Shown here: positions 1-64,000 of the stretch, in pieces
Numbering within the stretch: the first letter of the stretch is position 1
How the letters are laid out: each line of letters begins with the position of its first letter
Assembly (NCBI RefSeq): GCF_000302595.1
Contig: NZ_JH947125.1
Location: 952,299 to 1,016,298, forward strand
Direction of reading: 5' to 3'
Length of the DNA: 64,000 nucleotides
Source: Pedobacter arcticus A12
Lineage (GTDB): Bacteria; Bacteroidota; Bacteroidia; Sphingobacteriales; Sphingobacteriaceae
The notes under the pieces: generated by a model
What the model was told of the DNA's origin: nothing
The model's database searches: none
The model's input: the letters and a program-made list of their open reading frames with translations, nothing else
Position numbers and translations under genes: made by a program

Positions 1-1
1 T

Positions 2-964
2 TCGTTAATGGCTTTGGATACTGATAAAGTTCCGGGCGTAACTGTTAATCGTTATTGTGCATCAGGTTTGGAAACCATCGCGACAGCCGTAGCTAAAATT
101 AAAGCTGGAATGGCAGATTGTATTGTTGCCGGTGGGGTAGAAGTAATGAGCGGAATGCCTTTCGGTGGATGGAAAGTGGTTCCAAACCCAGAAGTCGCGG
201 TAAAAAATCCGGATTGGTATTGGGGAATGGGCTTAACCGCAGAAGCAGTTGCTAAAGAATACAATGTAACTCGCGAAGACCAAGATGAGTTTTCATTCAA
301 ATCTCACCAAAAAGCAATTGAAGCTATTAAAAACGGTCATCTAAAAGACGGAGTTTTACCAATCACGGTTAAGGAAAACTATTTGGATACCAACATGAAA
401 AAGAAAACCCGTGAATATGTGGTTGATACCGACGAAGGACCGAGAGCGGATACTTCTTTGGCTGCGTTAGCTAAATTGAAACCTGTTTTTGCAGCCGGAG
501 GCTCAGTAACAGCGGGGAATTCTTCTCAAACTTCAGACGGTGCTGCTTTTGTTTTAGTGGTTTCAGAAAAAATGTTGAAGCAATTAAATGTAGAGCCTAT
601 CGCAAGGTTGGTAAGCTATTCCGTTGCAGGTGTTCCTCCACATTTGATGGGAATTGGTCCAATAGAAGCTATACCAAAAGCGTTGAAACAAGCCGGAATG
701 AGTTTAGATAAAATCGATTTAATCGAGTTGAACGAAGCATTTGCATCACAGTCTTTAGCCGTCATCAGAACCTTAGGTTTAGATAAAGAAAAAGTCAATG
801 TTAATGGTGGCGCAATAGCCTTAGGCCATCCGCTGGGTTGTACCGGAGCAAAACTATCCGTTCAAATTTTTAACGAATTAAAAAGAACAAATCAAAAATA
901 TGGAATGGTTACCATGTGCGTAGGTAGCGGACAAGGTGCAGCGGGGATATTTGAGATGTTGTAA
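2..964 (+). CDS. Thiolase, acetyl-CoA C-acyltransferase (5' end outside window)
   Basis: Catalyses the last step of fatty-acid beta-oxidation, thiolytic release of acetyl-CoA from 3-ketoacyl-CoA. The frame is open to the left edge, so only the C-terminal four fifths (about 320 of the usual ~390 residues) is present. The three thiolase signatures are visible: the nucleophilic cysteine in NRYCASG near the visible N-terminus, NEAFA and GHPLGCTGA with the catalytic histidine, and the second active-site cysteine in CVGSGQG near the C-terminus. It lies just upstream of an acyl-CoA dehydrogenase on the same strand, consistent with a beta-oxidation operon. Family assignment is firm; chain-length specificity (FadA, AtoB or PhaA type) cannot be told. 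Confidence 0.95.
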   Translation, partial: SLMALDTDKVPGVTVNRYCASGLETIATAVAKIKAGMADCIVAGGVEVMSGMPFGGWKVVPNPEVAVKNPDWYWGMGLTAEAVAKEYNVTREDQDEFSFKSHQKAIEAIKNGHLKDGVLPITVKENYLDTNMKKKTREYVVDTDEGPRADTSLAALAKLKPVFAAGGSVTAGNSSQTSDGAAFVLVVSEKMLKQLNVEPIARLVSYSVAGVPPHLMGIGPIEAIPKALKQAGMSLDKIDLIELNEAFASQSLAVIRTLGLDKEKVNVNGGAIALGHPLGCTGAKLSVQIFNELKRTNQKYGMVTMCVGSGQGAAGIFEML

Positions 965-968
965 GGAG

Positions 969-1150
969 TCTCTCACCCAACCTCTCCGAAGGAGAGGAGT
1001 TAGCATGGAAAGCTGGATTACATAAAAAAAGTATAAAAATAATATTACACCATCTAGGTAAGTCCCTGTTCGAAGGAGAGGGATTTTGGGTGGGGCAAAT
1101 AAATTTAATATTCACATAATATAAGCAAGTCCTTCTCCTTCGGAGAAGGA
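969..1150. repeat. Three REP-like palindromes (CTCTCC-ttc-GGAGAG type)
   Basis: The spacer between thiolase and dehydrogenase holds three small hairpins with a TTC/GAA loop: CCTCTCC gaa GGAGAGG at 981-997, TCCCT...AGGGA at 1063-1083 and TCCTTCTCC ttc GGAGAAGGA at 1130-1150. Each is followed or preceded by a loose copy of a tail such as GGTTGGGGTGAGG, and orientations differ. A fourth copy with the same tail lies at 22763-22796. They look like a dispersed intergenic repeat family, not terminators, since no T-tract follows. Confidence 0.75.
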
Positions 1151-1166
1151 TTTAGGATGAGGCAAT

Positions 1167-2945
1167 ATGAAAAAATCAACAAAAGGTGGGGAGTTCATCA
1201 TCTCCGAAACTAGCTATCAGGATGTGTTTATCCCTGAGGAATTTGATGAAGAACAGTTAATGATCCAGAAAACCTGTGAAGATTTTTTGGCTGCGGAGGT
1301 TACTCCTAATCTGGAAAGAATCGACAAGCAAGAAGAAGGCTTGATGGAATCTTTGATGGATAAGGCAGGAGAATTGGGGCTATTAGCTGTTTCCATTCCA
1401 GAAGAATATGGCGGTTTTGGAAAAAATTTCAATACGTCCATGTTGGTAACAGATGCAATTGGTGCGGGACACTCTTTTGCGGTGGCACTTTCGGCACATA
1501 CCGGAATTGGTACTTTGCCAATTTTGTATTATGGAGATAAGGAACAGAAAGATAAATACATCCCAAAATTAGCTTCGGGCGAGTGGAAAGCAAGTTATTG
1601 CTTAACCGAACCCAATGCCGGTTCTGATGCCAACTCTGGGAAAACCAAAGCAGTTTTGAATGCTGAAGGAACGCATTACATCATCAACGGACAAAAAATG
1701 TGGATCACCAATGGTGGTTTCGCCGATATTTTTATTGTCTTCGCTAAAATTGATGATGATAAAAACCTTTCTGCATTTATTGTGGAGAAAGGTTTTGGTG
1801 GCATAACCATGAATCCCGAAGAACATAAAATGGGGATCAAAGGCTCTTCTACACGTCAGGTTTTCTTTAACGATTGTCCGGTGCCAAAAGAGAATCTACT
1901 TTCAGAACGAGAGAACGGTTTCAAGATAGCGGTAAATATCCTAAATATTGGTAGAATTAAGTTAGGTGCTGCTGCAATTGGTTCTTCACGTAAAGTGTTG
2001 GATCATGCCATCAATTATTCAAACGAAAGGGTCCAGTTTGGTTTAAATATTTCAAAATTTGGAGCAATCCGTTATAAGTTGGCAGAAATGGCGACTCGTA
2101 ATTTCGCGGTAGAAAGCGCAGCTTATCGAGCCGGGCAAAATATCGACGATGCTTACGATGCGTTGGTTGCCGGAGGAATGGATATTGGTAAAGCCAAGTT
2201 GAAATCTACCGAACAGTTTGCAGTAGAGTGTGCCATTATCAAAGTTTGGGGTTCGGAAGTGTTGGATTATATTACTGATGAAGGCGTACAGATTTATGGT
2301 GGAATGGGCTTTAGTGCCGATGCACCGATGGACAGAGCTTATCGCGATAGCCGTATCAACCGTATTTTTGAAGGAACCAACGAGATTAACCGCTTGTTAA
2401 TTGTGGATATGCTTTTAAAAAGAGCATTAAAAGGCGAACTGGATTTAATGACTCCTGCTACGGCAGTCGCCGGAGAATTAATGTCGATTCCGGAGTTTGG
2501 AGATGAAGATGATTCTTTATTTGCAGCAGAGAAAAAAGCGCTTAAAAACTTAAAGAAGGCAGGGTTAATGATTGCAGGTTCTGCAGTTCAAAAACTGATG
2601 ATGAGCCTTTCTAAAGAGCAGGAAGTTTTGATGAACATCGCCGACATTATCGGTTCTGTTTACGTTGCAGAATCTGTTATTTTAAGAGTTGAGAAACTGG
2701 TTTCAATGCGTGGCGAAGAAGCATGCGCAGGTCAGTTAGATATGATGCGGATTTACGTACAGGAAGCGGTTGATAAAACTTATATGGCAGGTAAAGAAGC
2801 ATTAAACTCTTTTGCCGAAGGCGATGAACTTAACATGATGTTGATGGGCTTACGCCGATTTACAAAAGTTGCCGCATTTAATATCAAAGATGCTCGTCAG
2901 CGAGTTGCTAAACAACTGATTGAAGCAAATAAATATTGTTTTTAA
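1167..2945 (+). CDS. Acyl-CoA dehydrogenase family protein
   Basis: FAD-dependent alpha,beta-dehydrogenation of acyl-CoA, the first step of beta-oxidation. At 592 residues it is the long type, with an acyl-CoA dehydrogenase core (residues ~25-430) and a C-terminal helical extension (~450-590) as in VLCAD/ACAD9-like enzymes. Visible motifs include the signature CLTEPNAGSDA, the FAD-binding WITNGG, and the catalytic glutamate in IFEGTNEINR. The ATG at 1167 is preferred because the residues before the core (GGEFIISET..DVFIPEEF) match the usual N-terminus of the bacteroidetal family. This start lies directly behind a REP-like palindrome, so the leader is unusual. It probably forms an operon with the upstream thiolase. 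Confidence 0.95.
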   Translation: MKKSTKGGEFIISETSYQDVFIPEEFDEEQLMIQKTCEDFLAAEVTPNLERIDKQEEGLMESLMDKAGELGLLAVSIPEEYGGFGKNFNTSMLVTDAIGAGHSFAVALSAHTGIGTLPILYYGDKEQKDKYIPKLASGEWKASYCLTEPNAGSDANSGKTKAVLNAEGTHYIINGQKMWITNGGFADIFIVFAKIDDDKNLSAFIVEKGFGGITMNPEEHKMGIKGSSTRQVFFNDCPVPKENLLSERENGFKIAVNILNIGRIKLGAAAIGSSRKVLDHAINYSNERVQFGLNISKFGAIRYKLAEMATRNFAVESAAYRAGQNIDDAYDALVAGGMDIGKAKLKSTEQFAVECAIIKVWGSEVLDYITDEGVQIYGGMGFSADAPMDRAYRDSRINRIFEGTNEINRLLIVDMLLKRALKGELDLMTPATAVAGELMSIPEFGDEDDSLFAAEKKALKNLKKAGLMIAGSAVQKLMMSLSKEQEVLMNIADIIGSVYVAESVILRVEKLVSMRGEEACAGQLDMMRIYVQEAVDKTYMAGKEALNSFAEGDELNMMLMGLRRFTKVAAFNIKDARQRVAKQLIEANKYCF

Positions 2946-2969
2946 GATTCAGTTTTTTTGATTGAGGAT

Positions 2970-3005
2970 AAGCCGTTCAAATTTTTTTTTGGACGGCTTT
3001 TTTTA
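2970..3005 (+). terminator. Intrinsic terminator of the beta-oxidation genes
   Basis: Stem AGCCGTTC (2971-2978) pairs with GGACGGCT (2991-2998), one G-T pair, followed by a T-tract; 25 bp after the dehydrogenase stop. Confidence 0.8.
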
Positions 3006-3094
3006 TGATTTAGAAGAATTTTGGCCCGTTACTTCCCGATAGGTTGAGAGCCCTTGGCTTTTAAACAGCTTATACCGTTTCTGTAAAACGAACA

Positions 3095-3136
3095 AAACCG
3101 ATACAGCCTGATTATTATATCAATCCGTATCGGTTT
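3095..3136 (-). terminator. Inverted repeat, probable terminator of the bacilliredoxin gene
   Basis: Perfect 10-bp arms AAACCGATAC (3095-3104) and GTATCGGTTT (3127-3136), 26 bp past the stop of the minus-strand bacilliredoxin gene. On the minus strand the 3' arm runs into a short T-rich stretch (TTTTGTT). Confidence 0.6.
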
Positions 3137-3162
3137 AAACGAATATTTATCTCAATTATAAT

Positions 3163-3573
3163 TTAGCAGTATTGCTCAAAAGCACCGATCAAATTGTCGG
3201 CGATCATCTGTGCCGGGCGACCTTCTATTTGGTGGCGCTCAATCATATGCACCAACTTGCCGTCTTTAAATAAAGCCATTGATGGAGACGAAGCAGGAAA
3301 AGGCAACATGTAACCTCTTACAGCATCTACGGCTTCTTTTTCCATACCTGCAAATACAGTTACTAGTTTGTCTGGGTTTTTTGAGCTTGAAGCTGCAATT
3401 TTAGCTGCGGGGCGAGCATTTGCTGCAGCGCATCCACATACCGAATTGATAATTACAAATGTTGTACCTTCTGTACCAATTGCATTTTTCACTTCTTCAG
3501 CGTTCTTTAATTCTTGGAAACCTGCGTCTGTTAATTCTGAACGCATTGGGGCAACTAAATATTCTGGATACAT
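3163..3573 (-). CDS. BrxA/BrxB family bacilliredoxin
   Basis: Thioredoxin-like protein of the YphP/YqiW (formerly DUF1094) family, 136 residues, the normal family length. In Firmicutes, members remove bacillithiol from S-bacillithiolated proteins. The family hallmark CGC active site is present in [13 protein letters not shown] (about residues 45-57), as are a conserved [12 protein letters not shown]-terminus and the FPASSPS segment. It is a single-gene unit with its own inverted-repeat terminator. Role in thiol redox repair is inferred from the family; many Bacteroidetes carry this protein. Confidence 0.93.
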
Positions 3574-4001
3574 TTATTTTGTTTTAGTTTTTAATCAATA
3601 TTTTAACAAAAATCTATACGACTTTGAAACGTTACAAAACTAAACTTTTAGATTGAGCGCTACAATTTTGCCCATCAATTATTTGTCATAAATAAAAGAG
3701 ATTTATATCACTTTTATAATCTAACCGTTTTTTACGATACTTAAACGCATCACAATTTATGGAAGAAAACTGCCGAATAAAAAGCAAAAAAACACTGTTT
3801 AAGTTTGTTTTAGAGAGCTTCATAAACGTTTTATGATTTAGTGTTTATTAATCGTTAAAGAAAGATAACCAATATTAACCTGGTTCGTAGCAAAAATATA
3901 ATGCAATTTTATTAGCTGATTTGACTTGCATAAATAAAACAAAACAACGATGTTTGATTCTATAAAAGATAAAAAGGTCTTTATTGCTTAATTTGATTGC
4001 C
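3574..4001. other. Divergent intergenic region
   Basis: AT-rich 430-bp spacer between the divergent bacilliredoxin and DUF2249 genes; it must hold both promoters. I see no convincing TTTG/TAnnTTTG pair, RNA gene or repeat. Confidence 0.5.
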
Positions 4002-4754
4002 ATGATTGAAAAAACACAGACAGAAGAGTTGGATATGCGAGTGCTTATCCCGATTGAAAGACATAAAAAATTGATACAGCTATTTAAAGAATTGCCCGTT
4101 GAGGAAAGTTTTGTTTTTATTAATGACCATGATCCCATTCCGCTTTATTACGAGTTCCGTTCTATTTACGGCGATGTGGTTGGCTGGGAATACTTAAATA
4201 GGGGCGGTAGAGAATGGAAAGTGAAGGTTACCCGTATTGAGGCTTCGCAGGGACGAGAGTTTACAGATATATCTACTTTGCTTGATCTAAGAAAGGCAAA
4301 TGAGCATGAGTGGAAGCAAATTGTTTTTCACCGTTACGGGATGATGGAACAGGGAGACACCATGGAAATTATCGCTGCCGAAGATCCCAAAGAGATTCAC
4401 GGTATTTTTGTGCAGAAATTTGAAGGGCAACATGCTTGGATTTATAAAAAGCAGGAACCAAACGAGTATGTGGTACATATCACTAAAAAAGACAGTAGCG
4501 GTTTGGGCGACGATGGCTTTTCGGTAGTGAACGAGTTCGATTTACGTCCGTTTCCGCCAACAGAACGCCACGAGATGTTTTATAAAGCTTTTGCTGATAT
4601 AAAGCCCGGTGAAGCTTTTGAATTTATCAACGACCACGACCCGAAACCTTTGTATTACCAGATGGAGGCAGAAAGCAAGGAGCCGTTTAACTGGGAATAT
4701 TTAGAAAAAGGCCCTGAACAGTGGAAAGTAAGGGTTATTAAAACCAATAAATAA
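4002..4754 (+). CDS. DUF2249 domain protein (two DUF2249 copies)
   Basis: The protein has two copies of the DUF2249 fold, roughly residues 10-85 and 180-250. Each carries the family hallmark (F[VE]FINDHDP[IK]PLYY) and ends in WEYL..G...WKV[KR]V. The central part (~90-175) is a further, weaker copy or a linker domain (QGDTMEIIAAEDPKEI). DUF2249 is a TusA-like/hemerythrin-associated domain with an ill-defined role in redox or nitric-oxide related metabolism. I take the ATG at 4002; an in-frame TTG at 3984 would add six residues with no support. The gene is monocistronic with a strong terminator behind it. Confidence 0.85.
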   Translation: MIEKTQTEELDMRVLIPIERHKKLIQLFKELPVEESFVFINDHDPIPLYYEFRSIYGDVVGWEYLNRGGREWKVKVTRIEASQGREFTDISTLLDLRKANEHEWKQIVFHRYGMMEQGDTMEIIAAEDPKEIHGIFVQKFEGQHAWIYKKQEPNEYVVHITKKDSSGLGDDGFSVVNEFDLRPFPPTERHEMFYKAFADIKPGEAFEFINDHDPKPLYYQMEAESKEPFNWEYLEKGPEQWKVRVIKTNK

Positions 4755-4760
4755 TTTTTT

Positions 4761-4790
4761 AAGGAGAGCTGTAATGGCTCTCCTTTTTTG
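4761..4790 (+). terminator. Intrinsic terminator after DUF2249 gene
   Basis: Perfect 9-bp stem AAGGAGAGC / GCTCTCCTT with a 7-nt loop, followed by TTTTG; the convergent minus-strand gene ends at 4837. Confidence 0.85.
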
Positions 4791-4836
4791 TTTGTTAATT
4801 TTCAGTTGGTTTTTTTGAGGTTGAAAGTGGCGGGCT

Positions 4837-5190
4837 TTAATATATAGATTTTGTATCTACCATTGATTTTTTATGTAGATAATTGTTAACTAAGCCGTTA
4901 AAAGTAGAGTGGTTTTGTATTGCTCTTACCTGAAAATCCATCCTGCTTACTGTAGCCATTCTTGCTTCGTAATAGTCGTTTTCGAGAAGTATTTCAATTT
5001 CGTTTAAAGGCATCTGTGTAAACTGTTTTGCCAATGCAAATATATTTGCCATACGAGCACCTGAAAACTTATGTTCAAGACCTTCATGTCTGAAAAAACG
5101 TTGAACGTTTTCAAGTTCAGCTGTTGTTTGAAAAGCTGAAAGTTGGGTAAGAAACTGTTCTGCAGTTAAGGTAGAAGCTTTTTCAGTCAT
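4837..5190 (-). pseudogene. C-terminally truncated DNA alkylation repair (AlkD-like) protein
   Basis: Residues 1-90 look like the N-terminal HEAT-like helices of the AlkD-type DNA glycosylase family (FSGARMANIFALAKQF, EIEILLENDYYEARMATVSRMDFQVRA). The family normally has 210-240 residues, with the continuation KK...DLYLRRHDRINNWDLVD carrying key tryptophan and aspartate residues. Here the homology stops after MDFQVRA, is replaced by about 27 unrelated residues and ends in a stop. The product would therefore lack the glycosylase active site. It overlaps the upstream gene by 8 bp, as in a real operon, so the deletion is probably recent. Some curators would call it a short hypothetical CDS. Confidence 0.65.
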
Positions 5191-5596
5191 TTATTTTTAC
5201 CATACACTTTACCATTTCTTTATTGTTCGAATACCATTCCACACAATATCCCTGTGGATCAATGTTGGTTTGTGATAGCAGTTTCTCGAAAGCCCTGCCG
5301 ATTGCAGCTATATCAGCTCTGAAATCATCAACCTCTATGCAATAATATACTCCCTTTTTTACAATCAATTCTTGTAAGTCGAGTTTATTCAAATCGCCCA
5401 CTTCTATTTCCGTTGCTCCCGCTCTGTAAACTATTTTGCTGTTTTCTTCTGGTCGGGAAATATTTATATACCTTCTGTTTACTGAGAATGGAATTAACGA
5501 GTGTAATTTTTGTATTGCATCAGAAATTCCGTTCGGATATGATGTGGCTGTTACATAAAATATTCTGAGGTCTTTTTCTATCTCTACTTTTTTCAT
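5183..5596 (-). CDS. Hypothetical protein, GyrI-like effector-binding fold (tentative)
   Basis: 137 residues with no signal peptide or membrane segment. The alternating strand pattern, the charged FYVTATSYPNGISDAIQKLHSL start and the YYCIEVDDFRADIAAIGRAFEKLL helix resemble GyrI-like/AraC effector-binding domains that occur as free-standing proteins next to AraC regulators. This is a fold-level guess only. It overlaps the truncated AlkD-like gene by 8 bp and follows the VOC gene by 10 bp, so these genes look like one transcript downstream of the AraC regulator at 6106-6876. Confidence 0.6.
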   Translation of the reverse strand: MKKVEIEKDLRIFYVTATSYPNGISDAIQKLHSLIPFSVNRRYINISRPEENSKIVYRAGATEIEVGDLNKLDLQELIVKKGVYYCIEVDDFRADIAAIGRAFEKLLSQTNIDPQGYCVEWYSNNKEMVKCMVKIND

Positions 5597-5606
5597 AGCA
5601 TTTTAT

Positions 5607-6029
5607 TTAAACGTTCACTAATGTTTCAATATCAAACTTTGTCATCTGCATAAATGCCTGAACAACTTTTGGAGCTTTTTCTGGATCAGACATCAGCTTT
5701 TCTAAAATTGCAGGAACGATTTGCCACGACACGCCAAACTTGTCGTCCAACCAACCGCATTGATTGTAAACTCCGCCTTCGCCTAGTTTTCCCCAATAAT
5801 GGTCAATTTCGGATTGGGTTTTGCAGGTAATAACGTAAGAATTTGCAGGTGAAAACTTATAGTTTGGACCTCCGTTTAAACCCATAAACTTGTTTCCATT
5901 TAATTCAAAGTTCACCACCATCGGATTTTCTGACGTAATTTTTGAATTAGGAAAAATGTTGCAATAATGGTCTGCCGCTTCTTTGGCTGTGCCGTTAAAC
6001 CATAAGCAAGGATAAATTTTGTTTGACAT
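5607..6029 (-). CDS. VOC family protein (PhnB-like)
   Basis: 140-residue protein of the PhnB/'3-demethylubiquinone-9 3-methyltransferase' branch of the vicinal-oxygen-chelate superfamily. Visible pieces include IYPCLWFNGTAKEAADHYCNIF at the start, VVNFELNGNKFMGLNGGP, EIDHYWGKL and GWLDDKFGVSWQIVP. I start it at the ATG at 6029 (MSNKIYP), since this is the normal N-terminus; a longer in-frame start at 6080 adds 17 unsupported residues. The substrate is unknown. It sits between an AraC regulator and a GyrI-like protein on the same strand, a common regulator/VOC arrangement in Bacteroidetes. Confidence 0.88.
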   Translation of the reverse strand: MSNKIYPCLWFNGTAKEAADHYCNIFPNSKITSENPMVVNFELNGNKFMGLNGGPNYKFSPANSYVITCKTQSEIDHYWGKLGEGGVYNQCGWLDDKFGVSWQIVPAILEKLMSDPEKAPKVVQAFMQMTKFDIETLVNV

Positions 6030-6105
6030 TTTATTTATATTTAAGGTACAGCACAAAATTATTTCATTAAGTAGAACCAAAATAGAATAAAGCCGACAAA
6101 ATGTA

Positions 6106-6876
6106 TCAGGTGCGAGTACCGTAGTTTAGATATTCTGTTGGAGTAAGGTTTGTAAATTCTCTGAACGTTCTGATAAAATGGCTTTGGTCTGCGTAGCCAT
6201 TTTGAAATGTTATTTCGGTTAAGTTTTTGGTGCGTTTTCTGTTGAGTTGCTGAAATGCGTTGTTAAACTGGCAGATCCTGCGATACTGATTAGGAGATGT
6301 GCCAATATCTCGTTCAAACATTCGCTGAAAAGTTCGTTCAGTTATACAAAGTTCGTTTTGCATTTCTCTAAGAATTTTATAATGCGGATTTTGAACGATT
6401 TTATTTGTAGCATACTTTACCAAAGGAGTAGCTACTTTAATTTTGGTTGATAGGTTAAACAGGTAATCGTTTAACAATGCAAGCATTTGTGTTGTTGAAG
6501 TGGCGTTTAATAATTGTTCTTGAATATTAGCCGTTTTACAATGCGAAAGTAAATTCAAGTCAATAGGATTGTTTGTGAGTTCCTGTGCCGAAATACCAAA
6601 CAGCGAAACAAGAGCGTGGGGTTTTAGAAAGTAAGCTACCAAAGTAAAGTTGTCGTTAATGATGAGCCTATCCGGAAAAATGGTTTGTCCAAACAGCGTT
6701 AAATAGTTTGAGCTGTTTTTAATCCGTCCTTTTGCCGTTTGAAAAAGCAATGTAGGTGTTCCGTTGGCAAATAATGGCAACACAAAGGGGACTGCCACCC
6801 AATGGTTTTCAATCACAAGGATTTCCTGAACATATTCAGAAACTTTGTCTGCTGGTTTTAAGTAATATGCATTCAT
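6106..6876 (-). CDS. AraC family transcriptional regulator
   Basis: 256 residues. An N-terminal DUF6597-like sensing domain (residues ~1-140, MNAYYLKPADKVSEYVQEILV, LLFQTAKGRI) is followed by a C-terminal pair of helix-turn-helix motifs (~150-250). The second HTH carries the AraC signature (ITFQNGYADQSHFIRTFREFTNLTPTEYL). The ligand is unknown. It ends 77 bp before the VOC gene, which it may control, and starts 6 bp after the lactate dehydrogenase stop. Confidence 0.92.
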   Translation of the reverse strand: MNAYYLKPADKVSEYVQEILVIENHWVAVPFVLPLFANGTPTLLFQTAKGRIKNSSNYLTLFGQTIFPDRLIINDNFTLVAYFLKPHALVSLFGISAQELTNNPIDLNLLSHCKTANIQEQLLNATSTTQMLALLNDYLFNLSTKIKVATPLVKYATNKIVQNPHYKILREMQNELCITERTFQRMFERDIGTSPNQYRRICQFNNAFQQLNRKRTKNLTEITFQNGYADQSHFIRTFREFTNLTPTEYLNYGTRT

Positions 6877-6881
6877 TTCTG

Positions 6882-7880
6882 CTAAACCAGTTTTACAGTG
6901 GCGTTATTTGGCATGGTGTTTTTGTCGATTTGGGAAATACTATCTAAGGTAACTTGGGCAATTTCTTGCAACGCTTCTTTAGTAAAAAACGCTTGATGGG
7001 CGGTGAGTAATACATTTGGGAAACTCATTAAGCGTTGGATTTGATCGTCGCCGATGATTTCTAAAGAAAGATCTTTAAAGAATAACGTTTCTTCCTGTTC
7101 GTAAACATCAATACAAAGCGCTGCAATTTTTTTGGTTTTTAAAGCCTCGATAATATCTGCGGTGTTAATCAAAGCGCCTCGGCTGGTATTCAAAAGTGTG
7201 ACGCCGGGTTGCATCTGGTTGATTGTTTTGTTGTTGATGAGGTAATGATTTTCGGCCGTTAACGGACAGTGTAGCGATATAATGTTGGATTGTTGAAGGA
7301 GTTTTTCTAGCGGAACATAATCCACGCCTTTTGCTTCAATGGAAGGGTCGGGATAAATATCATAAGCAAGAACTTTACAACCAAAACCCAACATGATATT
7401 GATAAACGCTTTACCAATTTTACCGGTGCCAATTACGCCTACTGTTTTACCAAAAAGGTTATAGCCTAAAAGTCCGTCGAGCGAAAAATTTTGCTCACGC
7501 ACTCGATTATAAGCCTTATGTGTTTTTCTGTTGATGGTTAAAAGCATGGCGACAGCGTGTTCTGCAACGGCTTCTGGAGAGTAACTTGGAACGCGACAAA
7601 CGGCAATGTTGAATTCTTTTGCTGCCTGGAGATCAACATTGTTAAAGCCTGCACAACGCAAGGCAATTATTTTCACACCTTTTGCTGCCAGTACTTCAAT
7701 TACTGCCCGCGTTAATTTATCGTTCACAAATACGCAAACTGCTTCCGCATCTTTAATTAAATCTACAATATGTGGACCCAAATGTGTTTCGTGATAGTTG
7801 ATGTCAAAGCTGTACGCCTTGTTTGCTTCATCGAAAAATAATTTGTCGTATTTTTTAGCAGAGAAGAATTCTATTTTCAT
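6882..7880 (-). CDS. ldhA: D-lactate dehydrogenase-type 2-hydroxyacid dehydrogenase
   Basis: NAD-dependent reduction of pyruvate (or another 2-oxoacid) to the D-2-hydroxyacid. At 332 residues it has the normal length for the family. The Rossmann motif appears as GVIGTGKIGKAF near residue 150, the conserved catalytic arginine region as LNTSRGALINT (~230), the glutamate in CIDVYEQEE, and the catalytic histidine in LLTAHQAFFTKEA (~295). The N-terminal KIEFFSAKKYDKLFF matches the LdhA subgroup more than the formate or phosphoglycerate dehydrogenases. It is followed within 6 bp by an AraC gene, likely a shared transcript. Confidence 0.92.
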   Translation of the reverse strand: MKIEFFSAKKYDKLFFDEANKAYSFDINYHETHLGPHIVDLIKDAEAVCVFVNDKLTRAVIEVLAAKGVKIIALRCAGFNNVDLQAAKEFNIAVCRVPSYSPEAVAEHAVAMLLTINRKTHKAYNRVREQNFSLDGLLGYNLFGKTVGVIGTGKIGKAFINIMLGFGCKVLAYDIYPDPSIEAKGVDYVPLEKLLQQSNIISLHCPLTAENHYLINNKTINQMQPGVTLLNTSRGALINTADIIEALKTKKIAALCIDVYEQEETLFFKDLSLEIIGDDQIQRLMSFPNVLLTAHQAFFTKEALQEIAQVTLDSISQIDKNTMPNNATVKLV

Positions 7881-8021
7881 GTATTGGCTTTATTGATGCG
7901 CATTGCGATATTACGCTTTTTTAAGCTGATAATTTTAAATATTCAAATTCTTCTTAACTGTGTTTTTTTGAAAAAATTGGTCGGCTTTGTAACTTTAGGT
8001 AATCTTTGGAAGTTTTGGTTT

Positions 8022-8576
8022 TTAATGATCTACATTTCTATTTTTCATTGTGCTACTTAGAAAACCTTTTGCAATCTGTGAAACTATGGAATGATTAGCA
8101 TTCCAAGCATTATAAACTTCTTCTGTCCAGCTTTTAATTAATTCAACACATTCATCATCTGTTGTTGCTTTGACCAAGTCTTTTGCGGTGATATTTCCCC
8201 TTTCCAATGGCTTGGGTGGCAGAAGAAATTCATTCGGTCTGTTTAGTTTATATTCATTCAAATAGTTACTTAATAGCGGTGATATTTTATAGTCCCATTT
8301 TACTTTTTCTTCAAGTATTAAATTTAATCGTGTAAGGTGAAAATGATTGCTCCAGCGTCCGTGAATTTCTGGATGTTGTAAGGCGTGTGAATCAACACTC
8401 AAAAATCTCGGAACGAGATGGTCGGGATTGTTGAAGTCTAAAAGTTCGATACCATTATTATAGTTTTCCATACAATCAAATATCCCTCTATCATAGTCAG
8501 CACCACAAAATTGGCATTTGCCTTTGTTGAGCAATGGTACTTCGTTTTTTTCTGCTTGGTCAATAAAATCTTGCAT
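8022..8576 (-). CDS. Hypothetical protein resembling DUF5946
   Basis: 184 residues, cytoplasmic. The N-terminus contains a possible zinc knuckle (CQFCGADYDRGIFDC). A conserved-looking histidine segment LVPRFLSVDSHALQHPEIHG follows, then SNHFHLTRLNLILE. The cysteine pair followed by HALQHPE and HLTRL resembles DUF5946, whose function is unknown. I am moderately sure of the family and offer no function. It stands alone, with 140 bp before the lactate dehydrogenase gene start. Confidence 0.7.
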   Translation of the reverse strand: MQDFIDQAEKNEVPLLNKGKCQFCGADYDRGIFDCMENYNNGIELLDFNNPDHLVPRFLSVDSHALQHPEIHGRWSNHFHLTRLNLILEEKVKWDYKISPLLSNYLNEYKLNRPNEFLLPPKPLERGNITAKDLVKATTDDECVELIKSWTEEVYNAWNANHSIVSQIAKGFLSSTMKNRNVDH

Positions 8577-8839
8577 TATTTGTGTGGTTATTAATACTTG
8601 GGTAATGCTGTGCCATGTTATAAAACCGATGTTCTATAAACAACTGTTCTGTTTCAAATTTTATATCAAACACTTTATAAAAGTTCTTCAGTTTAAAATG
8701 GATGTTACTAATTGCTTGAATTCTTGATAGTCTGTATATAAATGAACATCAATATCTACTGCCTTTGCTACGGAAATATTCTCTTAAAGTAAGCTTACAC
8801 CGCTAGTGCTTTGTTAAAGTTGAATAAAAATATTCACAA
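8577..8839. other. Intergenic, no gene seen
   Basis: AT-rich stretch between DUF5946-like gene and the terminator at 8840. Short ORFs here (for example 8518-8727 and 8811-9065, plus strand) overlap better genes or have no plausible composition. Confidence 0.4.
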
Positions 8840-8872
8840 AAGGTTGTCAGAATTAATTTTGACAACCTTTTA
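8840..8872 (-). terminator. Intrinsic terminator of the paired 8882-9569 genes
   Basis: Perfect 11-bp stem AAAGGTTGTCA (8840-8850) / TGACAACCTTT (8861-8871), loop of 10, ten bases after the stop of the minus-strand gene at 8882; T-rich flank on both sides, so it may work in both directions. Confidence 0.75.
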
Positions 8873-8881
8873 TTTAGAAGT

Positions 8882-9169
8882 TTATGCTACAGAATATATT
8901 TTAACGTCGGGGTTGGCGCTTAAAAGTGGGGATAATTGTTTTACAACATCATTTTTAAACAATTCACTTTTTAAGTATGCATTCGCATTTTCAACGGTAT
9001 CAAAGCCGTGTAAAACTTGCACATCTTCGTCTCTTACCAATAGTTCTTTGGAAAAAGCTCCTTGAATGTTATTCAAAAACGGTTGCTTGTATTTTGTATA
9101 AACTGCACCGGCTGATGCCCTGTTTTCAGCATTGATTGTTAATGTAATTTCTAAATATGTCTTTGTCAT
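8882..9169 (-). CDS. Hypothetical protein, paralogue of the next gene, no signal peptide
   Basis: 95 residues, cytoplasmic. It is clearly a paralogue of the adjacent 9180-9569 product: YLEITL.IN...RASA..VY.KYKQPFL..I.GA.SKELL.R..DVQVLHGF is shared almost residue for residue, through to the YL[KT]..FF/LFKND..  and PEV[RK]IY ends. The length and beta-alpha-beta spacing suggest a dimeric ferredoxin-like barrel (ABM/DUF1330-like); this is inference. The pair lies 10 bp apart, downstream of a broken AraC regulator. Confidence 0.75.
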   Translation of the reverse strand: MTKTYLEITLTINAENRASAGAVYTKYKQPFLNNIQGAFSKELLVRDEDVQVLHGFDTVENANAYLKSELFKNDVVKQLSPLLSANPDVKIYSVA

Positions 9170-9179
9170 TTTTAATGTT

Positions 9180-9569
9180 TTATTTACCGGTGAATACTGT
9201 ATAAATTCTTACTTCGGGTGAAGCTTTTAAAAATGGTTTTAGAGCGGAAACAATGTCGTTGTTGAAGAAGTCCGTTTTTAAATAGGCTTCTGCATCAACT
9301 TGTGTTTTAAAGCCATGAAGCACCTGCACATCATCAGTTCTAATTAATAATTCTTTTGAAACTGCACCATTTATCTGTTTCAAAAAGGGTTGCTTGTACT
9401 TTAAATAAACGCCAGCAGCACTTGCTCTGTCGGCATCGTTTATTTTTAGTGTGATCTCTAAATAAGCACCTGCAACTTGTTTATTGGTTTTTTGTGCAAA
9501 TGTTGCCGATGTAAAAGCAGTAGCAATTACCGTTAAGCAAACCATGAGATTTCTTTTGAATTTTGTCAT
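9180..9569 (-). CDS. Secreted hypothetical protein, paralogue of previous gene
   Basis: 129 residues: an N-terminal signal peptide (FKRNLMVCLTVIATAFTSATFAQ, cleavage probably after residue 25) and a ~95-residue domain homologous to the cytoplasmic neighbour. There is no lipobox cysteine, so a periplasmic product is expected. The two genes are the result of a tandem duplication in which one copy carries an export signal. Function unknown. The upstream AraC-type regulator on the same strand is the natural candidate controller, but it carries an internal stop. Confidence 0.8.
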   Translation of the reverse strand: MTKFKRNLMVCLTVIATAFTSATFAQKTNKQVAGAYLEITLKINDADRASAAGVYLKYKQPFLKQINGAVSKELLIRTDDVQVLHGFKTQVDAEAYLKTDFFNNDIVSALKPFLKASPEVRIYTVFTGK

Positions 9570-9665
9570 TCGTTATTTTTTAGTTGTTATGTCATTATCG
9601 ACAGTGCAAAGGTGCATTGCTAACACATCAACTAAAATGGACAAAGAGGAAATTGAATGGTAAAT

Positions 9666-10562
9666 TTAGGAAACTGCTTTTCTGAACTCGCTTGGTGATT
9701 TTTTTGTTTGCCTTTTAAAGAATTTAACAAAGTATGACGGGTCTTCATACCCTAATTGAAAACCAATTTCATTAATATTTAAACTCGAATGTGAAAGCAA
9801 TCGTTTCGCTTCAAGGGTTATTCTATCATTAATGAGTTGTAATGGCGTTTTTAGCGCAATTTCTGTTGTATGATTGGTGAGTGTTTTTGAGGAAATGTTT
9901 AGGATATTAGCATACTCTTTAACCGTATGGATATTTTTAAAGTTGAGTTCAAGTGATTGCTTAAATTTTAAAAGTGTAATATTCTGTTGATTGCTGATTG
10001 AAGAGTTTTTACAATTATTTCTTTCCCCAAGTCGTTGTATTGAAATTAAAAATAATTTCAGAAAATGTTTCAGAAAATCTTTATGCGCAAAATTATTTGG
10101 ACTTACAATTTCGTTTTTAAGATTGGATACTAAAAATGAAAAGTTTTCTATCGCAACCAAAGGGATTGTAAATACAGGTTCATTTTCAAAATCATTGAAG
10201 ATATTTTATTTTAAAAATATGTCAACATTGTTTTCGTTGTCCATTAAAAAGCTTTCGTTAAAATGAATGATTACGCCTTCATAATTTGGGTAATTGTCAA
10301 AATAATGGATCTGATTTTTTGAGATGAAAAACATTTTGTTAGCAGATGCTTCAAATTCATTAAAATCAACAAAATGTTTGCCTTCGCCTTTAGTGAACCA
10401 TATAATTTGGTAGAAGCTATGCATATGTGGCTTCTCTGTATGTCCTATGTTTTTAGTGAGGTAATTGTTCAAAGAATAGAGTTCAAATTGCAGTTTCTCT
10501 GGTTGGTCTTTGTGCAAATGATACTGTTCTATTTTTGTTTTGCTTTTTGTAAAGTTAGCCAT
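9666..10562 (-). pseudogene. AraC family regulator interrupted by one in-frame stop
   Basis: Two ORFs in the same minus-strand frame make one normal-length (~299 codon) AraC protein. The N-terminal part (10206-10562) has a cupin-like sensing domain (HMHSFYQIIWFTKGEGKHFVDF). The C-terminal part (to 9666) has the AraC HTH pair ending in IGFQLGYEDPSYFVKFFKRQTKKSPSEFR. Reading through the single TAA at 10206-10208 gives ...VDIFLK-[stop]-NIFNDFENEPVFTIP..., which is continuous and family-like, with no frameshift. So either a recent nonsense mutation, a sequencing error or a readthrough site. As written, the encoded N-terminal fragment (118 aa) lacks DNA-binding helices. Confidence 0.85.
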
Positions 10563-10721
10563 TCAATTTCGTGTGTTCATTGGGGTTTACTGGTGTTGGC
10601 AATAACGGTTTTCTAAGTTTAAGCTGTGCTCAAATTATTGCACAACTTTTTGCTTTGGCACAAACATGATTAATTTGCAGAAAAGTAAGTGCACAGGTCT
10701 ATTTGATTATAAGGCGTTTTT

Positions 10722-10958
10722 TTATAAAGATATTGGATTTACTTTTATTTGTGCGCCAACAGCCTTTAACACTTTCATAATAGTTGAAAATTGTGGTTTG
10801 GCTCCATTAGAAAATGCTTTGTATAGACTTTGTCTGCTCATTCCGGTTTGTTGCTCTATTTTGGTCATGCCAATTGCCTTAGCAATATACCCAATTGCAG
10901 TCACAATTTCAGTATCACTCCCTTCTTCCATAACAGCATTTAAATATTCGGCGATCAT
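10722..10958 (-). pseudogene. 5'-truncated antitoxin (putative addiction-module antidote, HigA-like)
   Basis: 78 residues from the first ATG, with an HTH (IGMTKIEQQTGMSRQSLYKAFSNG) and the family start MIAEYLNAVMEEG. Codons before that ATG continue the homology (L-D-S-N-E-M) up to a TAG at 10974-10976. The ~15-20 residues that normally precede (…DAADYLDSNEM) are missing, and directly behind the break lies a duplicated 17-mer. No toxin partner lies upstream, where the HigB-like toxin gene is expected. Most likely the remnant of a toxin-antitoxin pair; the ATG may still yield a small HTH protein. Confidence 0.65.
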
Positions 10959-10977
10959 CTCGTTGCTGTCTAACTAT

Positions 10978-11011
10978 GACCGCTAACGATTGGCGACCGC
11001 TAACGATTGGC
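10978..11011. repeat. Two tandem copies of a 17-mer
   Basis: GACCGCTAACGATTGGC occurs at 10978-10994 and again, perfectly, at 10995-11011, exactly at the point where the antitoxin gene loses its 5' end. Confidence 0.8.
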
Positions 11012-11142
11012 GGGTTTGTGTTGTAATGGGTTAGAAAGCAAAAACTTGTCTGCCCATATAAATTTAGTTAATCGCGGTGAAATAACGTAAAGCAGTTCAG
11101 CGATTATAATACAAATTTGTGGTTACCACTATTACTTTTTTT

Positions 11143-11433
11143 CTAGAGTTCTATTGAAATGTTGACTTTTCCGCCCAGACCTTTTTCAACAATGTCAAAC
11201 AGAGTTTTTAGGGTCAGATTGCTTCCATTATTTTCAATTCTAGAAATATATTCACGTTTTCTGTCGACTAGTTCAGCCAGTTCGGATTGGGTCAAATGTT
11301 TGTCTTCCCTTGCTTTTCGCAAAAGCAAACCAATTTTGAAGCTTTCAAAATCTCTTTCTAATTCGTCTCTTCGGTCGGTTCCCTTTATTCCGTAAACGTC
11401 GTTCTTGATTTCTTTCCAGCTTTTAGTTTCCAT
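11143..11433 (-). CDS. Type II antitoxin, XRE/HigA-like HTH
   Basis: 96 residues with a canonical XRE helix-turn-helix in residues ~33-88 (LLLRKAREDKHLTQSELAELVDRKREYISRIENNGSNLTLKTLF). The C-terminal KVNISIEL is typical of HigA-type antitoxins that follow a Gp49/HigB toxin. It overlaps the upstream toxin gene by 11 bp. In such toxin-first pairs the antitoxin binds the toxin and represses the operon through its HTH. Confidence 0.9.
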   Translation of the reverse strand: METKSWKEIKNDVYGIKGTDRRDELERDFESFKIGLLLRKAREDKHLTQSELAELVDRKREYISRIENNGSNLTLKTLFDIVEKGLGGKVNISIEL

Positions 11434-11776
11434 TTCTTCTTCCTTTTTGGTCGTGATATTCAGTCATTAATTTAAGAGCTTTTTCAATTTCATTCTTCGG
11501 AGTCTTCTGCGTTTTCTTCTGAAAGCCGTTCAGCAAAATAACAAGCTTGTCGTTGTCGAAAAAACAGAACACACGCCAAATATTAGAACCTAATTGAATT
11601 CTTGCTTCATAAAGGCCATTAGTTCCTACCAAAAATTTAAGATAGTTTGAAGGAACTCTTTCCAGAGTTTCAATAGCTTCGATTATCTTGAAAATTTTGT
11701 CTTGAACCTTTTGAGGTTGAGATTTCAAGAAATTTTCAAAATAATCTTTATAAGCTATAACTTCCCTGAAGTTCAT
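11423..11776 (-). CDS. Type II toxin, RelE/ParE superfamily (HigB/Gp49-like)
   Basis: 117 residues. The fold pattern and motifs (FLKSQPQKVQDKIFKIIEAIETLERVP, GLYEARIQLGSNIWRVFCFFDNDKLVILLNGFQKKTQKTPKNEIEKA) match the phage-derived Gp49-like/HigB group of mRNA interferases. The usual arginine and lysine residues of the catalytic sheet (YEAR, WR, KKTQKTP) are present. It is the first gene of a two-gene toxin-antitoxin operon with the HTH antitoxin. Target and activity are inferred from the family. Confidence 0.9.
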   Translation of the reverse strand: MNFREVIAYKDYFENFLKSQPQKVQDKIFKIIEAIETLERVPSNYLKFLVGTNGLYEARIQLGSNIWRVFCFFDNDKLVILLNGFQKKTQKTPKNEIEKALKLMTEYHDQKGRRNGN

Positions 11777-12065
11777 TAATCAAAGGTAACTTATAAGTTA
11801 CTATAAAACAAAATAAATTTTCAAGTTCCGTCGAGCGATTTTGTCGGTGAGTATTAGTGGTAACTTATATATATGTGCCCCCCCCTATATACGTCCATAT
11901 TTAGATGGCTTGTGGGGGATATTTATGTAAAACATTTTTTCGTAAAAATATATAAATTATCACTTATTTATTCGATTTTAATAAATATTTAAAATTTATT
12001 CTAACAGCCTTGTAGACCAACAATGTTCTCCGAAGTGCTAATTTTAATTAACCAGCTTCCTTAAC
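11777..12065. other. Intergenic with a C-tract / G-tract hairpin
   Basis: About 290 bp upstream of the toxin gene. A run of eight C (11879-11886) faces GGGGG near 11913-11917 across ~25 bases and could form a hairpin. The homopolymer is a possible slippage site but is not in a gene. Nothing else is supported. Confidence 0.4.
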
Positions 12066-12419
12066 TTAATCCTCCTGCTTTTTTACTAGTAAAAACCAAT
12101 CATTTTCCAAGGCTAAATAACCATAATCGTAACAGAAAATATAAACAGCACCTTTGGCTGTTTGGTACTGATTTGTAAAATACAGAAAGTTAAATCCGGC
12201 CTTCTCGAGCTTATTTTTCGATACCTTGGTTTTTCCTTCGGGGTTTAATTTTACCAGAATTTTTCGGTTCTTAAACAGAATAGCGTTGATCCGTTTCACT
12301 TCCTTGCTATCGTCTGCCTTTAATCTGTTATTGTAATTACTTCGACATTGGTCATCGCAAAACTTTTTGTCTGCCCTGCCTTTTATAGTTGCGCTACAAT
12401 CCAAACATAATTTATCCAT
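12066..12419 (-). CDS. Zinc-ribbon domain protein of unknown function (DUF2116-like)
   Basis: 117 residues. The N-terminus has a four-cysteine zinc ribbon, CLDCSATIKGRADKKFCDDQCR, as in the small DUF2116/zinc-ribbon proteins common in Pedobacter and Flavobacteria. The rest (KILVKLNPEGKTKVSKNKLEKAGFNFLYFTN..) has no function I know, and ends in KKQED. It is divergent from ssb; the 186-bp gap holds both promoters. No function is offered. Confidence 0.8.
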   Translation of the reverse strand: MDKLCLDCSATIKGRADKKFCDDQCRSNYNNRLKADDSKEVKRINAILFKNRKILVKLNPEGKTKVSKNKLEKAGFNFLYFTNQYQTAKGAVYIFCYDYGYLALENDWFLLVKKQED

Positions 12420-12605
12420 AAGTTTATGGTTAATAATGGTTTATGGAGTAAATATAAAAACATTATCCGTGTTTACACGATTATATACGGATATAATTGT
12501 TTAACATCCGACTGTTTTTTGAGACTGTTTGCACCTTTGTTCTGTCGGTTAGCCACGATGGTTAGTCGTTCGTTAAAAAGTATTTACAATTTAAATTTTA
12601 AAATC

Positions 12606-12947
12606 ATGAGTAATTTAAGAAACAGTGTAAGATTAATCGGTTTTTTAGGCGGAGCGCCGGAGGTAAAAGAGATCTCTAAAACCAAAAAATTAGCTAAAAT
12701 GAGTATTGCCACGAATGAAAGTTACAAAAATGAAAAAGGCGAGAAAGTTGAAGAAACGCATTGGCATAATTTAGTGCTTTGGGATAAACAGGCAGATATT
12801 GCAGCCAAATACTTGGTTAAAGGTAGCGAGATTGCAATTGAAGGGAAATTAGCTACAAAAAGTTACTCCGATAAAGATGGTGTTAAAAGATATTACACAG
12901 AAATTGTAGTTAACGAAGTGCTTATGCTTGGTAAAAATAAATCTTAA
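12606..12947 (+). CDS. ssb: Single-stranded DNA-binding protein
   Basis: OB-fold SSB of 113 residues starting MSNLRNSVRLIGFLGGAPEVKE. Family motifs are visible (MSIATNES, THWHNLVLWDKQADIAAKYLVKGSEIAIEGKLATKSYSDKDGVKRYYTEIVV). It is short: the core OB-fold is followed by only a few residues, and the acidic DDDIPF tail of housekeeping SSBs is absent, so this is probably an accessory SSB that does not recruit partners through that tail. The ATG at 12606 is chosen because homology starts there; the frame is open upstream to 12426 but that part is not SSB-like. A terminator follows. Confidence 0.93.
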   Translation: MSNLRNSVRLIGFLGGAPEVKEISKTKKLAKMSIATNESYKNEKGEKVEETHWHNLVLWDKQADIAAKYLVKGSEIAIEGKLATKSYSDKDGVKRYYTEIVVNEVLMLGKNKS

Positions 12948-12978
12948 GCTTTTATTTTAGCTTTAAGGAGAAGAACAG

Positions 12979-13011
12979 AAGCCTACTAAATTTTAAATTG
13001 TAGGCTTTTGT
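12979..13011 (+). terminator. Intrinsic terminator of ssb
   Basis: Stem AAGCCTAC (12979-12986) / GTAGGCTT (13000-13007), AT-rich loop, TTTTG tail. Confidence 0.8.
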
Positions 13012-13290
13012 TTAACATATCATTTCTAGTGAACAACTAGCATAGATTTATTTTAGAACATATGTTTTAGATTCTGTTAAAGATGATAGATTATATTTGA
13101 TACTCGACCTTTGTATTGGGGATTTTTTACAGTAGAGATTTTGGCTGAAATCCTTTTTGCTTTTCTTCAGAAAGGTTGCTCCAGAAAACCTACTGAGACT
13201 TACTGCCGATTATAATACTGTTTTTTAGACCCAGATTTAAAATACTATAGCCTCAAATCCAGAATTGCGTTATGCTTTAGTATGCTGAAT
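13012..13290. other. Intergenic, no gene seen
   Basis: AT-rich spacer between the convergent ssb and PAS-kinase genes. No repeat, RNA gene or ORF of plausible composition. Confidence 0.4.
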
Positions 13291-15162
13291 CTACTTGTTT
13301 ACACTTGAAGAAAGGTTTCTGAAATTACGAGCCTTGTCATAGATAGTTTCATCAGCTTCTAAGGTTTTGGAAACGATAGAATGAATTACATCATCCAGCT
13401 CTTGGGTAGCTTTGCGCAAATACTCTATGATGATGCCATTATTATCATCTGCTAAATTTTCACTGTTGAATAAACTAATCAGTCCTAGAATACTGGTAAC
13501 TGGTCGGCGTAATTCATGAGAGCTGATTTGTGCAATTTCTTTGAGTTTATTGTTTTGGATGGTAATCTCGATTTCTCTTTCTTTTAACCCGCTGATATCT
13601 TGTATAGCACCGATAATCGACATTGGCGTATTTTGGCTATCATAAAGGATATAACCTCGATTATACACATGCTTGAAAATGCCGTTTGCGCACTTAAGTC
13701 TATATTCAGCTACCCAGCCCGATTTTTTGTCTTTTAAGCACTTTTTTAATAAACTAATGGTTTCGTTTCGGTCATCTTTGTGGATATGATTGATCCACCA
13801 GTTTTTTGTTTGCTGTGCTTCTGCAGGTGTAAAGCCAAAAATATTAAAAAGGTTCTCACTCCAATAAACGCGTTTGGTTTTTAAGTCCCAATCGTAAATA
13901 GCATCGTTTGTTGCCATGGTAACCATTTCATATCGATTGTTCATCAATAGAATAGTATCATCTTGCTTTAAATTTTCAAATATAATTTTAATGATATTAC
14001 ATAAACGGGCAATGCTCTTTAGTTCGTTTTGAGTAGGTAGTAAATTTTCTTTGGTATAAATCGCAAAAGTTGCCATTACTTCCGAGCTTTTGTTGCTTAA
14101 TATCGGGAAAGACCAACAAGATTTATAACCAAAAGGTTGTATGTGTTGAAAAAAAGCGGTCCATTTTTGATCGGTTTCTATATCAAAACTAATAACACTT
14201 TTTTTATAATAAGCTGCTGCTCCGCAAGAGCCCTGATCTGGTCCAATTGTCTCCCCATCTATTGCCCAGCAAAATTTCAGGGGTAATCTCGGACTTACCA
14301 CGTGAACTATTTTTTCATTTTCTATTTTTAAAATAGAAGCATGTAAATGTGGGTAAAGCCCTTCAAAGCCTTCTAATAAACTTAAAAGTACTTCTGCAAT
14401 AGGTTTGTTCTTGGCAATGTTTAATTCAAATGTCTTCAGTTCGAGCTCATTTATTTTCTGATCAATAATTCTATCCGAAATATCATTGACCAAAATATTT
14501 AAGTCGTTTTCATAAGGTAAAACATCAATATCAAACCAACAGTTAAGTATGGGCGAAAACTCTACAAACCTTAAATGAGTATTTGTATTTAATGCGCTGG
14601 TAAAATGATCAAAAAACTTCCGGTTGGTCTCTTCCGGAAAACTCCCAAAAAAAATATTGCTTTCATCTTTAAACTGAGGATGCGTAAATGTTTTGATCGC
14701 GGCTTTGTTTTGGAAGATAATGTTGAAATCGCTGTCTAACAAAAAAAAGCAATCAGAAGCATTGTCCACCACTGTTTTAAATCTTTTGTCCGTATTGATA
14801 AGTGGACTATTTACAAGCGTTTTCGAAAAAACCCCTCTAATGATTGTTAAATTTTCAAATTTCGAAAATCGCCATGAAACCGAGTGCAAACGACCATCCG
14901 TATCTTTTATATTATTGTTAAACTGGCTTTCGTGTTGAAATGCTAATACTGCGTTATACAGTAACTCATTTAACTTTTTATTTTGATCAGAAAAAATGGT
15001 TTGAATTGATATTCCAACAAGTTCTGTTGCAACCTTGCCTGTGTTTTCTGCAAACCTCTTATTTATTTTTACAACTGTTCCTTTATCATTGCAGATACAA
15101 ATCAAGTCTGCGCTCTCAGCAATTAAGTGATCAATTAACGAAGATTGTTGATGTTCTACCAT
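13291..15162 (-). CDS. PAS-PAS-GAF-PAS sensor with HisKA but no HATPase domain
   Basis: 623 residues, no membrane segment. In order: PAS (~8-110, ADLICICNDKGTVVKINKRFAENTG), PAS-like (~125-230), GAF (~255-400, CWAIDGETIGPDQGSCGAAAYYKK), PAS with PAC (~410-530, AIYDWDLKTKRVYWSENLFNIFGF), then a HisKA-like helix pair with H-box ISSHELRRPVTSILGL (His at ~549). The protein stops about 75 residues after the histidine, so the catalytic ATP-binding domain of a histidine kinase is missing. Such proteins are common in Sphingobacteria; they may be phosphotransfer partners or dimerise with full kinases. It is the third gene of a minus-strand operon, 17 bp after a lipoprotein gene. Confidence 0.88.
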   Translation of the reverse strand: MVEHQQSSLIDHLIAESADLICICNDKGTVVKINKRFAENTGKVATELVGISIQTIFSDQNKKLNELLYNAVLAFQHESQFNNNIKDTDGRLHSVSWRFSKFENLTIIRGVFSKTLVNSPLINTDKRFKTVVDNASDCFFLLDSDFNIIFQNKAAIKTFTHPQFKDESNIFFGSFPEETNRKFFDHFTSALNTNTHLRFVEFSPILNCWFDIDVLPYENDLNILVNDISDRIIDQKINELELKTFELNIAKNKPIAEVLLSLLEGFEGLYPHLHASILKIENEKIVHVVSPRLPLKFCWAIDGETIGPDQGSCGAAAYYKKSVISFDIETDQKWTAFFQHIQPFGYKSCWSFPILSNKSSEVMATFAIYTKENLLPTQNELKSIARLCNIIKIIFENLKQDDTILLMNNRYEMVTMATNDAIYDWDLKTKRVYWSENLFNIFGFTPAEAQQTKNWWINHIHKDDRNETISLLKKCLKDKKSGWVAEYRLKCANGIFKHVYNRGYILYDSQNTPMSIIGAIQDISGLKEREIEITIQNNKLKEIAQISSHELRRPVTSILGLISLFNSENLADDNNGIIIEYLRKATQELDDVIHSIVSKTLEADETIYDKARNFRNLSSSVNK

Positions 15163-15179
15163 TGAACGGTTTGCTAAAT

Positions 15180-15674
15180 TTATTTTTTGAATTCAAAGTC
15201 GGAACGTTTAAAAGTTCCTGGTGATGCATGGTCGCCGGTTGCAAAATCAAAGTTTACAAATGTAACACCCGGAATCTGCGTAAAGGAATAAGTGCATTCG
15301 GCCATATAAATCTCTGCACCCATTGATCCAGAACCTTGCGTAAGGTAGCTTGCATCTTTTATTTTTATAAAAACGGTATCACCTTTCTGCGTAGGTTCTG
15401 TGATGGTTATTTCAGGATATTTCCGGTTTAAAGATTCGGTAACGTTAGCTAGGTTCAAATCTTCATCATTAACACCAACGGTTTGTTGCATGCTTATTTT
15501 TTGCGATGTAGAATCTAAAACTGCAGCCCAGGGTACGTCAAAAAGCTTTTCAGGTTGGGTTTTGGCTGTGCTGGTTGTTTCCTGCGTATGGTCTACGTTC
15601 TCTGTGTTTTTAGTGTCGCTAGTGCAGGCAAATATTAAACACATTCCAGCAAGGTATAATATTGTTTTTTTCAT
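15180..15674 (-). CDS. Hypothetical lipoprotein
   Basis: 164 residues with a lipoprotein signal: MKKTILYLAGMCLIFAC, lipobox LIFAC with the cysteine at residue 17. A short serine/threonine-rich linker follows (TSDTKNTENVDHTQETTSTAK), then a ~110-residue domain with several beta strands (YPEITITEPTQKGDTVFIKIKDASYLTQGSG). The SYLTQGSGSMGAE segment faintly recalls GerMN-type domains, but I would not assign it. It lies 4 bp after the SDR gene and 17 bp before the PAS sensor gene, so the three are co-transcribed. Confidence 0.8.
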   Translation of the reverse strand: MKKTILYLAGMCLIFACTSDTKNTENVDHTQETTSTAKTQPEKLFDVPWAAVLDSTSQKISMQQTVGVNDEDLNLANVTESLNRKYPEITITEPTQKGDTVFIKIKDASYLTQGSGSMGAEIYMAECTYSFTQIPGVTFVNFDFATGDHASPGTFKRSDFEFKK

Positions 15675-15678
15675 GTTT

Positions 15679-16413
15679 TTAAGGTGTTGTTACTGCAACC
15701 GGTAAAATTTTACCATTAAAAAAACGATGACCGGTTAAAGCAAAGTCTGCAATATATTTGCCCATTTCGAAAGCCATTACTGGCGATTCGTAGCCGGGAA
15801 ACGCTTTTTCTAACATTTCTGTTTGTGCAGAACCCAAGGCTAGGCAGTTTACTTTTATCTTATCTTCAAGCAATTCTTGTGCTAAAGATTCTGTTAAATT
15901 ATGCAGGGCGGCTTTGCTGGCAGAGTATGCAACCAACCCAGGGAATTTCGAACTTCCTTGAAAACCGCCCATTGAACCAATGTTTAATATATGAGATTGT
16001 GGTGCCAACAATGGTTTCAAAGCTTTAATCATTCTAAAATGGCTCAATACATTGCTCTGGAACATTTCTGCCATGTCAAATTCTGTGAGTTCCATAAAGG
16101 ATTTGTTGATGAGGGTGCCGGCATTGTTTATTAAAATGTTAAAAGTACCCCATTGCTGTTTGACAAAATTTACAAGTGCTATTTCTTCGTCATTCAAGAT
16201 GTCAAATACCACCGGAAAAATAACTGCTTCGGGATTTAAATCTGTAACAAGCTTTTTTAGATTCTGCAATTTCTCTTTCGATCTCGCTATTGCAATAACT
16301 TCATGTCCTTTGGTTGCAAGTTCTATTGCTGCTTCAAAACCAATACCGCTACTTGCCCCGGTAATAATAATTTTTTGAGGTAAAAGTTGGTCGTCAAATG
16401 AAGTGCTCTGCAT
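15679..16413 (-). CDS. SDR family oxidoreductase
   Basis: 244-residue classical short-chain dehydrogenase. NAD(P)-binding motif TGASSGIG near residue 18, NNAG (~95), catalytic Ser in NIGSMGG (~148) and catalytic YSASK (~164). The ARSKEKL after the second strand suggests NADP preference. The substrate cannot be told from sequence. First gene of the SDR / lipoprotein / PAS-sensor operon; the 410-bp divergent spacer upstream should hold its promoter. Confidence 0.92.
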   Translation of the reverse strand: MQSTSFDDQLLPQKIIITGASSGIGFEAAIELATKGHEVIAIARSKEKLQNLKKLVTDLNPEAVIFPVVFDILNDEEIALVNFVKQQWGTFNILINNAGTLINKSFMELTEFDMAEMFQSNVLSHFRMIKALKPLLAPQSHILNIGSMGGFQGSSKFPGLVAYSASKAALHNLTESLAQELLEDKIKVNCLALGSAQTEMLEKAFPGYESPVMAFEMGKYIADFALTGHRFFNGKILPVAVTTP

Positions 16414-16822
16414 AAAATGATGTGTTTTTAAATGTTGTTTTGATGTGTTACCAATTGCTTTTTACGGATTGTGATCAATGTTGATGTAAAAAACAGCCGA
16501 TGTGCTAAGATAAATGATTATTTTCTTTACTCATGATATTTAGGTATGTTTCTTATTTATGGTTTCAAACGCAAGATTCGCTTTTTTTGAACTAGCTGAA
16601 TGCTTAACAAATAATCGGAAATTTATTTCCAATTATAAAACAGTAGACCTACTAAATTATAAATGCAAAATTAAAGAAATTGATGCGCAATTTTGCTTAA
16701 ACGCTGTAATCTTTTTATTGCATGGGCAATCAAAACTGGCTGTACAATATTTTTAAATAAAGCATTTTCTTGGAGTAATCCCCTCGTTTTTAAAATTAAT
16801 TATTTTGTACCTTTGAATCTTA
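16414..16822. other. Divergent intergenic region, SDR / BatA-like
   Basis: AT-rich. An 8-bp inverted repeat GCAAAATT...AATTTTGC lies near 16664-16699. A 65-codon plus-strand ORF at 16559-16756 has no recognisable features and I do not call it. A candidate -7 box lies at its right end. Confidence 0.4.
16808..16815 (+). promoter_or_regulatory. Candidate Bacteroidetes -7 box (TACCTTTG)
   Basis: Exact match to TAnnTTTG seven bases before the ATG of the BatA-like gene. The upstream TTTG box at the expected ~20-bp spacing is not clear, and the resulting mRNA would be almost leaderless, so this is tentative. Confidence 0.35.
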
Positions 16823-18880
16823 ATGGGGTTTCTCTTTCCTGAGTTTCTTTTTTGCCTAGTTTTAGTTGCCATTCCGGTAATTATTCACCTCTTCAATTTC
16901 AAACGTTTTAAAAAAGTTTATTTTACAAATATTAACTTTTTAACAGCTGTCCAGCTACAAACTGCCACTGCTAAAAACCTAAAGGAGTGTTTGGTTTTGT
17001 TGTGCCGTATTTTGGCAATCGTTTTTTTTGTGCTTGCCTTTGCTCAACCTTTTATTAAAAATAATCAGCAACAACAAGGTTTTCAAAAAAACGTAGTCAG
17101 TATTTATTTAGACAATTCTTTTTCGATGGCTGCAGTGAACAAAAACGGCACTTTGCTGGATGAAGGAAAGCGAAAGGTTAAAGATTTGGTAAATGCTTAT
17201 GGGTTAAATGATCGGTTTCAACTGTTAACCAATAATTTTGGCGCTGCGTCTCAGCGTTTGTTAGCTAAAGACGAACTTTTGGACGAACTGGATAACGTAA
17301 CTGTTGAGCCCCTTTCAAGCAGTTATCAGCAAATTATCAATAAACAAGCAGACTTTTTAAATGCGCAGCAACAAGTTAACCGAACTGCTTATTTGATTTC
17401 CGATTTTCAAAAACAACCTAATTTTAAGCAAGTTTTACAGAAAGATACCGCAATTAGTTTTACGCTAGTTCCACTTTTATCTAATAATCTGCCCAATATT
17501 TCTGTCGATTCGGTTTACTTTTTAAATCCTTTTCATCAAGCGCAACAATCAGAAAGTCTGGTTTATAAACTCAGTAACCATTTTGATAAGGATGTAGAAA
17601 ATATATCGCTCAGCTTAAAAATTAATGGAGTACAAAAAGCAATTGGCAATAGTAGTATTAAAGCAAATTCGTATGTTTTGGATACCTTACTGTTTTCTGG
17701 TTTAACCGGGAATTGGCAAAAAGCAACCTTAAGTATAAAAGATTATCCCATTACTTTTGACGACGAGCTAAATTTTGTTTTCAAAATTCAAGACCATTCA
17801 AATATTACCGCAATTTACGATGGCAAGCCAGTAAAGAGTATAGGCGTAGCTTACAGAACAGATCCGTTTTTTAAACTTTCTGAAATTGACCAAGCACAGC
17901 TAAATTACAGCAGTTTGGCTAGCCAACAACTGGTTGTTCTAGAGAATTTAACACAAGTGCCAGCTGGTTTGGCCCAACAACTAAAAATATACGTTAAAAA
18001 CGGAGGCAATTTAAGTGTTTTTATCCCGCTTAAAGCGGATTTACTGAGCTATAAAGCTTTTCTGCAAGGGTTAGAAACTGATATCCCTTTAAGTTTAGAA
18101 ACTACAGAAAATAAAGTGGCCAAACTAAATTTAGCACATCCACTTTTTAAAGATTTATTTGATCAATATCCAAAAAATATAGATTTACCCATTGCAAAGC
18201 AGTTTTTTAAAGCATCAAACTTTACCAAAACAACCAGACAGTTGCTGTTTAGCGGAACAGCGTCTAACAATTTATTAAGCGCCTACCAATTGGGTAAAGG
18301 GAAAATTTATATTTCGTTTTTACCTTTAGAAAACGAAGCAAGCAATTTCTCTCAGCATGCGCTTTTTTTACCCATTTTATTCAAAAGTGCGTTGGTAGGA
18401 TTTAATTCGCCAGCTTTATTTTATACTTTGGGCGATGTTAAAAACGTATCGATGCCCAGTATTCCGCTAGCAGAGAATCAGAATATAAAAATTGTAGGAA
18501 ATGGGGTAGATGTTATTCCATCTTATCAAAATAATGGTTTAAATAGCAGTATTTACTTTGCCGATCAGCTTAAGAAACCAGGTTTTTACGATGTTTTTTA
18601 CAGAGATTCCATCGTTAATATTTTTGCACTTAACCAAAGTAGGGCAGAGTCGGATTTAAGTTTTTATAGTCAAACAGAGCTCGAAAGCAAGTTTCAGATA
18701 CCTGCTAAAAGTATTATCAGCTCAAAAGAAAAAATCACTGATCAGCAAATAAAAGAAGTCAATTTAGGCACATCCTTATGGAAACTTTGTCTAATTTTGA
18801 CCCTAATATTTTTGGCGGCAGAAATTCTGCTCATCAGGTTTTACAAAAAGCCAGTGCTCAATCAAAAAGAAAAGATATAA
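16823..18880 (+). CDS. BatA-like membrane protein (aerotolerance-regulator N-terminal domain)
   Basis: 685 residues. Two N-terminal membrane segments (~5-25 and ~58-77) with the BatA signature FLFPEFLFCLVLVAIPVIIHLFNFKRFKKVYFTNINFL. A von Willebrand-A-like region with DNSFSMA (~92-98, MIDAS-like DxSxS) follows, then a long periplasmic part, and a final membrane segment (~653-672). Members of this Bacteroidetes family are often encoded with MoxR/Bat proteins and are linked to envelope stress, but here the gene instead leads an operon with a dihydroorotase-like gene 15 bp downstream. Exact role unknown. Confidence 0.85.
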   Translation: MGFLFPEFLFCLVLVAIPVIIHLFNFKRFKKVYFTNINFLTAVQLQTATAKNLKECLVLLCRILAIVFFVLAFAQPFIKNNQQQQGFQKNVVSIYLDNSFSMAAVNKNGTLLDEGKRKVKDLVNAYGLNDRFQLLTNNFGAASQRLLAKDELLDELDNVTVEPLSSSYQQIINKQADFLNAQQQVNRTAYLISDFQKQPNFKQVLQKDTAISFTLVPLLSNNLPNISVDSVYFLNPFHQAQQSESLVYKLSNHFDKDVENISLSLKINGVQKAIGNSSIKANSYVLDTLLFSGLTGNWQKATLSIKDYPITFDDELNFVFKIQDHSNITAIYDGKPVKSIGVAYRTDPFFKLSEIDQAQLNYSSLASQQLVVLENLTQVPAGLAQQLKIYVKNGGNLSVFIPLKADLLSYKAFLQGLETDIPLSLETTENKVAKLNLAHPLFKDLFDQYPKNIDLPIAKQFFKASNFTKTTRQLLFSGTASNNLLSAYQLGKGKIYISFLPLENEASNFSQHALFLPILFKSALVGFNSPALFYTLGDVKNVSMPSIPLAENQNIKIVGNGVDVIPSYQNNGLNSSIYFADQLKKPGFYDVFYRDSIVNIFALNQSRAESDLSFYSQTELESKFQIPAKSIISSKEKITDQQIKEVNLGTSLWKLCLILTLIFLAAEILLIRFYKKPVLNQKEKI

Positions 18881-18895
18881 AACAGCAAAATAGTC

Positions 18896-20155
18896 ATGCT
18901 CAAAAACATCATTATTAAATCCTGCACAATAGTAAATCCACAATCAAAACACCATTTAAAAGTTGTAGATGTCATCGTCAACAACGGAATTATCGAAAAG
19001 ATAGGCGCTAATTTAAAGACTGATGCTGAAGTGGTAGACGGAAAAGGGAAGTTTTTGGCAACTGGTTTTTTTGATATGAATGTAAGCTTTGGCGAACCAG
19101 GTTTAGAGACCAAAGAAGACTTTGAGACGGGAAGCAAAGCAGCAATGGCTGGCGGATTTACAGGCGTAGCGCTGATGCCACATAACCAACCAACCACAGA
19201 TTCTAAATCGCAGGTTGAGTTTTTGATCAATAAAGCCAAAGGAAATTTAGTTGATATTTTTCCTTACGGATGCATATCGCAGAAGCGTGAAGGGAAAGAT
19301 TTGGCAGAAATGTACGACATGCAGAAATCTGGAGCTGTTGCATTTACCGATGGCAATAAAGCAGTGCAAGATGCCGGATTAATGGAGCGGGCTTTATTGT
19401 ATGCCAAAGGTTTTGATGCGCTGATTTTATCGTACCCAGAAGATGCTTCTATAGCGGGCAATGCAAAAATGAACGAGGGTGCAATGAGCACTTATTTAGG
19501 GATGAAAGGCATACCTAATTTAGCCGAGGAACTCATGATTATCCGTGATTTATATTTGGCGGCCTACACCGAATCAAGGGTTCACTTTTCTACGGTATCT
19601 ACGGCCCACGCGGTTGAGTTGATTAAAGATGCTAAAAAGAAAGGAGCCAAAGTAAGTTGCGATGTTGCAGCGCATCATTTGGTTTTAACCGATGAAGCTA
19701 TCGCTGATTTCGACAGTAATTATAAAGTGAAACCGCCTTTACGAACAAGTAAAGACGTAAAAGCGCTTATAAAAGGGCTCAAAGATGGGACTATTGACGC
19801 AGTAGTTTCTCAACATCAGCCACAGGAAATAGAATTTAAGGAAGTAGAATTTGAGATTGCAAAATACGGTATCATCGGTTTACAAACTGCATTGCCATTG
19901 CTTTATCAAGCGGGTTTAACTGAAGAAGAAATTGTACAGAAACTAGCTACAAGTCCACGCGAAGTATTAGGATTAAAAGCACCAAGTATAACCGAGGGCG
20001 AGCAAGCAAACTTAGTTTTATTTGATAAAAGTGAATGGGTTTATACCAAAGAGAACAACCTTTCCAAATCTGCAAATAGCCCTTTCTTAACCCAGAAATT
20101 AAAAGGGAAAGTTTGGTTAACTTGCAATAATCAACAAATGTATATAGCTAATTGA
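18896..20155 (+). CDS. Catalytically dead dihydroorotase homologue (PyrC'-like)
   Basis: 419 residues that align throughout to 'dihydroorotase, multifunctional complex type'. However, every catalytic position I can check is replaced. The zinc-binding H-x-H in DMHVHLREPG reads DMNVSFGEPG. The HCED-type histidine is LSYPED. The H(V)S metal histidine reads HFSTVST. The catalytic aspartate of TDHAPH reads SQHQPQ. Structural motifs remain (MNEGAMSTYLGMKGIP.AEE, NYKVKPPLR, GTIDAVVS, GIIGLQTALPLLY). Known non-catalytic PyrC' proteins in other bacteria hold aspartate carbamoyltransferase in an active complex; that role is likely here but inferred. Tight operon with neighbours on both sides. Confidence 0.88.
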   Translation: MLKNIIIKSCTIVNPQSKHHLKVVDVIVNNGIIEKIGANLKTDAEVVDGKGKFLATGFFDMNVSFGEPGLETKEDFETGSKAAMAGGFTGVALMPHNQPTTDSKSQVEFLINKAKGNLVDIFPYGCISQKREGKDLAEMYDMQKSGAVAFTDGNKAVQDAGLMERALLYAKGFDALILSYPEDASIAGNAKMNEGAMSTYLGMKGIPNLAEELMIIRDLYLAAYTESRVHFSTVSTAHAVELIKDAKKKGAKVSCDVAAHHLVLTDEAIADFDSNYKVKPPLRTSKDVKALIKGLKDGTIDAVVSQHQPQEIEFKEVEFEIAKYGIIGLQTALPLLYQAGLTEEEIVQKLATSPREVLGLKAPSITEGEQANLVLFDKSEWVYTKENNLSKSANSPFLTQKLKGKVWLTCNNQQMYIAN

Positions 20156-20169
20156 AAAATATAAATATT

Positions 20170-20838
20170 ATGGATATTAAAGTAAAAAATGCCTTAGAGA
20201 ATCTTTTTAATACGTTTTCTGCTTTAGAGAATGTAGCCGGTCAAAAAGATCTTGCAAAGTTAATCGCTATTTTTTCTAGCGAACAGGATTTCATGAGTAA
20301 GGTAGCTGCAATGGATGCTGTTTTTGATGATGCACCACAATTAGAGCCTTTAACGGAGGTTACATTTGATTTGTTAATGATTAATTTCTTTGCAGAAGAT
20401 ACCAAAAAACTAAATGTTGACTATTTGGACTCTCCGGAATGGGAACAGATTGAGGAGGAAACTTTAGATCGTGGTACCGAACTTTTAAACTTGTTGCTTT
20501 ACCTAAACGAGTGCGAGGACGAAGATATTGAGCCATCTTTAGACGACTTTTTAAAGGAGTTTTTATTGGTTGAAGAAGATGAATTTCAAGACGAGCACCG
20601 TATTTACGAAGACATTATTGCCAACCAAATTTTAATGGAAAGCAATTTGGAAGAGATTGCCCGTGTTTCTAAAACTTTAGATCCAGCGTCGGAAATACGC
20701 GATATATTTTACCCATTAATGGCTTATTTTTACGATACAGAGCCAGATGCCGAAGGAATTAAAGAATTTAAAGATTTAAGCGAAGACCCTGCCTTTGATG
20801 CTGCAATTTTATCTTTAATTTTAAATTTCAAAGCTTAA
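20170..20838 (+). CDS. Acidic hypothetical protein
   Basis: 222 residues, strongly acidic (runs such as ECEDEDIEPSLDDF and EEDEFQDEHRIYED), predicted all-helical, cytoplasmic, no motif I recognise. I start it at the ATG at 20170; an in-frame TTG at 20152 overlapping the previous stop would add six residues. It sits between the dihydroorotase-like gene (14 bp) and the DUF4199 gene (4 bp) and is certainly co-transcribed with them. No function offered. Confidence 0.8.
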   Translation: MDIKVKNALENLFNTFSALENVAGQKDLAKLIAIFSSEQDFMSKVAAMDAVFDDAPQLEPLTEVTFDLLMINFFAEDTKKLNVDYLDSPEWEQIEEETLDRGTELLNLLLYLNECEDEDIEPSLDDFLKEFLLVEEDEFQDEHRIYEDIIANQILMESNLEEIARVSKTLDPASEIRDIFYPLMAYFYDTEPDAEGIKEFKDLSEDPAFDAAILSLILNFKA

Positions 20839-20842
20839 AATC

Positions 20843-21403
20843 ATGAATAAGGAATTAAATAAATTCGCACTAAGCAACGGAATTATTATAGCCATAATTA
20901 CTATCGCTATACAGTTGGTTACCTATTATGCAGTACCAAATCTTTTGGGTGCAACTTGGTACGGTCTCATGATTACTTTAGTTTCTTTAGGGATTTATAT
21001 ATTTTTTGCAATTGATTTAAGAAAGAAAATTGGCGGTTATTGGTCTTTTAAGGAAGCACTAAGCGGAGTTTTCATCATGTCGTTGGTCGCAAATTTAGCT
21101 TCAAGTGTTTTTAATTTTGTGTTTTATCGGTTTATTGAGCCGAACGCATATGATAAAGTAAAAGGCTATGTTGCCGACGGAATGACTGGGACTTTTGAGA
21201 AAATGGGGATGAGCGGTGATGCTTTAGATGATGCAATTGAGAAAGCAACCGAAAGTTTAAAATCACAATATATGCCTTCAATTGGCGATTTCTTTAGAAA
21301 TTTAGTAATTGCAATTTTAGTTGGTTTTGTGCTTTCGCTGATTTTTGCTGCGGTACTCAAAAAAAATCCACCCATGTTTTCTCCGGTAGAAGAAGAAAAC
21401 TAG
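20843..21403 (+). CDS. DUF4199 domain membrane protein
   Basis: 186 residues with four membrane segments (~10-30, ~35-58, ~72-95 and ~148-170) and a soluble loop between the third and fourth rich in acidic and helix-forming residues (GMSGDALDDAIEKATESLKSQ). The layout and the IGGYWSFKEALSGVF segment match DUF4199, a Bacteroidetes family of unknown function often found next to glycosyltransferase and dihydroorotase genes, as here. Last gene of the BatA-like / PyrC'-like operon. Confidence 0.88.
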   Translation: MNKELNKFALSNGIIIAIITIAIQLVTYYAVPNLLGATWYGLMITLVSLGIYIFFAIDLRKKIGGYWSFKEALSGVFIMSLVANLASSVFNFVFYRFIEPNAYDKVKGYVADGMTGTFEKMGMSGDALDDAIEKATESLKSQYMPSIGDFFRNLVIAILVGFVLSLIFAAVLKKNPPMFSPVEEEN

Positions 21404-21410
21404 TAGTTGT

Positions 21411-21434
21411 GAGGCTGAGCGGAGTCGAAGCCTA
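21411..21434. repeat. Imperfect palindrome AGGCT..AGCCT (GCTGAGCGGAGTCGA repeat)
   Basis: The word GCTGAGCGGAGTCGAAG flanked by AGGCT/AGCCT is a very common dispersed intergenic repeat in many bacterial genomes (reverse form CTTCGACTCCGCTCAGC). Single copy in this window. Confidence 0.55.
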
Positions 21435-21528
21435 ATGCTAAACTTGCGGTGTTGAAATGTTTCCAGTTTGGATTTTATTTTCAAGTTCAATGCAATTTAT
21501 TATTTGACAGAGTTATTGTTGCAAATAA

Positions 21529-21563
21529 AAAAAACGCTTCTTTTGTATAACGAGCGTTTTTTT
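21529..21563 (+). terminator. Intrinsic terminator downstream of DUF4199 gene
   Basis: Stem AAAACGCT (21531-21538) / AGCGTTTT (21553-21560) with a T7 tail; A-rich on the other side, so it may be bidirectional. 21564-21651 contains degenerate copies of GCTTTTAGC-like words. Confidence 0.75.
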
Positions 21564-21651
21564 ATTTGGATTTCAAGGCTTTAAGCTTTTAGCCTTTTGC
21601 TTTAAGCTAAAACAAACGAGCTTTTAAAAGCTTTTAGCTAAATAAAAACAA

Positions 21652-22608
21652 ATGAATATTTCGGTTGTAGTACCCGCATATAACGAGGTTGAATCTTTGC
21701 CAGAACTAACAGACTGGATTAGGGAAGTGATGCATAAAAATCAGTTTTCTTACGAGATTATATTGATAGATGACGGTAGCAACGACGGTACTTGGGAGAA
21801 AATTGAAGAACTGCATCAAAGTCATGCTGCCGTTAAGGGCTTTAAGTTTAGGAGAAATTACGGAAAATCTGCAGCGCTAAATGTTGGGTTCGATGCTGCA
21901 AATGGGGATGTAATTATTACCATGGACGCGGATCTGCAGGATTCTCCTGATGAAATTCCAGAGCTTTACCGTAGGATCAAGGAAGAAAAACTGGACTTAA
22001 TTTCTGGCTGGAAAAAGAAACGTTACGACCCTTTGACCAAAACCATTCCTACTAAATTTTTTAATGCGGCAACTCGCAGAATGTCGGGTATAAATAATTT
22101 ACATGATTTTAATTGTGGCTTAAAAGCGTACCGAAAAGAAGTAGTCAAAAATATTGAGGTGTATGGCGAAATGCATCGTTATATACCGGTTTTGGCCAAA
22201 TGGGCAGGTTTTCAGAAAATCGAAGAACAGGTTGTGGAGCATAGGGCTCGCAAGTACGGAACTACCAAATTCGGCTTCAGCAGGTTTATCAATGGCTTTT
22301 TAGATTTACTATCTATCTTTTTTGTGGGTAAATTTGGTAAACGCCCGATGCATTTTTTTGGCTCAATGGGTGTTTTAAGTTTTTTGATCGGAACCATTAT
22401 GGCTTTATGGATCATCGGCGAAAAGCTGTACAATATTGCAAAGCATGTTAAAGTAGCAAGAGAAGTTACCGACCAGCCTTTGTTTTACATTGCTTTGGTT
22501 GCGGTAATTGTAGGTTCTCAGCTGTTTTTAACTGGTTTTGTGGCAGAGTTGGTTTCTAGAAACTCGCCAACGCGAAACAATTATCAGATAGAAAAGGAAG
22601 TGGTTTAG
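21652..22608 (+). CDS. Family 2 glycosyltransferase with two C-terminal membrane helices
   Basis: 318 residues, DPM1/GtrB-like. GT-A domain (~1-215) with VVPAYNE at the start, IDDGSNDGTWE, and the metal-binding DADLQD (~95). The acceptor-side motif NCGLKAYRKEV follows. Two membrane segments at ~232-255 and ~280-300 match polyprenyl-phosphate mannose/glucose transferases, which load a sugar onto a lipid carrier at the inner membrane. Substrate not determinable. Stand-alone gene with repeat-rich spacers on both sides. Confidence 0.92.
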   Translation: MNISVVVPAYNEVESLPELTDWIREVMHKNQFSYEIILIDDGSNDGTWEKIEELHQSHAAVKGFKFRRNYGKSAALNVGFDAANGDVIITMDADLQDSPDEIPELYRRIKEEKLDLISGWKKKRYDPLTKTIPTKFFNAATRRMSGINNLHDFNCGLKAYRKEVVKNIEVYGEMHRYIPVLAKWAGFQKIEEQVVEHRARKYGTTKFGFSRFINGFLDLLSIFFVGKFGKRPMHFFGSMGVLSFLIGTIMALWIIGEKLYNIAKHVKVAREVTDQPLFYIALVAVIVGSQLFLTGFVAELVSRNSPTRNNYQIEKEVV

Positions 22609-22796
22609 TAGAGGGAGTTCATCGGTAGAAGGAGTTCATCAGTTCATTAGCTGTCATTAGTAGGATTAGTTCATTGGTCATTAGTAAAGGGAGTTCAGTC
22701 ATTGGTTCATTAGTTAGTCATTAGTAAAAGGAGTACAATTAGTCATTAGCGGTAGCAGGTAACTCCCTCTCCTTCGGAGAGGGTTGGGGTGAGGCT
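22609..22796. repeat. Degenerate low-complexity repeat (GTTCATTAGTCATTAG words) ending in a REP-like palindrome
   Basis: From the GT2 stop to ~22750 the spacer is made of shuffled copies of TTCATTAG / GTCATTAGT / AGGGAGTTCA. It ends with CCCTCTCC ttc GGAGAGGG at 22765-22783 plus the tail TTGGGGTGAGG, the same element as at 969-1150. The next gene starts 20 bp after it. Confidence 0.7.
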
Positions 22797-22816
22797 AAAC
22801 ATTTAAAACGAAAAAC

Positions 22817-23353
22817 ATGGATAATGACGTAGAGAAATTACTGATAGCCAACAGTGATCAAATCAGAAAGCTTCAAGAAATTGTTAAAAAAGTAATTGAA
22901 GATGAAAAGCTAATTACCAATAATTTATTGAACCCACCTCGGGAGGTGATTACAAAAGGCCAAAGCATTTCAGATCACGTTGCGAAATTTGGAGGAAGCT
23001 GGGCATTCATTATTTCCTTTTTTGTTATTTTGGTAGTGTGGATTTTGTTTAACACCATCACGCCCATTAGAGATAACTTTGATCCTTATCCTTTCATTTT
23101 AATGAATTTAATTCTTTCTTGTATCGCGGCTTTGCAAGCGCCTATTATTATGATGAGCCAGAACCGCCAAGAAGAAAAAGACAGAAAACGAAGCGAAAAC
23201 GACTACATGGTTAACCTAAAAGCAGAGTTGGAAATTAATGCACTTAACCAGAAAATCGATTTTTTGTTAGAAGAGCAAATTAAAACCTTATTTGAAAGCC
23301 AGGCAAAACAGTTGGAGATTTTAAAGAAGCTGGAACAGAAAATTGATAATTGA
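22817..23353 (+). CDS. DUF1003 domain membrane protein
   Basis: 178 residues. The DUF1003 core is recognisable from GQSISDHVAKFGGSWAFIISFFVILVVWI (first membrane segment ~58-78), NTITPIRDNFDPYPFILMNLILSCIAALQAPIIMMSQNR (second segment ~95-112), and the charged EEKDRKRSENDYMVNLKAE. The C-terminus is a coiled coil (EELNALNQKIDFLL..). Inner-membrane family of unknown function. Single gene. Confidence 0.92.
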   Translation: MDNDVEKLLIANSDQIRKLQEIVKKVIEDEKLITNNLLNPPREVITKGQSISDHVAKFGGSWAFIISFFVILVVWILFNTITPIRDNFDPYPFILMNLILSCIAALQAPIIMMSQNRQEEKDRKRSENDYMVNLKAELEINALNQKIDFLLEEQIKTLFESQAKQLEILKKLEQKIDN

Positions 23354-23450
23354 ATCAACCATTTATCCGAAATTGTTGTATTTATTCTCATTTGACTGAT
23401 TTTTGCGCTACAGTTTGTTTTTGCAGTTATAGAATAAGTTATTATTTAAA

Positions 23451-24467
23451 ATGAAGAATAGTATCGATCTCCCTTTTCTTGAGAATATAAAGCAACTGCT
23501 TCGAGATGTACAAATGAAGCTTGTAAAACAAGTGAACCAAGTGATGGTGCAAACTTATTTTGAACTTGGAAAGCAGATTGTTGAACAAGAGCAAAGTGGT
23601 GAAAATGGAGCGGAATATGGGGCTTTTCTTCTCCAAGAGTTATCAAACATACTCAAAACAGAATTTGGAAAAGGCTATTCTAAACGCAACCTAGAGTTGA
23701 TACGGAAATTTTATATTGCTTATAAGAATGCGAAATCACTGATTTCGCAAAGTTTAAGCTGGACACATTATATCCACCTAATGAGGATAGCAGACTTAGA
23801 GGAGCGAAACTTTTATCAAACCGAAGCAGAAAATAATTTATGGAGCGTACGAGAGTTGGAGCGACAAATAAACTCCGCATTGTTTCACAGACTTTTAATA
23901 TCTAAAGATAAAGAGCGCCTTAAAATATTAGCCAAAAAAGGTCAAATTATAGAAAAGCCGATTGATGCTATAAAAGACCCTTACGTACTAGAATTTTTAA
24001 ATCTACCGCAAAAGCATAATTACTCCGAAACTGATTTAGAGCAGGCGCTTATTGATAAAATTGAAAACTTCTTATTAGAGCTTGGCAAAGGATTTACTTT
24101 TGTGGGTAGGCAAGTAAAATTTACTTTTGATGAAGAGCATTTTAGAGTAGATTTAGTATTTTACAATCGCTTGCTGAGGTGTTTTGTATTATTGGATCTG
24201 AAAATTGGAAAGTTGAAACATCAGGATTTAGGACAAATGCAAATGTATGTGAATTACTATGATCGCTTTGTGAAATCTGAAGACGAATTGCCAACTATCG
24301 GGATTATTCTGTGTAAGGACAAGAAAGATACACTAGTAGAAATTACATTGCCAAAAGACAATAAGCAAATTTTTGCCAGTAAATATCTTCTTTATTTGCC
24401 TAAAGAAGAGGATTTGAAACAATTGATAGAACAGGGCCACCAAAAAACCGAATCAGATAATGAATAG
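23451..24467 (+). CDS. YhcG-like PDDEXK nuclease domain protein
   Basis: 338 residues, soluble. N-terminal DUF1016-type helical domain (~15-150: VNQVMVQTYFELGKQIVEQEQ, FGKGYSKRNLELIRKFYIAY, SWTHYIHLMRI). The C-terminal PDDEXK fold (~185-330) keeps ENFLLELGKGFTFVGRQ, FRVDLVFYNRLLRCFVLLDLKIGKL and GQMQMYVNYYD. The active-site block reads (E)...VDLVF...LDLK, so the expected Asp, Asp/Glu and Lys are in place. These proteins are scattered in bacteria near restriction and mobile genes; substrate unknown. Monocistronic; no restriction genes nearby. Confidence 0.9.
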   Translation: MKNSIDLPFLENIKQLLRDVQMKLVKQVNQVMVQTYFELGKQIVEQEQSGENGAEYGAFLLQELSNILKTEFGKGYSKRNLELIRKFYIAYKNAKSLISQSLSWTHYIHLMRIADLEERNFYQTEAENNLWSVRELERQINSALFHRLLISKDKERLKILAKKGQIIEKPIDAIKDPYVLEFLNLPQKHNYSETDLEQALIDKIENFLLELGKGFTFVGRQVKFTFDEEHFRVDLVFYNRLLRCFVLLDLKIGKLKHQDLGQMQMYVNYYDRFVKSEDELPTIGIILCKDKKDTLVEITLPKDNKQIFASKYLLYLPKEEDLKQLIEQGHQKTESDNE

Positions 24468-24597
24468 TATGGTGGGTTGTTTTTTCATTTTAGATAGGTG
24501 TATTCACAAACTGATAAAATATAAATTATGGTCTGCCAGAAACAGGCCGTGGATAAACCTTAAAACAAGAAAATAATCGATCACAAACAACCCGAAA

Positions 24598-25566
24598 ATG
24601 TTTTTCTCCATCATCATCCCACTTTATAATCGCCCACAGGAAATCAAAGAGCTACTAGAAACCCTGGTGCAACAAACCTATATGGCTTTTGAGGTTTTGG
24701 TGATCGAGGATGGCTCAACCTTGGTAGCTGAAAAAATTGTTGCATCGTTCAAGGAACAACTTGATATAAAATATTTTGTAAAGCCAAACGAGGGGCAAGG
24801 CTTTGCCCGCAACTATGGTTTCGAAAGAGCAAAAGGCGATTATTTTATCATTTTTGATTCCGATTGTTTAATTCCTACGGATTACTTAGAGAACGTAAAA
24901 AATCACCTTTACAACAATCCTTTAGATGCTTTTGGTGGACCAGACGATGCACACCCAAGTTTTACGCCATTACAAAAAGCCATCAGCTATTCCATGACAT
25001 CGGTTTTTACAACAGGTGGCATCCGTGGGAAATCAAAAAATGCCGGCGGACAGTTTCATCCGCGTAGCTTTAACATGGGGCTTTCTCGTAAAGTTTGGGA
25101 AAAAGTTGGTGGCTTTATCATCACCCGATTAGGCGAGGATATTGAATATTCCATCAGAATTCACCAAGCTGGTTTCAAAATCGGTTTAATTCCAAATGCT
25201 AAAGTTTATCATAAAAGACGTACAAGCTTTAAAGCTTTTTGGAAACAGTTGCATTTTTTTGGCCGAGCAAGAATTAACATTACCAAATTTTTTCCTGCCA
25301 CCCTAAAACTGGTTCATTTCTTCCCTGCAATATTTACGTTAGGCTTGCTTTTTAGCTTTTTAGCCAACGTTTTCTGCTGGTCAATTGCACCGGCTTGTAA
25401 TTTTTTTATCATTATTTATTTTCTTTCGGTATTTTTCGACTCCTGGAGTAAAAATAAGTCGTTAAATGTTGCATTTTTGAGCATCTTTACCTCTCTAATT
25501 CAGCTTACTGCTTATGGCATGGGTTTTATGCAGGATTATGTGAGGAAGATTATTTTTAGTAGATGA
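24598..25566 (+). CDS. Family 2 glycosyltransferase
   Basis: 322 residues. GT-A domain from residue 1 (SIIIPLYNRPQEIKELLETL), EDGST, NEGQGFARNYGFERAKGDYFIIFDSDC with the DSD metal motif (~95), and an acceptor motif GEDIEYSIRIHQAG. The C-terminal half has two membrane segments (~235-290). The organisation resembles membrane-bound chain-extending transferases. Its stop overlaps the next start by four bases (ATGA), so it is translationally coupled to a membrane protein, and a GH3 gene follows. Confidence 0.92.
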   Translation: MFFSIIIPLYNRPQEIKELLETLVQQTYMAFEVLVIEDGSTLVAEKIVASFKEQLDIKYFVKPNEGQGFARNYGFERAKGDYFIIFDSDCLIPTDYLENVKNHLYNNPLDAFGGPDDAHPSFTPLQKAISYSMTSVFTTGGIRGKSKNAGGQFHPRSFNMGLSRKVWEKVGGFIITRLGEDIEYSIRIHQAGFKIGLIPNAKVYHKRRTSFKAFWKQLHFFGRARINITKFFPATLKLVHFFPAIFTLGLLFSFLANVFCWSIAPACNFFIIIYFLSVFFDSWSKNKSLNVAFLSIFTSLIQLTAYGMGFMQDYVRKIIFSR

Positions 25567-26351
25567 TAGAATTTTTAAGACAGACCACTTTTTCGGTAAA
25601 TGAAGTAATTGCCAAGGCTTGGCATATTACAAAACACCACTATTTTTCGTTGGCCTTGTTGTGTTTTTTAATGTTTGCCACACTGAGTTTTTCTAGCTTA
25701 TTGGCTATTTTTTTAAAGGATATTAATCAGTTTTTAAACGTAGCGCTTTTCCTAGTTTTTATATCTACTTATCTGCTTTGTGCATTATCACTGTTTAAGT
25801 TTATTTTTCACTTATTAGATCACGAGGCCGAAGAGTTAAGCTTAGCAGAAACATTGCCTACCAAAAAGCAAATGATCAATTTTTTGATTGCTAGTTTTTA
25901 CTTTACCCTTTGTGTATTGGGGGTTTATATGGTGGTTGCTTTGTTGGTTTTCCCGTTTATATATACGGGTATTAACTTTCAGTTATTAACCAATTTGGCT
26001 ATTTCTGTAGGGTTGGGAGCTATTTTTATTACTTGGTTACGTATTTCGTTTTTCCCGTTTTTTATTATAGATAAAAATGAGCAACCATTTAAATCATTGA
26101 AATTAAGTTTGGCTATTACAAAAGGTAATTTCTTTAAAATTTTGTTGTTGCTTTTTATACTTGGCTTTTTTCAAGTGATGTACCTGGTTTTAAACTATTT
26201 TCAGCTTACCGTTATCGCAACGTTTGTAAATATCTTAAGCTCTTTTATAATTATCCCGCTTTCTAGCGTGGCTTTAACAGTGGCATACCGCAAAATGACT
26301 GATGAGTATAAAGGCGACCAAGAACCAGAAATTTTAGCAAATATTATATAA
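25563..26351 (+). CDS. Multi-pass membrane protein of unknown function
   Basis: 262 residues, six predicted membrane helices (~28-50, 58-83, 105-135, 143-165, 188-210, 213-240). The spacing and polar SLKLSLAITKGNF motif recall the 'glycerophosphoryl diester phosphodiesterase membrane domain'/DUF975 class of proteins, but this is only a topology-level similarity. ATGA overlap with the glycosyltransferase and 18 bp to the GH3 gene indicate one operon. Confidence 0.75.
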   Translation: MIEFLRQTTFSVNEVIAKAWHITKHHYFSLALLCFLMFATLSFSSLLAIFLKDINQFLNVALFLVFISTYLLCALSLFKFIFHLLDHEAEELSLAETLPTKKQMINFLIASFYFTLCVLGVYMVVALLVFPFIYTGINFQLLTNLAISVGLGAIFITWLRISFFPFFIIDKNEQPFKSLKLSLAITKGNFFKILLLLFILGFFQVMYLVLNYFQLTVIATFVNILSSFIIIPLSSVALTVAYRKMTDEYKGDQEPEILANII

Positions 26352-26369
26352 AATTAGGCTAAACAGGTT

Positions 26370-27881
26370 ATGGGGTTAAAAGGATTGATAAGTAAACCGT
26401 TTGCAGCTTTCGCCGTAAGGCAAATGAATAAATGGAAGTATAACGCCGTTGATGCGCAAAACAGAGTCCTCCAAAACTTAATTAAAACTGCTCAAAACAC
26501 GGTTTTTGGTAAAGATCATCAGTTTAACGAAATCAAAACCTTTCAAGATTTTAAAAAACGCGTTGCTGTTAACGATTATGAGGATATTAAACCTTATATC
26601 GAGAAAGTTGTAAAAGGCGAAGAAAATATACTGTGGCCCGGTAAGCCTATCTATTTTGCCAAAACATCTGGTACAACATCAGGCGTAAAGTACATCCCAA
26701 TTTCTAAAGAGTCGATGCCAGAGCATATTAAAGCGGCTCGTAATGCACTGTTATCTTACATTCACGAAACTGGCAAAACCGATTTTGTTAACGGTAAAAT
26801 GATTTTTTTACAAGGAAGCCCAGAAATGGACAAAAAGGCCGGGATTTCTTTTGGTCGTTTATCCGGAATTGTAGCCAACCATGTTCCTGCATATCTTCAA
26901 AAAAACAGGTTGCCAAGTTATGAAACCAATTGCATTGAAGATTGGGAACAAAAAGTGGATGCGATAGTTGAAGAAACCCTTAATGCCGATATGCGATTGA
27001 TATCGGGCATTCCGCCATGGTGTCAAATGTATTTCGATAGACTGATAGCCAAAACGGGGAAACAAAAAATCAAAGACATTTTTCCAAACTTTAAGCTGTT
27101 TGTATACGGAGGTGTAAATTACGAACCTTACCGAGCAAGGTTAGAAGAAAGTTTAGGGTTTAAAATCGATAGTATCGAAACTTATCCAGCTTCAGAAGGA
27201 TTTATCGCATTTCAGGACAGTCAGAAAGATAAATCTTTATTGCTTTTGGCAGATGCTGGTATTTTTTATGAGTTTATCCCTACAGAAACGTTTTTTGATG
27301 AAAAGCCAGTCCGTTTATCGCTGGGTGAAGTTGAGCTGAATAAAAATTACGCCATCGTAATGAGTACTAGTGCTGGCCTTTGGGCGTATTCTTTGGGCGA
27401 TACCGTGAAGTTTGTTTCCAAAAATCCATATAAAATTTTGGTGACTGGCAGAATAAAGCACTATATTTCCGCTTTTGGCGAACATGTGATAGGCGAGGAG
27501 GTGGAGCAGGCTTTGTTGCTTATAGCAAAGGATGAAAATATAGAGATTACAGAATTTACCGTTGCGCCACAGGTAAATCCCGGTAAAGGAGAAATGCCTT
27601 ACCATGAATGGTTTGTAGAATTTGTTAATCCTCCAAAAAATTTAAAAGAATTTGCAATAAAAGTTGATCAAGCTTTACAGCAAAAAAATATATATTACAA
27701 GGATTTAATAAGCGGAAAGGTATTGCAACCGTTAGTTTTACGGTCGTTAAAAACCAGTTCGTTTATTAATTTAATGCGGGCTGAAGGAAAATTGGGCGGA
27801 CAAAATAAAGTCCCTCGTTTAGCAAACGACCGTTCATTAGCCGATAAATTAGTTCAGTACATTATAGACGGTAGTAAGTAA
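26370..27881 (+). CDS. GH3 auxin-responsive promoter family protein (acyl-adenylate amido synthetase-like)
   Basis: 503 residues, ANL-superfamily GH3 fold. Signature pieces: FAKTSGTTSGVKYIPIS (phosphate-binding loop), FGRLSGIV, YPASEGFIAFQ (adenine-binding), GLWAYSLGDTVKF and RIKHYISAFGEHVIGEEVEQAL. Plant GH3 enzymes join amino acids to jasmonate or auxin through an acyl-adenylate; bacterial members are thought to make amide conjugates, but the substrates in Bacteroidetes are unknown. The stop codon lies inside the first unit of a tandem repeat. Operon partner of a GT2 and a membrane protein. Confidence 0.93.
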   Translation: MGLKGLISKPFAAFAVRQMNKWKYNAVDAQNRVLQNLIKTAQNTVFGKDHQFNEIKTFQDFKKRVAVNDYEDIKPYIEKVVKGEENILWPGKPIYFAKTSGTTSGVKYIPISKESMPEHIKAARNALLSYIHETGKTDFVNGKMIFLQGSPEMDKKAGISFGRLSGIVANHVPAYLQKNRLPSYETNCIEDWEQKVDAIVEETLNADMRLISGIPPWCQMYFDRLIAKTGKQKIKDIFPNFKLFVYGGVNYEPYRARLEESLGFKIDSIETYPASEGFIAFQDSQKDKSLLLLADAGIFYEFIPTETFFDEKPVRLSLGEVELNKNYAIVMSTSAGLWAYSLGDTVKFVSKNPYKILVTGRIKHYISAFGEHVIGEEVEQALLLIAKDENIEITEFTVAPQVNPGKGEMPYHEWFVEFVNPPKNLKEFAIKVDQALQQKNIYYKDLISGKVLQPLVLRSLKTSSFINLMRAEGKLGGQNKVPRLANDRSLADKLVQYIIDGSK

Positions 27882-28075
27882 TAAGTATCAAGTAATAAGT
27901 ATCAAGTAATAAGTATCAAGTAATAAGTATCAAGTAATAAGTATCAAGTAATAAGTATCAAGTAATAAGTATCAAGTAATAAGTGTCAAGTAATAAGTAT
28001 CAAGTAATAAGTGTCAAGTAATAAGTGTCAAGTAATAAGTGTCAAGTAATAAGTAATAAGTATCAAGTAATAAAG
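27877..28075. repeat. 14-bp tandem repeat, ~13 copies
   Basis: Unit AGTAATAAGT(A/G)TCA. Twelve units run in perfect phase from 27877 to 28044; positions vary only at one R (A A A A A A A G A G G G). Then a half unit and one more unit follow, ending near 28075. The first unit overlaps the GH3 stop codon. No spacers, so not CRISPR. Confidence 0.95.
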
Positions 28076-28134
28076 TTTAGCCTAAAACCTAACCAACTAA
28101 CAACCTAATCAGCGAACAACCTAACCAACTCCAT

Positions 28135-29298
28135 TTGCATCAATCAGTAAAAAATATAGCCATTTTAGGTTCAACAGGTAGCATTGGCACACAAGCATTA
28201 GACGTTATTGAAGCTAATCCTACTTTATTTTGCGTCCAGGTTTTAACGGCGCAAACCAATGTTGATTTGCTGATTGCTCAATCGCTTAAATTTAACCCTA
28301 GAGCAGTTGTTATTTGCGATGAAAGTAAGTATCAACAATTAAAAGACGCCTTAAAGCATACAGAAATTGAAGTTAAAGCTGGAGAAGAAGCACTTTGCGA
28401 AGTAGTGGTTTTGCCTGGGGTGACGATGGTTTTAACTGCCTTAGTTGGCTTTGCGGGTTTAAAACCAACCATGGCGGCCATAAAAGCCGGTAAACATATC
28501 GCCTTAGCCAATAAAGAAACTTTAGTAGTTGCCGGTGAATTGATCAATGCATTGGCAAAACAATATCAAGTTGATATTTTACCGGTAGATTCGGAACATT
28601 CTGCAATTTTTCAATGCTTAGTAGGCGAGAAAAGCCCAATTGAAAAAATTTATTTAACAGCATCGGGCGGACCATTCAGAGGGGAAAGTATCGAATTTCT
28701 ATCCACCGCAACCAAAGACCAAGCTTTAAAACACCCTAACTGGGTTATGGGTGCAAAAATCACGATTGATTCTGCAACCTTGATGAACAAAGGTTTGGAA
28801 GTTATCGAGGCAAAATGGTTGTTTGATTTAACGACAGAACAGATTGATGTTATTGTTCACCCACAATCTATCGTTCATTCCATCGTTCAGTTTCAAGATG
28901 GGTCAATGAAAGCGCAAATGGGTGTGCCTGATATGAAACTGCCTATACAATATGCCATGGCGTATCCAAATCGGGTGAAAAATGATTTTAAGCGTTTTAA
29001 TTTTTTAGACCACCCAACTTTAACTTTTGAACCCGCCAACACCAAAATATTTAGAAATTTAGCTTTGGCTTTTGAAGCTTTGCAAAAGGCTGGTAACATG
29101 CCTTGTATTATCAATGCGGCAAATGAGGTAGTAGTTGCCGAATTTTTAAAAGATGAAATCGGCTTTTTGCAGATGAGCGAAGTGATTGAAACCTGCATGG
29201 CAAAGGTCGCTTACATTAAAGAACCTACTTTGGCAGATTATTTTGAAACCGATAAGCAAACTCGCATTTTTGCGAAACATTTGGTAAAAAGTATATAG
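28135..29298 (+). CDS. dxr: 1-deoxy-D-xylulose-5-phosphate reductoisomerase
   Basis: Second step of the MEP isoprenoid pathway: DXP to MEP with NADPH. 387 residues, normal length. NADPH motif ILGSTGSIGTQALDV (~8-22), GLKPTMAAIKAGKHIALANKETLVVAG, the metal and substrate segment LPVDSEHSAIFQCL, ASGGPFRG, NWVMGAKITIDSATLMNKGLE, and VHPQSIVHSIVQF are all present. The start is TTG at 28135 (HQSVKNIAIL follows); the next in-frame ATG is near 28426 and would delete the NADPH site, so an alternative start codon is required. Followed by rseP after 57 bp. Confidence 0.97.
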   Translation: MHQSVKNIAILGSTGSIGTQALDVIEANPTLFCVQVLTAQTNVDLLIAQSLKFNPRAVVICDESKYQQLKDALKHTEIEVKAGEEALCEVVVLPGVTMVLTALVGFAGLKPTMAAIKAGKHIALANKETLVVAGELINALAKQYQVDILPVDSEHSAIFQCLVGEKSPIEKIYLTASGGPFRGESIEFLSTATKDQALKHPNWVMGAKITIDSATLMNKGLEVIEAKWLFDLTTEQIDVIVHPQSIVHSIVQFQDGSMKAQMGVPDMKLPIQYAMAYPNRVKNDFKRFNFLDHPTLTFEPANTKIFRNLALAFEALQKAGNMPCIINAANEVVVAEFLKDEIGFLQMSEVIETCMAKVAYIKEPTLADYFETDKQTRIFAKHLVKSI

Positions 29299-29355
29299 TA
29301 TCAAGAATTTAGTAACAAGTAGCTAATAAAAGAATCAAACAATAAAAAATAAGAA

Positions 29356-30681
29356 ATGGATGTAGTAGTGATGATTGCCCAACTAATTTTGGGTTTATCT
29401 ATTTTAATTGTGTTGCATGAATTGGGACACTTTTTAACCGCAAGGTATTTTGGAATTAAAGTAGAGAAATTTTACCTATTTTTTGATGCTTGGGGATTTA
29501 AGTTGTTCAGTATAAATTACAAAGGTTGCGAGTACGGAATAGGCTGGTTGCCTTTGGGTGGGTATGTTAAAATTGCCGGGATGATTGACGAGTCGATGGA
29601 TACCGAAGCCATGGCTCAACCTGTGCAGGATTATGAGTTTAGATCTAAGCCAGCTTGGCAACGTTTAATTGTGATGTTGGGTGGCGTAACTGTAAATATT
29701 TTTTTAGGTATTTTCATTTTTTGGATGTTGACTTTCAAATATGGCGAAACCTATATCCCAAATAGCGAACTTAAATACGGAATTGCACCCGGAATTGTGG
29801 GTCAACAAATTGGTTTACAGGCAGGTGATAAAGTAACTGAGATTAACGGGAAAGAGTTAGTGCGGTTTGGTGATTTAAGAAGTTCTGATGTGCTTTTGGG
29901 TAATTCTACGTTAACTGTACTAAGAAACGGCGAAAAGAAAGAGATTGCTATTCCTGCAAATATCTTAAATACAGTTTCTGACTATGGTATTGATGAGTTT
30001 GTGTCACCACGTATTATTTCCAAAGTGGGCGAAGTAGTTTCTAATGGGAATGCCGAAAAAGCTGGTTTAAAAACCAATGATCAAATTTTAGAGGTGAACG
30101 GTCAGGAAGCAGTTTATAGCGATCAGTTACGTACGCTATTGGCTGATCAAAAAAACAAGGAAGTTGAACTCATTGTTTTGCGGGCTACCGAAAAAGTAAC
30201 TTTACCAGTTAAAGTAACCAGTGAGGGAACCATTGGTTTTGCATTTAATTTGGAAGGTATAAAAACCGAAACTCAGAATTTCACACTTTTACAAGCGTTA
30301 CCAGCAGGTGCGTCAAAAGCTTGGGGTTCTTTAACGGATAACGCAAAAGGTTTAGGAAAAGTGGTAAAAGGTGAGGTAAAAGCAACAAAGGCTTTCTCTG
30401 GTCCAGTAGAAATTGCCCGTAAACTTTACGGAGGCACTTGGGACTGGATTAAGTTCTGGAGCATTACCGGTTTGCTTTCTATGGCGCTTGCGCTGATGAA
30501 CTTATTACCTATTCCAGCTTTAGATGGTGGTCATGCAGTGTTTTTATTGATAGAAATGATCAAAGGAAAGCCTCTAAGCGATAAATTTATGGAAAGAGCC
30601 CAAATGGTAGGCTTTGTGATTTTAGCTACGCTGATGGTCTTTGTATTGGGAAATGATATTTTTAAAGTGTTCACGAAATAA
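29356..30681 (+). CDS. rseP: RIP metalloprotease RseP
   Basis: Site-2 intramembrane zinc protease, 441 residues. HELGH at residues 21-25 in the first membrane segment and the distal LDG in IPALDGGHAVF (~385) complete the metal site. Two PDZ domains lie between the membrane segments (~125-200, GIAPGIVGQQIGLQAGDKVTEING; ~210-290, VVSNGNAEKAGLKTNDQILEVNG). Further helices at ~95-115, ~370 and ~415-435. Cleaves anti-sigma factors or signal-peptide remnants in other bacteria. dxr followed by rseP is a common bacterial order. Confidence 0.97.
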   Translation: MDVVVMIAQLILGLSILIVLHELGHFLTARYFGIKVEKFYLFFDAWGFKLFSINYKGCEYGIGWLPLGGYVKIAGMIDESMDTEAMAQPVQDYEFRSKPAWQRLIVMLGGVTVNIFLGIFIFWMLTFKYGETYIPNSELKYGIAPGIVGQQIGLQAGDKVTEINGKELVRFGDLRSSDVLLGNSTLTVLRNGEKKEIAIPANILNTVSDYGIDEFVSPRIISKVGEVVSNGNAEKAGLKTNDQILEVNGQEAVYSDQLRTLLADQKNKEVELIVLRATEKVTLPVKVTSEGTIGFAFNLEGIKTETQNFTLLQALPAGASKAWGSLTDNAKGLGKVVKGEVKATKAFSGPVEIARKLYGGTWDWIKFWSITGLLSMALALMNLLPIPALDGGHAVFLLIEMIKGKPLSDKFMERAQMVGFVILATLMVFVLGNDIFKVFTK

Positions 30682-30789
30682 GTTCAAAGTAAAAAGTTTC
30701 AAGTAAAAAGTAGACTTGCAATGTAAAGAACAAATTTTGCTACTTGGAAAGCTTTAAACTTTCTACTTTAAACTTTCAACTCACAAAAA
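30682..30789. repeat. Low-complexity spacer with AAAGTTTCAAGTAAAAAGTA words
   Basis: The rseP-hscB spacer consists of AAGTAAAAAGT / TTTCAAG words in one direction, then their reverse complements (CTACTTGGAAAGCTTTAAACTTTCTAC... split by TTGCAATG) in the other, giving a loose inverted structure. Same style as the spacers at 22609 and 29299. Confidence 0.5.
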
Positions 30790-31323
30790 ATGGATTACTT
30801 CAAATTTTACGATATACCAGTTTCTTTTTCGCCAGACCAAACTTTGGTGAAAAAGAGATTTTATGCTTTAAGTAAAGAATACCATCCAGATTTTTTTGTG
30901 AATGAATCTGAGGAAAAACAACAGGAAATTTTAGAACTTTCTACACTCAACAACAAAGCATTTCAAACACTTTCAAATCCGGATAAGTTATTGCCTTATG
31001 TACTAACGCTAAAAAATGTTTTGATAGAAGGCGAAAAATATCAGCTTCCACAAGATTTTTTAATGGAGATGATGGAGGTGAACGAGGGTATTATGGAACT
31101 CGAATTTGATGCAGATGAAGTGAAATTGGCAGAAGTTAAAAAAAATGTTGACGATTTTGAAGGTGAGCTGAACGCCGAATTGAAAAGCTTAACCACTGAT
31201 TTTGAAGTGGATGAAAAAGCTGATGCAGCAACTCCGCTTTTGAAAATTAAAGATATTTGGTACAGAAAGAAATATTTGTTGCGAATACGAGAATCAATCG
31301 ATAAATTTGCGACCCGCTTGTAA
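30790..31323 (+). CDS. hscB: Fe-S cluster assembly co-chaperone HscB
   Basis: 177-residue type III J-protein. J-domain (~1-75) with the HPD motif at residues 32-34 (SKEYHPDFF), then a C-terminal helical bundle (HscB oligomerisation domain, ~90-175) that carries scaffold IscU to HscA. The normal zinc cluster at the N-terminus of eukaryotic HscB is absent, as usual in bacteria. The remaining isc genes are not in this window. A tRNA follows 22 bp later. Confidence 0.93.
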   Translation: MDYFKFYDIPVSFSPDQTLVKKRFYALSKEYHPDFFVNESEEKQQEILELSTLNNKAFQTLSNPDKLLPYVLTLKNVLIEGEKYQLPQDFLMEMMEVNEGIMELEFDADEVKLAEVKKNVDDFEGELNAELKSLTTDFEVDEKADAATPLLKIKDIWYRKKYLLRIRESIDKFATRL

Positions 31324-31344
31324 AACAAACGTCTACAACGAAAT

Positions 31345-31424
31345 GCCCAGCTGGCGGAACTGGTAGACGCGTCGGTCTCAAACACCGATAGGAAACTGTG
31401 CCGGTTCGATTCCGGCGCTGGGTA
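31345..31424 (+). tRNA. tRNA-Leu (anticodon CAA)
   Basis: Cloverleaf folded by eye: acceptor GCCCAGC / GCTGGGT, anticodon loop CTCAAAC giving CAA (reads UUG), short class-II variable region, T-arm GCCGG TTCGATT CCGGC, discriminator A. The 3' CCA is not encoded. A terminator follows directly. Confidence 0.93.
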
Positions 31425-31428
31425 CTAA

Positions 31429-31465
31429 AAAGCCTCTTTAATTAATTTTAAAGAGGTTTTTTTGG
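31429..31465 (+). terminator. Intrinsic terminator after tRNA-Leu
   Basis: Stem CCTCTTTA (31433-31440) / TAAAGAGG (31449-31456) with a T7 tail. Confidence 0.85.
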
Positions 31466-31493
31466 TTTTGAAAATGAAATTAGAGGACGATGT

Positions 31494-31880
31494 TTATGAA
31501 CCAATGCTCAGCTTGCTTTTAGTTAGGTATTCACCGCTTTTGGTTTTTACTGTTGAACATAAAGTTCCTTCGTATGGGCATTTGCCTAAGAATGCACACG
31601 GCAAATATTTGATTTTAAGAACTTCGACTTTAATATCTGGAGTAAAATATGCTATAGATGCATTGCACTTTAAAAACTGTTTGATTTGTCCAATATAGTC
31701 GAAAATCATTGAGTTGGTTAGTAGCCTTCGTTTTTTATAGTCAATTGCTAAATCAATAGTACCCAGAATATAAGTGGGAAGCGCTTCAATAGGTTTCCAC
31801 TCGCGTCCATGCACTGCGATGATATCCGCTTCTACTGCAATAAACTCTGTTTCGACTCCTAGTAGGTTTGCGAAACTCAT
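31494..31880 (-). CDS. Hypothetical protein
   Basis: 128 residues, no signal peptide or membrane segment, no motif I recognise. The N-terminus (FANLLGVETEFIAVEADIIAVHGREWKPIEALPTYILGTIDLAID) has good amino-acid balance and the ATG at 31880 is clean. The overlapping plus-strand ORF (31462-31698) is shorter and worse, so I take the minus-strand reading. It ends convergently with the tRNA transcript. Confidence 0.5.
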   Translation of the reverse strand: MSFANLLGVETEFIAVEADIIAVHGREWKPIEALPTYILGTIDLAIDYKKRRLLTNSMIFDYIGQIKQFLKCNASIAYFTPDIKVEVLKIKYLPCAFLGKCPYEGTLCSTVKTKSGEYLTKSKLSIGS

Positions 31881-32129
31881 AAGTTAAATAATTGTGTATG
31901 CACTTGTACTATCATACCTTCAGAAAATTTTATAACATTCAATTCGCTGTCTCATTTAGTAACTTTCAATACTAAATTCCATCATTTTTATAGCATTTTA
32001 AGACATGCTTTTTGTTCTTTAATAGGTTTTTATTCTTGGCCAAAAATCAACGAGTAAATATGAGAAGATTTTCCAGTAATAACTTTTAGTGGGATTAAGT
32101 CATTTTTCAGACTTAAAATTACTTAATAT

Positions 32130-32231
32130 GATAAATATACTTATCACAATTGCAAGTATATGAAAATAAATGATAAATAATGAAATGTATAGATAAGTAT
32201 TTTGATAAGTACTTTAATCAATAATGATAAG
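32130..32231 (+). promoter_or_regulatory. Operator-like GATAAGTA repeats upstream of the HTH gene
   Basis: In the 362-bp spacer before the HTH gene: GATAA-N6-TTATC palindrome at 32130-32145, two direct copies GATAAGTA at 32192 and 32204 (12 bp apart), and GATAAG at 32226, 12 bp before the ATG. TACTTATC in the palindrome is the reverse complement of the direct-repeat word. This arrangement fits autoregulation by the small HTH protein; no experimental support. Confidence 0.5.
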
Positions 32232-32242
32232 ACCTTTGTACG

Positions 32243-32596
32243 ATGAAAATCGAGGTAGGAGATTTTGTTAGAAATGCCGTCTACAGGCAGAATGCTAAAA
32301 CAATTACTCAGTTAGGTAAAGAAATAGGGGTTTCGAGAATCACGGTAAACTCTTTGCTGAAAAAAGACGAGATGGAGCTGAAATATATTTTAGCTTTCGA
32401 AAAATCTTTGGGCTTACCATTACTTTCAGAACTCAAAAAAAGCCGGAAATCATTAGTAAATATAGTAGCCGAACCAGTTGCGGTATATGAAACCTGTAAG
32501 GAAGTTAGAGACAAGTATGAGTTGTTATTGCGAGAACATGAAGATTTGAAAGATAGGTATATAGAGCTAATGGAGAATTACATTAAAAAGAAATAA
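32243..32596 (+). CDS. Small HTH DNA-binding protein with C-terminal coiled coil
   Basis: 117 residues. Residues ~15-60 form an XRE/Fis-like helix-turn-helix (ITQLGKEIGVSRITVNSLLKKDEMELKYILAFEKSLGLPLL). The remainder is a charged coiled coil (ETCKEVRDKYELLLREHEDLKDRYIELMENYIKKK). The start ATG follows a row of GATAAGTA repeats that could be its operator. Such proteins are common in Pedobacter as stand-alone genes. No partner toxin is adjacent, so I do not call it an antitoxin. Confidence 0.75.
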   Translation: MKIEVGDFVRNAVYRQNAKTITQLGKEIGVSRITVNSLLKKDEMELKYILAFEKSLGLPLLSELKKSRKSLVNIVAEPVAVYETCKEVRDKYELLLREHEDLKDRYIELMENYIKKK

Positions 32597-32751
32597 AAAA
32601 GCATTTCTAAATTATTTCTATTTTTAAGAATATAGTGAGAAACGGGATAAGAAATTGTTCCGTTCCTATTTTAAACAGATTGGCCATAGCTACAGGTTAA
32701 GCTGTTCACATAATATTACAAAAACCAACTAAATCCTCATTACAATAATTC

Positions 32752-32759
32752 TAAATTTG
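32752..32759 (+). promoter_or_regulatory. Candidate -7 box (TAAATTTG) of the ABC transporter
   Basis: Exact TAnnTTTG match 20 bp before the ATG at 32779; the -33 TTTG is not evident. Confidence 0.35.
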
Positions 32760-32778
32760 CCTTCTCCTAAATTAGCAA

Positions 32779-34614
32779 ATGGCAAAAAGCAGAAACCCCA
32801 TCCCAATTGAAAATATATCGCTTAAAGATCGCCTTTCGGCATTAAAAAATTTACCCAATTTCTTTAAACTGGTTTGGCAAAGTAGTCCAAGCAAAACCCT
32901 CATCAGTTTTACATTAAGAATTTTGCGTTCGGCGATGCCTGTAGCGCTGTTGTACGTTGGTAAATTAATTATCGATCAGGTGGTGGCGTTAAACACCAAT
33001 GCGCCATCGGGTAATTTGCAGGAACTTTGGGAATTGGTGGCGCTGGAGTTTGCTTTAGCTTTGCTTACTGATGGATTAAATAGGATGATCAACCTAACAG
33101 ACAGTTTGTTGGGTGATTTATTTGCTAATCATACTTCCATGCGGATTATGAAGCATGCTGCAACGCTTGATTTAGATCAGTTTGAAGATTCTGTTTTTTA
33201 CGATAAATTAGAGCGGGCTCGTCAGCAGACTGTTGGCCGTACGGTTCTGCTTTCGCAGGTGATGAGCCAAGTACAGGATTTTATTTCCATGGCTTTTCTG
33301 CTCACCGCATTAATTGCCTTTAATCCCTGGTTAATTTTACTTTTACTGTTGGCTATTATTCCTTCTTTTTTAGGCGAATCTTACTTCAATAGTAAGAACT
33401 ATGCGCTTTCGCGAAGTCAGACGCCGGAACGTAGAGAATTGGATTATCTTCGGTATTTGGGCGCTAGTGATGAGACCGCAAAGGAAGTTAAGATATTCGG
33501 GCTGTCAGATTTTATAATCGCCAGATTTAAAACACTTTCTGATAAATTTTATAGCGATAACAGCAAACTTGCTACCCGACGTTCACTTTGGGGCACTTTC
33601 TTTTCTGTTTTGGGTACAATGGGCTATTATGCCGCTTACGGATTTATCATATATGAAACCGTAATTGGCAAATCAACGGTCGGTAGTTTGACGTTTTTGG
33701 CAGGCTCATTTAGGCAACTAAGTAGCTTAATGGAAACCATGCTTTCCCGCTTCACCAATGTTTCGCAGGGTGCTATTTACCTTAACGATTTTATCGATTT
33801 TTTTGAGATTAAACCAAAAATCACTCAAAAGCAGCATGCTTTGCCATTTCCAAATCCAATACAAACAGGATTCGTATTTGAGAATGTAGGCTTCCAGTAT
33901 CATAATACAGATGCATGGGCAAACAGAAATTTAAGCTTTGAACTTAAACCGGGAGAAAAACTGGCCTTAGTGGGTGAGAATGGTGCAGGGAAAACAACAT
34001 TGGTGAAACTTTTAGCTAGGTTATACGACCCAACCGAAGGGCGTATTTTGTTGGACGGTAAAGATTTAAAAGAATATGATTTGGATGATTTAAGGCATAA
34101 CCTTGGTATTATTTTTCAGGATTATATCCGTTATCAAATGACTTTTTACCAAAACATAGCCGTAGGGAATATCAAAGAGATGGAAAATGAAGAACTGGTT
34201 AAAAGAGCTGCACAAGAAAGTTTGGCAGATCAATTGGCCTTAAAATTCCCTAGTGCTTACCAACAATGGCTTGGTAGAAAATTCAACGACGGTGTTGAGC
34301 TTTCGGGTGGAGAGTGGCAAAAAGTAGCTTTAGCAAGAGCATATATGAAAGATGCGCAGGTTTTAATATTGGATGAACCGACTGCAGCATTGGATGCTAG
34401 GGCAGAGTACGAGGTTTTTCAGCGTTTTGCTGAGCTCACCAAAGGAAAGTCTGCAGTGTTGATTTCGCATCGTTTTTCTACTGCCCGCTTGGCCGACCGT
34501 ATTTTGGTGCTAGAACATGGAACGCTACTGGAATCAGGTACGCACCAGCAACTTTTACAGGCTGATGGTAGATATGCCGAGCTTTTCAACTTACAGGCAA
34601 TGGGTTATCAGTAG
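32779..34614 (+). CDS. ABC transporter, fused permease and ATP-binding domains
   Basis: 611 residues, a half-size ABCB/MsbA-type exporter. Membrane domain ~25-330 with six helices, then nucleotide-binding domain ~360-600. Walker A GENGAGKTT, Q-loop IIFQDYIRYQMTF, signature LSGGEWQK, Walker B VLILDEPTAALD and H-loop LISHRF are all intact. It would act as a homodimer. The long DEFAMEDSVFYDKLERARQQ-like coupling helix suggests the peptide/lantibiotic-export-like subgroup, but the substrate is unknown. Monocistronic. Confidence 0.93.
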   Translation: MAKSRNPIPIENISLKDRLSALKNLPNFFKLVWQSSPSKTLISFTLRILRSAMPVALLYVGKLIIDQVVALNTNAPSGNLQELWELVALEFALALLTDGLNRMINLTDSLLGDLFANHTSMRIMKHAATLDLDQFEDSVFYDKLERARQQTVGRTVLLSQVMSQVQDFISMAFLLTALIAFNPWLILLLLLAIIPSFLGESYFNSKNYALSRSQTPERRELDYLRYLGASDETAKEVKIFGLSDFIIARFKTLSDKFYSDNSKLATRRSLWGTFFSVLGTMGYYAAYGFIIYETVIGKSTVGSLTFLAGSFRQLSSLMETMLSRFTNVSQGAIYLNDFIDFFEIKPKITQKQHALPFPNPIQTGFVFENVGFQYHNTDAWANRNLSFELKPGEKLALVGENGAGKTTLVKLLARLYDPTEGRILLDGKDLKEYDLDDLRHNLGIIFQDYIRYQMTFYQNIAVGNIKEMENEELVKRAAQESLADQLALKFPSAYQQWLGRKFNDGVELSGGEWQKVALARAYMKDAQVLILDEPTAALDARAEYEVFQRFAELTKGKSAVLISHRFSTARLADRILVLEHGTLLESGTHQQLLQADGRYAELFNLQAMGYQ

Positions 34615-34839
34615 TAAACATTATGATAATTATCTACGTTCGGAAATCTATTACAAACTGTTTGTAAACAAATACGGCGGATAAGTACTGAAACAGACTA
34701 TCCACCATACTAAACGTTTCAACCGCTCTCGCTAAAATCCAAATGGTGTCTCACTTGACATAACTATAGCACCACTGTAACGATTTAACTTTGTTGATAA
34801 ATTAAAAAGTAAATATCAACACAACCAAATTAGCGTAGC

Positions 34840-36339
34840 TTAAGCAAAATCCATCCACAAACTATTTGAGTTGTAATCCTCAATCACATTTACTGTGTTC
34901 TCAAAATGGAAAGCAGACATTAAGCCGGCAACTTCTTGCTGTACCATTACGATACAGTTATTTACTAAATCTTTGCGGAAACCGTTTTGTTCAAGTTCTA
35001 TTACGTAACCAACACAAACAATTCGAGCAATAATTTTTCCTAAATCCACCAGTTTACGCTGAGATAAGCTGCCATTAATAGAAAAACTCAGGTCTTTTTT
35101 GAAATGTGTTGAGCTTTCAGCAGTAAGCCCGAAATCCTTAAGGAAGTCAAAAAATGAAGTCTGCTTTTGTTTTTTCATCATCCGCAAAACCATATCGGCA
35201 ATTTGAGCGTAAAGCATCTCATTAGAGCCTTCAAATATTTGAAAAGGGCGACTATCCATAATTCCACGACCACCTATGTGCGTAGTTTTATAACCACTAG
35301 CGCCTGATAATTGCACTAGTAATTGCGCAGATTCTTGCATCAAATCGGTAACAACCGCTTTCATGGTATTTGCTTGTATCCCTTCGGTAGCTAAATCATA
35401 AGCAATACCACTAATTTTACTGCTTTTAGCACACATAGCAGAAGCAATAGTGAAGGCTGTCTGTATGCGGGCAAGTTGAAATTGCACTCCGTCTAATGCA
35501 AGTAGGTTACTGGTGCCAACAATTCTGTTTGTACACTGTTTAATAGCCTCGTCTAACATCCTTTTAATAAAGCCCATGCCCATTCCTGGGAATTGTAGGC
35601 GGCTTCTGTGGAGGATGTCCAGCATCATTTTAATTCCAGTACTTTCCGGTTGTAGCCTGTAGTTTTTTGGGACTTCAATATCAACAGTATTTAAACCATA
35701 GGGGATAAGGTAAAGACCAGGATTATCAAACAGTTCTTCAACAACAATTTTTTGTTTGTCTTTAGAAATATCGCAGATAAAAAAGTCAATATCTCTCGCT
35801 AATTCTCCATTTGCCAGTTCTTTTCGCGAAGCAATTAGCCAATAATCTGCCATGCCAGTTAGTCCTTGCCAATGTTTTTGCCCTTTAATCTGGTAGCCGT
35901 TTTCAGTCTCGCGGTTAGCCGTTTTCATGTTGAGCGCATCACTGCCGTAATTGGGCTCGGTAATCATTAAACCTCCCATGTTTGCCTCTTTCAAAAAGCG
36001 ATCGAAGATTTCTTTTTTTACCGCTTCATCTGCATATTTAGAAACAGGTTCTAAAAAGAGCGCAATATTAATCCCGAAGGTTAGGGAAAGTGAAAGCGAC
36101 TCGTAAGATGCTGCAGATAAAATTCCTAAACATTCTTTAACAATACTTCCTCGTCCGCCAAAATCAGATGGGATAGCCACCGACAGCGGATTCTTTGCCA
36201 TTATTCCACTTAAAATATCGGCTGGTAAGCCACGCACCAAGCTTAACTTATTAATGTCAGCATGGTCATGGAACAAGTGCGCTAAAGTTTTTTCGAAGTC
36301 TTTTAAAAATTCTGGAAAAGGTTTTTGTGACAAGGTCAT
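34840..36339 (-). CDS. Acyl-CoA dehydrogenase-like protein
   Basis: 499 residues, acyl-CoA dehydrogenase fold. Middle beta domain motif GLMITEPNYGSDALNM and IKGQKHWQG (FAD contact), C-terminal catalytic block FQIFEGSNEMLYAQIADMVLR with the glutamate in FEGSNE. About 120 residues longer than a classical short-chain enzyme because of a C-terminal helical tail. The substrate is not predictable. It diverges from a flavoprotein gene across a 630-bp spacer; both might be part of a secondary or lipid pathway, but there is no direct link. Confidence 0.88.
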   Translation of the reverse strand: MTLSQKPFPEFLKDFEKTLAHLFHDHADINKLSLVRGLPADILSGIMAKNPLSVAIPSDFGGRGSIVKECLGILSAASYESLSLSLTFGINIALFLEPVSKYADEAVKKEIFDRFLKEANMGGLMITEPNYGSDALNMKTANRETENGYQIKGQKHWQGLTGMADYWLIASRKELANGELARDIDFFICDISKDKQKIVVEELFDNPGLYLIPYGLNTVDIEVPKNYRLQPESTGIKMMLDILHRSRLQFPGMGMGFIKRMLDEAIKQCTNRIVGTSNLLALDGVQFQLARIQTAFTIASAMCAKSSKISGIAYDLATEGIQANTMKAVVTDLMQESAQLLVQLSGASGYKTTHIGGRGIMDSRPFQIFEGSNEMLYAQIADMVLRMMKKQKQTSFFDFLKDFGLTAESSTHFKKDLSFSINGSLSQRKLVDLGKIIARIVCVGYVIELEQNGFRKDLVNNCIVMVQQEVAGLMSAFHFENTVNVIEDYNSNSLWMDFA

Positions 36340-36968
36340 AAATTTGCGTTATATTTTTTGGTATGCCGTTTTTAACAGCATGTTATATTATTTTAAAATA
36401 TTGAATTTGCAGATACTATCCTTCTTTATTCTTAATCTGATGTGTTCCCCACCTACGCTACGTTTAAACTGCTAATCTAAAAAAAACCATGTAGGATAAA
36501 TAAAAGATTTTAACGCTATTTCTGCAAGCTATTGAATTCTTTAGTATTAATTTTGGTTTCACACCGATATCATCTGGCGCTATCGACGTAAAATATGTAA
36601 ATTTATTGACCGAATTCTATTTTCCAACCAGAATCTAAAATAATGCAAGCATCAAGGAAATCTAAAACCTTAAATTAGTGAAGCTCGCGGCCTTTAACCA
36701 GTAAGGTTTTACACTGTGATAAAAGCATTAAAAGTTAGTTTTCCTTTCTGGCCAATAAAAAAATAAATCTAATGATGTAAGATGTTTTGCATCAACGCTC
36801 CTTTTGTTTAACATAAGACTAAGCACTTTGTGTTTGTTTTTTTTGTAAAAACCGAAAAAATCACAGTACTGTGGCATTGGTTTTGTCTTCGGGAAATTAA
36901 TTCCAGATACAAAATAATGCTAACCATATTGTTTAAAACAAATACCGTTTATATAAGTAGAAACGAAT
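36340..36968. other. Long divergent spacer with a perfect 12-bp palindrome
   Basis: 629 bp with no plausible gene. CACAGTACTGTG at 36862-36873 is a perfect palindrome 95 bp before the flavoprotein ATG and could be an operator. The rest is AT-rich and looks empty. Confidence 0.45.
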
Positions 36969-38687
36969 ATGCCTGAGACAAAAAAACTTCGTATTGCGAT
37001 TATTGGTGGCGGACCAAGTGCATTGTTTATATACAAGCGATTGGTAGAAAGCGAAAAGAAAAATTTTGATATTCATGTTTTCGAAAGAAAGAATAGGCTA
37101 GGAGCCGGAATGCCCTACAGCGAAGATGGGGCTTGTGCCGAACACATAACCAACGTGTCGGATAATGAGATCCCCACGATTGTTAATACGATAGAAGATT
37201 GGGTAAAAAGTGAACCTGCCATTGCTTTAAATTTTAAGGTTACTCCAGCTAATTTTAACGAGTTTAAAGTGCTTCCAAGGTTGCTGTTTGGCGATTACCT
37301 GAGCGCACAGTTTCAGTTGTTGTTGGAGAGAGCAAAACAACAGCTGATTGATACCACGCTACATTTATCTGTTAAAGTGAAGGATTTAATCCATGAAAAA
37401 GAGCGTAATAAAGTTTGGGTTATTACCGAGAACAGAAAGTTGGAGTTTGACCTAGTGGTGATTTCTATCGGGCATTCTTGGCCAATAAAACTGGAAGGGA
37501 AAGTTCCTGGAATCTACGATTCGCCTTACCCACCGTGTAAACTCAATCTGAAACTTAATCATGTTGTGGCTATTAAAGGTTCGTCGTTAACTGCGATTGA
37601 TGCGATAAGAACTTTGTCCAGAAATAATGGATATTTTGAGAAAAAGGCGAACGGAAAATACACTTACAAACTCGACGTAGGGAGTGAGCAGTTTAAATTA
37701 ACCATGCATTCCAGAAGCGGACTTTTACCTGCCGTGAGGTTCCATTTGGAAGATTCGCATTTAAGAAACGATGCATTGTTGACCAAACAGGAAATAGATG
37801 AGCACAGGAAAAAAAACGATGGTTTTGTATCATTGGATTTTATTTTCGAGCAAGATTTCAAAAATCTCTTTATAGAAAAACAACCTGAATTTTATCAGGC
37901 TATAAAAGACCTGTCCATGGAAGAATTTGTGGATTATGTAATGGATTTGAGAGAAAAAGTGGATGCTTTTACTTTGCTTAAAGCGGAGTTTGTAGAAGCA
38001 GAAAAATCGATAGAAAGCAAAGAATCTATTTATTGGAAAGAACTTTTGGGTGTTCTCAGTTTTGCGATGAACCAACCTGCCAAGCATTTTTCGGCAGAAG
38101 ATATGTTGCGTTTGAAAAAGACTTTGATGCCTTTAATTTCTTTGGTGATTGCCTATGTTCCGCAAAGTTCTTGCGAAGATTTAATGGCCTTACATGATGC
38201 TGGAGTTTTGAATATTGTTTCCGTGGGCGATGATAGTGAAGTTATTCCGCAAGAGGATGGAGGTGTAATTTACCAATACAAAGATGAGAACGGTAAAACA
38301 CTAGATGTTAAATATGAAACATTTATTGATTGTGTTGGTCAGGTTGCACTTTCTTATGAAGATTTTCCGTTTAAAAGCTTTTCAGAAAATAAAACAGTTA
38401 GTCAGGCAACGATAGAATTCCAATCACCTGCTGAGGGTTTAAAGTATTTTGATAAAAATCCTGATAAAGTAATCCGTATCAATAATGATTATTATTTAAA
38501 GGTTTCTGGAATCAAAATCAATGATAACTTTCAAATTATAGACGAAGAAGGAAAGAGCAATAATGAAGTTTACATGATGGCCGTTCCATATATCAGTGGT
38601 TATAATCCGGATTATTCGGGACTTGATTTTTGCGAATCAGCTAGTCAGAAAATTGTTGACTGTATTTTGAAGAGGATAGCGCAATAG
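36969..38687 (+). CDS. FAD/NAD(P)-binding protein (NAD_binding_9 family)
   Basis: 572 residues. N-terminal dinucleotide-binding motif IAIIGGGPSALFIYKRL (residues ~8-24), HVFERKNRLGAGMPYS, and a second nucleotide-binding stretch (HVVAIKGSSLTAIDAIRTLSR, ~200). The layout matches the FAD-NAD(P)-binding family PF13454, whose members include hydroxyacylglutathione-like and siderophore or pigment-pathway monooxygenases. Here the reaction is unknown. 114 bp upstream of a secreted beta-helix protein on the same strand. Confidence 0.82.
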   Translation: MPETKKLRIAIIGGGPSALFIYKRLVESEKKNFDIHVFERKNRLGAGMPYSEDGACAEHITNVSDNEIPTIVNTIEDWVKSEPAIALNFKVTPANFNEFKVLPRLLFGDYLSAQFQLLLERAKQQLIDTTLHLSVKVKDLIHEKERNKVWVITENRKLEFDLVVISIGHSWPIKLEGKVPGIYDSPYPPCKLNLKLNHVVAIKGSSLTAIDAIRTLSRNNGYFEKKANGKYTYKLDVGSEQFKLTMHSRSGLLPAVRFHLEDSHLRNDALLTKQEIDEHRKKNDGFVSLDFIFEQDFKNLFIEKQPEFYQAIKDLSMEEFVDYVMDLREKVDAFTLLKAEFVEAEKSIESKESIYWKELLGVLSFAMNQPAKHFSAEDMLRLKKTLMPLISLVIAYVPQSSCEDLMALHDAGVLNIVSVGDDSEVIPQEDGGVIYQYKDENGKTLDVKYETFIDCVGQVALSYEDFPFKSFSENKTVSQATIEFQSPAEGLKYFDKNPDKVIRINNDYYLKVSGIKINDNFQIIDEEGKSNNEVYMMAVPYISGYNPDYSGLDFCESASQKIVDCILKRIAQ

Positions 38688-38801
38688 CCGTTTAAAGAGG
38701 AGAACATGCGAGATAATATTAAAGGCAACGAATCAAACTACAGCTCGGAGTAAATTGGAGTTTAGAGATTTTTGTTTAATTTCCTTTTTTAATTTGTTAA
38801 G

Positions 38802-40319
38802 ATGACCAAGTATTTAAGTAGGATTTTTCTGTTTTTAACAGCAGCAGTATTTACATTGTCGTTCATAAACGCTGATTGGCAATCCAAGTTGCTAAAACTA
38901 AATAAGGATGGTACTTTAATTTATTTTCCGGATGAAAATGGAAATATAATCCCAGATTTTAGTAGCGTTGGCTATCAACAGGGAGACCAACCCTTACCAA
39001 ATGTTAAAGTTGTTAAAACAGTTGAAGCTTTACCTAACGCCGATAGTGGAGAACTTATACAGCAAGCGATAAATGAGGTGTCTGGTTTAAAGGCAGATGA
39101 AAACGGACATAGAGGAGCCATCCTGTTAAAAAAGGGAACTTATAAAATTGCAGGTGTTATTAAAATCAAAAAAAGCGGTGTTGTTTTGCGTGGAGAAACA
39201 GGAACGCTTTTAATTGCGACAGGGACTACAAAAAGAAATTTAATAGAGATTTCTGGTGAAGGGAATGCCAAAGAAGTGAAAGGGAGTAGAGTTAAAATGG
39301 AGGAGAGCTACGTACCTGTTGGTGCTAAATCTTTTAAAGTGGAATCGGTAAAAGGATACCAGATTGGCGATGAAATTATTGTTTATAGACCCGCAAGCCA
39401 GCAATGGATTGAAGATCTAAAAATGGATAAAATTGTTGAAGGTGTGGATACAAAGCAATGGGACCCTAAATATTATACTTTCCCCTTTGAGCGAAGAATC
39501 ACAAAAATTAATGGAAATACAATTTCTATAGATAACCCTATTGTAATGGCTATGGAAACCAAGTATGGCGGTGGCGAAGTTTACAAATACAAATTTGAAG
39601 GTAGGATAAGTGAGGTTGGCATCGAAAACTTAAAGATAGAATCTGAATATGTAAGCCCTACAGACGAACAGCATGGATGGATAGCCGTACGATTTGATAA
39701 AGCGGAAAACTGTTGGGTCAAAAACATTGAAACAAAATACTTTGGCTATGCGGCTGTAAGTCTTGAAGACGGAACGAAAAAAATAACAGTTTTAGATTCT
39801 AAATGTTTAGATGCAAAGTCTCAAATTACAGGCGGAAGACGGTACTCGTTCAATAATAATGGACAGCAGAATTTATTCATGAATTTAGAAGCAACGGAAG
39901 GAAGACATGATTATGTGACCGGAGCAAAAACCTTGGGACCGAATGTGTTCTATAACTGCAAAGCTTCAAATGCGCATTCAGATATTGGTCCGCACCACCG
40001 TTGGAGTATGGGTACACTTTATGATAACATCACAACCGACGGAGAAATTAATGTGAGAGACAGGGGCAATTTTGGTACTGGACATGGATGGGCAGGAGTG
40101 AACCAGGTTTTATGGAATTGCAAAGCCAGATCCATTATTCTTCAGAATCCTTACGTAAGCGGTAAAAACTATGCTATCGGTGGTAATGCAAGAAAAAAAA
40201 TTGACACCAGATTTGGTAACCGACCAGATGGCGTATGGGAAGGTTTAAGTAAAGAAGAGCTTAATCCACCGTCTTTATATTTGGCACAGCTTAGAGCCAA
40301 AAATTTAGGAAGAAAATAG
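38802..40319 (+). CDS. Secreted parallel beta-helix protein (polysaccharide lyase-like)
   Basis: 505 residues with a signal peptide (KYLSRIFLFLTAAVFTLSFINA, cleavage ~24). A pectate-lyase-like start (SGELIQQAINEVSGLKADENGHRGAILLKKGTYKI) is followed by right-handed beta-helix coils ~115-430 (ISEVGIENLKIESEY..., AENCWVKNIETKYFGYAAVSLEDGTKKITVLDSKC). GRHDYVTGAKTLGPNVFYNCKASNAHSDIGPHHRWS in the last third contains clustered histidines and aspartates typical of an active cleft. No specific PL/GH family can be named by eye. No SusC/SusD or other polysaccharide-utilisation genes are nearby. Confidence 0.8.
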   Translation: MTKYLSRIFLFLTAAVFTLSFINADWQSKLLKLNKDGTLIYFPDENGNIIPDFSSVGYQQGDQPLPNVKVVKTVEALPNADSGELIQQAINEVSGLKADENGHRGAILLKKGTYKIAGVIKIKKSGVVLRGETGTLLIATGTTKRNLIEISGEGNAKEVKGSRVKMEESYVPVGAKSFKVESVKGYQIGDEIIVYRPASQQWIEDLKMDKIVEGVDTKQWDPKYYTFPFERRITKINGNTISIDNPIVMAMETKYGGGEVYKYKFEGRISEVGIENLKIESEYVSPTDEQHGWIAVRFDKAENCWVKNIETKYFGYAAVSLEDGTKKITVLDSKCLDAKSQITGGRRYSFNNNGQQNLFMNLEATEGRHDYVTGAKTLGPNVFYNCKASNAHSDIGPHHRWSMGTLYDNITTDGEINVRDRGNFGTGHGWAGVNQVLWNCKARSIILQNPYVSGKNYAIGGNARKKIDTRFGNRPDGVWEGLSKEELNPPSLYLAQLRAKNLGRK

Positions 40320-40683
40320 TGGTGGATTTAATTTGAAGGTGGAAACAGTGATACGAAAAGCTGCTTAAAGTTTTTTATCAAGCCGTTTTTAACATTTTTA
40401 AGCCGAAAGGTAGTTCTAATGCCAGTGGTGGGCAAAAAAAGAAGACTGTGGAAATTTGTTTTTGTTGATGTGCTAGTATTAGCTATAAACTAACATTAAC
40501 TTTGCTAGCGTTTGAGGAACTACAATGATATTTGCCTAAAGTTATGGGTAGGTGTTTTTACTTTCTTTGATCTAAAATATGTACAGTATTATTGCGATAA
40601 AAAACTAATAGTTCGCTATCAGTATAAAATTGTTTATTTTATCACTTATATTGTGTGCTTAAAAATACACACACGAGATTTTA
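40320..40683. other. Spacer before the signalling cluster
   Basis: 364 AT-rich bases. Must hold the promoter of the 40684-44413 operon. A 60-codon ORF at 40512-40694 has no supporting features. No clear TTTG/TAnnTTTG pair seen. Confidence 0.4.
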
Positions 40684-41502
40684 ATGGATTCTAGTTTAAA
40701 TAAAGACAAACCTGTAGTAAGGCTAAGGGCTTTTAGGGCAATAGACGACCCTGAAACCTGTAATCTTTTTATTGAGGGCCATACACAGGTACTAACAAAT
40801 ATTGGGGTAACAAAAGTTACATCTTCAAGAAACGAATGGATGTATAACCCAGCTGCTTTTGTGCTTATTGTCGAATCTTTAGACAGAAAAAAAGTATATG
40901 GTGGGGTAAGGATTCATGTTGCGGGTGGTAGTCAACCTCTTCCGATTGAAGAGGCAACAGGTTCTTTAGATCCGGCTATTTATGGTCTTGTATACAATTA
41001 TGCGCAGCAGGGAACAGGTGAGTTTTGTGGTCTTTGGAATTCCAGAGAAATTGCTGGGTATGGTGTGGGCAGTATTTTCTTATCAAGAGCATGCGTTGCT
41101 ATTTCTACCCAAATAGGTTTAAAGTCGATTTTCGCTCTTTGTGCTCCATATACAGTAAAAATGGGTTTAAACTCTGGATATGAAATAGAAACCAGCATAG
41201 GGAATAATGGGACGTTTTATTACCCGAAATTGGATTTAATTGCTACTACGATGCTCCTAAAAGACCCTAATACGTTGGTGAAAGCGGTTGATGAGGAGCG
41301 AGATGCTATATTTAGACTAAGAGAATATTTAAATATTGTTCGCGTTGAGGAGTTAAGAAGGAAACAAATTGAAATTCATTACGAAATTGAAATTGAAGGG
41401 CTTGAAAATTGGGATATGGAAGCTACTATTGCTAATACTTATCTTAGTGAAAAAAACGTTCGCAATTCAAGTATAGAAGAGAATGATTTAAATATACTCT
41501 AA
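40684..41502 (+). CDS. GNAT/autoinducer-synthase-like acyltransferase (tentative)
   Basis: 272 residues, soluble. The core (~15-185) reads as an N-acyltransferase of the LuxI/FeeM/GNAT fold. It starts with VRLRAFRAIDDPETCNLFIEGHTQVL; VYGGVRIHVAGG follows as the central beta-hairpin. EFCGLWNSREIAGYGVGSIFLSRACVAIS resembles the GNAT motif-A loop and following helix, then IGLKSIFALCAPYTVKMGLNSGYE resembles motif B. A charged helical tail ends the protein. No characterised family is recognised with confidence. It is the first gene of a tight operon: 11 bp to a methyltransferase, which is 2 bp from a membrane histidine kinase. Confidence 0.6.
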   Translation: MDSSLNKDKPVVRLRAFRAIDDPETCNLFIEGHTQVLTNIGVTKVTSSRNEWMYNPAAFVLIVESLDRKKVYGGVRIHVAGGSQPLPIEEATGSLDPAIYGLVYNYAQQGTGEFCGLWNSREIAGYGVGSIFLSRACVAISTQIGLKSIFALCAPYTVKMGLNSGYEIETSIGNNGTFYYPKLDLIATTMLLKDPNTLVKAVDEERDAIFRLREYLNIVRVEELRRKQIEIHYEIEIEGLENWDMEATIANTYLSEKNVRNSSIEENDLNIL

Positions 41503-41513
41503 TCAAAAAAAAT

Positions 41514-42272
41514 ATGTCCGAAAAACATTACAATATCAACTATTTAGAAAATACTGGATTATTTTTGAAAAATCTTAAACAACATTCATATCATCCATTT
41601 GAAAAAAAAAGAGGGCCTATTCTGGATTTGGGATGCGGAACAGGGTTAGATGTGATTAAGATGTCTGAACTTTTTCATTCATCTAAGATTATTGGGATAG
41701 ACCATGACCCAGTCATGCTTGAGAAAGGTATAGCTGAGAGCAAAGGCAATCAGAATATTGAATTTATTCAATCAGAATCTGATAATATACCATACAATGA
41801 TGGTTTTTTTGCAGGAATTAGGGCAGAAAGACTAATGCAGCACCTCAAAAATCCTGAAAAAACGATTAGAGAAGTTTATAGGGCGCTTATGCCAGAACAT
41901 CCTTTTGCTATTATTGAAACAGATTGGGCAGGGCTAGTGATTTATAATGAAAATAACGGCATCTCTAATAAAATAAATAAATTTCTTACTGAAGAAAAAA
42001 TAAATAATGGATATGCATCTAGAAAGTTAAGATTCTATCTTAAAGGAGCGGACTTTAAAGATATTAATATTGAAGTTTTTCCTTTTGTATTGAAAAGTTT
42101 AAAAGAAGCGAATGAATATTTATGGTTAGAAATCATCATAAATGAGGCTTCAGAAAAAGGATATCTAACGAAATTGGAAAAAGACTTATTTATTGAATCT
42201 TTAAGAGATGCAGATTCTGAAAATTATTTCGCATGTAGCATTAATATGGTCATAGTTACTAGTGTAAAATAG
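41514..42272 (+). CDS. Class I SAM-dependent methyltransferase
   Basis: 252 residues. SAM-binding motif I ILDLGCGTGLDVIKM (~37-51), acidic motif II IIGIDHDPVMLEKG (~62), motif III FIQSESDNIPYNDGFF, and RAERLMQHLKNPEKTIREVYRALMPEHPFAIIETDW, as in the UbiE/Methyltransf_11 group of small-molecule methyltransferases. The C-terminal region (~140-250) is a substrate-cap helical part. Between the acyltransferase-like gene (11 bp) and the sensor kinase gene (2 bp), so it should act in the same pathway. Confidence 0.9.
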   Translation: MSEKHYNINYLENTGLFLKNLKQHSYHPFEKKRGPILDLGCGTGLDVIKMSELFHSSKIIGIDHDPVMLEKGIAESKGNQNIEFIQSESDNIPYNDGFFAGIRAERLMQHLKNPEKTIREVYRALMPEHPFAIIETDWAGLVIYNENNGISNKINKFLTEEKINNGYASRKLRFYLKGADFKDINIEVFPFVLKSLKEANEYLWLEIIINEASEKGYLTKLEKDLFIESLRDADSENYFACSINMVIVTSVK

Positions 42273-42274
42273 AG

Positions 42275-44413
42275 ATGATATTTAAACGGATATTGGTCTT
42301 ATTGTTTTTCATAACCTTTTTTGTTTCAGCAAAATCCGAAATAATTATTTATCCACAAACAACAAGAGTTTTAATCGGAAAAAACTTAAAGATATCAAAT
42401 TCTAAAGAAGAAGATCCTCTTAGAGTAATTTTTAATAAAGAAACATCGAGTCAGGATGTTCCCAATTTGGGTCTTGTTAGAGAAAATGTATGGATTAAGT
42501 TCACTGTTTTTAATAAGAGTGATGAGTCTAAACTTTTATTGGAGCTTGCTTATCCTTTATTGGATGTTGTAACCTTATATGAAATAACCGAAAAATTTAT
42601 CATTAGAAATTCTTTAAGTGAGAGAAATAATTTTGGAGAAAGAAAATATAACTACCCCACTTACATCTTTGATTTAAATATTCCTAAAGGAACAGAAAAG
42701 ACATATTACCTCCAAATTAAAAGCTCTGAGCAAATTATTATTCCAATATATATAAATAAGCCCGATAGCTTATGGTCTCATTTAAGTTCAGAAAGTGCGC
42801 TAAATGGAATTTACTTAGGGATTGTGCTTATCATGTTCCTATATAATCTATTCGTTTATTTTTCTGTAAAGGATAGGAGCTATCTCTACTATGTTATTTA
42901 TCTCATCTTTGTTGGTTTAACACAACTATCTATCAAAGGTTATACTTTTCAATACTTATGGCCTAATCAGCCAGCATTTACCTCTATAAGCTCTATCGTT
43001 TTTGCATCTTTAAGTGGCATAGGTGCTATTCTTGTAACTAAGAGCTTTCTTCAAACAAAAATTAATACACCTAAATTTGATGTTTTTTTAAAGTTACAGA
43101 TTTTGGTTTTTGTTATTTCTCTTATTAGCTGTCTAATTGACACTCGTACAGGATTTCAAATCATGCAGGTAGGTACCAGTATTACAACTCTTTCAATCCT
43201 TGTGATTTCTTGCATGTTGATGATTCAAGGATATACACCTGCAATTTTCTTTTTCTCCGCATGGTCAATATTAGTTGCTGGAGCTGTAGTTTTTTTGTTG
43301 AAAGACTATAATTTAGTGCAGTATAACATTTTTACAAGTTATTCGATGCAGGCCGCATCTGCGATAGAGATGGCTTTACTATCGTTCGGTTTAGCAGATA
43401 GAATCAACATCCTTAAAAAAGAAAAAGAAGCCTCTCAGGCAGAAGCGCTTGCATCAGCACAAGAAAACGAACGCATCATCAAAGAGCAAAACGTTATCCT
43501 CGAGCAAAAAGTAACAGAGCGGACACACGAGTTAATTGAAACAAATGAAGAATTGAGCGACACGCTGGAGAATCTTAAACAAACCCAAACCCAACTAGTG
43601 GCCGCGGAAAAAATGGCGTCTTTGGGGCAGTTAACAGCAGGGATTGCACATGAGATTAATAACCCTATCAATTTTGTAACCTCTAATGTTTCTCCACTCA
43701 CCAGAGACGTTAATTTATTGCTAGAAGCTATAGACAATATTGAAAGCATTGGTTTGTCCGAGAAGTCTAAATCTGATAAGCAACAGGAGATTGAAGATTA
43801 CAAAGAAGATTTGGATTTTGATTATTTGAAGATAGAGATCAATCACCTGCTTAAAGGTATACATGACGGAGCCTCCAGAACGGCAGAAATTGTTAAAGGT
43901 CTAAGAGTTTTTTCTCGCTTAGATGAAGATGATTTAAAAAAGGCGGATATCAATGAGGGCTTAGATTCTACTTTAATTATCATGAATAACGCATTGAGTA
44001 GCGGTAAAATCAAGGTTATTAAAGAATATGGCAACATTCCTACTGCCGAGTGTTATCCGGGAAAACTTAATCAGGTATTTCTAAATATAATTTCCAACGC
44101 TATCCATGCCGTTACTAAAGTGCATGGTGAAAGTGGGGAAGGTGAGCTTAAAATCTCTACAGAAAGTAGAGAAGAAAATATCTACGTTACCATTAAAGAC
44201 AATGGTTCGGGAATGGATGACGTAACTAAAGGTAAAATATTTGATCCGTTTTTTACTACTAAAGATGTTGGAGAAGGTACAGGATTGGGGATGTCTATTG
44301 CCTATAACACCATTAAAAACCATCATGGTGAAATTTTGATCAACAGCGAAATTGGGAAAGGCACCGAAATGATCATTCAAATTCCAATAATCTATAAAAT
44401 AATTTTAGTATAA
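42275..44413 (+). CDS. 7TMR-DISM membrane histidine kinase
   Basis: 712 residues. Signal peptide (~1-22), then periplasmic 7TMR-DISM extracellular domain type 2 (~25-170: GKNLKISNSKEEDPLRVIFN, NLGLVRENVWIKFTV, YYLQIKSSEQ). Seven membrane helices (~175-375) follow, then a coiled coil (~385-440), HisKA with H-box LTAGIAHEINNPINFV (phospho-acceptor His at ~459), and HATPase_c with N-box NIISNAIHAV, G1 DNGSGM, G2 GEGTGLGMSIAYN. A full sensor kinase for a small ligand or surface signal. No receiver is fused; two downstream genes supply receivers. Confidence 0.93.
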   Translation: MIFKRILVLLFFITFFVSAKSEIIIYPQTTRVLIGKNLKISNSKEEDPLRVIFNKETSSQDVPNLGLVRENVWIKFTVFNKSDESKLLLELAYPLLDVVTLYEITEKFIIRNSLSERNNFGERKYNYPTYIFDLNIPKGTEKTYYLQIKSSEQIIIPIYINKPDSLWSHLSSESALNGIYLGIVLIMFLYNLFVYFSVKDRSYLYYVIYLIFVGLTQLSIKGYTFQYLWPNQPAFTSISSIVFASLSGIGAILVTKSFLQTKINTPKFDVFLKLQILVFVISLISCLIDTRTGFQIMQVGTSITTLSILVISCMLMIQGYTPAIFFFSAWSILVAGAVVFLLKDYNLVQYNIFTSYSMQAASAIEMALLSFGLADRINILKKEKEASQAEALASAQENERIIKEQNVILEQKVTERTHELIETNEELSDTLENLKQTQTQLVAAEKMASLGQLTAGIAHEINNPINFVTSNVSPLTRDVNLLLEAIDNIESIGLSEKSKSDKQQEIEDYKEDLDFDYLKIEINHLLKGIHDGASRTAEIVKGLRVFSRLDEDDLKKADINEGLDSTLIIMNNALSSGKIKVIKEYGNIPTAECYPGKLNQVFLNIISNAIHAVTKVHGESGEGELKISTESREENIYVTIKDNGSGMDDVTKGKIFDPFFTTKDVGEGTGLGMSIAYNTIKNHHGEILINSEIGKGTEMIIQIPIIYKIILV

Positions 44414-44464
44414 AATAAATTGTTGCACATTTATTGTAACATTTTTTAAAATAGCCCATTCGGC

Positions 44465-45550
44465 ATGTCAGAAAAGATCAAGATATTATATTTAGATGAT
44501 GAACTCAATAACTTAATTGGGTTTAAAGCCTCTTTAAGGTTGGATTATATCATTTATACCGCACAAAATTCTACCGAAGCCTTAGCCTACCTTGATAAAA
44601 ACCCCGATATAAGGGTTATCTTTTGCGATCAACGGATGCCCGAAAAAACTGGAGTAGAATTTTTTGAAGAAGTGAGAAGTATTCACCCGCATCCGATAAG
44701 AATTCTTTTAACAGCTTACGCCGATATAGAATCTGTTATAGATGCCATCAACAGAGGTAACGTTTTTAGGTATGTAAAAAAACCTTGGTTAGACACAGAT
44801 ATTATTTCTGCCATAGAAGAGTCCAATAAGTTCTATTTGGCAAATTCTATGTTGAGCATGAAAAACGAAGAACTACGAAAGGCTTATTTAGAGCTGGATA
44901 AATTTGCCTACAGCGTGAGCCATGATATTAGAGGACCCCTTGTAGGAATTTCGGGAGGAGTTGACCTTGCACTGCAAAGCAATAACATTGATGAAATAAA
45001 GGAGATTTTATTGTTGATGGAAAAGTCTGTGACCAAATTAGATACCTTTATTTTAAGTATGCATGATTATTACAGTTTGGAAAGGGGCGAATTAAAGATA
45101 ACAGCAATTGATTTTAATGAAGTTGTAAAAGAAACCGAGGCCATATTTGCCATTTATGCCAAAACAGCGCAGATAGATTTTAAAATTAATGTTAGGCAAA
45201 ATGAACCGTTCTGGAGTGATGTAATATCTATTAATCTAATTATTAATAACCTGCTAACAAATGCTTTTAAATATCAAAGAAAGGGTGCAGATAACAAAAA
45301 AGTAACCTTAGATATTGAAGTGTTTAGAGGGTCTGTTACCATAGCTGTTGGTGATAACGGGACCGGAATAGAGGGAAAATACATAGATGAGATTTTTAAC
45401 CTATTCTTTAGGGCCAGTATTCAGGAGTCGGGTTCTGGCTTAGGATTGTTTAACGTTAAGAGTTCGGTGTTAAAATTGAATGGTACAATAGATGTAAATT
45501 CTGTTTTAGATGAAGGAACTACATTTACAGTTGTTATACCCCATAAATAA
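44465..45550 (+). CDS. Hybrid response regulator - histidine kinase
   Basis: 361 residues. Receiver domain first (~4-120; acidic pair DD at 11-12, phospho-acceptor Asp55 in IFCDQRMPEKTG, Lys106). A linker helix and HisKA (H-box AYSVSHDIRGPLVG, His153) follow, then HATPase_c (NNLLTNAFKYQ, GDNGTGI, SGSGLGLF). Receiver-first kinases typically receive phosphate from another kinase and pass it on. The receiver is closely related to the one encoded at 46052-46516. 51 bp after the 7TMR kinase gene. Confidence 0.92.
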   Translation: MSEKIKILYLDDELNNLIGFKASLRLDYIIYTAQNSTEALAYLDKNPDIRVIFCDQRMPEKTGVEFFEEVRSIHPHPIRILLTAYADIESVIDAINRGNVFRYVKKPWLDTDIISAIEESNKFYLANSMLSMKNEELRKAYLELDKFAYSVSHDIRGPLVGISGGVDLALQSNNIDEIKEILLLMEKSVTKLDTFILSMHDYYSLERGELKITAIDFNEVVKETEAIFAIYAKTAQIDFKINVRQNEPFWSDVISINLIINNLLTNAFKYQRKGADNKKVTLDIEVFRGSVTIAVGDNGTGIEGKYIDEIFNLFFRASIQESGSGLGLFNVKSSVLKLNGTIDVNSVLDEGTTFTVVIPHK

Positions 45551-45566
45551 ACCATATGAAACCGAC

Positions 45567-45615
45567 ATGATTAAAATAATCGTTAAGCACACAGGGCAAT
45601 GATTATTTTAATCAT
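45567..45615. other. Perfect 15-bp inverted repeat
   Basis: ATGATTAAAATAATC at 45567-45581 is repeated in inverted form (GATTATTTTAATCAT) at 45601-45615, 19-nt loop. It lies in the 108-bp spacer between the hybrid kinase and the receiver gene. No T-tract follows, so it is more likely an RNA structure or operator than a terminator. Confidence 0.85.
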
Positions 45616-45658
45616 CAAAGGTTCCATCTGACAAATAAAAATCAATAAAAATAAACAG

Positions 45659-46063
45659 ATGAAATTGTCATTTATAATTATAGACGATAGGGAGCTAGAC
45701 TGTTATATAGCAGAAAAAATTATCCAGAAAACAGGATTAAGTACAGACAATAAGATATTTTATGATGCTTTTTCTGGTCTAAATTTTATTAAAAACACTC
45801 CTGTAACAGACAGTATTATAATTGTTCTTTTAGATATTATGATGCCCGTTATGAATGGCTTCCAATTTATGGAAGCGTTTGAGAAACTACCTGAAGAAAT
45901 TAAAAATAATTATAGAATTGTAGCAATAACAACTTCTTTAAATAAAAATGATATCAGCGAAATTTCCAGCTACAAATCGGTTATTGGTGTTCTAAAAAAG
46001 CCTTACCCCTCCGAAGCATTGGTTAAGGTTTTGCAAATAATAACCGGAGACTTAGGACAGTAA
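45659..46063 (+). CDS. Single-domain response regulator
   Basis: 134 residues, receiver domain only: acidic pair D9-D10 (IIIDDRELDCYIAEKI), phospho-acceptor Asp59 in LLDIMMPVMNGFQF, Thr ~92 region (VAITTSLNKND) and Lys ~114 (GVLKKPYPSEAL). With no output domain it may serve as an intermediate in a relay or as a protein-interaction switch. Its last 12 bases overlap the end of the convergent receiver gene. Confidence 0.93.
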   Translation: MKLSFIIIDDRELDCYIAEKIIQKTGLSTDNKIFYDAFSGLNFIKNTPVTDSIIIVLLDIMMPVMNGFQFMEAFEKLPEEIKNNYRIVAITTSLNKNDISEISSYKSVIGVLKKPYPSEALVKVLQIITGDLGQ

Positions 46064-46516
46064 CTTTTGGCGTAATAAAAACTCTAACTGGTCATTAGAA
46101 GTAGCAAGTTTTCCGTTCATACTTTCTAGCTCTCTTTTTTCTAGAAGAACCTCATACGCTCTATTGATACTGATATCCAATTCTTCTTCATTCCAAGGCT
46201 TGGTTAGGTAATGAAATATTTTACCTTTGTTTACAGCATCAACTACGGCGCCCATATCTGCATATCCTGTCAATAAAATACGCATAGGATCAGGATGCGT
46301 TTCTAAAACTTTTTCCAAAAATTGCACTCCGGTCATCTGAGGCATTCTTTGGTCTGTAATAATAATATCTACAGCGCTTTTCTCTAATATTTTCAAAGCC
46401 TCATCACCACTTATTGCAATAAAAACCTTGTATTTTAGTCTAAAATTAGCTTTGAATGATATAAGATTGTTCTCTTCATCATCAACGTAAAGTATAGCGA
46501 TTTTTTTGTCTACCAT
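46052..46516 (-). CDS. Receiver-domain protein paralogous to the hybrid kinase receiver
   Basis: 154 residues. Receiver (~6-125) with DD at 12-13, phospho-acceptor Asp55 (IIITDQRMPQMTG), Lys ~106 in YLTKPWNEEEL. The ~30-residue tail is a coiled coil (LEKRELESMNGKLATSNDQLEFLLRQ). Receiver sequence is nearly parallel to the hybrid kinase one (Y.DDE.NNLI.FKA..RL.Y..). No DNA-binding or enzymatic output. It converges on the single-domain regulator gene with a 12-bp overlap. Confidence 0.92.
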   Translation of the reverse strand: MVDKKIAILYVDDEENNLISFKANFRLKYKVFIAISGDEALKILEKSAVDIIITDQRMPQMTGVQFLEKVLETHPDPMRILLTGYADMGAVVDAVNKGKIFHYLTKPWNEEELDISINRAYEVLLEKRELESMNGKLATSNDQLEFLLRQKLLS

Positions 46517-46578
46517 GTTTAAAAATATTAAGCCGTTCTGATACCAAGTACTAAGTAAGTATACAAAAACCAGAAATG

Positions 46579-46586
46579 CAAAGATA
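46579..46586 (-). promoter_or_regulatory. Candidate promoter of the receiver gene (TATCTTTG)
   Basis: On the minus strand TATCTTTG matches TAnnTTTG; an ATTG lies ~20 bp upstream of it. It lies 62 bp upstream of the receiver ATG at 46516. Confidence 0.45.
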
Positions 46587-46640
46587 AATTAAAACGAAAG
46601 CAATAACCTAAAAAAATAATTTCATTTATAGGATAATTCT

Positions 46641-47144
46641 TATGCTAACGAATGATTTGGAAGAAGTTTAATCTTTGGCGCAAGCTTTTTCTTCACAGGC
46701 TTGTTCAGTACATCATTTTCCGAAATGATGCTGATACATCTAATTTCACTTCTTTAAATTTTTCTACACCATAATCTCGCATCGCTTCTCTTAACTCATC
46801 ATCAGAAATATCCAGATCGCTCGCTTTTTTGAAATCTAGTTTTCCGTTATGAACAAGTATTTCGAGCTTTTTGTTGATTAAGGCTTTAAATCTTGGACTT
46901 TTAAAAAGTAATTTGTTGAATATAAAATTCATTAAAAACAGCACACTCGCAGCAATTATCCCGCCCAATAACTTGTATCAGCGCCAACCATAGCATTTTG
47001 GACAGAATTACTGATCAATAAAATAAGTACAATATCAAAAGTGTTTAGTTGCGAAAGTTGCTTTTTACCTGTAATTCTTATCGCAACCAATATAAAAACG
47101 TAAACAGATACGCTTCTTACAATGGTCTCAAAATCTCCTGACAT
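46641..47144 (-). pseudogene. DUF421 (YetF-like) membrane protein with two frameshifts
   Basis: Three frame segments rebuild one DUF421 protein. 46956-47144 codes FETIVRSVSVYVFILVAIRITGKKQLSQL...NAMVGADTS. A 1-nt loss in AGT-TA-TTG then shifts the frame to 46705-46968 (LGGIIAASVLFLMNFIFNKL...SDLDISDDELREAMRDYGVEKFKEVKLDV). A second lesion near 46735-46745 moves back to the first frame, where SIISENDVLNKPVKKKLAPK.. runs to a TAA at 46641. Reading frames were traced by hand. Product would normally sit in the inner membrane; function of DUF421 is unknown. Two independent lesions make a single sequencing error unlikely. Confidence 0.85.
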
Positions 47145-47313
47145 ATAAATGTAATAACAGCATCTAAATTAAAGTTTTAAAAGGAGATTGATTGATATTT
47201 TTTCGCATCAAAGCAATTAGCTAATAGGTTTTTAGCTTAAAAATGCAACTATATATTTATCTTGTGCGCTTAATATCAAAACCATCTTTCAACAAGAAAA
47301 ACAACAGAAATCA

Positions 47314-49824
47314 ATGCTTAAAACAAAATTATCATTGCTCGTAACAATCCTATTATTTGCGACAGCGTTTACCCAAGCTCAACAACAAAATCCAGACAGC
47401 GTACAAACAGCTTTATCTATTTATCGGGCAACACCAGAAAAAATCAACGATTTGGTAAACACAAAGCTGGATGTAAAGTTTGATTATAAAAAAGCTTACC
47501 TCTTGGGAAAAGCCTGGATAACTTTAAAGCCACATTTTTATCCAACAGATTCTTTGAACCTCGATGCTAAAGGCATGGAGATTAAAAATGTGTCTATCGT
47601 AAATGGGAATATCAGTAGTCCGCTCAAATACAAATATGATGGCTTGGAGCTGAAAATTGATTTAGGTAAAACCTACAAATCATCAGAAAATTATACGGTT
47701 TATATTGCTTACACTGCAAAACCTAACGAGTTTAAGGTAAAGGGAAGCGCTGCGATAACGGATGCTAAAGGCTTATATTTTATTAACCCCGATAGTAGTG
47801 TAAAAGGTAAGCCGGTGCAAATCTGGACACAGGGAGAAACAGAAGGTTCCTCAGTTTGGTTTCCAACTATTGATAAAACCAATCAGAAAACTACGCAGGA
47901 AATCAGCATGACGGTGCTTGATAAATATGTGACACTTTCAAACGGTGCTTTAGTTGCACAAAAGAAAAATGCAGACGGTACCCGTACCGACACTTGGAAA
48001 ATGGATCAGCCACACGCCCCATATCTTTTTATGATGGCGGTTGGCGATTTTAAGGTTTATCACGATAAGTATAAAAACATTCCTGTTGATTATTATCTGG
48101 AGCCAGCTTATGCACCTTACGCAAAAGATATTTTTGGCAAAACGCCTGCAATGATGGATTTTTTCGCAAAAAAGTTGGGCGTAGAATATCCTTGGAATAA
48201 ATACGCACAGATTGTGGTGCGTGATTATGTAAGTGGAGCTATGGAAAATACCACTGCAACTTTACATGGGGCTTATGTACAACAAACTAAAAGAGAATTA
48301 TTAGATGGAAGTAACGGCGAAGAAACCATTGCTCACGAGCTTTTTCACCAATGGTTTGGCGATTATGTAACTGCAGAAAGCTGGAGCAATCTGTCTGTTA
48401 ATGAATCCTTTGCCGATTTTAGCGAAACACTTTGGGCAGAACACTCCAAAAGTCAGGATGCTGGAGATGCACATAATTACGAGTCTATGCAGGCTTATTT
48501 ATTGTCTCCAGAGGCTAAAAACAAACATTTGGTTCGTTTTCATTATGTAGATAAAGAAGATATGTTTGATGTGGTTACCTATCAAAAAGGTGGTCGCATT
48601 TTGAATATGTTGCGTAATTATTTAGGCGAAGAAGCTTTCTTCAAAGGCTTAAATCTTTATCTAAAAACAAATGCACTGGGTAACGGAGAAGCGCACCAGT
48701 TACGTTTAGCCTTGGAACAGGTGAGCGGTCGAGATTTGAACTGGTTTTTTAATCAGTGGTATTTTGGATCCGGTCATCCGGAGTTAAATATCAGTTATAA
48801 ATGGGATGCAGTTACCAAAACACAGACTGTTTATTTAGCACAAACGCAAAAAGAAAATGTTTTTACCCTTCCAATGAAAATTGATGTTTATGAAGGAGGA
48901 AAAAAAGTTCGTCATAATTACTGGATGACCACCCGTACCGATTCCATCAGCTTTAAGCTAAACAGTAAACCAAATTTGGTGAATGTGGACGCTGATAAAA
49001 TTCTTTTGGTCGCTAAAAAGGACGAAAAAAGTTTGGAAGAGTTTGCTTTCCAATACAAAAATGCGCCTTTATACGTAGATCGGTTAGAAGCAATAGCAGC
49101 GGCAACAGAAAGAATAAATGAAAAAACAGCTCAAGAGGTATTGGTTGCGGCTTTGAACGATCCATATTTTGGATTAAGAACAGAAGCAATCAATAATTTG
49201 AAGTTACAAAACGAAGAAATCAAAAAAGCGGTTTTATCAAAAATCGTTGCCATGGCAAGCACAGACAATAGCACTTTGGTGAGGGCAGCTGCAATTGAGT
49301 CGTTGGCAAACTTGCAGGACAAAATTTATAAGCCTTTGTTTATAGAATCGTTGAAAAACCCATCGTATGCGGTTGAAGCTGCTGCTTTAAATGCAGTTGC
49401 TGCAATTGACATTTCGCAAGCAAAAGTTTTGGCAAATGGTTTGCAAAAGGATAGTAAAGGTCCATTGGTAGCTTCCATTGTTAATATTTACGGTGTGGAA
49501 GGCGGAGATGCCGAGTTCCCTTACGTTTATAATTCTTTTATGGAGGCAGGTACCCAAAGTCAATTTGATATGATCCCAGGTTTGGCAAGTATTTTAATGA
49601 ATGTGAAGAATATTACTAATTTACAGCAAGGTTTAGATGAACTGCAGATCATGTCGGAGAAGTTTAGCAAATACGGAATACATAAATATGTGAATGTAAT
49701 GCTGAATAATATTTTAATGGCGAAAAAAGACGATAGAGATAAAGCGCCATTAGCAGATAAAGCCGGTTTTGAAGCACAGATAGCTGCTGTTCAAAAAGCG
49801 ATTACGGAGCTTGAAAAGCTGTAA
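47314..49824 (+). CDS. M1 family metallopeptidase with C-terminal HEAT-like repeats
   Basis: 836 residues with signal peptide (LKTKLSLLVTILLFATAFTQAQ, cleaved ~22). M1 aminopeptidase fold: substrate-binding GAMENTTAT motif, zinc site HELFH at 341-345 with the distal glutamate in NESFADF (~364), followed by the tyrosine-containing region. The second half (~560-820) is a series of HEAT-like helix pairs (EVLVAALNDPYFGLRTEAINNL, VRAAAIESLANLQDKIYKPLFIESL). Periplasmic or surface-located peptide degradation is expected. Monocistronic, ended by a strong terminator. Confidence 0.95.
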   Translation: MLKTKLSLLVTILLFATAFTQAQQQNPDSVQTALSIYRATPEKINDLVNTKLDVKFDYKKAYLLGKAWITLKPHFYPTDSLNLDAKGMEIKNVSIVNGNISSPLKYKYDGLELKIDLGKTYKSSENYTVYIAYTAKPNEFKVKGSAAITDAKGLYFINPDSSVKGKPVQIWTQGETEGSSVWFPTIDKTNQKTTQEISMTVLDKYVTLSNGALVAQKKNADGTRTDTWKMDQPHAPYLFMMAVGDFKVYHDKYKNIPVDYYLEPAYAPYAKDIFGKTPAMMDFFAKKLGVEYPWNKYAQIVVRDYVSGAMENTTATLHGAYVQQTKRELLDGSNGEETIAHELFHQWFGDYVTAESWSNLSVNESFADFSETLWAEHSKSQDAGDAHNYESMQAYLLSPEAKNKHLVRFHYVDKEDMFDVVTYQKGGRILNMLRNYLGEEAFFKGLNLYLKTNALGNGEAHQLRLALEQVSGRDLNWFFNQWYFGSGHPELNISYKWDAVTKTQTVYLAQTQKENVFTLPMKIDVYEGGKKVRHNYWMTTRTDSISFKLNSKPNLVNVDADKILLVAKKDEKSLEEFAFQYKNAPLYVDRLEAIAAATERINEKTAQEVLVAALNDPYFGLRTEAINNLKLQNEEIKKAVLSKIVAMASTDNSTLVRAAAIESLANLQDKIYKPLFIESLKNPSYAVEAAALNAVAAIDISQAKVLANGLQKDSKGPLVASIVNIYGVEGGDAEFPYVYNSFMEAGTQSQFDMIPGLASILMNVKNITNLQQGLDELQIMSEKFSKYGIHKYVNVMLNNILMAKKDDRDKAPLADKAGFEAQIAAVQKAITELEKL

Positions 49825-49836
49825 AGTATTTTAAGC

Positions 49837-49872
49837 AACAAAGCCGATTTTCTTTTGAAAATCGGCTTTGTT
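49837..49872 (+). terminator. Intrinsic terminator after M1 peptidase
   Basis: Stem AACAAAGCCGATTTTC / GAAAATCGGCTTTGTT, 5-nt loop; symmetric enough to serve the convergent fasciclin gene as well. Confidence 0.85.
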
Positions 49873-49936
49873 ATAAGAAGTAGTTTTTTAATAGCTTTTA
49901 CAAGCCTAATGAGCTTCTACACTATTAACTTAAAAA

Positions 49937-50488
49937 CTATTTTGGCATTAAAACCGTGTCTATTACGTGGATAATGCCATTTTTTTGGTTAACATCAGCA
50001 ATAGTTACATAAGAAGCACCACCTTTTGCATCCCATAATTTTACTTTTTTACCATCCATAGAAGCGTAAAGTTTTTCGCCTTGTACAGTAGTAAAAGTTG
50101 CTTTACCTTTTCCTTTTTTAATAGCAGCCATAATATCAGCAGCACTGTATTTACCTGCTAAAACGTGGTAAGTTAAAATTTTGGTTAACGTTGCTTTGTT
50201 TTCTGGTTTTACCAAAGTAGCAACCGTACCTGCTGGCAATTTATCAAACGCCTCGTTAGTTGGTGCAAACACCGTGAACGGACCAGCACTTTTTAAAGTT
50301 TCAACCAAACCTGCTGCTTTTACTGCGGCAACTAAGGTGGTGTGATCTTTTGAATTTACTGCATTGTCAACAATATCTTTTGTGTTGTACATTGCTGCAC
50401 CGCCAACCATTGGGTTTTTTTGTGCGAAAGCTTGAGGTGCAAATGCGATAGCTACTAAGGCAAATGCTACTAGAAATAATTTTTTCAT
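49937..50488 (-). CDS. Fasciclin domain secreted protein
   Basis: 183 residues: signal peptide KKLFLVAFALVAIAFAPQAFAQ (cleavage ~22) and one FAS1 domain (~35-180). FAS1 landmarks are visible: DIVDNAVNSKDHTTLVAAVKAAGLVETLKSAGPFTVFAPTNEAFDKLP, the H-box ILTYHVLAGKYSAADI, and the NGIIHVIDTVLMPK end. Adhesion or surface role in other organisms; here unknown. Stand-alone gene. Confidence 0.95.
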   Translation of the reverse strand: MKKLFLVAFALVAIAFAPQAFAQKNPMVGGAAMYNTKDIVDNAVNSKDHTTLVAAVKAAGLVETLKSAGPFTVFAPTNEAFDKLPAGTVATLVKPENKATLTKILTYHVLAGKYSAADIMAAIKKGKGKATFTTVQGEKLYASMDGKKVKLWDAKGGASYVTIADVNQKNGIIHVIDTVLMPK

Positions 50489-50802
50489 ATCTGTTTATCT
50501 TTATTTGGGATGATTAACGGAGAAAAATCAAAGACGGATTTCAGGAGATGGAAAATAATTATAAACGAAAGAAACTTGGGCATCCGGGCGGGCTTTTCGC
50601 TATATCTTTTGCCAAAAAAAGGCAAAAGGATGTCGCTTCAATCCCTGATGCGAACTGCTTAATAGTCAGCACTTTTAGTCGGTAATCTTCAGAAAGCAGC
50701 TGAACGAAAGTATTGTTTTGATAAAATTATTTGATTTCGTTTTTTTATTTGTGATACATTGCAACCTTACTGTCGGAAAAATCAAAAGAAGAAGATAAAA
50801 AT
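50489..50802. repeat. Dispersed intergenic hairpin (GCTTTTCGCTATATCTTTTGCC..GGCAAAAGG)
   Basis: 50578-50655 reads CGGGCGGGCTTTTCGCTATAT, a hairpin CTTTTGCC-A7-GGCAAAAG at 50606-50628, then GATGTCGCTTCAATCCCTGATGCG. Its reverse form (GGGATTGAAGCGACATCC...GATATAGCGAAAAGCCC) looks like a repeat I know from intergenic regions of many Sphingobacteria and Flavobacteria. No gene in the rest of the spacer. Confidence 0.55.
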
Positions 50803-51855
50803 ATGGATTTAGCTTTAAGCGTAGTCTCTTACCTGTGTGTTGCTTTTGTAGTGTTGCCAATGGTAAAAAGCGATTTTTGGATATTTAGATCCTTAGAGTA
50901 TTCAAGGTTTCAAAACTTTTTGCTTTGTGTGGTTTTAGTAGTTCTTTGGCTTATTGATGGGTTGATATTTAGCGGAGAAATAAACTGGTTACCTGCTGTT
51001 TTAAACTTTGTATGTATGGTTTATTTGGCTGTAAAGATTTCGCCATATACCACCATCCGAAAAAAAGAGGTATTGGATATTAAAAATAGAAATACGGACA
51101 GAGAGTTGAAATTAGTCAATGCTAATGTATTGCAAACTAACAAAGCCTATTCTAATTTGATTGGTCAAATCCAAGAGACCAATCCCGATTTGGTACTTCT
51201 TTTAGAAACTGATCGTGATTGGCAACAAGCCACTCAAGTTTTAAAACAAGATTATCCTCATACAGTAGAAGTTCCGCAAAGCAATACTTACGGAATGTTG
51301 CTCTACAGTAAACTTGAATTAGAAGAAGCCAAGATTGAATTTTTAGTAAAGAATGATATCCCTTCAATTACTGCTAAAATTGTTTTACCATCAGGCGAAA
51401 AAGTGAAGCTTTGGTGTTTACACCCAGAACCACCCGTACCCGGTGAAAGCTTAACATCCACTGCTAAAGATAAGGAACTCTCCATCGTAGCTTTAAAAGT
51501 TAAGGAGAGTGAATTACCGGTTATTGTAATGGGAGATTTAAATGATGTTGCTTGGAGCGATACCACATCTCTTTTTACAAAAACCAGCAAACTGCTTGAT
51601 GTAAGGAAGGGGCGAGGGTTTTACAGTACGTTTTCTGCGCATCATTGGTTTATCCGGTTTCCGCTCGATTATATTTTCTGCTCGTCCAATTTTGGTTTTG
51701 TAGCGATGAAACGATTGAAAAAAAACGGTTCGGATCATTTTCCTATTTTCACACATCTAATGCTGGATGAATCGCTTAAACCAGTCCAGCAGAAAGCGCA
51801 TCCGGATGCAGACGTTATTGACGAAGCAAAAGAAAAAGCATCACAGGCAGTATAA
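50803..51855 (+). CDS. Membrane-anchored endonuclease/exonuclease/phosphatase family protein
   Basis: 350 residues. Three membrane helices in the first ~90 residues, then an EEP catalytic domain (~105-320). The family motifs are in order: LVNANV, NPDLVLLLETD (metal Glu), LYSKLEL, KLWCLHPEPP (His), VIVMGDLNDVAWS (Asp, Asn), PLDYIFCS and GSDHFPIFTHL (catalytic Asp/His pair). Substrate (nucleic acid, phosphoinositide or other phosphodiester) unknown. This is the last core-like gene before the accessory island. Confidence 0.9.
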   Translation: MDLALSVVSYLCVAFVVLPMVKSDFWIFRSLEYSRFQNFLLCVVLVVLWLIDGLIFSGEINWLPAVLNFVCMVYLAVKISPYTTIRKKEVLDIKNRNTDRELKLVNANVLQTNKAYSNLIGQIQETNPDLVLLLETDRDWQQATQVLKQDYPHTVEVPQSNTYGMLLYSKLELEEAKIEFLVKNDIPSITAKIVLPSGEKVKLWCLHPEPPVPGESLTSTAKDKELSIVALKVKESELPVIVMGDLNDVAWSDTTSLFTKTSKLLDVRKGRGFYSTFSAHHWFIRFPLDYIFCSSNFGFVAMKRLKKNGSDHFPIFTHLMLDESLKPVQQKAHPDADVIDEAKEKASQAV

Positions 51856-52062
51856 GCTTCCAACCCTAAAAACAAGAATTGAGTGAAATTGCCCGACTGT
51901 ATAAAATCGTTTGTTCATGGGTAGTCAGTTGATATAGCTGAGTTAATGACAGATAAGTCTTTATAAATGTCTTTTAGAAATTGGCATTGCTTGTGCTTTA
52001 AAGTTGTAAATCCAGGTGTAAGCTTCCCCGTTTTTCAGACCACTCAAAAGTAGAATTTCCAA

Positions 52063-52851
52063 TCAACATTCCTGCAACAAATCCGCAGGTGATCTAAAGT
52101 TGAGTGCCTGATGTGGGCGGTGATAATTATAGTCTGTCATCCATTCTTCTGTTTTTTCTCTTACCTCACTTAGTGAGTTAAAAATGTAAGCATTCAACAA
52201 TTCTCTGCGGATGCTCCCATTACATCTTTCGATATAAGCATTCTGTGTAGGCTCTCCGGGTTGAATAAAAAGCAGTTCTACGCCATGTTCCTTTGCCCAT
52301 TCATCCAGTTTATGCGAGATAAACTCGGGTCCGTTGTCCATCCTTATTTTCAGAGGCAGTCCTCTACACTCTCTGAGCATATCAAGTGTTCTGGTTACTC
52401 TTGACGCTGGAAGAGAGGTGTCAGCCTCCATGGCAAGCATCTCACGGTTATAATCGTCAACAACATTCAATAACCTGAACTTCCTTCCGTCCCAAAGGCT
52501 GTCGCTCATAAAATCTATAGACCATACCTGATTGATTCCATCGGGTACCGTTAAGGGTTTTTTCACTCTTGCAGGTAGTCTTTTCTTAGCTCTACGACGA
52601 ATATTGAGTTTCATTGCTGTATATATCCTGTAAACTTTCTTATGGTTCCATTTAAATCCCCTTCGCCGTAATCGATGGTAACATTGCCAAAATCCGATGG
52701 AAACATGCTTCTGGGTAAGCAGAATAAGCTCGTGGATTATCTCTCCGTCATCCTCTCTCTTTAACTCGTAGAAACAGCTACTTCTATTCAGTCCAACACA
52801 TTTACACGCCTGACGATGGCTCACTTTCTTTACCATCTCTTCCACCAACAT
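52063..52851 (-). CDS. IS3-family transposase OrfB (DDE integrase)
   Basis: 262 residues. DDE residues are in place: first Asp in [10 protein letters not shown], second in [10 protein letters not shown], Glu in [20 protein letters not shown]. The N-terminal HTH_21 part ([21 protein letters not shown]) and [16 protein letters not shown] at the end are typical of the IS407/IS2-like subgroup. Probably translated as an OrfAB fusion by a -1 shift at the A-run at 52874-52880 (on the minus strand GAAAAAAAGC): reading ...VEKK shifts to [14 protein letters not shown]. The own ATG is at 52851. Confidence 0.95.
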
Positions 52852-52868
52852 CTCTTTATCGGCAGGCG

Positions 52869-53135
52869 TTAAAGCTTTTTTTCTACCGCCTCCTTAAACA
52901 CTTCGTGTACCAGACTGAGGTTGGCGTACATCTTTTTCAGTCTTGAATTCTCTTCTTCCAGCGCCTTCAATCTGGAAAGCTCTTTCACCTCCATTCCTCC
53001 GTAACGCTGTCGCCACTTGTAAAACGATGCGGTGCTGATACCAAGTTCCCGACAGAGATCATGTGCATTTCTGCCACTCTCATGTTCTTTGATTGCCTTG
53101 ACAATCTGTGTCTCCGTAAATTTGATCCTTTTCAT
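52869..53135 (-). CDS. IS3-family OrfA (HTH/leucine zipper)
   Basis: 88 residues: N-terminal HTH_Tnp_1 domain ([46 protein letters not shown]) followed by a leucine-zipper-like heptad stretch ([27 protein letters not shown]). It ends with EKKL at the frameshift site shared with OrfB. Confidence 0.95.
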
Positions 53136-53196
53136 ATCCCAATTAAATTTAAAGTTATTAAAATAGCCTCGCTAAGCTCGGGCTAGAATTCTACTT

Positions 53197-53850
53197 TTAA
53201 TTGGTCTGAATTTCGGGAAGCTTACAATCTTTAATTATTTTCCCTTTAATTACCCAACGAAGTCTCCAATCATAATGTGCGGGATGAATAATTGGCTTTG
53301 TTAACTTCTTAGTTCCTTCGATAAATTCAATATTCCAAAGGTAAGTCGCCTGTGTATTTTCATCTATTGTATGTGGCTCTTCATTCCAAAGTTCAATTGT
53401 TTCATCAGCTAGCGTAATATCACTTATTTGACAATGATCCCTCAGAATTGTATAAAGCTTTTTGCTTTGAAGTGAGTCAAAATTGTAATTCTTTGGTGGA
53501 TCTGGAAATTCTATAAATCCTAAACTCTTCCAGATAGGCTCTGAGGTTTTTGGTGAACATCGTAATTCAACAACATTAATACCTTTGCTTTTTAAGAACT
53601 TCAACAACGCAGTTAACAGGTTTTTTCCGAAACCTTTCTTTCTATAAGTTGGTTTTACTTCTGCAATTTCAATTCTAGCAGTCTTATCAGTCAATAAACT
53701 CCAGGTTATAAATCCAATGGTTTTATTTTTATAAGTAATTATCACTAATTCATTTTTGTTATATGAGGACTTTATAACATTCCAGTTGCAATAAAAACCC
53801 TCTCCTGTTTTATCCCTTTCCTCAATCAACCAATCCTCTATTTCATCCAT
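53197..53850 (-). CDS. GNAT N-acetyltransferase, C-terminus formed by IS end
   Basis: 217 residues. GNAT core ~25-125 (LVIITYKNKTIGFITWSLL, IEIAEVKPTYRKKGFGKNLLTALLKFLKSKGINVVELRC with the acetyl-CoA loop RKKGFG, and SEPIWKSLGFIEF). A C-terminal extension of ~90 residues has no recognised fold. The last ~9 residues (CKLPEIQTN) and the stop are encoded by the right inverted repeat of the adjacent IS, so the natural C-terminus has been cut off by the insertion. The gene lies just 4 bp from the RES gene stop. Substrate unknown. Confidence 0.82.
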   Translation of the reverse strand: MDEIEDWLIEERDKTGEGFYCNWNVIKSSYNKNELVIITYKNKTIGFITWSLLTDKTARIEIAEVKPTYRKKGFGKNLLTALLKFLKSKGINVVELRCSPKTSEPIWKSLGFIEFPDPPKNYNFDSLQSKKLYTILRDHCQISDITLADETIELWNEEPHTIDENTQATYLWNIEFIEGTKKLTKPIIHPAHYDWRLRWVIKGKIIKDCKLPEIQTN

Positions 53851-53854
53851 TTGC

Positions 53855-54868
53855 TCATTTGAGGGTGTAAGCTTCCCGAAATTCGGTCACAACTTGAGTT
53901 GGAACATATTCAGTATGTTCCTTTCCATCTTTTTTTATTTCATTTGTAATATCTCTAACAAAAGAATAAAGGAATAATTTGAGATAATAATTTTTTTTAT
54001 TTTTTACCCTAAAAATACTAGGGCGTTTAGGGATAAGACTAAAATCAACGATATTTTGGTCTTCTAAAGTTTCAAACTCTGCAATTGTTATATGTTTTAT
54101 AACCTTATTCTCTCTACTTATTGTTTCCAAAATTGCTGTCTCTGTTTCAAAAGCTGAATAAAACATAGAAATTCCTGAAGGACTAAATCTATTTGGATAG
54201 ATTGCATTTTTATTTGATGGGGAACATATTTCATTAAAGCTACTTATTTTTGTTTTAGCATCATGCTGTCTACAACGGAACAACTTAGTGCCTTTTGGAA
54301 TGACCTTTATAATATTTGAGTTTGAAACGATTTTCCCAGCTTCTTTAAGTATGCCATATGCTTTGGACTGGTCGCCATAACCTGAGGAGAATAAATAGCG
54401 TGACTTATGTTTTATTATTTCCTTAAAATATTCCCATTGATAGGTTAGTTCATCATTTATATTATCATAGTGTAGATCGGGTTGAGCCCACGCGATATCA
54501 TCAATTGAATTAACGATATCTTCAATGATTTCAAAAGGTTCCACATTTAGTCCTATCTCATCTTGTATGAGTTCATCGGGAGTATAAATTTCCCCAAGAT
54601 AACCTCCTTCTTTTGAATCATATCCCATGAAATTGCCTGCATCTTCATAAAAATTTGAAATTTTACCCATTAAGAATTCCATTAAATTTTCGAGAGCTAC
54701 GACTTTCATGCGTTTTTCACAATAATCACAATATCCAGACTCATAATTTCTTATTATATGGTTGGTTATACTTTTATCTTTAAAATGCTTCGCAAAAATA
54801 TGCTTATCTGGAATTGAAGATAAATTTCGGGCTTCTAACTCCATCCACTTTTTTTTTGCTCCTCCCAT
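53855..54868 (-). CDS. RES-domain (HEPN/RES) protein, C-terminus lost
   Basis: 337 residues from the ATG at 54868 (GGAKKKWMELEARNLSS, the usual HEPN/RES N-terminus; the frame is open further, to 54952). The N-terminal half has a zinc-knuckle CDYCEKR and a helical domain. The C-terminal RES domain keeps the arginine of LFRCRQH, the PNRFSPSGISMFYSAFETETAILE block with the conserved glutamate and serine, and EYVPTQVVTEF. RES toxins elsewhere degrade NAD+ and halt growth; that activity is inferred. After TEF the reading runs into an IS-end sequence (REAY, then T-L-K stop), so ~10-15 normal residues are missing. Confidence 0.82.
   Translation of the reverse strand: MGGAKKKWMELEARNLSSIPDKHIFAKHFKDKSITNHIIRNYESGYCDYCEKRMKVVALENLMEFLMGKISNFYEDAGNFMGYDSKEGGYLGEIYTPDELIQDEIGLNVEPFEIIEDIVNSIDDIAWAQPDLHYDNINDELTYQWEYFKEIIKHKSRYLFSSGYGDQSKAYGILKEAGKIVSNSNIIKVIPKGTKLFRCRQHDAKTKISSFNEICSPSNKNAIYPNRFSPSGISMFYSAFETETAILETISRENKVIKHITIAEFETLEDQNIVDFSLIPKRPSIFRVKNKKNYYLKLFLYSFVRDITNEIKKDGKEHTEYVPTQVVTEFREAYTLK
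53866..53886. repeat. Solo IS3-family end (scar)
   Basis: TGTAAGCTTCCCGAAATTC at 53866-53884 is identical over 19 bases to the right end of the IS at 53226 read inward. Its interior side points to the RES gene but no IS interior follows. It looks like a remnant of a second copy. Confidence 0.75.
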
Positions 54869-54984
54869 AATGTTGTTTAATTTCGATCTTCGATTACTAG
54901 CAAAATTCCTTTCTAATATTTTTGCAAGAAGTTTGAAAATTGGTTCAAACAATTTTAATCTGAATTCTGGAAAGCATTTAATTG

Positions 54985-55677
54985 CTATCCGTACTCTTTG
55001 GAATATTCGTCGAACGTAGAATAATTTTTATGCCCATGACCTTTGATTTTCGCAAGCTTTGTTGAATTAATTCTCAAATGTATGTAATCCACTAGCTCTC
55101 CAAATCTTTCAATGGGTAAATTATATAATGTTCTTGTAGGAGCTAATTTAAATTGTTTTTTTAAATGAGCCGAAAATACAGCATATTTTACATTTCCTTT
55201 TCCAACTTCATATTCTTTATATTCATTGAAACGCTTTACTAAATGTCCAATGTAATTAGCTTTTGTAGTTTCAAATCCGACACAACCTTGTGGATATTTT
55301 GGTTTTGCAGGTTTAGCCTGATTAATGGAAACATTATTATAATCCCCAACAATTGCATTTTTGATTTTGGAGTTAAAATTCACAACTTTTTGTCCTGCAG
55401 ATTTTGAAACTATAGGACTTTTCATAAGTTCAATCTTTTTTTTGAGCGTTTCAAGTTGACTAATATCTCCTTTTGTAATTTTGGAATGGCAAGTAGAGCA
55501 AAGTAGCAACAGGTTTCCAGTGTCATTATTTGACGGATTTTCGTCAATATGATGAATCTCAAAATGCCCAACTTCTTCATTGTCGCAAAAGGGACAAACA
55601 GAACCAATTTCCTTTTGAAGTTCAGCCCTTACTTTGTTCTCTTTTGGGACTTTTATCCTTATTTTCTTTTCTGTCAT
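54985..55677 (-). CDS. HNH endonuclease
   Basis: 230 residues. HNH zinc fold at ~25-75: CPFCDNEEVGHFEIHHIDENPSNNDTGNLLLLCSTCHSKI, with two CxxC pairs and the HH of the catalytic beta-hairpin. The C-terminal ~100 residues (KYPQGCVGFETTKANYIGHLVKRFNEYKEYEVG...) are helical, with KANYIGHLVKRFNEYKEYE recalling a substrate-recognition part found in many stand-alone phage or island HNH proteins. 32 bp upstream of the start region of the RES gene. Likely part of the same accessory operon. Confidence 0.9.
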   Translation of the reverse strand: MTEKKIRIKVPKENKVRAELQKEIGSVCPFCDNEEVGHFEIHHIDENPSNNDTGNLLLLCSTCHSKITKGDISQLETLKKKIELMKSPIVSKSAGQKVVNFNSKIKNAIVGDYNNVSINQAKPAKPKYPQGCVGFETTKANYIGHLVKRFNEYKEYEVGKGNVKYAVFSAHLKKQFKLAPTRTLYNLPIERFGELVDYIHLRINSTKLAKIKGHGHKNYSTFDEYSKEYG

Positions 55678-55716
55678 TTTACTTGAAATTTTCTATTGGT
55701 ACCGGGCTTTTACTTG

Positions 55717-56709
55717 TCATCGTTTAAGCCTCTTATCTGCAAGTGAAAGATATTTCAAACCACTTTGGTCGAATATATTTTCTGCTCGCTCAATTTGCAA
55801 TGCAGAATACACTGCATTAGCGAAACCTGGAAGTGCTCCAATAACTGCAACTGTAGTTGAAGCGGATGAAAGACCTTGATATGCTCCAATTAAACCACAA
55901 ACTGTTCCGAAGAGAATACTTTTAAAATTACCTTCATTCATCTTAACAGTTAATTCTTTTTTTCTTTGAAGCAACTCTGTCAGGTGTGTATCAAACAGAT
56001 GGGTTCCTTCAATTATATTTGGATTAAGTGCAATTAATTCGACTCTTGTTCGAAAAGCTTCTAGTAATCCCGAATGTTTTTCTTTAAAGCGTCGAAGTTT
56101 GGTTAAATCAATATCTTCCGGAAATGGAATTAAACCTGTTAGTACTGTTTCTCTTTTCCTTTGTTGATTTGCAAATGGTTGTCTATAATAAAAAGGTCTT
56201 AAAAAATCAGTAGTTGGAAGTCTGTCTGTTTTGGCACTAATAATCGTTGCTAAATAATTCATTAAACTATTAGCTGTTCTTTTTTCGACTGAATACCAAT
56301 GTCTATCCCCTCTTTCTGCAAGCCCTAGTTTTTGTAACTCTTGAAACACGTTTTCATGAAACTTGTCTGAGTGAATTTGAGTAGTCATAAATTTGGCTTC
56401 GTGAATCAGCCCTCGGTTGCCACTCCTAAAGTTATTTTGAGCATTCTGTAATTTGGTTTGATTTTTTTCAATTAAATGAAGAAAAGGTTGCATTACTTCC
56501 CAGGGCCTTTCTAATACTTCAATTGTATTTATCGGTGTCACTAATTCACTTCTTACTAATTCAAGCATAAATTCATCATAGTTTCTTTCCGGAGCATGAA
56601 AGTATTCTTGAGGAACGATTGATCCGATATTGTCATAGTATAGCAAAGTTCTTAATGTCCAGTCCGTCCTTGGAAGATTAATATATGGATAGTATAATAT
56701 TTTGCTCAT
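55717..56709 (-). CDS. DUF6236 family protein
   Basis: 330 residues, soluble. The N-terminus (KILYYPYINLPRTDWTLRTLLYYDNIGSIVPQEY) and the DxxWTxxALLYxDxV pattern are characteristic of DUF6236. The C-terminal third has a glycine/alanine-rich hydrophobic stretch (~270-300, FGTVCGLIGAYQGLSSASTTVAVIGALPGFANAVYSAL), a possible membrane hairpin. DUF6236 proteins are often seen in defence or mobile islands, but the function is unknown. 39 bp upstream of the HNH gene. Confidence 0.8.
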   Translation of the reverse strand: MSKILYYPYINLPRTDWTLRTLLYYDNIGSIVPQEYFHAPERNYDEFMLELVRSELVTPINTIEVLERPWEVMQPFLHLIEKNQTKLQNAQNNFRSGNRGLIHEAKFMTTQIHSDKFHENVFQELQKLGLAERGDRHWYSVEKRTANSLMNYLATIISAKTDRLPTTDFLRPFYYRQPFANQQRKRETVLTGLIPFPEDIDLTKLRRFKEKHSGLLEAFRTRVELIALNPNIIEGTHLFDTHLTELLQRKKELTVKMNEGNFKSILFGTVCGLIGAYQGLSSASTTVAVIGALPGFANAVYSALQIERAENIFDQSGLKYLSLADKRLKR

Positions 56710-56815
56710 TTTATTATTCTGTAAAACTTGACAACAACGATTCGCTAATTTCTATTGGATTAAAGCATTTTTTTGCTCACGCACTAGGTAGAGGGAGTTT
56801 TTTATTTGAAAAAAA

Positions 56816-57490
56816 TTATATCAATTTAACTTGATAAGCTTGTTTTGATTCATATGTTGTTAAACCATAAAACTTGTCAAATTCAGATTTATCATTCATT
56901 AATATTCCTCTTGGTTCATTGTTTAACCATTTATTCAAGTTAGCCTCGGTTTTTCCGCTTTCCCTTAAATTAAGGTCTTTACAAATTATTTCAGTATTCT
57001 CTTGGAATATCTTTAACATTTTATAGTTTTTATAATGTGTATAATAACTTATATTATGTTCCCAATCTCTAACTGACCTAATTCCTGTAGCAAATCCATT
57101 GGTGGCAAGCTCTATATTAAGTCCTGTGTTATTACGAAAATTTATAAGTTTTGGGAAGGTCTCAATTATATGCCTACCAAGGATCAAACTTTTAGGTATT
57201 CCGCAAAATTCGAAATATTCTTTCTGGCACCAAGCATTGTACAAAAAGTCTTTCATATCGGGTATTTCGCTAATAGAGTGAATTTCCGCATAAAAACAGT
57301 TACTAAAATGGTCTCTAATAAGAAAATTTACTAAATGGCTTTTTCCAGTTTTTTCATAATTTTTCCAGTTAACATCAAATTTTTTCGCTTGATATTTAAT
57401 TTCCCCACTTTTTAACAAATAATAGTTTTGTGAAATAGAAAAATTTAGTTGATGGACTTGATTTGGATGATCCGTTTTATAACTATGCAT
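56816..57490 (-). CDS. Hypothetical protein, weakly integrase-core-like
   Basis: 224 residues. The order of strands and helices in SHLVNFLIRDHFSNCFYAEIHSI...FLYNAWCQKEYFEFCGIPKSLILGRHIIE...TGLNIELATNGFATGIRSVRDWEHNI resembles an RNase H-like (rve) core, with an Asp in IRDHFSN but no clear DDE triad. I consider it a hypothetical protein that may descend from a transposase. Same strand as the DUF6236 and DUF4339 genes. Confidence 0.6.
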   Translation of the reverse strand: MHSYKTDHPNQVHQLNFSISQNYYLLKSGEIKYQAKKFDVNWKNYEKTGKSHLVNFLIRDHFSNCFYAEIHSISEIPDMKDFLYNAWCQKEYFEFCGIPKSLILGRHIIETFPKLINFRNNTGLNIELATNGFATGIRSVRDWEHNISYYTHYKNYKMLKIFQENTEIICKDLNLRESGKTEANLNKWLNNEPRGILMNDKSEFDKFYGLTTYESKQAYQVKLI

Positions 57491-57521
57491 ATTTTTAATT
57501 ATGGTTTGTCTTGCAATTCAG

Positions 57522-58226
57522 TTATTGCACATTTGCTTTTAATACTTCCCATCCAATTGTAGCTACATCTTTAAAGTTATCTATTTTTAATTCAAACTTA
57601 ACCTCAGAATGAGGAGGGAAAGTTTCATAAATTCTATATTCTTTGCTACCCAATTCAGATTTTGTTTTAGTGTAATATGTGATTTTCACTAATGCATCCT
57701 TATATGTTGCTACTGTTGCATTGTTCTTAATAACGCCATGTACCTTTATCTTATCGCCCCAGAAATTTTTATTATAATTTCCATCAGCAGTTAAGAAGTT
57801 TAAAGGTTGAGAACGCTCAATCTCTTCTACAGTCATTACTTTCTCTTGGTATGTCTGAGGTGTTTCATAAGTTGAACCTGAACTTTTACTTCCAAAATAA
57901 TTTATAGAAAATAAGATGATAATTAAACAGACAGCAACACCTCCAATAGATTGAAGAACGATACCAAAATTATTTTTCTTTTCAGGTAATTGTTCAGTGT
58001 AATCCATTGGTTGCACAGGAGGTGGATATGATTTATTGTTTTCAAATGGAGGAGGAATAGGACTATTAAATAAGTCTCTTAGTTCGTCAACTTCGCTTAT
58101 TTTTATCCAATTTTCTAACCCTTCGTACCATATTGGAGTACTTTTATTAATATCTTTTGTTCTTAATTCTTCGATATTGAATGGCCCTTGTGTGTCTTTG
58201 CCATCGTTTAAATAAAATTTTTTCAT
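57522..58226 (-). CDS. DUF4339 (GYF_2) domain membrane protein
   Basis: 234 residues. N-terminal DUF4339/GYF_2 domain (~2-50: FYLNDGKDTQGPFNIEELRTKDINKSTPIWYEGLENWIKISEVDEL), then a proline-rich linker (IPPPFENNKSYPPPVQP), one membrane segment (~88-108), and an extracellular beta domain (~130-230, IKVHGVIKNNATVATYKDALVKITYYTKTKSELGSKEYRIYETFPPHSEVKFELKI) typical of FxLYD-like folds. The topology places the GYF domain in the cytoplasm. Function unknown. The unit starts in an island part with long non-coding elements upstream. Confidence 0.85.
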   Translation of the reverse strand: MKKFYLNDGKDTQGPFNIEELRTKDINKSTPIWYEGLENWIKISEVDELRDLFNSPIPPPFENNKSYPPPVQPMDYTEQLPEKKNNFGIVLQSIGGVAVCLIIILFSINYFGSKSSGSTYETPQTYQEKVMTVEEIERSQPLNFLTADGNYNKNFWGDKIKVHGVIKNNATVATYKDALVKITYYTKTKSELGSKEYRIYETFPPHSEVKFELKIDNFKDVATIGWEVLKANVQ

Positions 58227-58923
58227 TTGCTATGTTTAGGTTTTCGAATATATTCAAAATATGAATTATGTTTAGGCTATTAGAAAATTAATTTCCAAAA
58301 AAAATTCTAGTTCTTAATAACAAGTAGACTTTCCGCGAGTCTTCTTGCGAGTTGAAAAAAAGTTCTTGTTGTAGGAGTTCGCAGAACGAGCAACAAGATA
58401 TGTATTTCACACAAGGATTTTGGCGGGTGTTATTGCTCCAATAACCCTGACAAAGTCCGAAGCTTTTTTGATGGCGCAAGGCTCGCTGAACTAAATATGC
58501 GTTTAGATTTGTTGGTTATAAGCTGAAATGAGTATTTCACGAATGAAAGCTGATGTTCAACAAATATAAAGGAAGCATATATGAGCAAACCGGAGAACTT
58601 GGCATATAGAATGACAAATTGCGTAACGTAGTGGAGTAGTGAAGTTGATGTGTCTGAAAGACTAATCAACGCAACGAATTTGGCGTTGTATGTGCGTTCG
58701 TAGCCTTTGCGAATGCCTTATTACCTAATGTACTGGCACTGTCTCAACCTATGGAACACAGAACCAAAAACTTTAAGCACTAACCTTTATAAAAACAGAA
58801 GAACCTTTCTTCAACCACTTAAGAACGAACAAATCTTACCTTTTCCGTCGGTATGCACCAATGAGGGAGAGGTAAGATTTGCGAGAGTTTTTATATCAAT
58901 TGCTTGAATTAGCTCTGATACTT
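58227..58923. other. 697-bp non-coding region with several hairpins
   Basis: No credible gene; the short ORFs here (58288-58479, 58430-58669, 58707-58907) look random. Dyads: TCTTGTTG (58364-58371) / CAACAAGA (58391-58398) with an inner GTTC/GAAC pair; CAACGC/GCGTTG around 58670-58690; and a perfect 12-bp pair CAAATCTTACCT (58830-58841) / AGGTAAGATTTG (58870-58881). Confidence 0.6.
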
Positions 58924-59115
58924 TTATTGTTCCGGATCTTCTACAGAAATTATTTCCATATAGCCTTTTGCTCCACAGTTTATGCAATTATCAGAATCGT
59001 GAAATCTTTGGGCGGTATTTTTTACAGTAGCTGGATTTTCGTCAGTTAAGCTATTGCATGACCAAGAAGTATTACACCTTTTGCATAAAACATCATAAAT
59101 TATTTCTCTTATCAT
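58924..59115 (-). CDS. Small zinc-ribbon protein
   Basis: 63 residues from the ATG at 59115 (IREIIYDVLCKRCNTSWSC). Two cysteine pairs, CKRC...SWSC and CINC, spaced like a small zinc ribbon. The frame extends upstream to 59184 but the added part is non-homologous in appearance. Function unknown; it starts 59 bp after the stop of the lipoprotein gene. Confidence 0.6.
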   Translation of the reverse strand: MIREIIYDVLCKRCNTSWSCNSLTDENPATVKNTAQRFHDSDNCINCGAKGYMEIISVEDPEQ

Positions 59116-59174
59116 AGTTATTGATATTAGAGGCAGACTTTTAAGCCTGCCTTTTAAAATTGATTTTTTATAAA

Positions 59175-59906
59175 TTAATCGCAAGAATAATTTATTGAAG
59201 AATAATAAGTCGATTGTCCTTGGTTAATTTTAATTACTTGGGAAACTCTACCCTTATCATTTTTTGTATATTGAAAAGCAGTTTCGTAACCTCCTCCACC
59301 TCCGGTCGTTCCTTTTAAAAGATTTCTTGATGGTTTACCGAAAAAAGTATATAGTTCGCTGTTGTTGAAAGTGTAGCCACCAGCTAAAAGATAAGTTTGC
59401 GGTGCAACATCATCAAAGTATAGATATGAAATCTTTCTTTGTGAGACATCATTGATGAACTGCTCCTTCTCTACCATATTTCCATTTTGCCACTTGAATG
59501 TTGTCTTTTCAACTCCTTCGTTCATTTCCGTTAAATATCCTTGGGTATCATAAGTATAAGTGACATCGTCATTTGTTCCTTCAACTTTCTTTACGATCTG
59601 ATTTTTATCGTTGATGGTGTAAGTGGTCACATCCACAGAGCCACTTTCATTATATTCTTCTTTTATAGATGTCGCGGTGTATGTATAATTTGTAGAAGGA
59701 CCATCGGATTCAGCTATTTTAGATATTCTGTCTTGACTATCGTAAGTTACGTTCCAAGTAACGGATTCTGTGTTCTGTGGATCTTCATAAAGGTCTGTGT
59801 AAGATGAAACTTTGGTGCAAGTTTCGTCTTTGGAAGTTTCATCACTTTTTTTGCATGCGCCTAGCATAACTGAGGCAGTAAATGCCAACAATAGGATTTT
59901 TTTCAT
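59175..59906 (-). CDS. Lipoprotein with YD-repeat-like strands (DUF4595-like)
   Basis: 243 residues with a lipoprotein signal (LLLAFTASVMLGACKKSDE; lipobox LGAC, Cys18). The mature part is a row of short beta strands with recurring Y-T-Y-D motifs (VTYDSQDRISKIAE, NYTYTATSIKEEY, VTYTYDTQGYLTEMNEG, FKWQNGNMVEKEQ), as in DUF4595 or RHS/YD-like lipoproteins of Bacteroidetes. Probably exposed at the cell surface; function unknown. Confidence 0.8.
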   Translation of the reverse strand: MKKILLLAFTASVMLGACKKSDETSKDETCTKVSSYTDLYEDPQNTESVTWNVTYDSQDRISKIAESDGPSTNYTYTATSIKEEYNESGSVDVTTYTINDKNQIVKKVEGTNDDVTYTYDTQGYLTEMNEGVEKTTFKWQNGNMVEKEQFINDVSQRKISYLYFDDVAPQTYLLAGGYTFNNSELYTFFGKPSRNLLKGTTGGGGGYETAFQYTKNDKGRVSQVIKINQGQSTYYSSINYSCD

Positions 59907-59938
59907 AAAATATTAATTTGTTTTTTTACTGGTGCAGA

Positions 59939-60105
59939 CCTAACACCAATGTTTATAAAGCACAATAAGCGCAGGACTTAGCTCATTTGCGTCTAAGAGG
60001 TTCGGCAAAAACCTGACAACAACAAACAAGCCAGCCCCGCACTTATTGCGCAGGGTTGAACTTATCCGTTCTTGTTGTCTATTTAATTTTGCCGATTTCT
60101 TAGAC
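59939..60105. repeat. Long nested inverted repeat, cassette-recombination-site-like
   Basis: Nested arms: GTCTAAGA (59991-59998) / TCTTAGAC (60098-60105), TCGGCAAAA (60002-60010) / TTTTGCCGA (60087-60095), GACAACAA / TTGTTGTC (60071-60079 region). An overlapping dyad joins CAATAAGCGCAGG (~59963-59975) with CCCGCACTTATTG (~60036-60048). Short words ACCTAAC (59939-59945) and GTTGAAC (60055-60061) fit RYYYAAC and GTTRRRY, the core-site consensus of integron attC sites, but are not complementary to each other and no integrase is seen. Confidence 0.6.
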
Positions 60106-60231
60106 AAGAACAAATTAAAGCTAACGCTTATATTTTATTTAGATACTCTATCTCTTCTTTAATCTCATTTTTTGATTAAAGCGAAGTTAAAACAAATCTT
60201 CATTGTGAAGATAAATTATTTCACTCTTGAC

Positions 60232-60615
60232 TCAATTGCTCATTTCGTTAAGCTCTTGCTCTGAAATTGTAAAAGATACTTTACCCTTTATTCTTACTTC
60301 AACAGTTTTTATCTGTGCTATCCTGACTAGCAGAGAAGTATGGAGCATTTGTAAATGACCGTATTTAACCCTCTCTATATAACCTTCAAGCATCATTTGA
60401 TGGGTGGCGATTGTAGAGCTATCAAATTTATTAGGGCTGTTGATAACCTTTTCGTATTCCTCCAGAGGTGGGATAAACAAAGCATCTTTATGGTCTATTA
60501 TAAAGATATCCTGAGAGTAAGATATTTCAACCGTACTCAGCTTTGATGCAAAGAAATCTTCTATAAATTCTTTTAAATACTCAGACGCTAGGCTTTCATC
60601 TGTTAGATTTTCCAT
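60232..60615 (-). CDS. Hypothetical protein
   Basis: 127 residues, soluble. Begins ENLTDESLASEYLKEFIEDFFASKLSTVEISYSQ, no motif recognised. Predominantly helical, ends in SEQELNEMSN. Same strand as 60678-61004, 62 bp apart. Function unknown. Confidence 0.6.
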   Translation of the reverse strand: MENLTDESLASEYLKEFIEDFFASKLSTVEISYSQDIFIIDHKDALFIPPLEEYEKVINSPNKFDSSTIATHQMMLEGYIERVKYGHLQMLHTSLLVRIAQIKTVEVRIKGKVSFTISEQELNEMSN

Positions 60616-60677
60616 AATGATATAATTAATAAGTAAAGCCTTATCAATGGGAGAACATCAATAAAGCATAATTTGGG

Positions 60678-61004
60678 TTAAACACTGTCCTGTAATTCGT
60701 TATAAGAACATATTCCAATATGGTAGTTGAGCCATTTTACTTTCCACCACATTCCTAAACTGGTGCAGACTGTAAAATCATCACTCATAAAATCCATTCT
60801 GTGGAAATGCAGACCTTTCTTGGCAACCAAATCAACAAAGTTGTTGACTTCTTCAAGGCTTAAGAACCTGACAGATGCAAGCTGTCCATCATCTGTATAA
60901 GTGTTGTTTGGAACATCCTTAATAAAGTATCTGAGCTTACCAGGATACTTTTCATCCAACGTTTTAATTGGAACAATGAAATTGTAAAATTCAAAATGAA
61001 TCAT
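60678..61004 (-). CDS. Hypothetical protein
   Basis: 108 residues. The sequence (IHFEFYNFIVPIKTLDEKYPGKLRYFIKDVPNNTYTDDGQLASVRFLSLEEVNNFVDLVAKKGLHFHRMDFMSDDFTV) has good composition and no family I recognise; a small alpha/beta fold is likely. A terminator-like hairpin lies 32 bp before the start on the minus strand. Confidence 0.65.
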   Translation of the reverse strand: MIHFEFYNFIVPIKTLDEKYPGKLRYFIKDVPNNTYTDDGQLASVRFLSLEEVNNFVDLVAKKGLHFHRMDFMSDDFTVCTSLGMWWKVKWLNYHIGICSYNELQDSV

Positions 61005-61035
61005 AGTTTAAAAATTTAAATTGTTTATAAATGAA

Positions 61036-61063
61036 AAAGCCCTGGTTGATGAACCAAGGCTTT
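61036..61063 (-). terminator. Intrinsic-terminator-like hairpin upstream of 60678-61004
   Basis: AAAGCCcTGGTT / AACCAaGGCTTT with a short loop; on the minus strand a T5 follows the stem (GGGCTTTTTC). Confidence 0.6.
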
Positions 61064-61339
61064 GAAATGTTTTAGAAAATTGATAATTACACGTGGGTCA
61101 ATGAATTTATGGTTCGATTCACACGTTATTCGTGTTAAAAATTCATTATTTTTTGAGATTTGCCGGTTTGGATTTTTAAAAATTCAAATTGTAGGCATTA
61201 GGTGTGTAATAATGAGTGTGCGGAAGCAATTTCCCCACAATGAGACGACAGGGGTTTCAGGTAATAGAGTCTATGTGCGGAGAGCACAGAGGGGTATGTT
61301 TATTTTTTGACTTTTTAAAAAAAAATAAAAATTTTGAAA

Positions 61340-61371
61340 TTGAAAAACCTCGATGTTTTAAGTCGAGGTTT
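61340..61371 (-). terminator. Intrinsic terminator downstream of the helicase-like gene
   Basis: AAACCTCGA (61345-61353) / TCGAGGTTT (61363-61371); T5 on the minus strand side. ~150 bp after the stop at 61521. Confidence 0.75.
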
Positions 61372-61520
61372 CCTATTTATTTTAAGTTTTCACACTTTCA
61401 CTATAAGTAAGGGTTTTGTAGGTTTTTTGGTAATTTTCAGGTATAGGATCAAATTCTGCAAAAACGGCACTTTAGCAGAAAAAAGTGTAAAACCTCCGTT
61501 TTGAAAATTATAAACTAAGC

Positions 61521-63371
61521 CTAAGCCACCATTTTTAAGTCAAATTGCGCTCTTAAAATTATAAAGCAATTGATTAGGTTTCCTTTAGAATCTTTCATTT
61601 TGCTCTCTTTTATTTCGAATCTGCCAGGTTCTCCCAACTGTTCCGCTGTTGCTGTTCTTTTAATTCCGACTTTATCATAAATGTTCTGAAGTTTTGTCTT
61701 GCAGTCTTTTTTAGAATATTTAGCATAGGTCTGGAATTCGTTTGGTAAATATTTCAAAACTTTAACTTCTGCATGGAGTGACTGTTTTTCAATCATTGCT
61801 CCCTTCATTGAACGCACATTAAATTTTAATTTTTCACATTCTTCAAATCCCAAAGTGCTGTAAAAATTAAAGGCTTCTTCATTTTCATTTTTTAAAGTTT
61901 GGATTGTTGAATCCGTCAAACTGAATAAAAACTCATCTTTGATGTCATCAAGGGATTTGAGTTTCCTTATCAGTCCTTCCAGTTTTTTTGCTTTAGAAAT
62001 CGTTTTTTCTCCAGTTTTAGAAATTTCTCTTTTGTCTGGATTATCACGTTTTAGACTTAGCGTGAATAATTCATCCTCCCATGCTTTTTTTATAAAATCA
62101 ATATGATTAAATTGTTCATCGCAGAACTGTTTGTTTACCATTTGATCAATTTTATAAGTAGCAATTTTGGCGACTTTAGTTTCTGTATCAAGATCAGCAT
62201 ATTGTTTTATAAAATCCAGTTCGTCCTGATTCGGCTGTATCGAAATTTCACGATAAAGGGCTAATCTTTTATTATAGTGTTCTAGGTTTAATTCTGCTCT
62301 TAGATAATATTCTTTTTCTAAATCTTTTTGGGTCTTCATTTGGTTAATGTTTCTGTGGTTGGTTAAATGTATCAGCTTTGAATTTTTAGTTCTTTCCCTC
62401 CCAAATGCCTGAACTCCCTTGTTTGAAAGTCCTACTTTGGTATGAGGTAAATAAACATCCGTAACCAGAATGAGCATTCCATTTATATCTTTTAAATCCC
62501 ATCCCTCTGTATATTTTGCTGTATAAAAATTAATTTTGGCAAACTCATTATTGGGTTTAGGTTTAAAATAAATTGATTCCTCTCCCATGGTCTCAAAGTT
62601 TTTTTCATTCTCACTACAAAAAATATTGCAGTCAGTGATTTTAGAATTCTTTATAGCCTCAGTTATCTGAGTTACGGAATTAAAAAAAACATGTAAGTTT
62701 TCTTTTCTATTTTCCTGACTCTGTAGAAACAACTGAAGTGTCTGTTGTGGCTGTTTTGTTTCAATAAGTAGCATATTCCCCAACTTCGCTTCTTTAGGGA
62801 AATTAATTTTATGATAGCTAAGCCTGCTCATATTCGGGTCACTAAAAATATATGGAGTGGCGGATATGAAGGATTTTTTATCAAATTCCCATAAATATTT
62901 TAACGGCGATAAAATTTTCTTCCTAAAGTCTTCTGTTACTAATGAGTGCGATTCATCAATCAAAAGGAAATAATTTTTATATAATTTATCCAATATTCCA
63001 AGTTTTTCCGAAGCCTTGATTATTTTTTCAAAACTATCTGGAGTGACGATTATTTTTCTCGCCTTTTTAGGCGTTTTAAGGTAATCTTTTACGTGTTCAG
63101 TAGTTACTCCGGATTTAATCGGGAAGATGCTTTGTTTCAGTTCTATGGTCTCTTGGTCGTCTTCATTTTCGATGACTGTTTTATCGTCTATAATTCCTGT
63201 AGTAGGCACAACTATTATAGAATGCCTGGTTTTATCTTTTAGTTCAAGTGTTGTCCCGCCAATTCCGCATCTTCCTTTGTCTATAAATGCGTTTGCTGGG
63301 ATCTGTTTAAATGCTGTATCGATATAGTCATCGATATTTAAGGTATAAGATACCTCATTGTTAAATTTCAT
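61521..63371 (-). CDS. SF2 helicase-like protein with unusual Walker A
   Basis: 616 residues, soluble. Superfamily-2 motifs in order: motif I region RCGIGGTTLEL (residues ~35-45) in which the lysine of GxGKT is replaced (GGTT). Then motif Ia IIVVPTTG, Walker B/DEAD-type LLIDESHS (~137-144), motif III ISATPYIF, motif V FYTAKYTEGWDLKD, and motif VI QAFGRERTKN. The C-terminal 250 residues are charged helices and a lysine-rich end. Homologues I recall are encoded by plasmids, phages and conjugative elements of Bacteroidetes, with unknown role. A terminator-like hairpin stands in the leader. Next to two small unknown genes. Confidence 0.75.
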   Translation of the reverse strand: MKFNNEVSYTLNIDDYIDTAFKQIPANAFIDKGRCGIGGTTLELKDKTRHSIIVVPTTGIIDDKTVIENEDDQETIELKQSIFPIKSGVTTEHVKDYLKTPKKARKIIVTPDSFEKIIKASEKLGILDKLYKNYFLLIDESHSLVTEDFRKKILSPLKYLWEFDKKSFISATPYIFSDPNMSRLSYHKINFPKEAKLGNMLLIETKQPQQTLQLFLQSQENRKENLHVFFNSVTQITEAIKNSKITDCNIFCSENEKNFETMGEESIYFKPKPNNEFAKINFYTAKYTEGWDLKDINGMLILVTDVYLPHTKVGLSNKGVQAFGRERTKNSKLIHLTNHRNINQMKTQKDLEKEYYLRAELNLEHYNKRLALYREISIQPNQDELDFIKQYADLDTETKVAKIATYKIDQMVNKQFCDEQFNHIDFIKKAWEDELFTLSLKRDNPDKREISKTGEKTISKAKKLEGLIRKLKSLDDIKDEFLFSLTDSTIQTLKNENEEAFNFYSTLGFEECEKLKFNVRSMKGAMIEKQSLHAEVKVLKYLPNEFQTYAKYSKKDCKTKLQNIYDKVGIKRTATAEQLGEPGRFEIKESKMKDSKGNLINCFIILRAQFDLKMVA

Positions 63372-63464
63372 TATTGATTTTTGGATATTAAATATTAAAA
63401 ATCTCGAAGTTGAATTATCTGAACTTTTAGGAACTGGCTAATATTTTAGGAATTATTAGCTATT

Positions 63465-63497
63465 AAAAAACAAACTCACTCGCGAAGTAAAGTTTGT
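63465..63497 (-). terminator. Terminator-like hairpin in the leader of the helicase-like gene
   Basis: On the minus strand ACAAACT (63497-63491) pairs with AGTTTGT (63476-63470), followed by T6 (63470-63465). It lies ~94 bp upstream of the helicase ATG, with no gene upstream to terminate, so it may be an attenuator. Confidence 0.5.
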
Positions 63498-63785
63498 CTG
63501 TATTTAATATCCTTTTGAAAAATCTTGTGTTTTCTTTAATAGAATTAACATAAAGATACGAAATTTCGAGGAATTTTTAAAAAATAATGAGCTTTAAATC
63601 AGGCAAATATCAATTATAACGGGAGGATTAGGATAGATTCATTGCAAGACTATTTGAATTTTCATAAATTTGTATTATTATCTAGAAACATAGATAATGT
63701 AAGTTATTTGACGTATTGTAAGTAAAAACCAGCCATATAGGGCTGACGATTGTCCTCTTAAGCATAGGAATAAATGCTTTGTCTC

Positions 63786-63825
63786 AGTCCACTTAGAATT
63801 CAGCTATAGTTAGTGGACTTTTAAA
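63786..63825 (+). terminator. Terminator-like hairpin upstream of right-edge ORF
   Basis: AGTCCACT (63786-63793) / AGTGGACT (63812-63819) then TTTT and an A-run; 16-20 bp before the ATG at 63841. Confidence 0.45.
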
Positions 63826-63840
63826 AAAAAAATAATTATA

Positions 63841-64000
63841 ATGAAACATAATAACACGGCTATAGCTGATAGCCAAAAATTAGAAATGAATATTGACGTA
63901 TTAAATTACGCTCAAAAACAAAGGTATTATTACCTTTTTCCAATATATAACGACCATTCGGTTGTTGTTAACTTGGTACTAAATATTCAAGGTCGAGGAA
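63841..64000 (+). CDS. Unknown protein, cut by right edge
   Basis: 53 codons visible: starts KHNNTAIADSQKLEMNIDVL, then NYAQKQRYYYLFPIYNDHSV. No recognised motif in this part. The frame is open to the edge. Could be a DNA-binding or structural protein of the same element; not assignable. Confidence 0.6.
   Translation, partial: MKHNNTAIADSQKLEMNIDVLNYAQKQRYYYLFPIYNDHSVVVNLVLNIQGRG

Follow-up and report, generated by a model that had tools for sequence, protein, structure and literature searches.

In the TrzAS, TyzACB and OxzAB pathways for N-acyl oxazolones, an acyltransferase of FeeM/BjaI-like fold has a ThiF cyclase as its neighbour, in some cases together with a flavin oxidase. TrzS, which is Rv1355c, has been shown to cyclise and desaturate N-acyl tryptophan (PMC12856293), and models of TyzA and OxzA have been compared with the same FeeM and BjaI structures that we use below (PMC10404671). 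The authors of a 2025 study on tryptazolones named the physiological role of N-acyl oxazolones as a major question yet to be resolved and remarked that these compounds resemble acyl-homoserine lactones (AHLs) (PMC12856293). In the same study, acid hydrolysed the oxazolones and methanol alcoholysed them. In LuxM-LuxN and AinS-AinR, the gene for an acyl-transfer AHL synthase lies beside that for a multi-transmembrane sensor kinase that reads the product; these systems are not known to include a separate tailoring enzyme or to occur in Bacteroidota. In the ComQXPA pherotype system of Bacillus, modifying enzyme, signal and receptor form a polymorphic locus, and comQ and gyrA trees are not congruent (PMC4408185).

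Here we analyze a locus of Pedobacter arcticus A12 that encodes an acyltransferase-like protein, a methyltransferase and a 7TMR-DISM sensor histidine kinase. We propose that it belongs to a module that both produces and detects a small molecule of acylated amino-acid type, a reading to which we assign a probability of roughly 0.65. Synthesis, capping and sensing are inferred, without chemistry or binding data, and cell-to-cell signalling has not been shown.

Organization and distribution of the module

All coordinates refer to the window, the whole 64,000-nt stretch that was analyzed (contig NZ_JH947125.1, positions 952,299 to 1,016,298). According to the list of open reading frames (ORFs), the genes for the acyltransferase (AT, 272 aa, 40684-41502), the class I SAM methyltransferase (MT, 252 aa, 41514-42272) and the histidine kinase (HK, 712 aa, 42275-44413) all lie on the plus strand, separated by gaps of 11 bp and 2 bp. 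Downstream are a REC-HisKA-HATPase protein that is a conserved partner in the neighbourhoods (RECHK, 361 aa, 44465-45550, plus strand) and a stand-alone receiver without a detected output domain (REC1, 45659-46063, plus strand). A second stand-alone receiver (REC2, 46052-46516, minus strand) is convergent in P. arcticus and sits upstream of the module in other loci. ORFs and Pfam matches thus uphold two claims of the first-pass annotation, namely the three-gene operon and the two-component genes directly after it. No protein of the P. arcticus module matched a DNA-binding domain in Pfam. Scanning the 64-kb window with the generally known Bacteroidota-type promoter pattern gave 8 occurrences against 7.0 expected, none of them upstream of AT.

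A family search was positive in 106 of 201 genomes, P. arcticus included. Neighbourhoods were taken from 80 + 3 positive genomes, leaving out 22 positives. A set of 159 loci was reduced to 144 distinct ones by merging 15 whose AT domain was identical to another. A same-strand 7TMR-DISM kinase adjoins AT in 141 of these; of the three exceptions, two lie at contig ends, and the third, L195, has AT and a ThiF-oxidase fusion with no kinase nearby. In a sample of 395 genomes from the phylum, all 12 loci outside P. arcticus likewise have the kinase beside AT. Because the arrangement recurs in 141 of 144 loci, and the P. arcticus genome has only two 7TMR-DISM_7TM genes, it is far beyond chance. The three-gene operon is real and forms the core of a widespread Bacteroidota module, and its occurrence in this genome only, which would have told against the original claim, is excluded. 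The order AT, tailoring enzyme, kinase is found in 88 loci. Outside the module, no gene cluster recurs in more than 14 of 66 loci.

The acyltransferase

The 272-aa protein had been described as having a LuxI/FeeM/GNAT-like core, and structure prediction had been named beforehand as a possible refutation. The result favors the claim: the AlphaFold model (pLDDT 90.9, pTM 0.87) confidently predicts an acyltransferase fold of FeeM/LuxI type, and BjaI, FeeM, RpaI and MesI make up the ten best Foldseek rows. In structural alignments, AT matches FeeM (2g0b_A) with Z 16.9 and rmsd 2.6 over 179 residues, and the AHL synthases BjaI, LasI and EsaI with Z 16.4, 15.6 and 13.0. Plain GNATs also score well, 1xeb (Z 16.4) tying with BjaI and ElaA reaching 15.7, over 146 and 145 aligned residues, respectively, versus 182-203 for LasI and BjaI.

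Support for this assignment comes from the fold only. Identity to FeeM and BjaI/LasI is about 10-12% in the structural alignments, and AT could not be assigned to LuxI or FeeM through Pfam, NCBIfam or PDB sequences. Neither Pfam nor NCBIfam contains a match to P. arcticus AT at E up to 1, which also leaves the suggested check against PEP-CTERM acyltransferases without a match. Among 43 AT members, none matched the autoinducer-synthase model (Pfam, E up to 0.1), the FeeM family was absent from the Pfam matches, six matched Acetyltransf_1 (best E 1.2e-4), and the three NCBIfam families matched by any member did not include a PEP-CTERM/exosortase acyltransferase. In the alignment of these 43 sequences, W52, G112, E113, C115, G116, L117 and W118 are invariant and R76 nearly so. 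That AT is an N-acyl amino acid synthase is a proposal as to both activity and substrate, inferred from the fold and from the TrzS-like partner found in its relatives.

A profile comparison of AT (A1) with five actinobacterial proteins in the TrzA position gave 175 collinear columns, at an hhalign probability of 4% and E 0.01. In three loci such a protein ranked first among the ORFs, at E 0.1. Of eight loci inspected at Rv1355c-family matches (mycobacterial, rhodococcal and nocardial plasmid loci), five had a TrzA-like protein; the three without one belong to Mycobacteriaceae, so not every such locus has an acyltransferase linked to it. A plasmid search for AT relatives gave no match.

The tailoring slot

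The position occupied by MT in P. arcticus holds different enzymes in other loci. Using our own profiles to assign labels, we found among the 144 distinct loci 61 ThiF-oxidase fusions, 52 ThiF proteins alone, 27 class I methyltransferases of the P. arcticus type, two ICMT-like methyltransferases and one FAD oxidase. A ThiF protein therefore lies beside AT in 113 loci, and with 27 loci only, the methyltransferase was rejected as the defining part of the module. Its proposed place in the biosynthetic toolkit held in part, as one of several interchangeable enzymes of which the ThiF protein is the commonest. Slot type switches repeatedly, with 29 changes on the AT tree.

The long ThiF form scores 833.8 bits against the NCBIfam Rv1355c family (NF005901, cut-off 476), and two short forms fall just under the cut-off at 467.5 and 449 bits. 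The residues D164-F-D166, R175 and C233-D234 are invariant in all seven aligned sequences. A search of the P. arcticus genome, where MT fills the slot, for the Rv1355c family gave nothing at E up to 1e-3. MT matches Methyltransf_31, Methyltransf_25 and Methyltransf_11 in Pfam (about 1e-15 to 4e-14), and its model (pLDDT 89.1) has 3mgg as best structure. The ten best Foldseek rows include OxaG and the carboxyl methyltransferases LahSB and JHAMT, along with methyltransferases of other kinds. The structural matches are many and tied, so regiochemistry cannot be fixed from them. The FAD oxidase at L205 does not fit carboxylate capping.

The tailoring enzyme co-segregates with the receptor half of the kinase

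In Pfam searches, HK matches 7TMR-DISMED2 (residues 56-160, 42440-42754; 2.9e-22, 79.5 bits, cut-off 22), the periplasmic ligand domain; 7TMR-DISM_7TM (residues 174-376, 42794-43402; 3.8e-48, 164.6 bits, cut-off 29); and a kinase core (residues 450-704, 43622-44386) made up of HATPase_c (4.3e-21, 75.9 bits, cut-off 26.4) and HisKA, the latter under its cut-off (1.4e-4, 22.3 bits versus 26.9). All three lie on the plus strand. The trees place the ligand domain within the half exchanged with the slot and the core outside it.

Trees were built with quick IQ-TREE searches (LG+G4) from 132 loci that have RECHK, out of 138 with a kinase of at least 600 aa; limits of sensor, 7TM and core in all loci were taken from the P. 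arcticus Pfam borders, and the AT tree on which the 29 slot changes were counted carries a warning of long branches meeting. Separating MT loci from the rest requires one change on the sensor tree and one on the 7TM tree, versus 11 for AT, 14 for the kinase core and 15 for RECHK. For clade tests, we thinned 83 loci of order AT-slot-HK to 67. MT loci form a clade (99.8%) on the combined sensor and 7TM tree, while a single MT clade is rejected for the kinase core (p 0.0058) and for AT (p 0.00014); that is, the 20 MT loci tested share one clade of sensor and 7TM halves, and their AT and kinase cores do not. Between slot types, then, the tailoring enzyme co-segregates with the ligand-facing half of HK, and not with the AT, kinase-core or RECHK trees.

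The coupling is shown between slot types only, because correlations among ThiF loci are higher between the ThiF gene and the kinase core (r 0.83, 0.82) than between it and the 7TM domain (0.73, 0.74). Across 24 MT loci, the MT gene follows 7TM (r 0.90) more than AT (0.65) or the core (0.57). The pairs behind the difference counts for sensor, 7TM and core are not independent. Identity of HK to the kinase of L004, a ThiF locus of Pedobacter puniceum, climbs from 47% in an alignment window starting at residue 334 to 77% in one starting at residue 364, and we place the 3' limit of the exchanged half at a sharp breakpoint near residue 360. The periplasmic sensor varies fast even inside one slot type: that of P. 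arcticus differs by 62% from the sensor of L137, also an MT locus, and by 67% from that of L004. Three positions separate MT-type from ThiF-type kinases, all in 7TM and too few to name a pocket.

Co-segregation of this kind would follow from a receptor that recognises the tailored product, an inference that adds to the synthesise-and-sense reading first put forward from sequence alone, which is supported and not proven. Physical linkage may also contribute.

Proposed mechanism and alternatives

In the mechanism that we propose, AT would acylate the amine of an amino acid, as inferred from its fold and its TrzS-like partner in relatives, and the slot enzyme would then tailor the N-acyl amino acid. 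The ThiF protein of most relatives would close an oxazolone; the P. arcticus MT would methylate, most simply at the carboxylate. The product would be read by the sensor and 7TM half of the co-encoded kinase, as co-segregation suggests, and operon and domain content suggest that the kinase would signal through RECHK and the two receivers, with unknown output. Swapping the unit of slot enzyme and receptor half would alter the signal at the same time as its receptor, in the way that pherotype systems do. A bolder reading, which we consider as likely to be wrong as right, is a pherotype-like Bacteroidota signalling family, in which a shared N-acyl amino acid from one AT lineage is converted into different signals by interchangeable enzymes, and the receptor half is exchanged with them. 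Synthase and receptor genes are genetically coupled, so that part of the earlier quorum-sensing-like suggestion held; their cognate pairing is inferred, and release, density dependence and response lie beyond the sequence evidence.

One alternative is self-monitoring, in which the lipid stays in the membrane or periplasm of its producer and the kinase gauges it, for stress or the state of the envelope, with no role between cells. Tryptazolones are more abundant in cells than in supernatant in the species studied (PMC12856293), which favors this alternative and counts against a signal; a 7TM receptor would suit a hydrophobic ligand, and no exporter is recurrent, since nothing outside the module is found in more than 14 of 66 loci. 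However, repeated exchange of enzyme and receptor half resembles a private code being altered, for which a gauge working only inside the cell would have no use, and we regard self-monitoring as unlikely. Still less likely is that the kinase responds to a different cue and governs production of a metabolite (an antibiotic or lipid), its link to the pathway being regulatory only. Kinases are often encoded beside biosynthetic genes under their control, and antimicrobial activity has been noted for N-acyl tyrosine derivatives from Stieleria (PMC12856293). Under such an arrangement, though, the ligand half would be expected to vary without regard to the tailoring enzyme, yet it follows that enzyme, with one change for sensor and 7TM against 14 for the core, and none of the P. 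arcticus module proteins matched a DNA-binding domain in Pfam.

Hitchhiking could mimic the coupling, because unlike cassettes can recombine in conserved flanks only: the slot gene would travel with the 5' half of HK merely as its neighbour, whatever the ligand. In the 88 loci of order AT-slot-HK the slot gene does precede that half, the breakpoint is sharp, and no slot-7TM coupling is seen within ThiF loci. Against this, the 20 MT loci share one sensor and 7TM clade although their AT and cores do not, the kinase is kept in 141 of 144 loci, and repeated spread of the unit needs a reason. We consider hitchhiking alone very improbable.

Should the synthesis-and-sensing reading be correct, Bacteroidota would gain a dedicated system of small-molecule signalling whose specificity variants occur naturally. 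The kinase conserved next to oxazolone-type genes across the phylum, with a ligand half that varies with the slot type, is a concrete candidate receptor, making the role of N-acyl oxazolones testable; the bolder reading, if true, would supply their receptors.

Comparison with known systems

We found no paper in the open-access literature searched that joins 7TMR-DISM with an oxazolone-pathway term, and no receptor for N-acyl oxazolones described there. No kinase is mentioned for the TrzAS, TyzACB and OxzAB pathways in PMC10404671 or PMC12856293, and P. arcticus, unlike them, has a methyltransferase in the place of ThiF. The stieleriacine clusters of Stieleria are similar in that N-acyl amino acid synthase genes lie near a methyltransferase, a ThiF protein and a nitroreductase; a histidine kinase and two-component system go unmentioned for them in the text searched (PMC12479983). 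AT shares its fold with the N-acyl amino acid synthase FeeM and the AHL synthases BjaI and LasI, from which it differs in sequence. LuxM-LuxN and AinS-AinR offer the likeness of a synthase gene beside its sensor kinase, with a different synthase family and receptor domain. ComQXPA has a peptide signal, a Gram-positive host and unrelated proteins; what it has in common with the module is a locus where modifying enzyme and receptor vary. The whole synthesis-and-sensing system was not found described in the open-access literature searched, and the first-pass statement that no described family matches needs correction for the biosynthetic half, which resembles known N-acyl amino acid and oxazolone synthesis of the TrzAS/TyzACB type (PMC12856293, PMC10404671).

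Genes of the module and their spread

The three genes that the first-pass annotation had placed in one operon, separated by gaps of 11 bp and 2 bp, held as ORFs: AT, a protein of 272 aa (40684-41502, +), MT, a class I SAM methyltransferase (41514-42272, +), and a 7TMR-DISM sensor histidine kinase of 712 aa (42275-44413, +) with a periplasmic 7TMR-DISMED2 domain (the sensor), a 7TM region and a HisKA and HATPase_c core. On their 3' side lie a gene for a REC-HisKA-HATPase protein (RECHK; 44465-45550, +), then a stand-alone receiver (45659-46063, +) and then a second receiver in convergent orientation (46052-46516, -). A domain search of the phosphorelay proteins of this module matched no DNA-binding domain.

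Two other genes of the window were noted. The 505-aa product of 38802-40319 (+), outside the module, has no Pfam match; a BT3328-type hyaluronic acid lyase model matches it only weakly and in part. The gene at 36969-38687 (+) encodes a FAD-NAD(P)-binding protein (NAD_binding_9, with a partial PRK09897 match under the cut-off), no relatives of which appear in the neighbourhood listing of module loci.

The module is not peculiar to the window. Scanning one bacterial genome collection for AT yielded 66 loci, and the gene is present in 106 of a sample of 201 genomes of the window's family and in 13 of a phylum-wide sample of 395, counting the window's own; its closest named relatives are from Pedobacter, at 80-81% identity. 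We examined gene order at 159 loci (the window, these 66, 12 from the phylum sample and 80 further positive family genomes), of which 144 distinct loci were left once identical AT domains had been merged. At 141 of the 144, a 7TMR-DISM kinase on the same strand adjoins AT, either directly or past the gene in the slot, that is, the position of the tailoring-enzyme gene. Two of the exceptions, L052 and L064, are at contig ends, leaving L195 as the sole true exception; in the phylum sample, the kinase is beside AT at 12 of the 12 loci from other genomes. Because the window's genome (4.23 Mb in 16 contigs) holds just two 7TMR-DISM_7TM matches, the second (35 bits) on a different contig, chance adjacency of AT and kinase is negligible.

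At L195 (1965-7412, -), the only locus that lacks a nearby kinase without lying at a contig end, AT and a ThiF-oxidase gene are present, and a 622-aa protein with a below-threshold pentapeptide-repeat match is encoded downstream. At L121, a REC-PAS-HisKA_3-HATPase protein (3244-4653, +) takes the place of the usual RECHK partner.

Predicted fold of AT

Sequence-family searches of AT found no match. An AlphaFold model from an input of 43 sequences was confident (pLDDT 90.9, pTM 0.87), and its ten best Foldseek rows against the PDB were BjaI, FeeM, RpaI and MesI (E 2.0e-6 to 4.3e-6), with GCN5-type acetyltransferases next. Re-alignment gave Z scores of 16.9 over 179 residues for FeeM, 16.4 over 199 for BjaI and 15.6 over 182 for LasI. 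Ordinary GNATs score as high but over fewer residues (1xeb, 16.4 over 146; ElaA, 15.7 over 145), and we therefore place AT nearest FeeM/LuxI in aligned extent. The model thus predicts a GNAT-superfamily acyltransferase, the substrate of which is not shown.

W52, G112, E113, C115, G116, L117 and W118 are invariant in the 43-sequence alignment and R76 is almost so; we take these conserved residues to resemble, by their order, the W, R and E of LuxI proteins, although they were not mapped on a structure. At L120 (7474-8265, +), a locus of ICMT type, the motif in the G112/E113/C115 region reads AAELSGLWNS, and two otherwise invariant residues differ.

Exchange of the slot enzyme with the receptor half

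The methyltransferase of the originally proposed three-gene set proved to be the variable member. At 61 of the 144 loci the slot enzyme is a ThiF protein with a fused nitroreductase-type domain, at 52 it is a ThiF protein alone and at 27 a class I methyltransferase of the window's type. Two loci have an ICMT-family protein (PF04140, E 1.5e-19 and 3.5e-18), one, L205, has a FAD_binding_4 oxidase between AT and kinase (5207-6844, -), and the remaining locus, L064, is truncated. L199 has a second ORF with an oxidase-domain match between its ThiF-oxidase gene and kinase, either an extra copy or a split gene.

On the AT tree, slot types require 29 changes against a shuffled mean of 64.9, and the class I methyltransferase label requires 14, at least 6 of them forced by well-supported branches. 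The window itself clusters with three ThiF-oxidase loci (support 94, not starred), two of which, L004 and L002, have AT identities to it of 87% and 86% over the compared columns. The window and L004 differ by 13% in AT, 16% in the coiled coil, 27% in the kinase core and 30% in RECHK, but by 62% in the 7TM region and 67% in the sensor, and kinase identity steps up near residue 360, close to the 7TM end. Compared with L137, which also carries a methyltransferase, the window differs by 19% in AT, 29% in the core and 31% in the 7TM region, while the fast periplasmic sensor differs by 62% nonetheless. For pairs at an AT distance of 0.1-0.2, the 7TM difference was 31% with the same slot type (n=79) and 69% with different types (n=35), against 28% and 30% for the kinase core; these pairs are not independent.

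Trees of each part for an identical set of 132 loci avoid pair counting. The fewest changes, for all slot types and for methyltransferase versus the rest, were 25 and 11 for AT, 29 and 14 for the core and 28 and 15 for RECHK, but 13 and 1 for the sensor and 9 and 1 both for the 7TM region and for sensor and 7TM combined; shuffled labels gave 59-60 for all types. We also thinned the set to 67 loci with the common order AT-slot-kinase, 20 of them of methyltransferase type. These 20 form one clade on the combined sensor and 7TM tree (SH-aLRT 99.8), whereas the AU test rejects such a single clade both for the kinase core (p 0.0058) and for AT (p 0.00014). Across 24 methyltransferase loci, distances of the methyltransferase gene correlate with those of the 7TM region (r 0.90) and sensor (0.87) more than with AT (0.65), RECHK (0.58) or core (0.57). 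Because slot types segregate with the sensor and 7TM region and not with AT, core or RECHK, we conclude that the slot enzyme and the ligand half of the receptor moved as one unit among otherwise stable modules.

Such co-segregation is the trace expected from receptor-ligand matching, with two qualifications. Physical linkage contributes to it, because unlike cassettes have no shared homology for recombination. It is also shown solely between slot types, since within ThiF loci the ThiF gene tracks the kinase core (r 0.83, 0.82) more than the 7TM region (0.73, 0.74).

Relation to oxazolone synthesis

Against the NCBIfam Rv1355c family (cut-off 476), the long form of the ThiF protein reaches 833.8 bits and two short forms reach 467.5 and 449. 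At E up to 1e-50 the family occurs in 9 of the 395 phylum-sample genomes, all 9 within the 13 that are AT-positive; in the window's own genome a search at E up to 1e-3 matched nothing. Rv1355c is TrzS, which with its neighbour TrzA (Rv1356c) produces N-acyl tryptazolones: after acylation of tryptophan by TrzA, TrzS uses ATP to cyclise the product through its ThiF part and O2 to desaturate it through its flavin part (PMC12856293). TyzACB is the pathway that yields tyrazolones (PMC10404671). In an alignment of four enzymes from Bacteroidota with three from actinobacteria, the ThiF part has invariant residues, among them D164-F-D166, R175 and C233-D234, which were not placed relative to Asp217, the residue mutated in TrzS. 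According to the 2025 authors, what N-acyl oxazolones do is a major unresolved question; they also remark on the likeness of these compounds to acyl-homoserine lactones, and report tryptazolones to be higher inside cells and acyl-tryptophan mainly outside in the actinobacteria studied (PMC12856293).

The same authors indicate that c-di-GMP genes adjoin trzAS (PMC12856293). At all four Rhodococcus plasmid loci opened (L124, L127, L129 and L130; six Rhodococcus records were found), a GGDEF gene adjoins the TrzA-position and Rv1355c-family genes, which links oxazolone genes to signalling in a separate way. On two Streptomyces plasmids (L122, 5155-8069; L123, 5929-7727) a ThiF protein lies beside a beta-ketoacyl-ACP synthase 3 or a GNAT protein; its identity to the Bacteroidota query is 46.5% and 41.4% (over about 45% of the query), against 33-37% for mycobacterial and rhodococcal proteins.

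Proposed mechanism and comparison with known systems

We infer that AT would produce an N-acyl amino acid and that MT would methylate it, perhaps at the carboxylate. The carboxylate is a possible target because ThiF proteins activate it, ICMT-family enzymes are known to methylate carboxylates, and LahSB and JHAMT are within the ten best Foldseek rows of the MT model, although methyltransferases of other kinds rank with them. If slot enzymes all had to act on the carboxylate, the FAD oxidase of L205 would be an exception. The sensor and 7TM half of the kinase would bind the MT product, for which there are no binding data, and the receivers would carry the output.

A synthase beside a membrane kinase, as in LuxM-LuxN, and oxazolone synthesis are each already known separately. 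Neither their combination nor the module itself was described in the open-access literature that we searched. Of the pathway papers, PMC12856293 and PMC10404671 lack the word 'kinase' in the text searched, and PMC12479983 lacks 'histidine kinase'. In its variation of slot and receptor, the module resembles the pherotype diversity of ComQXPA (PMC4408185).
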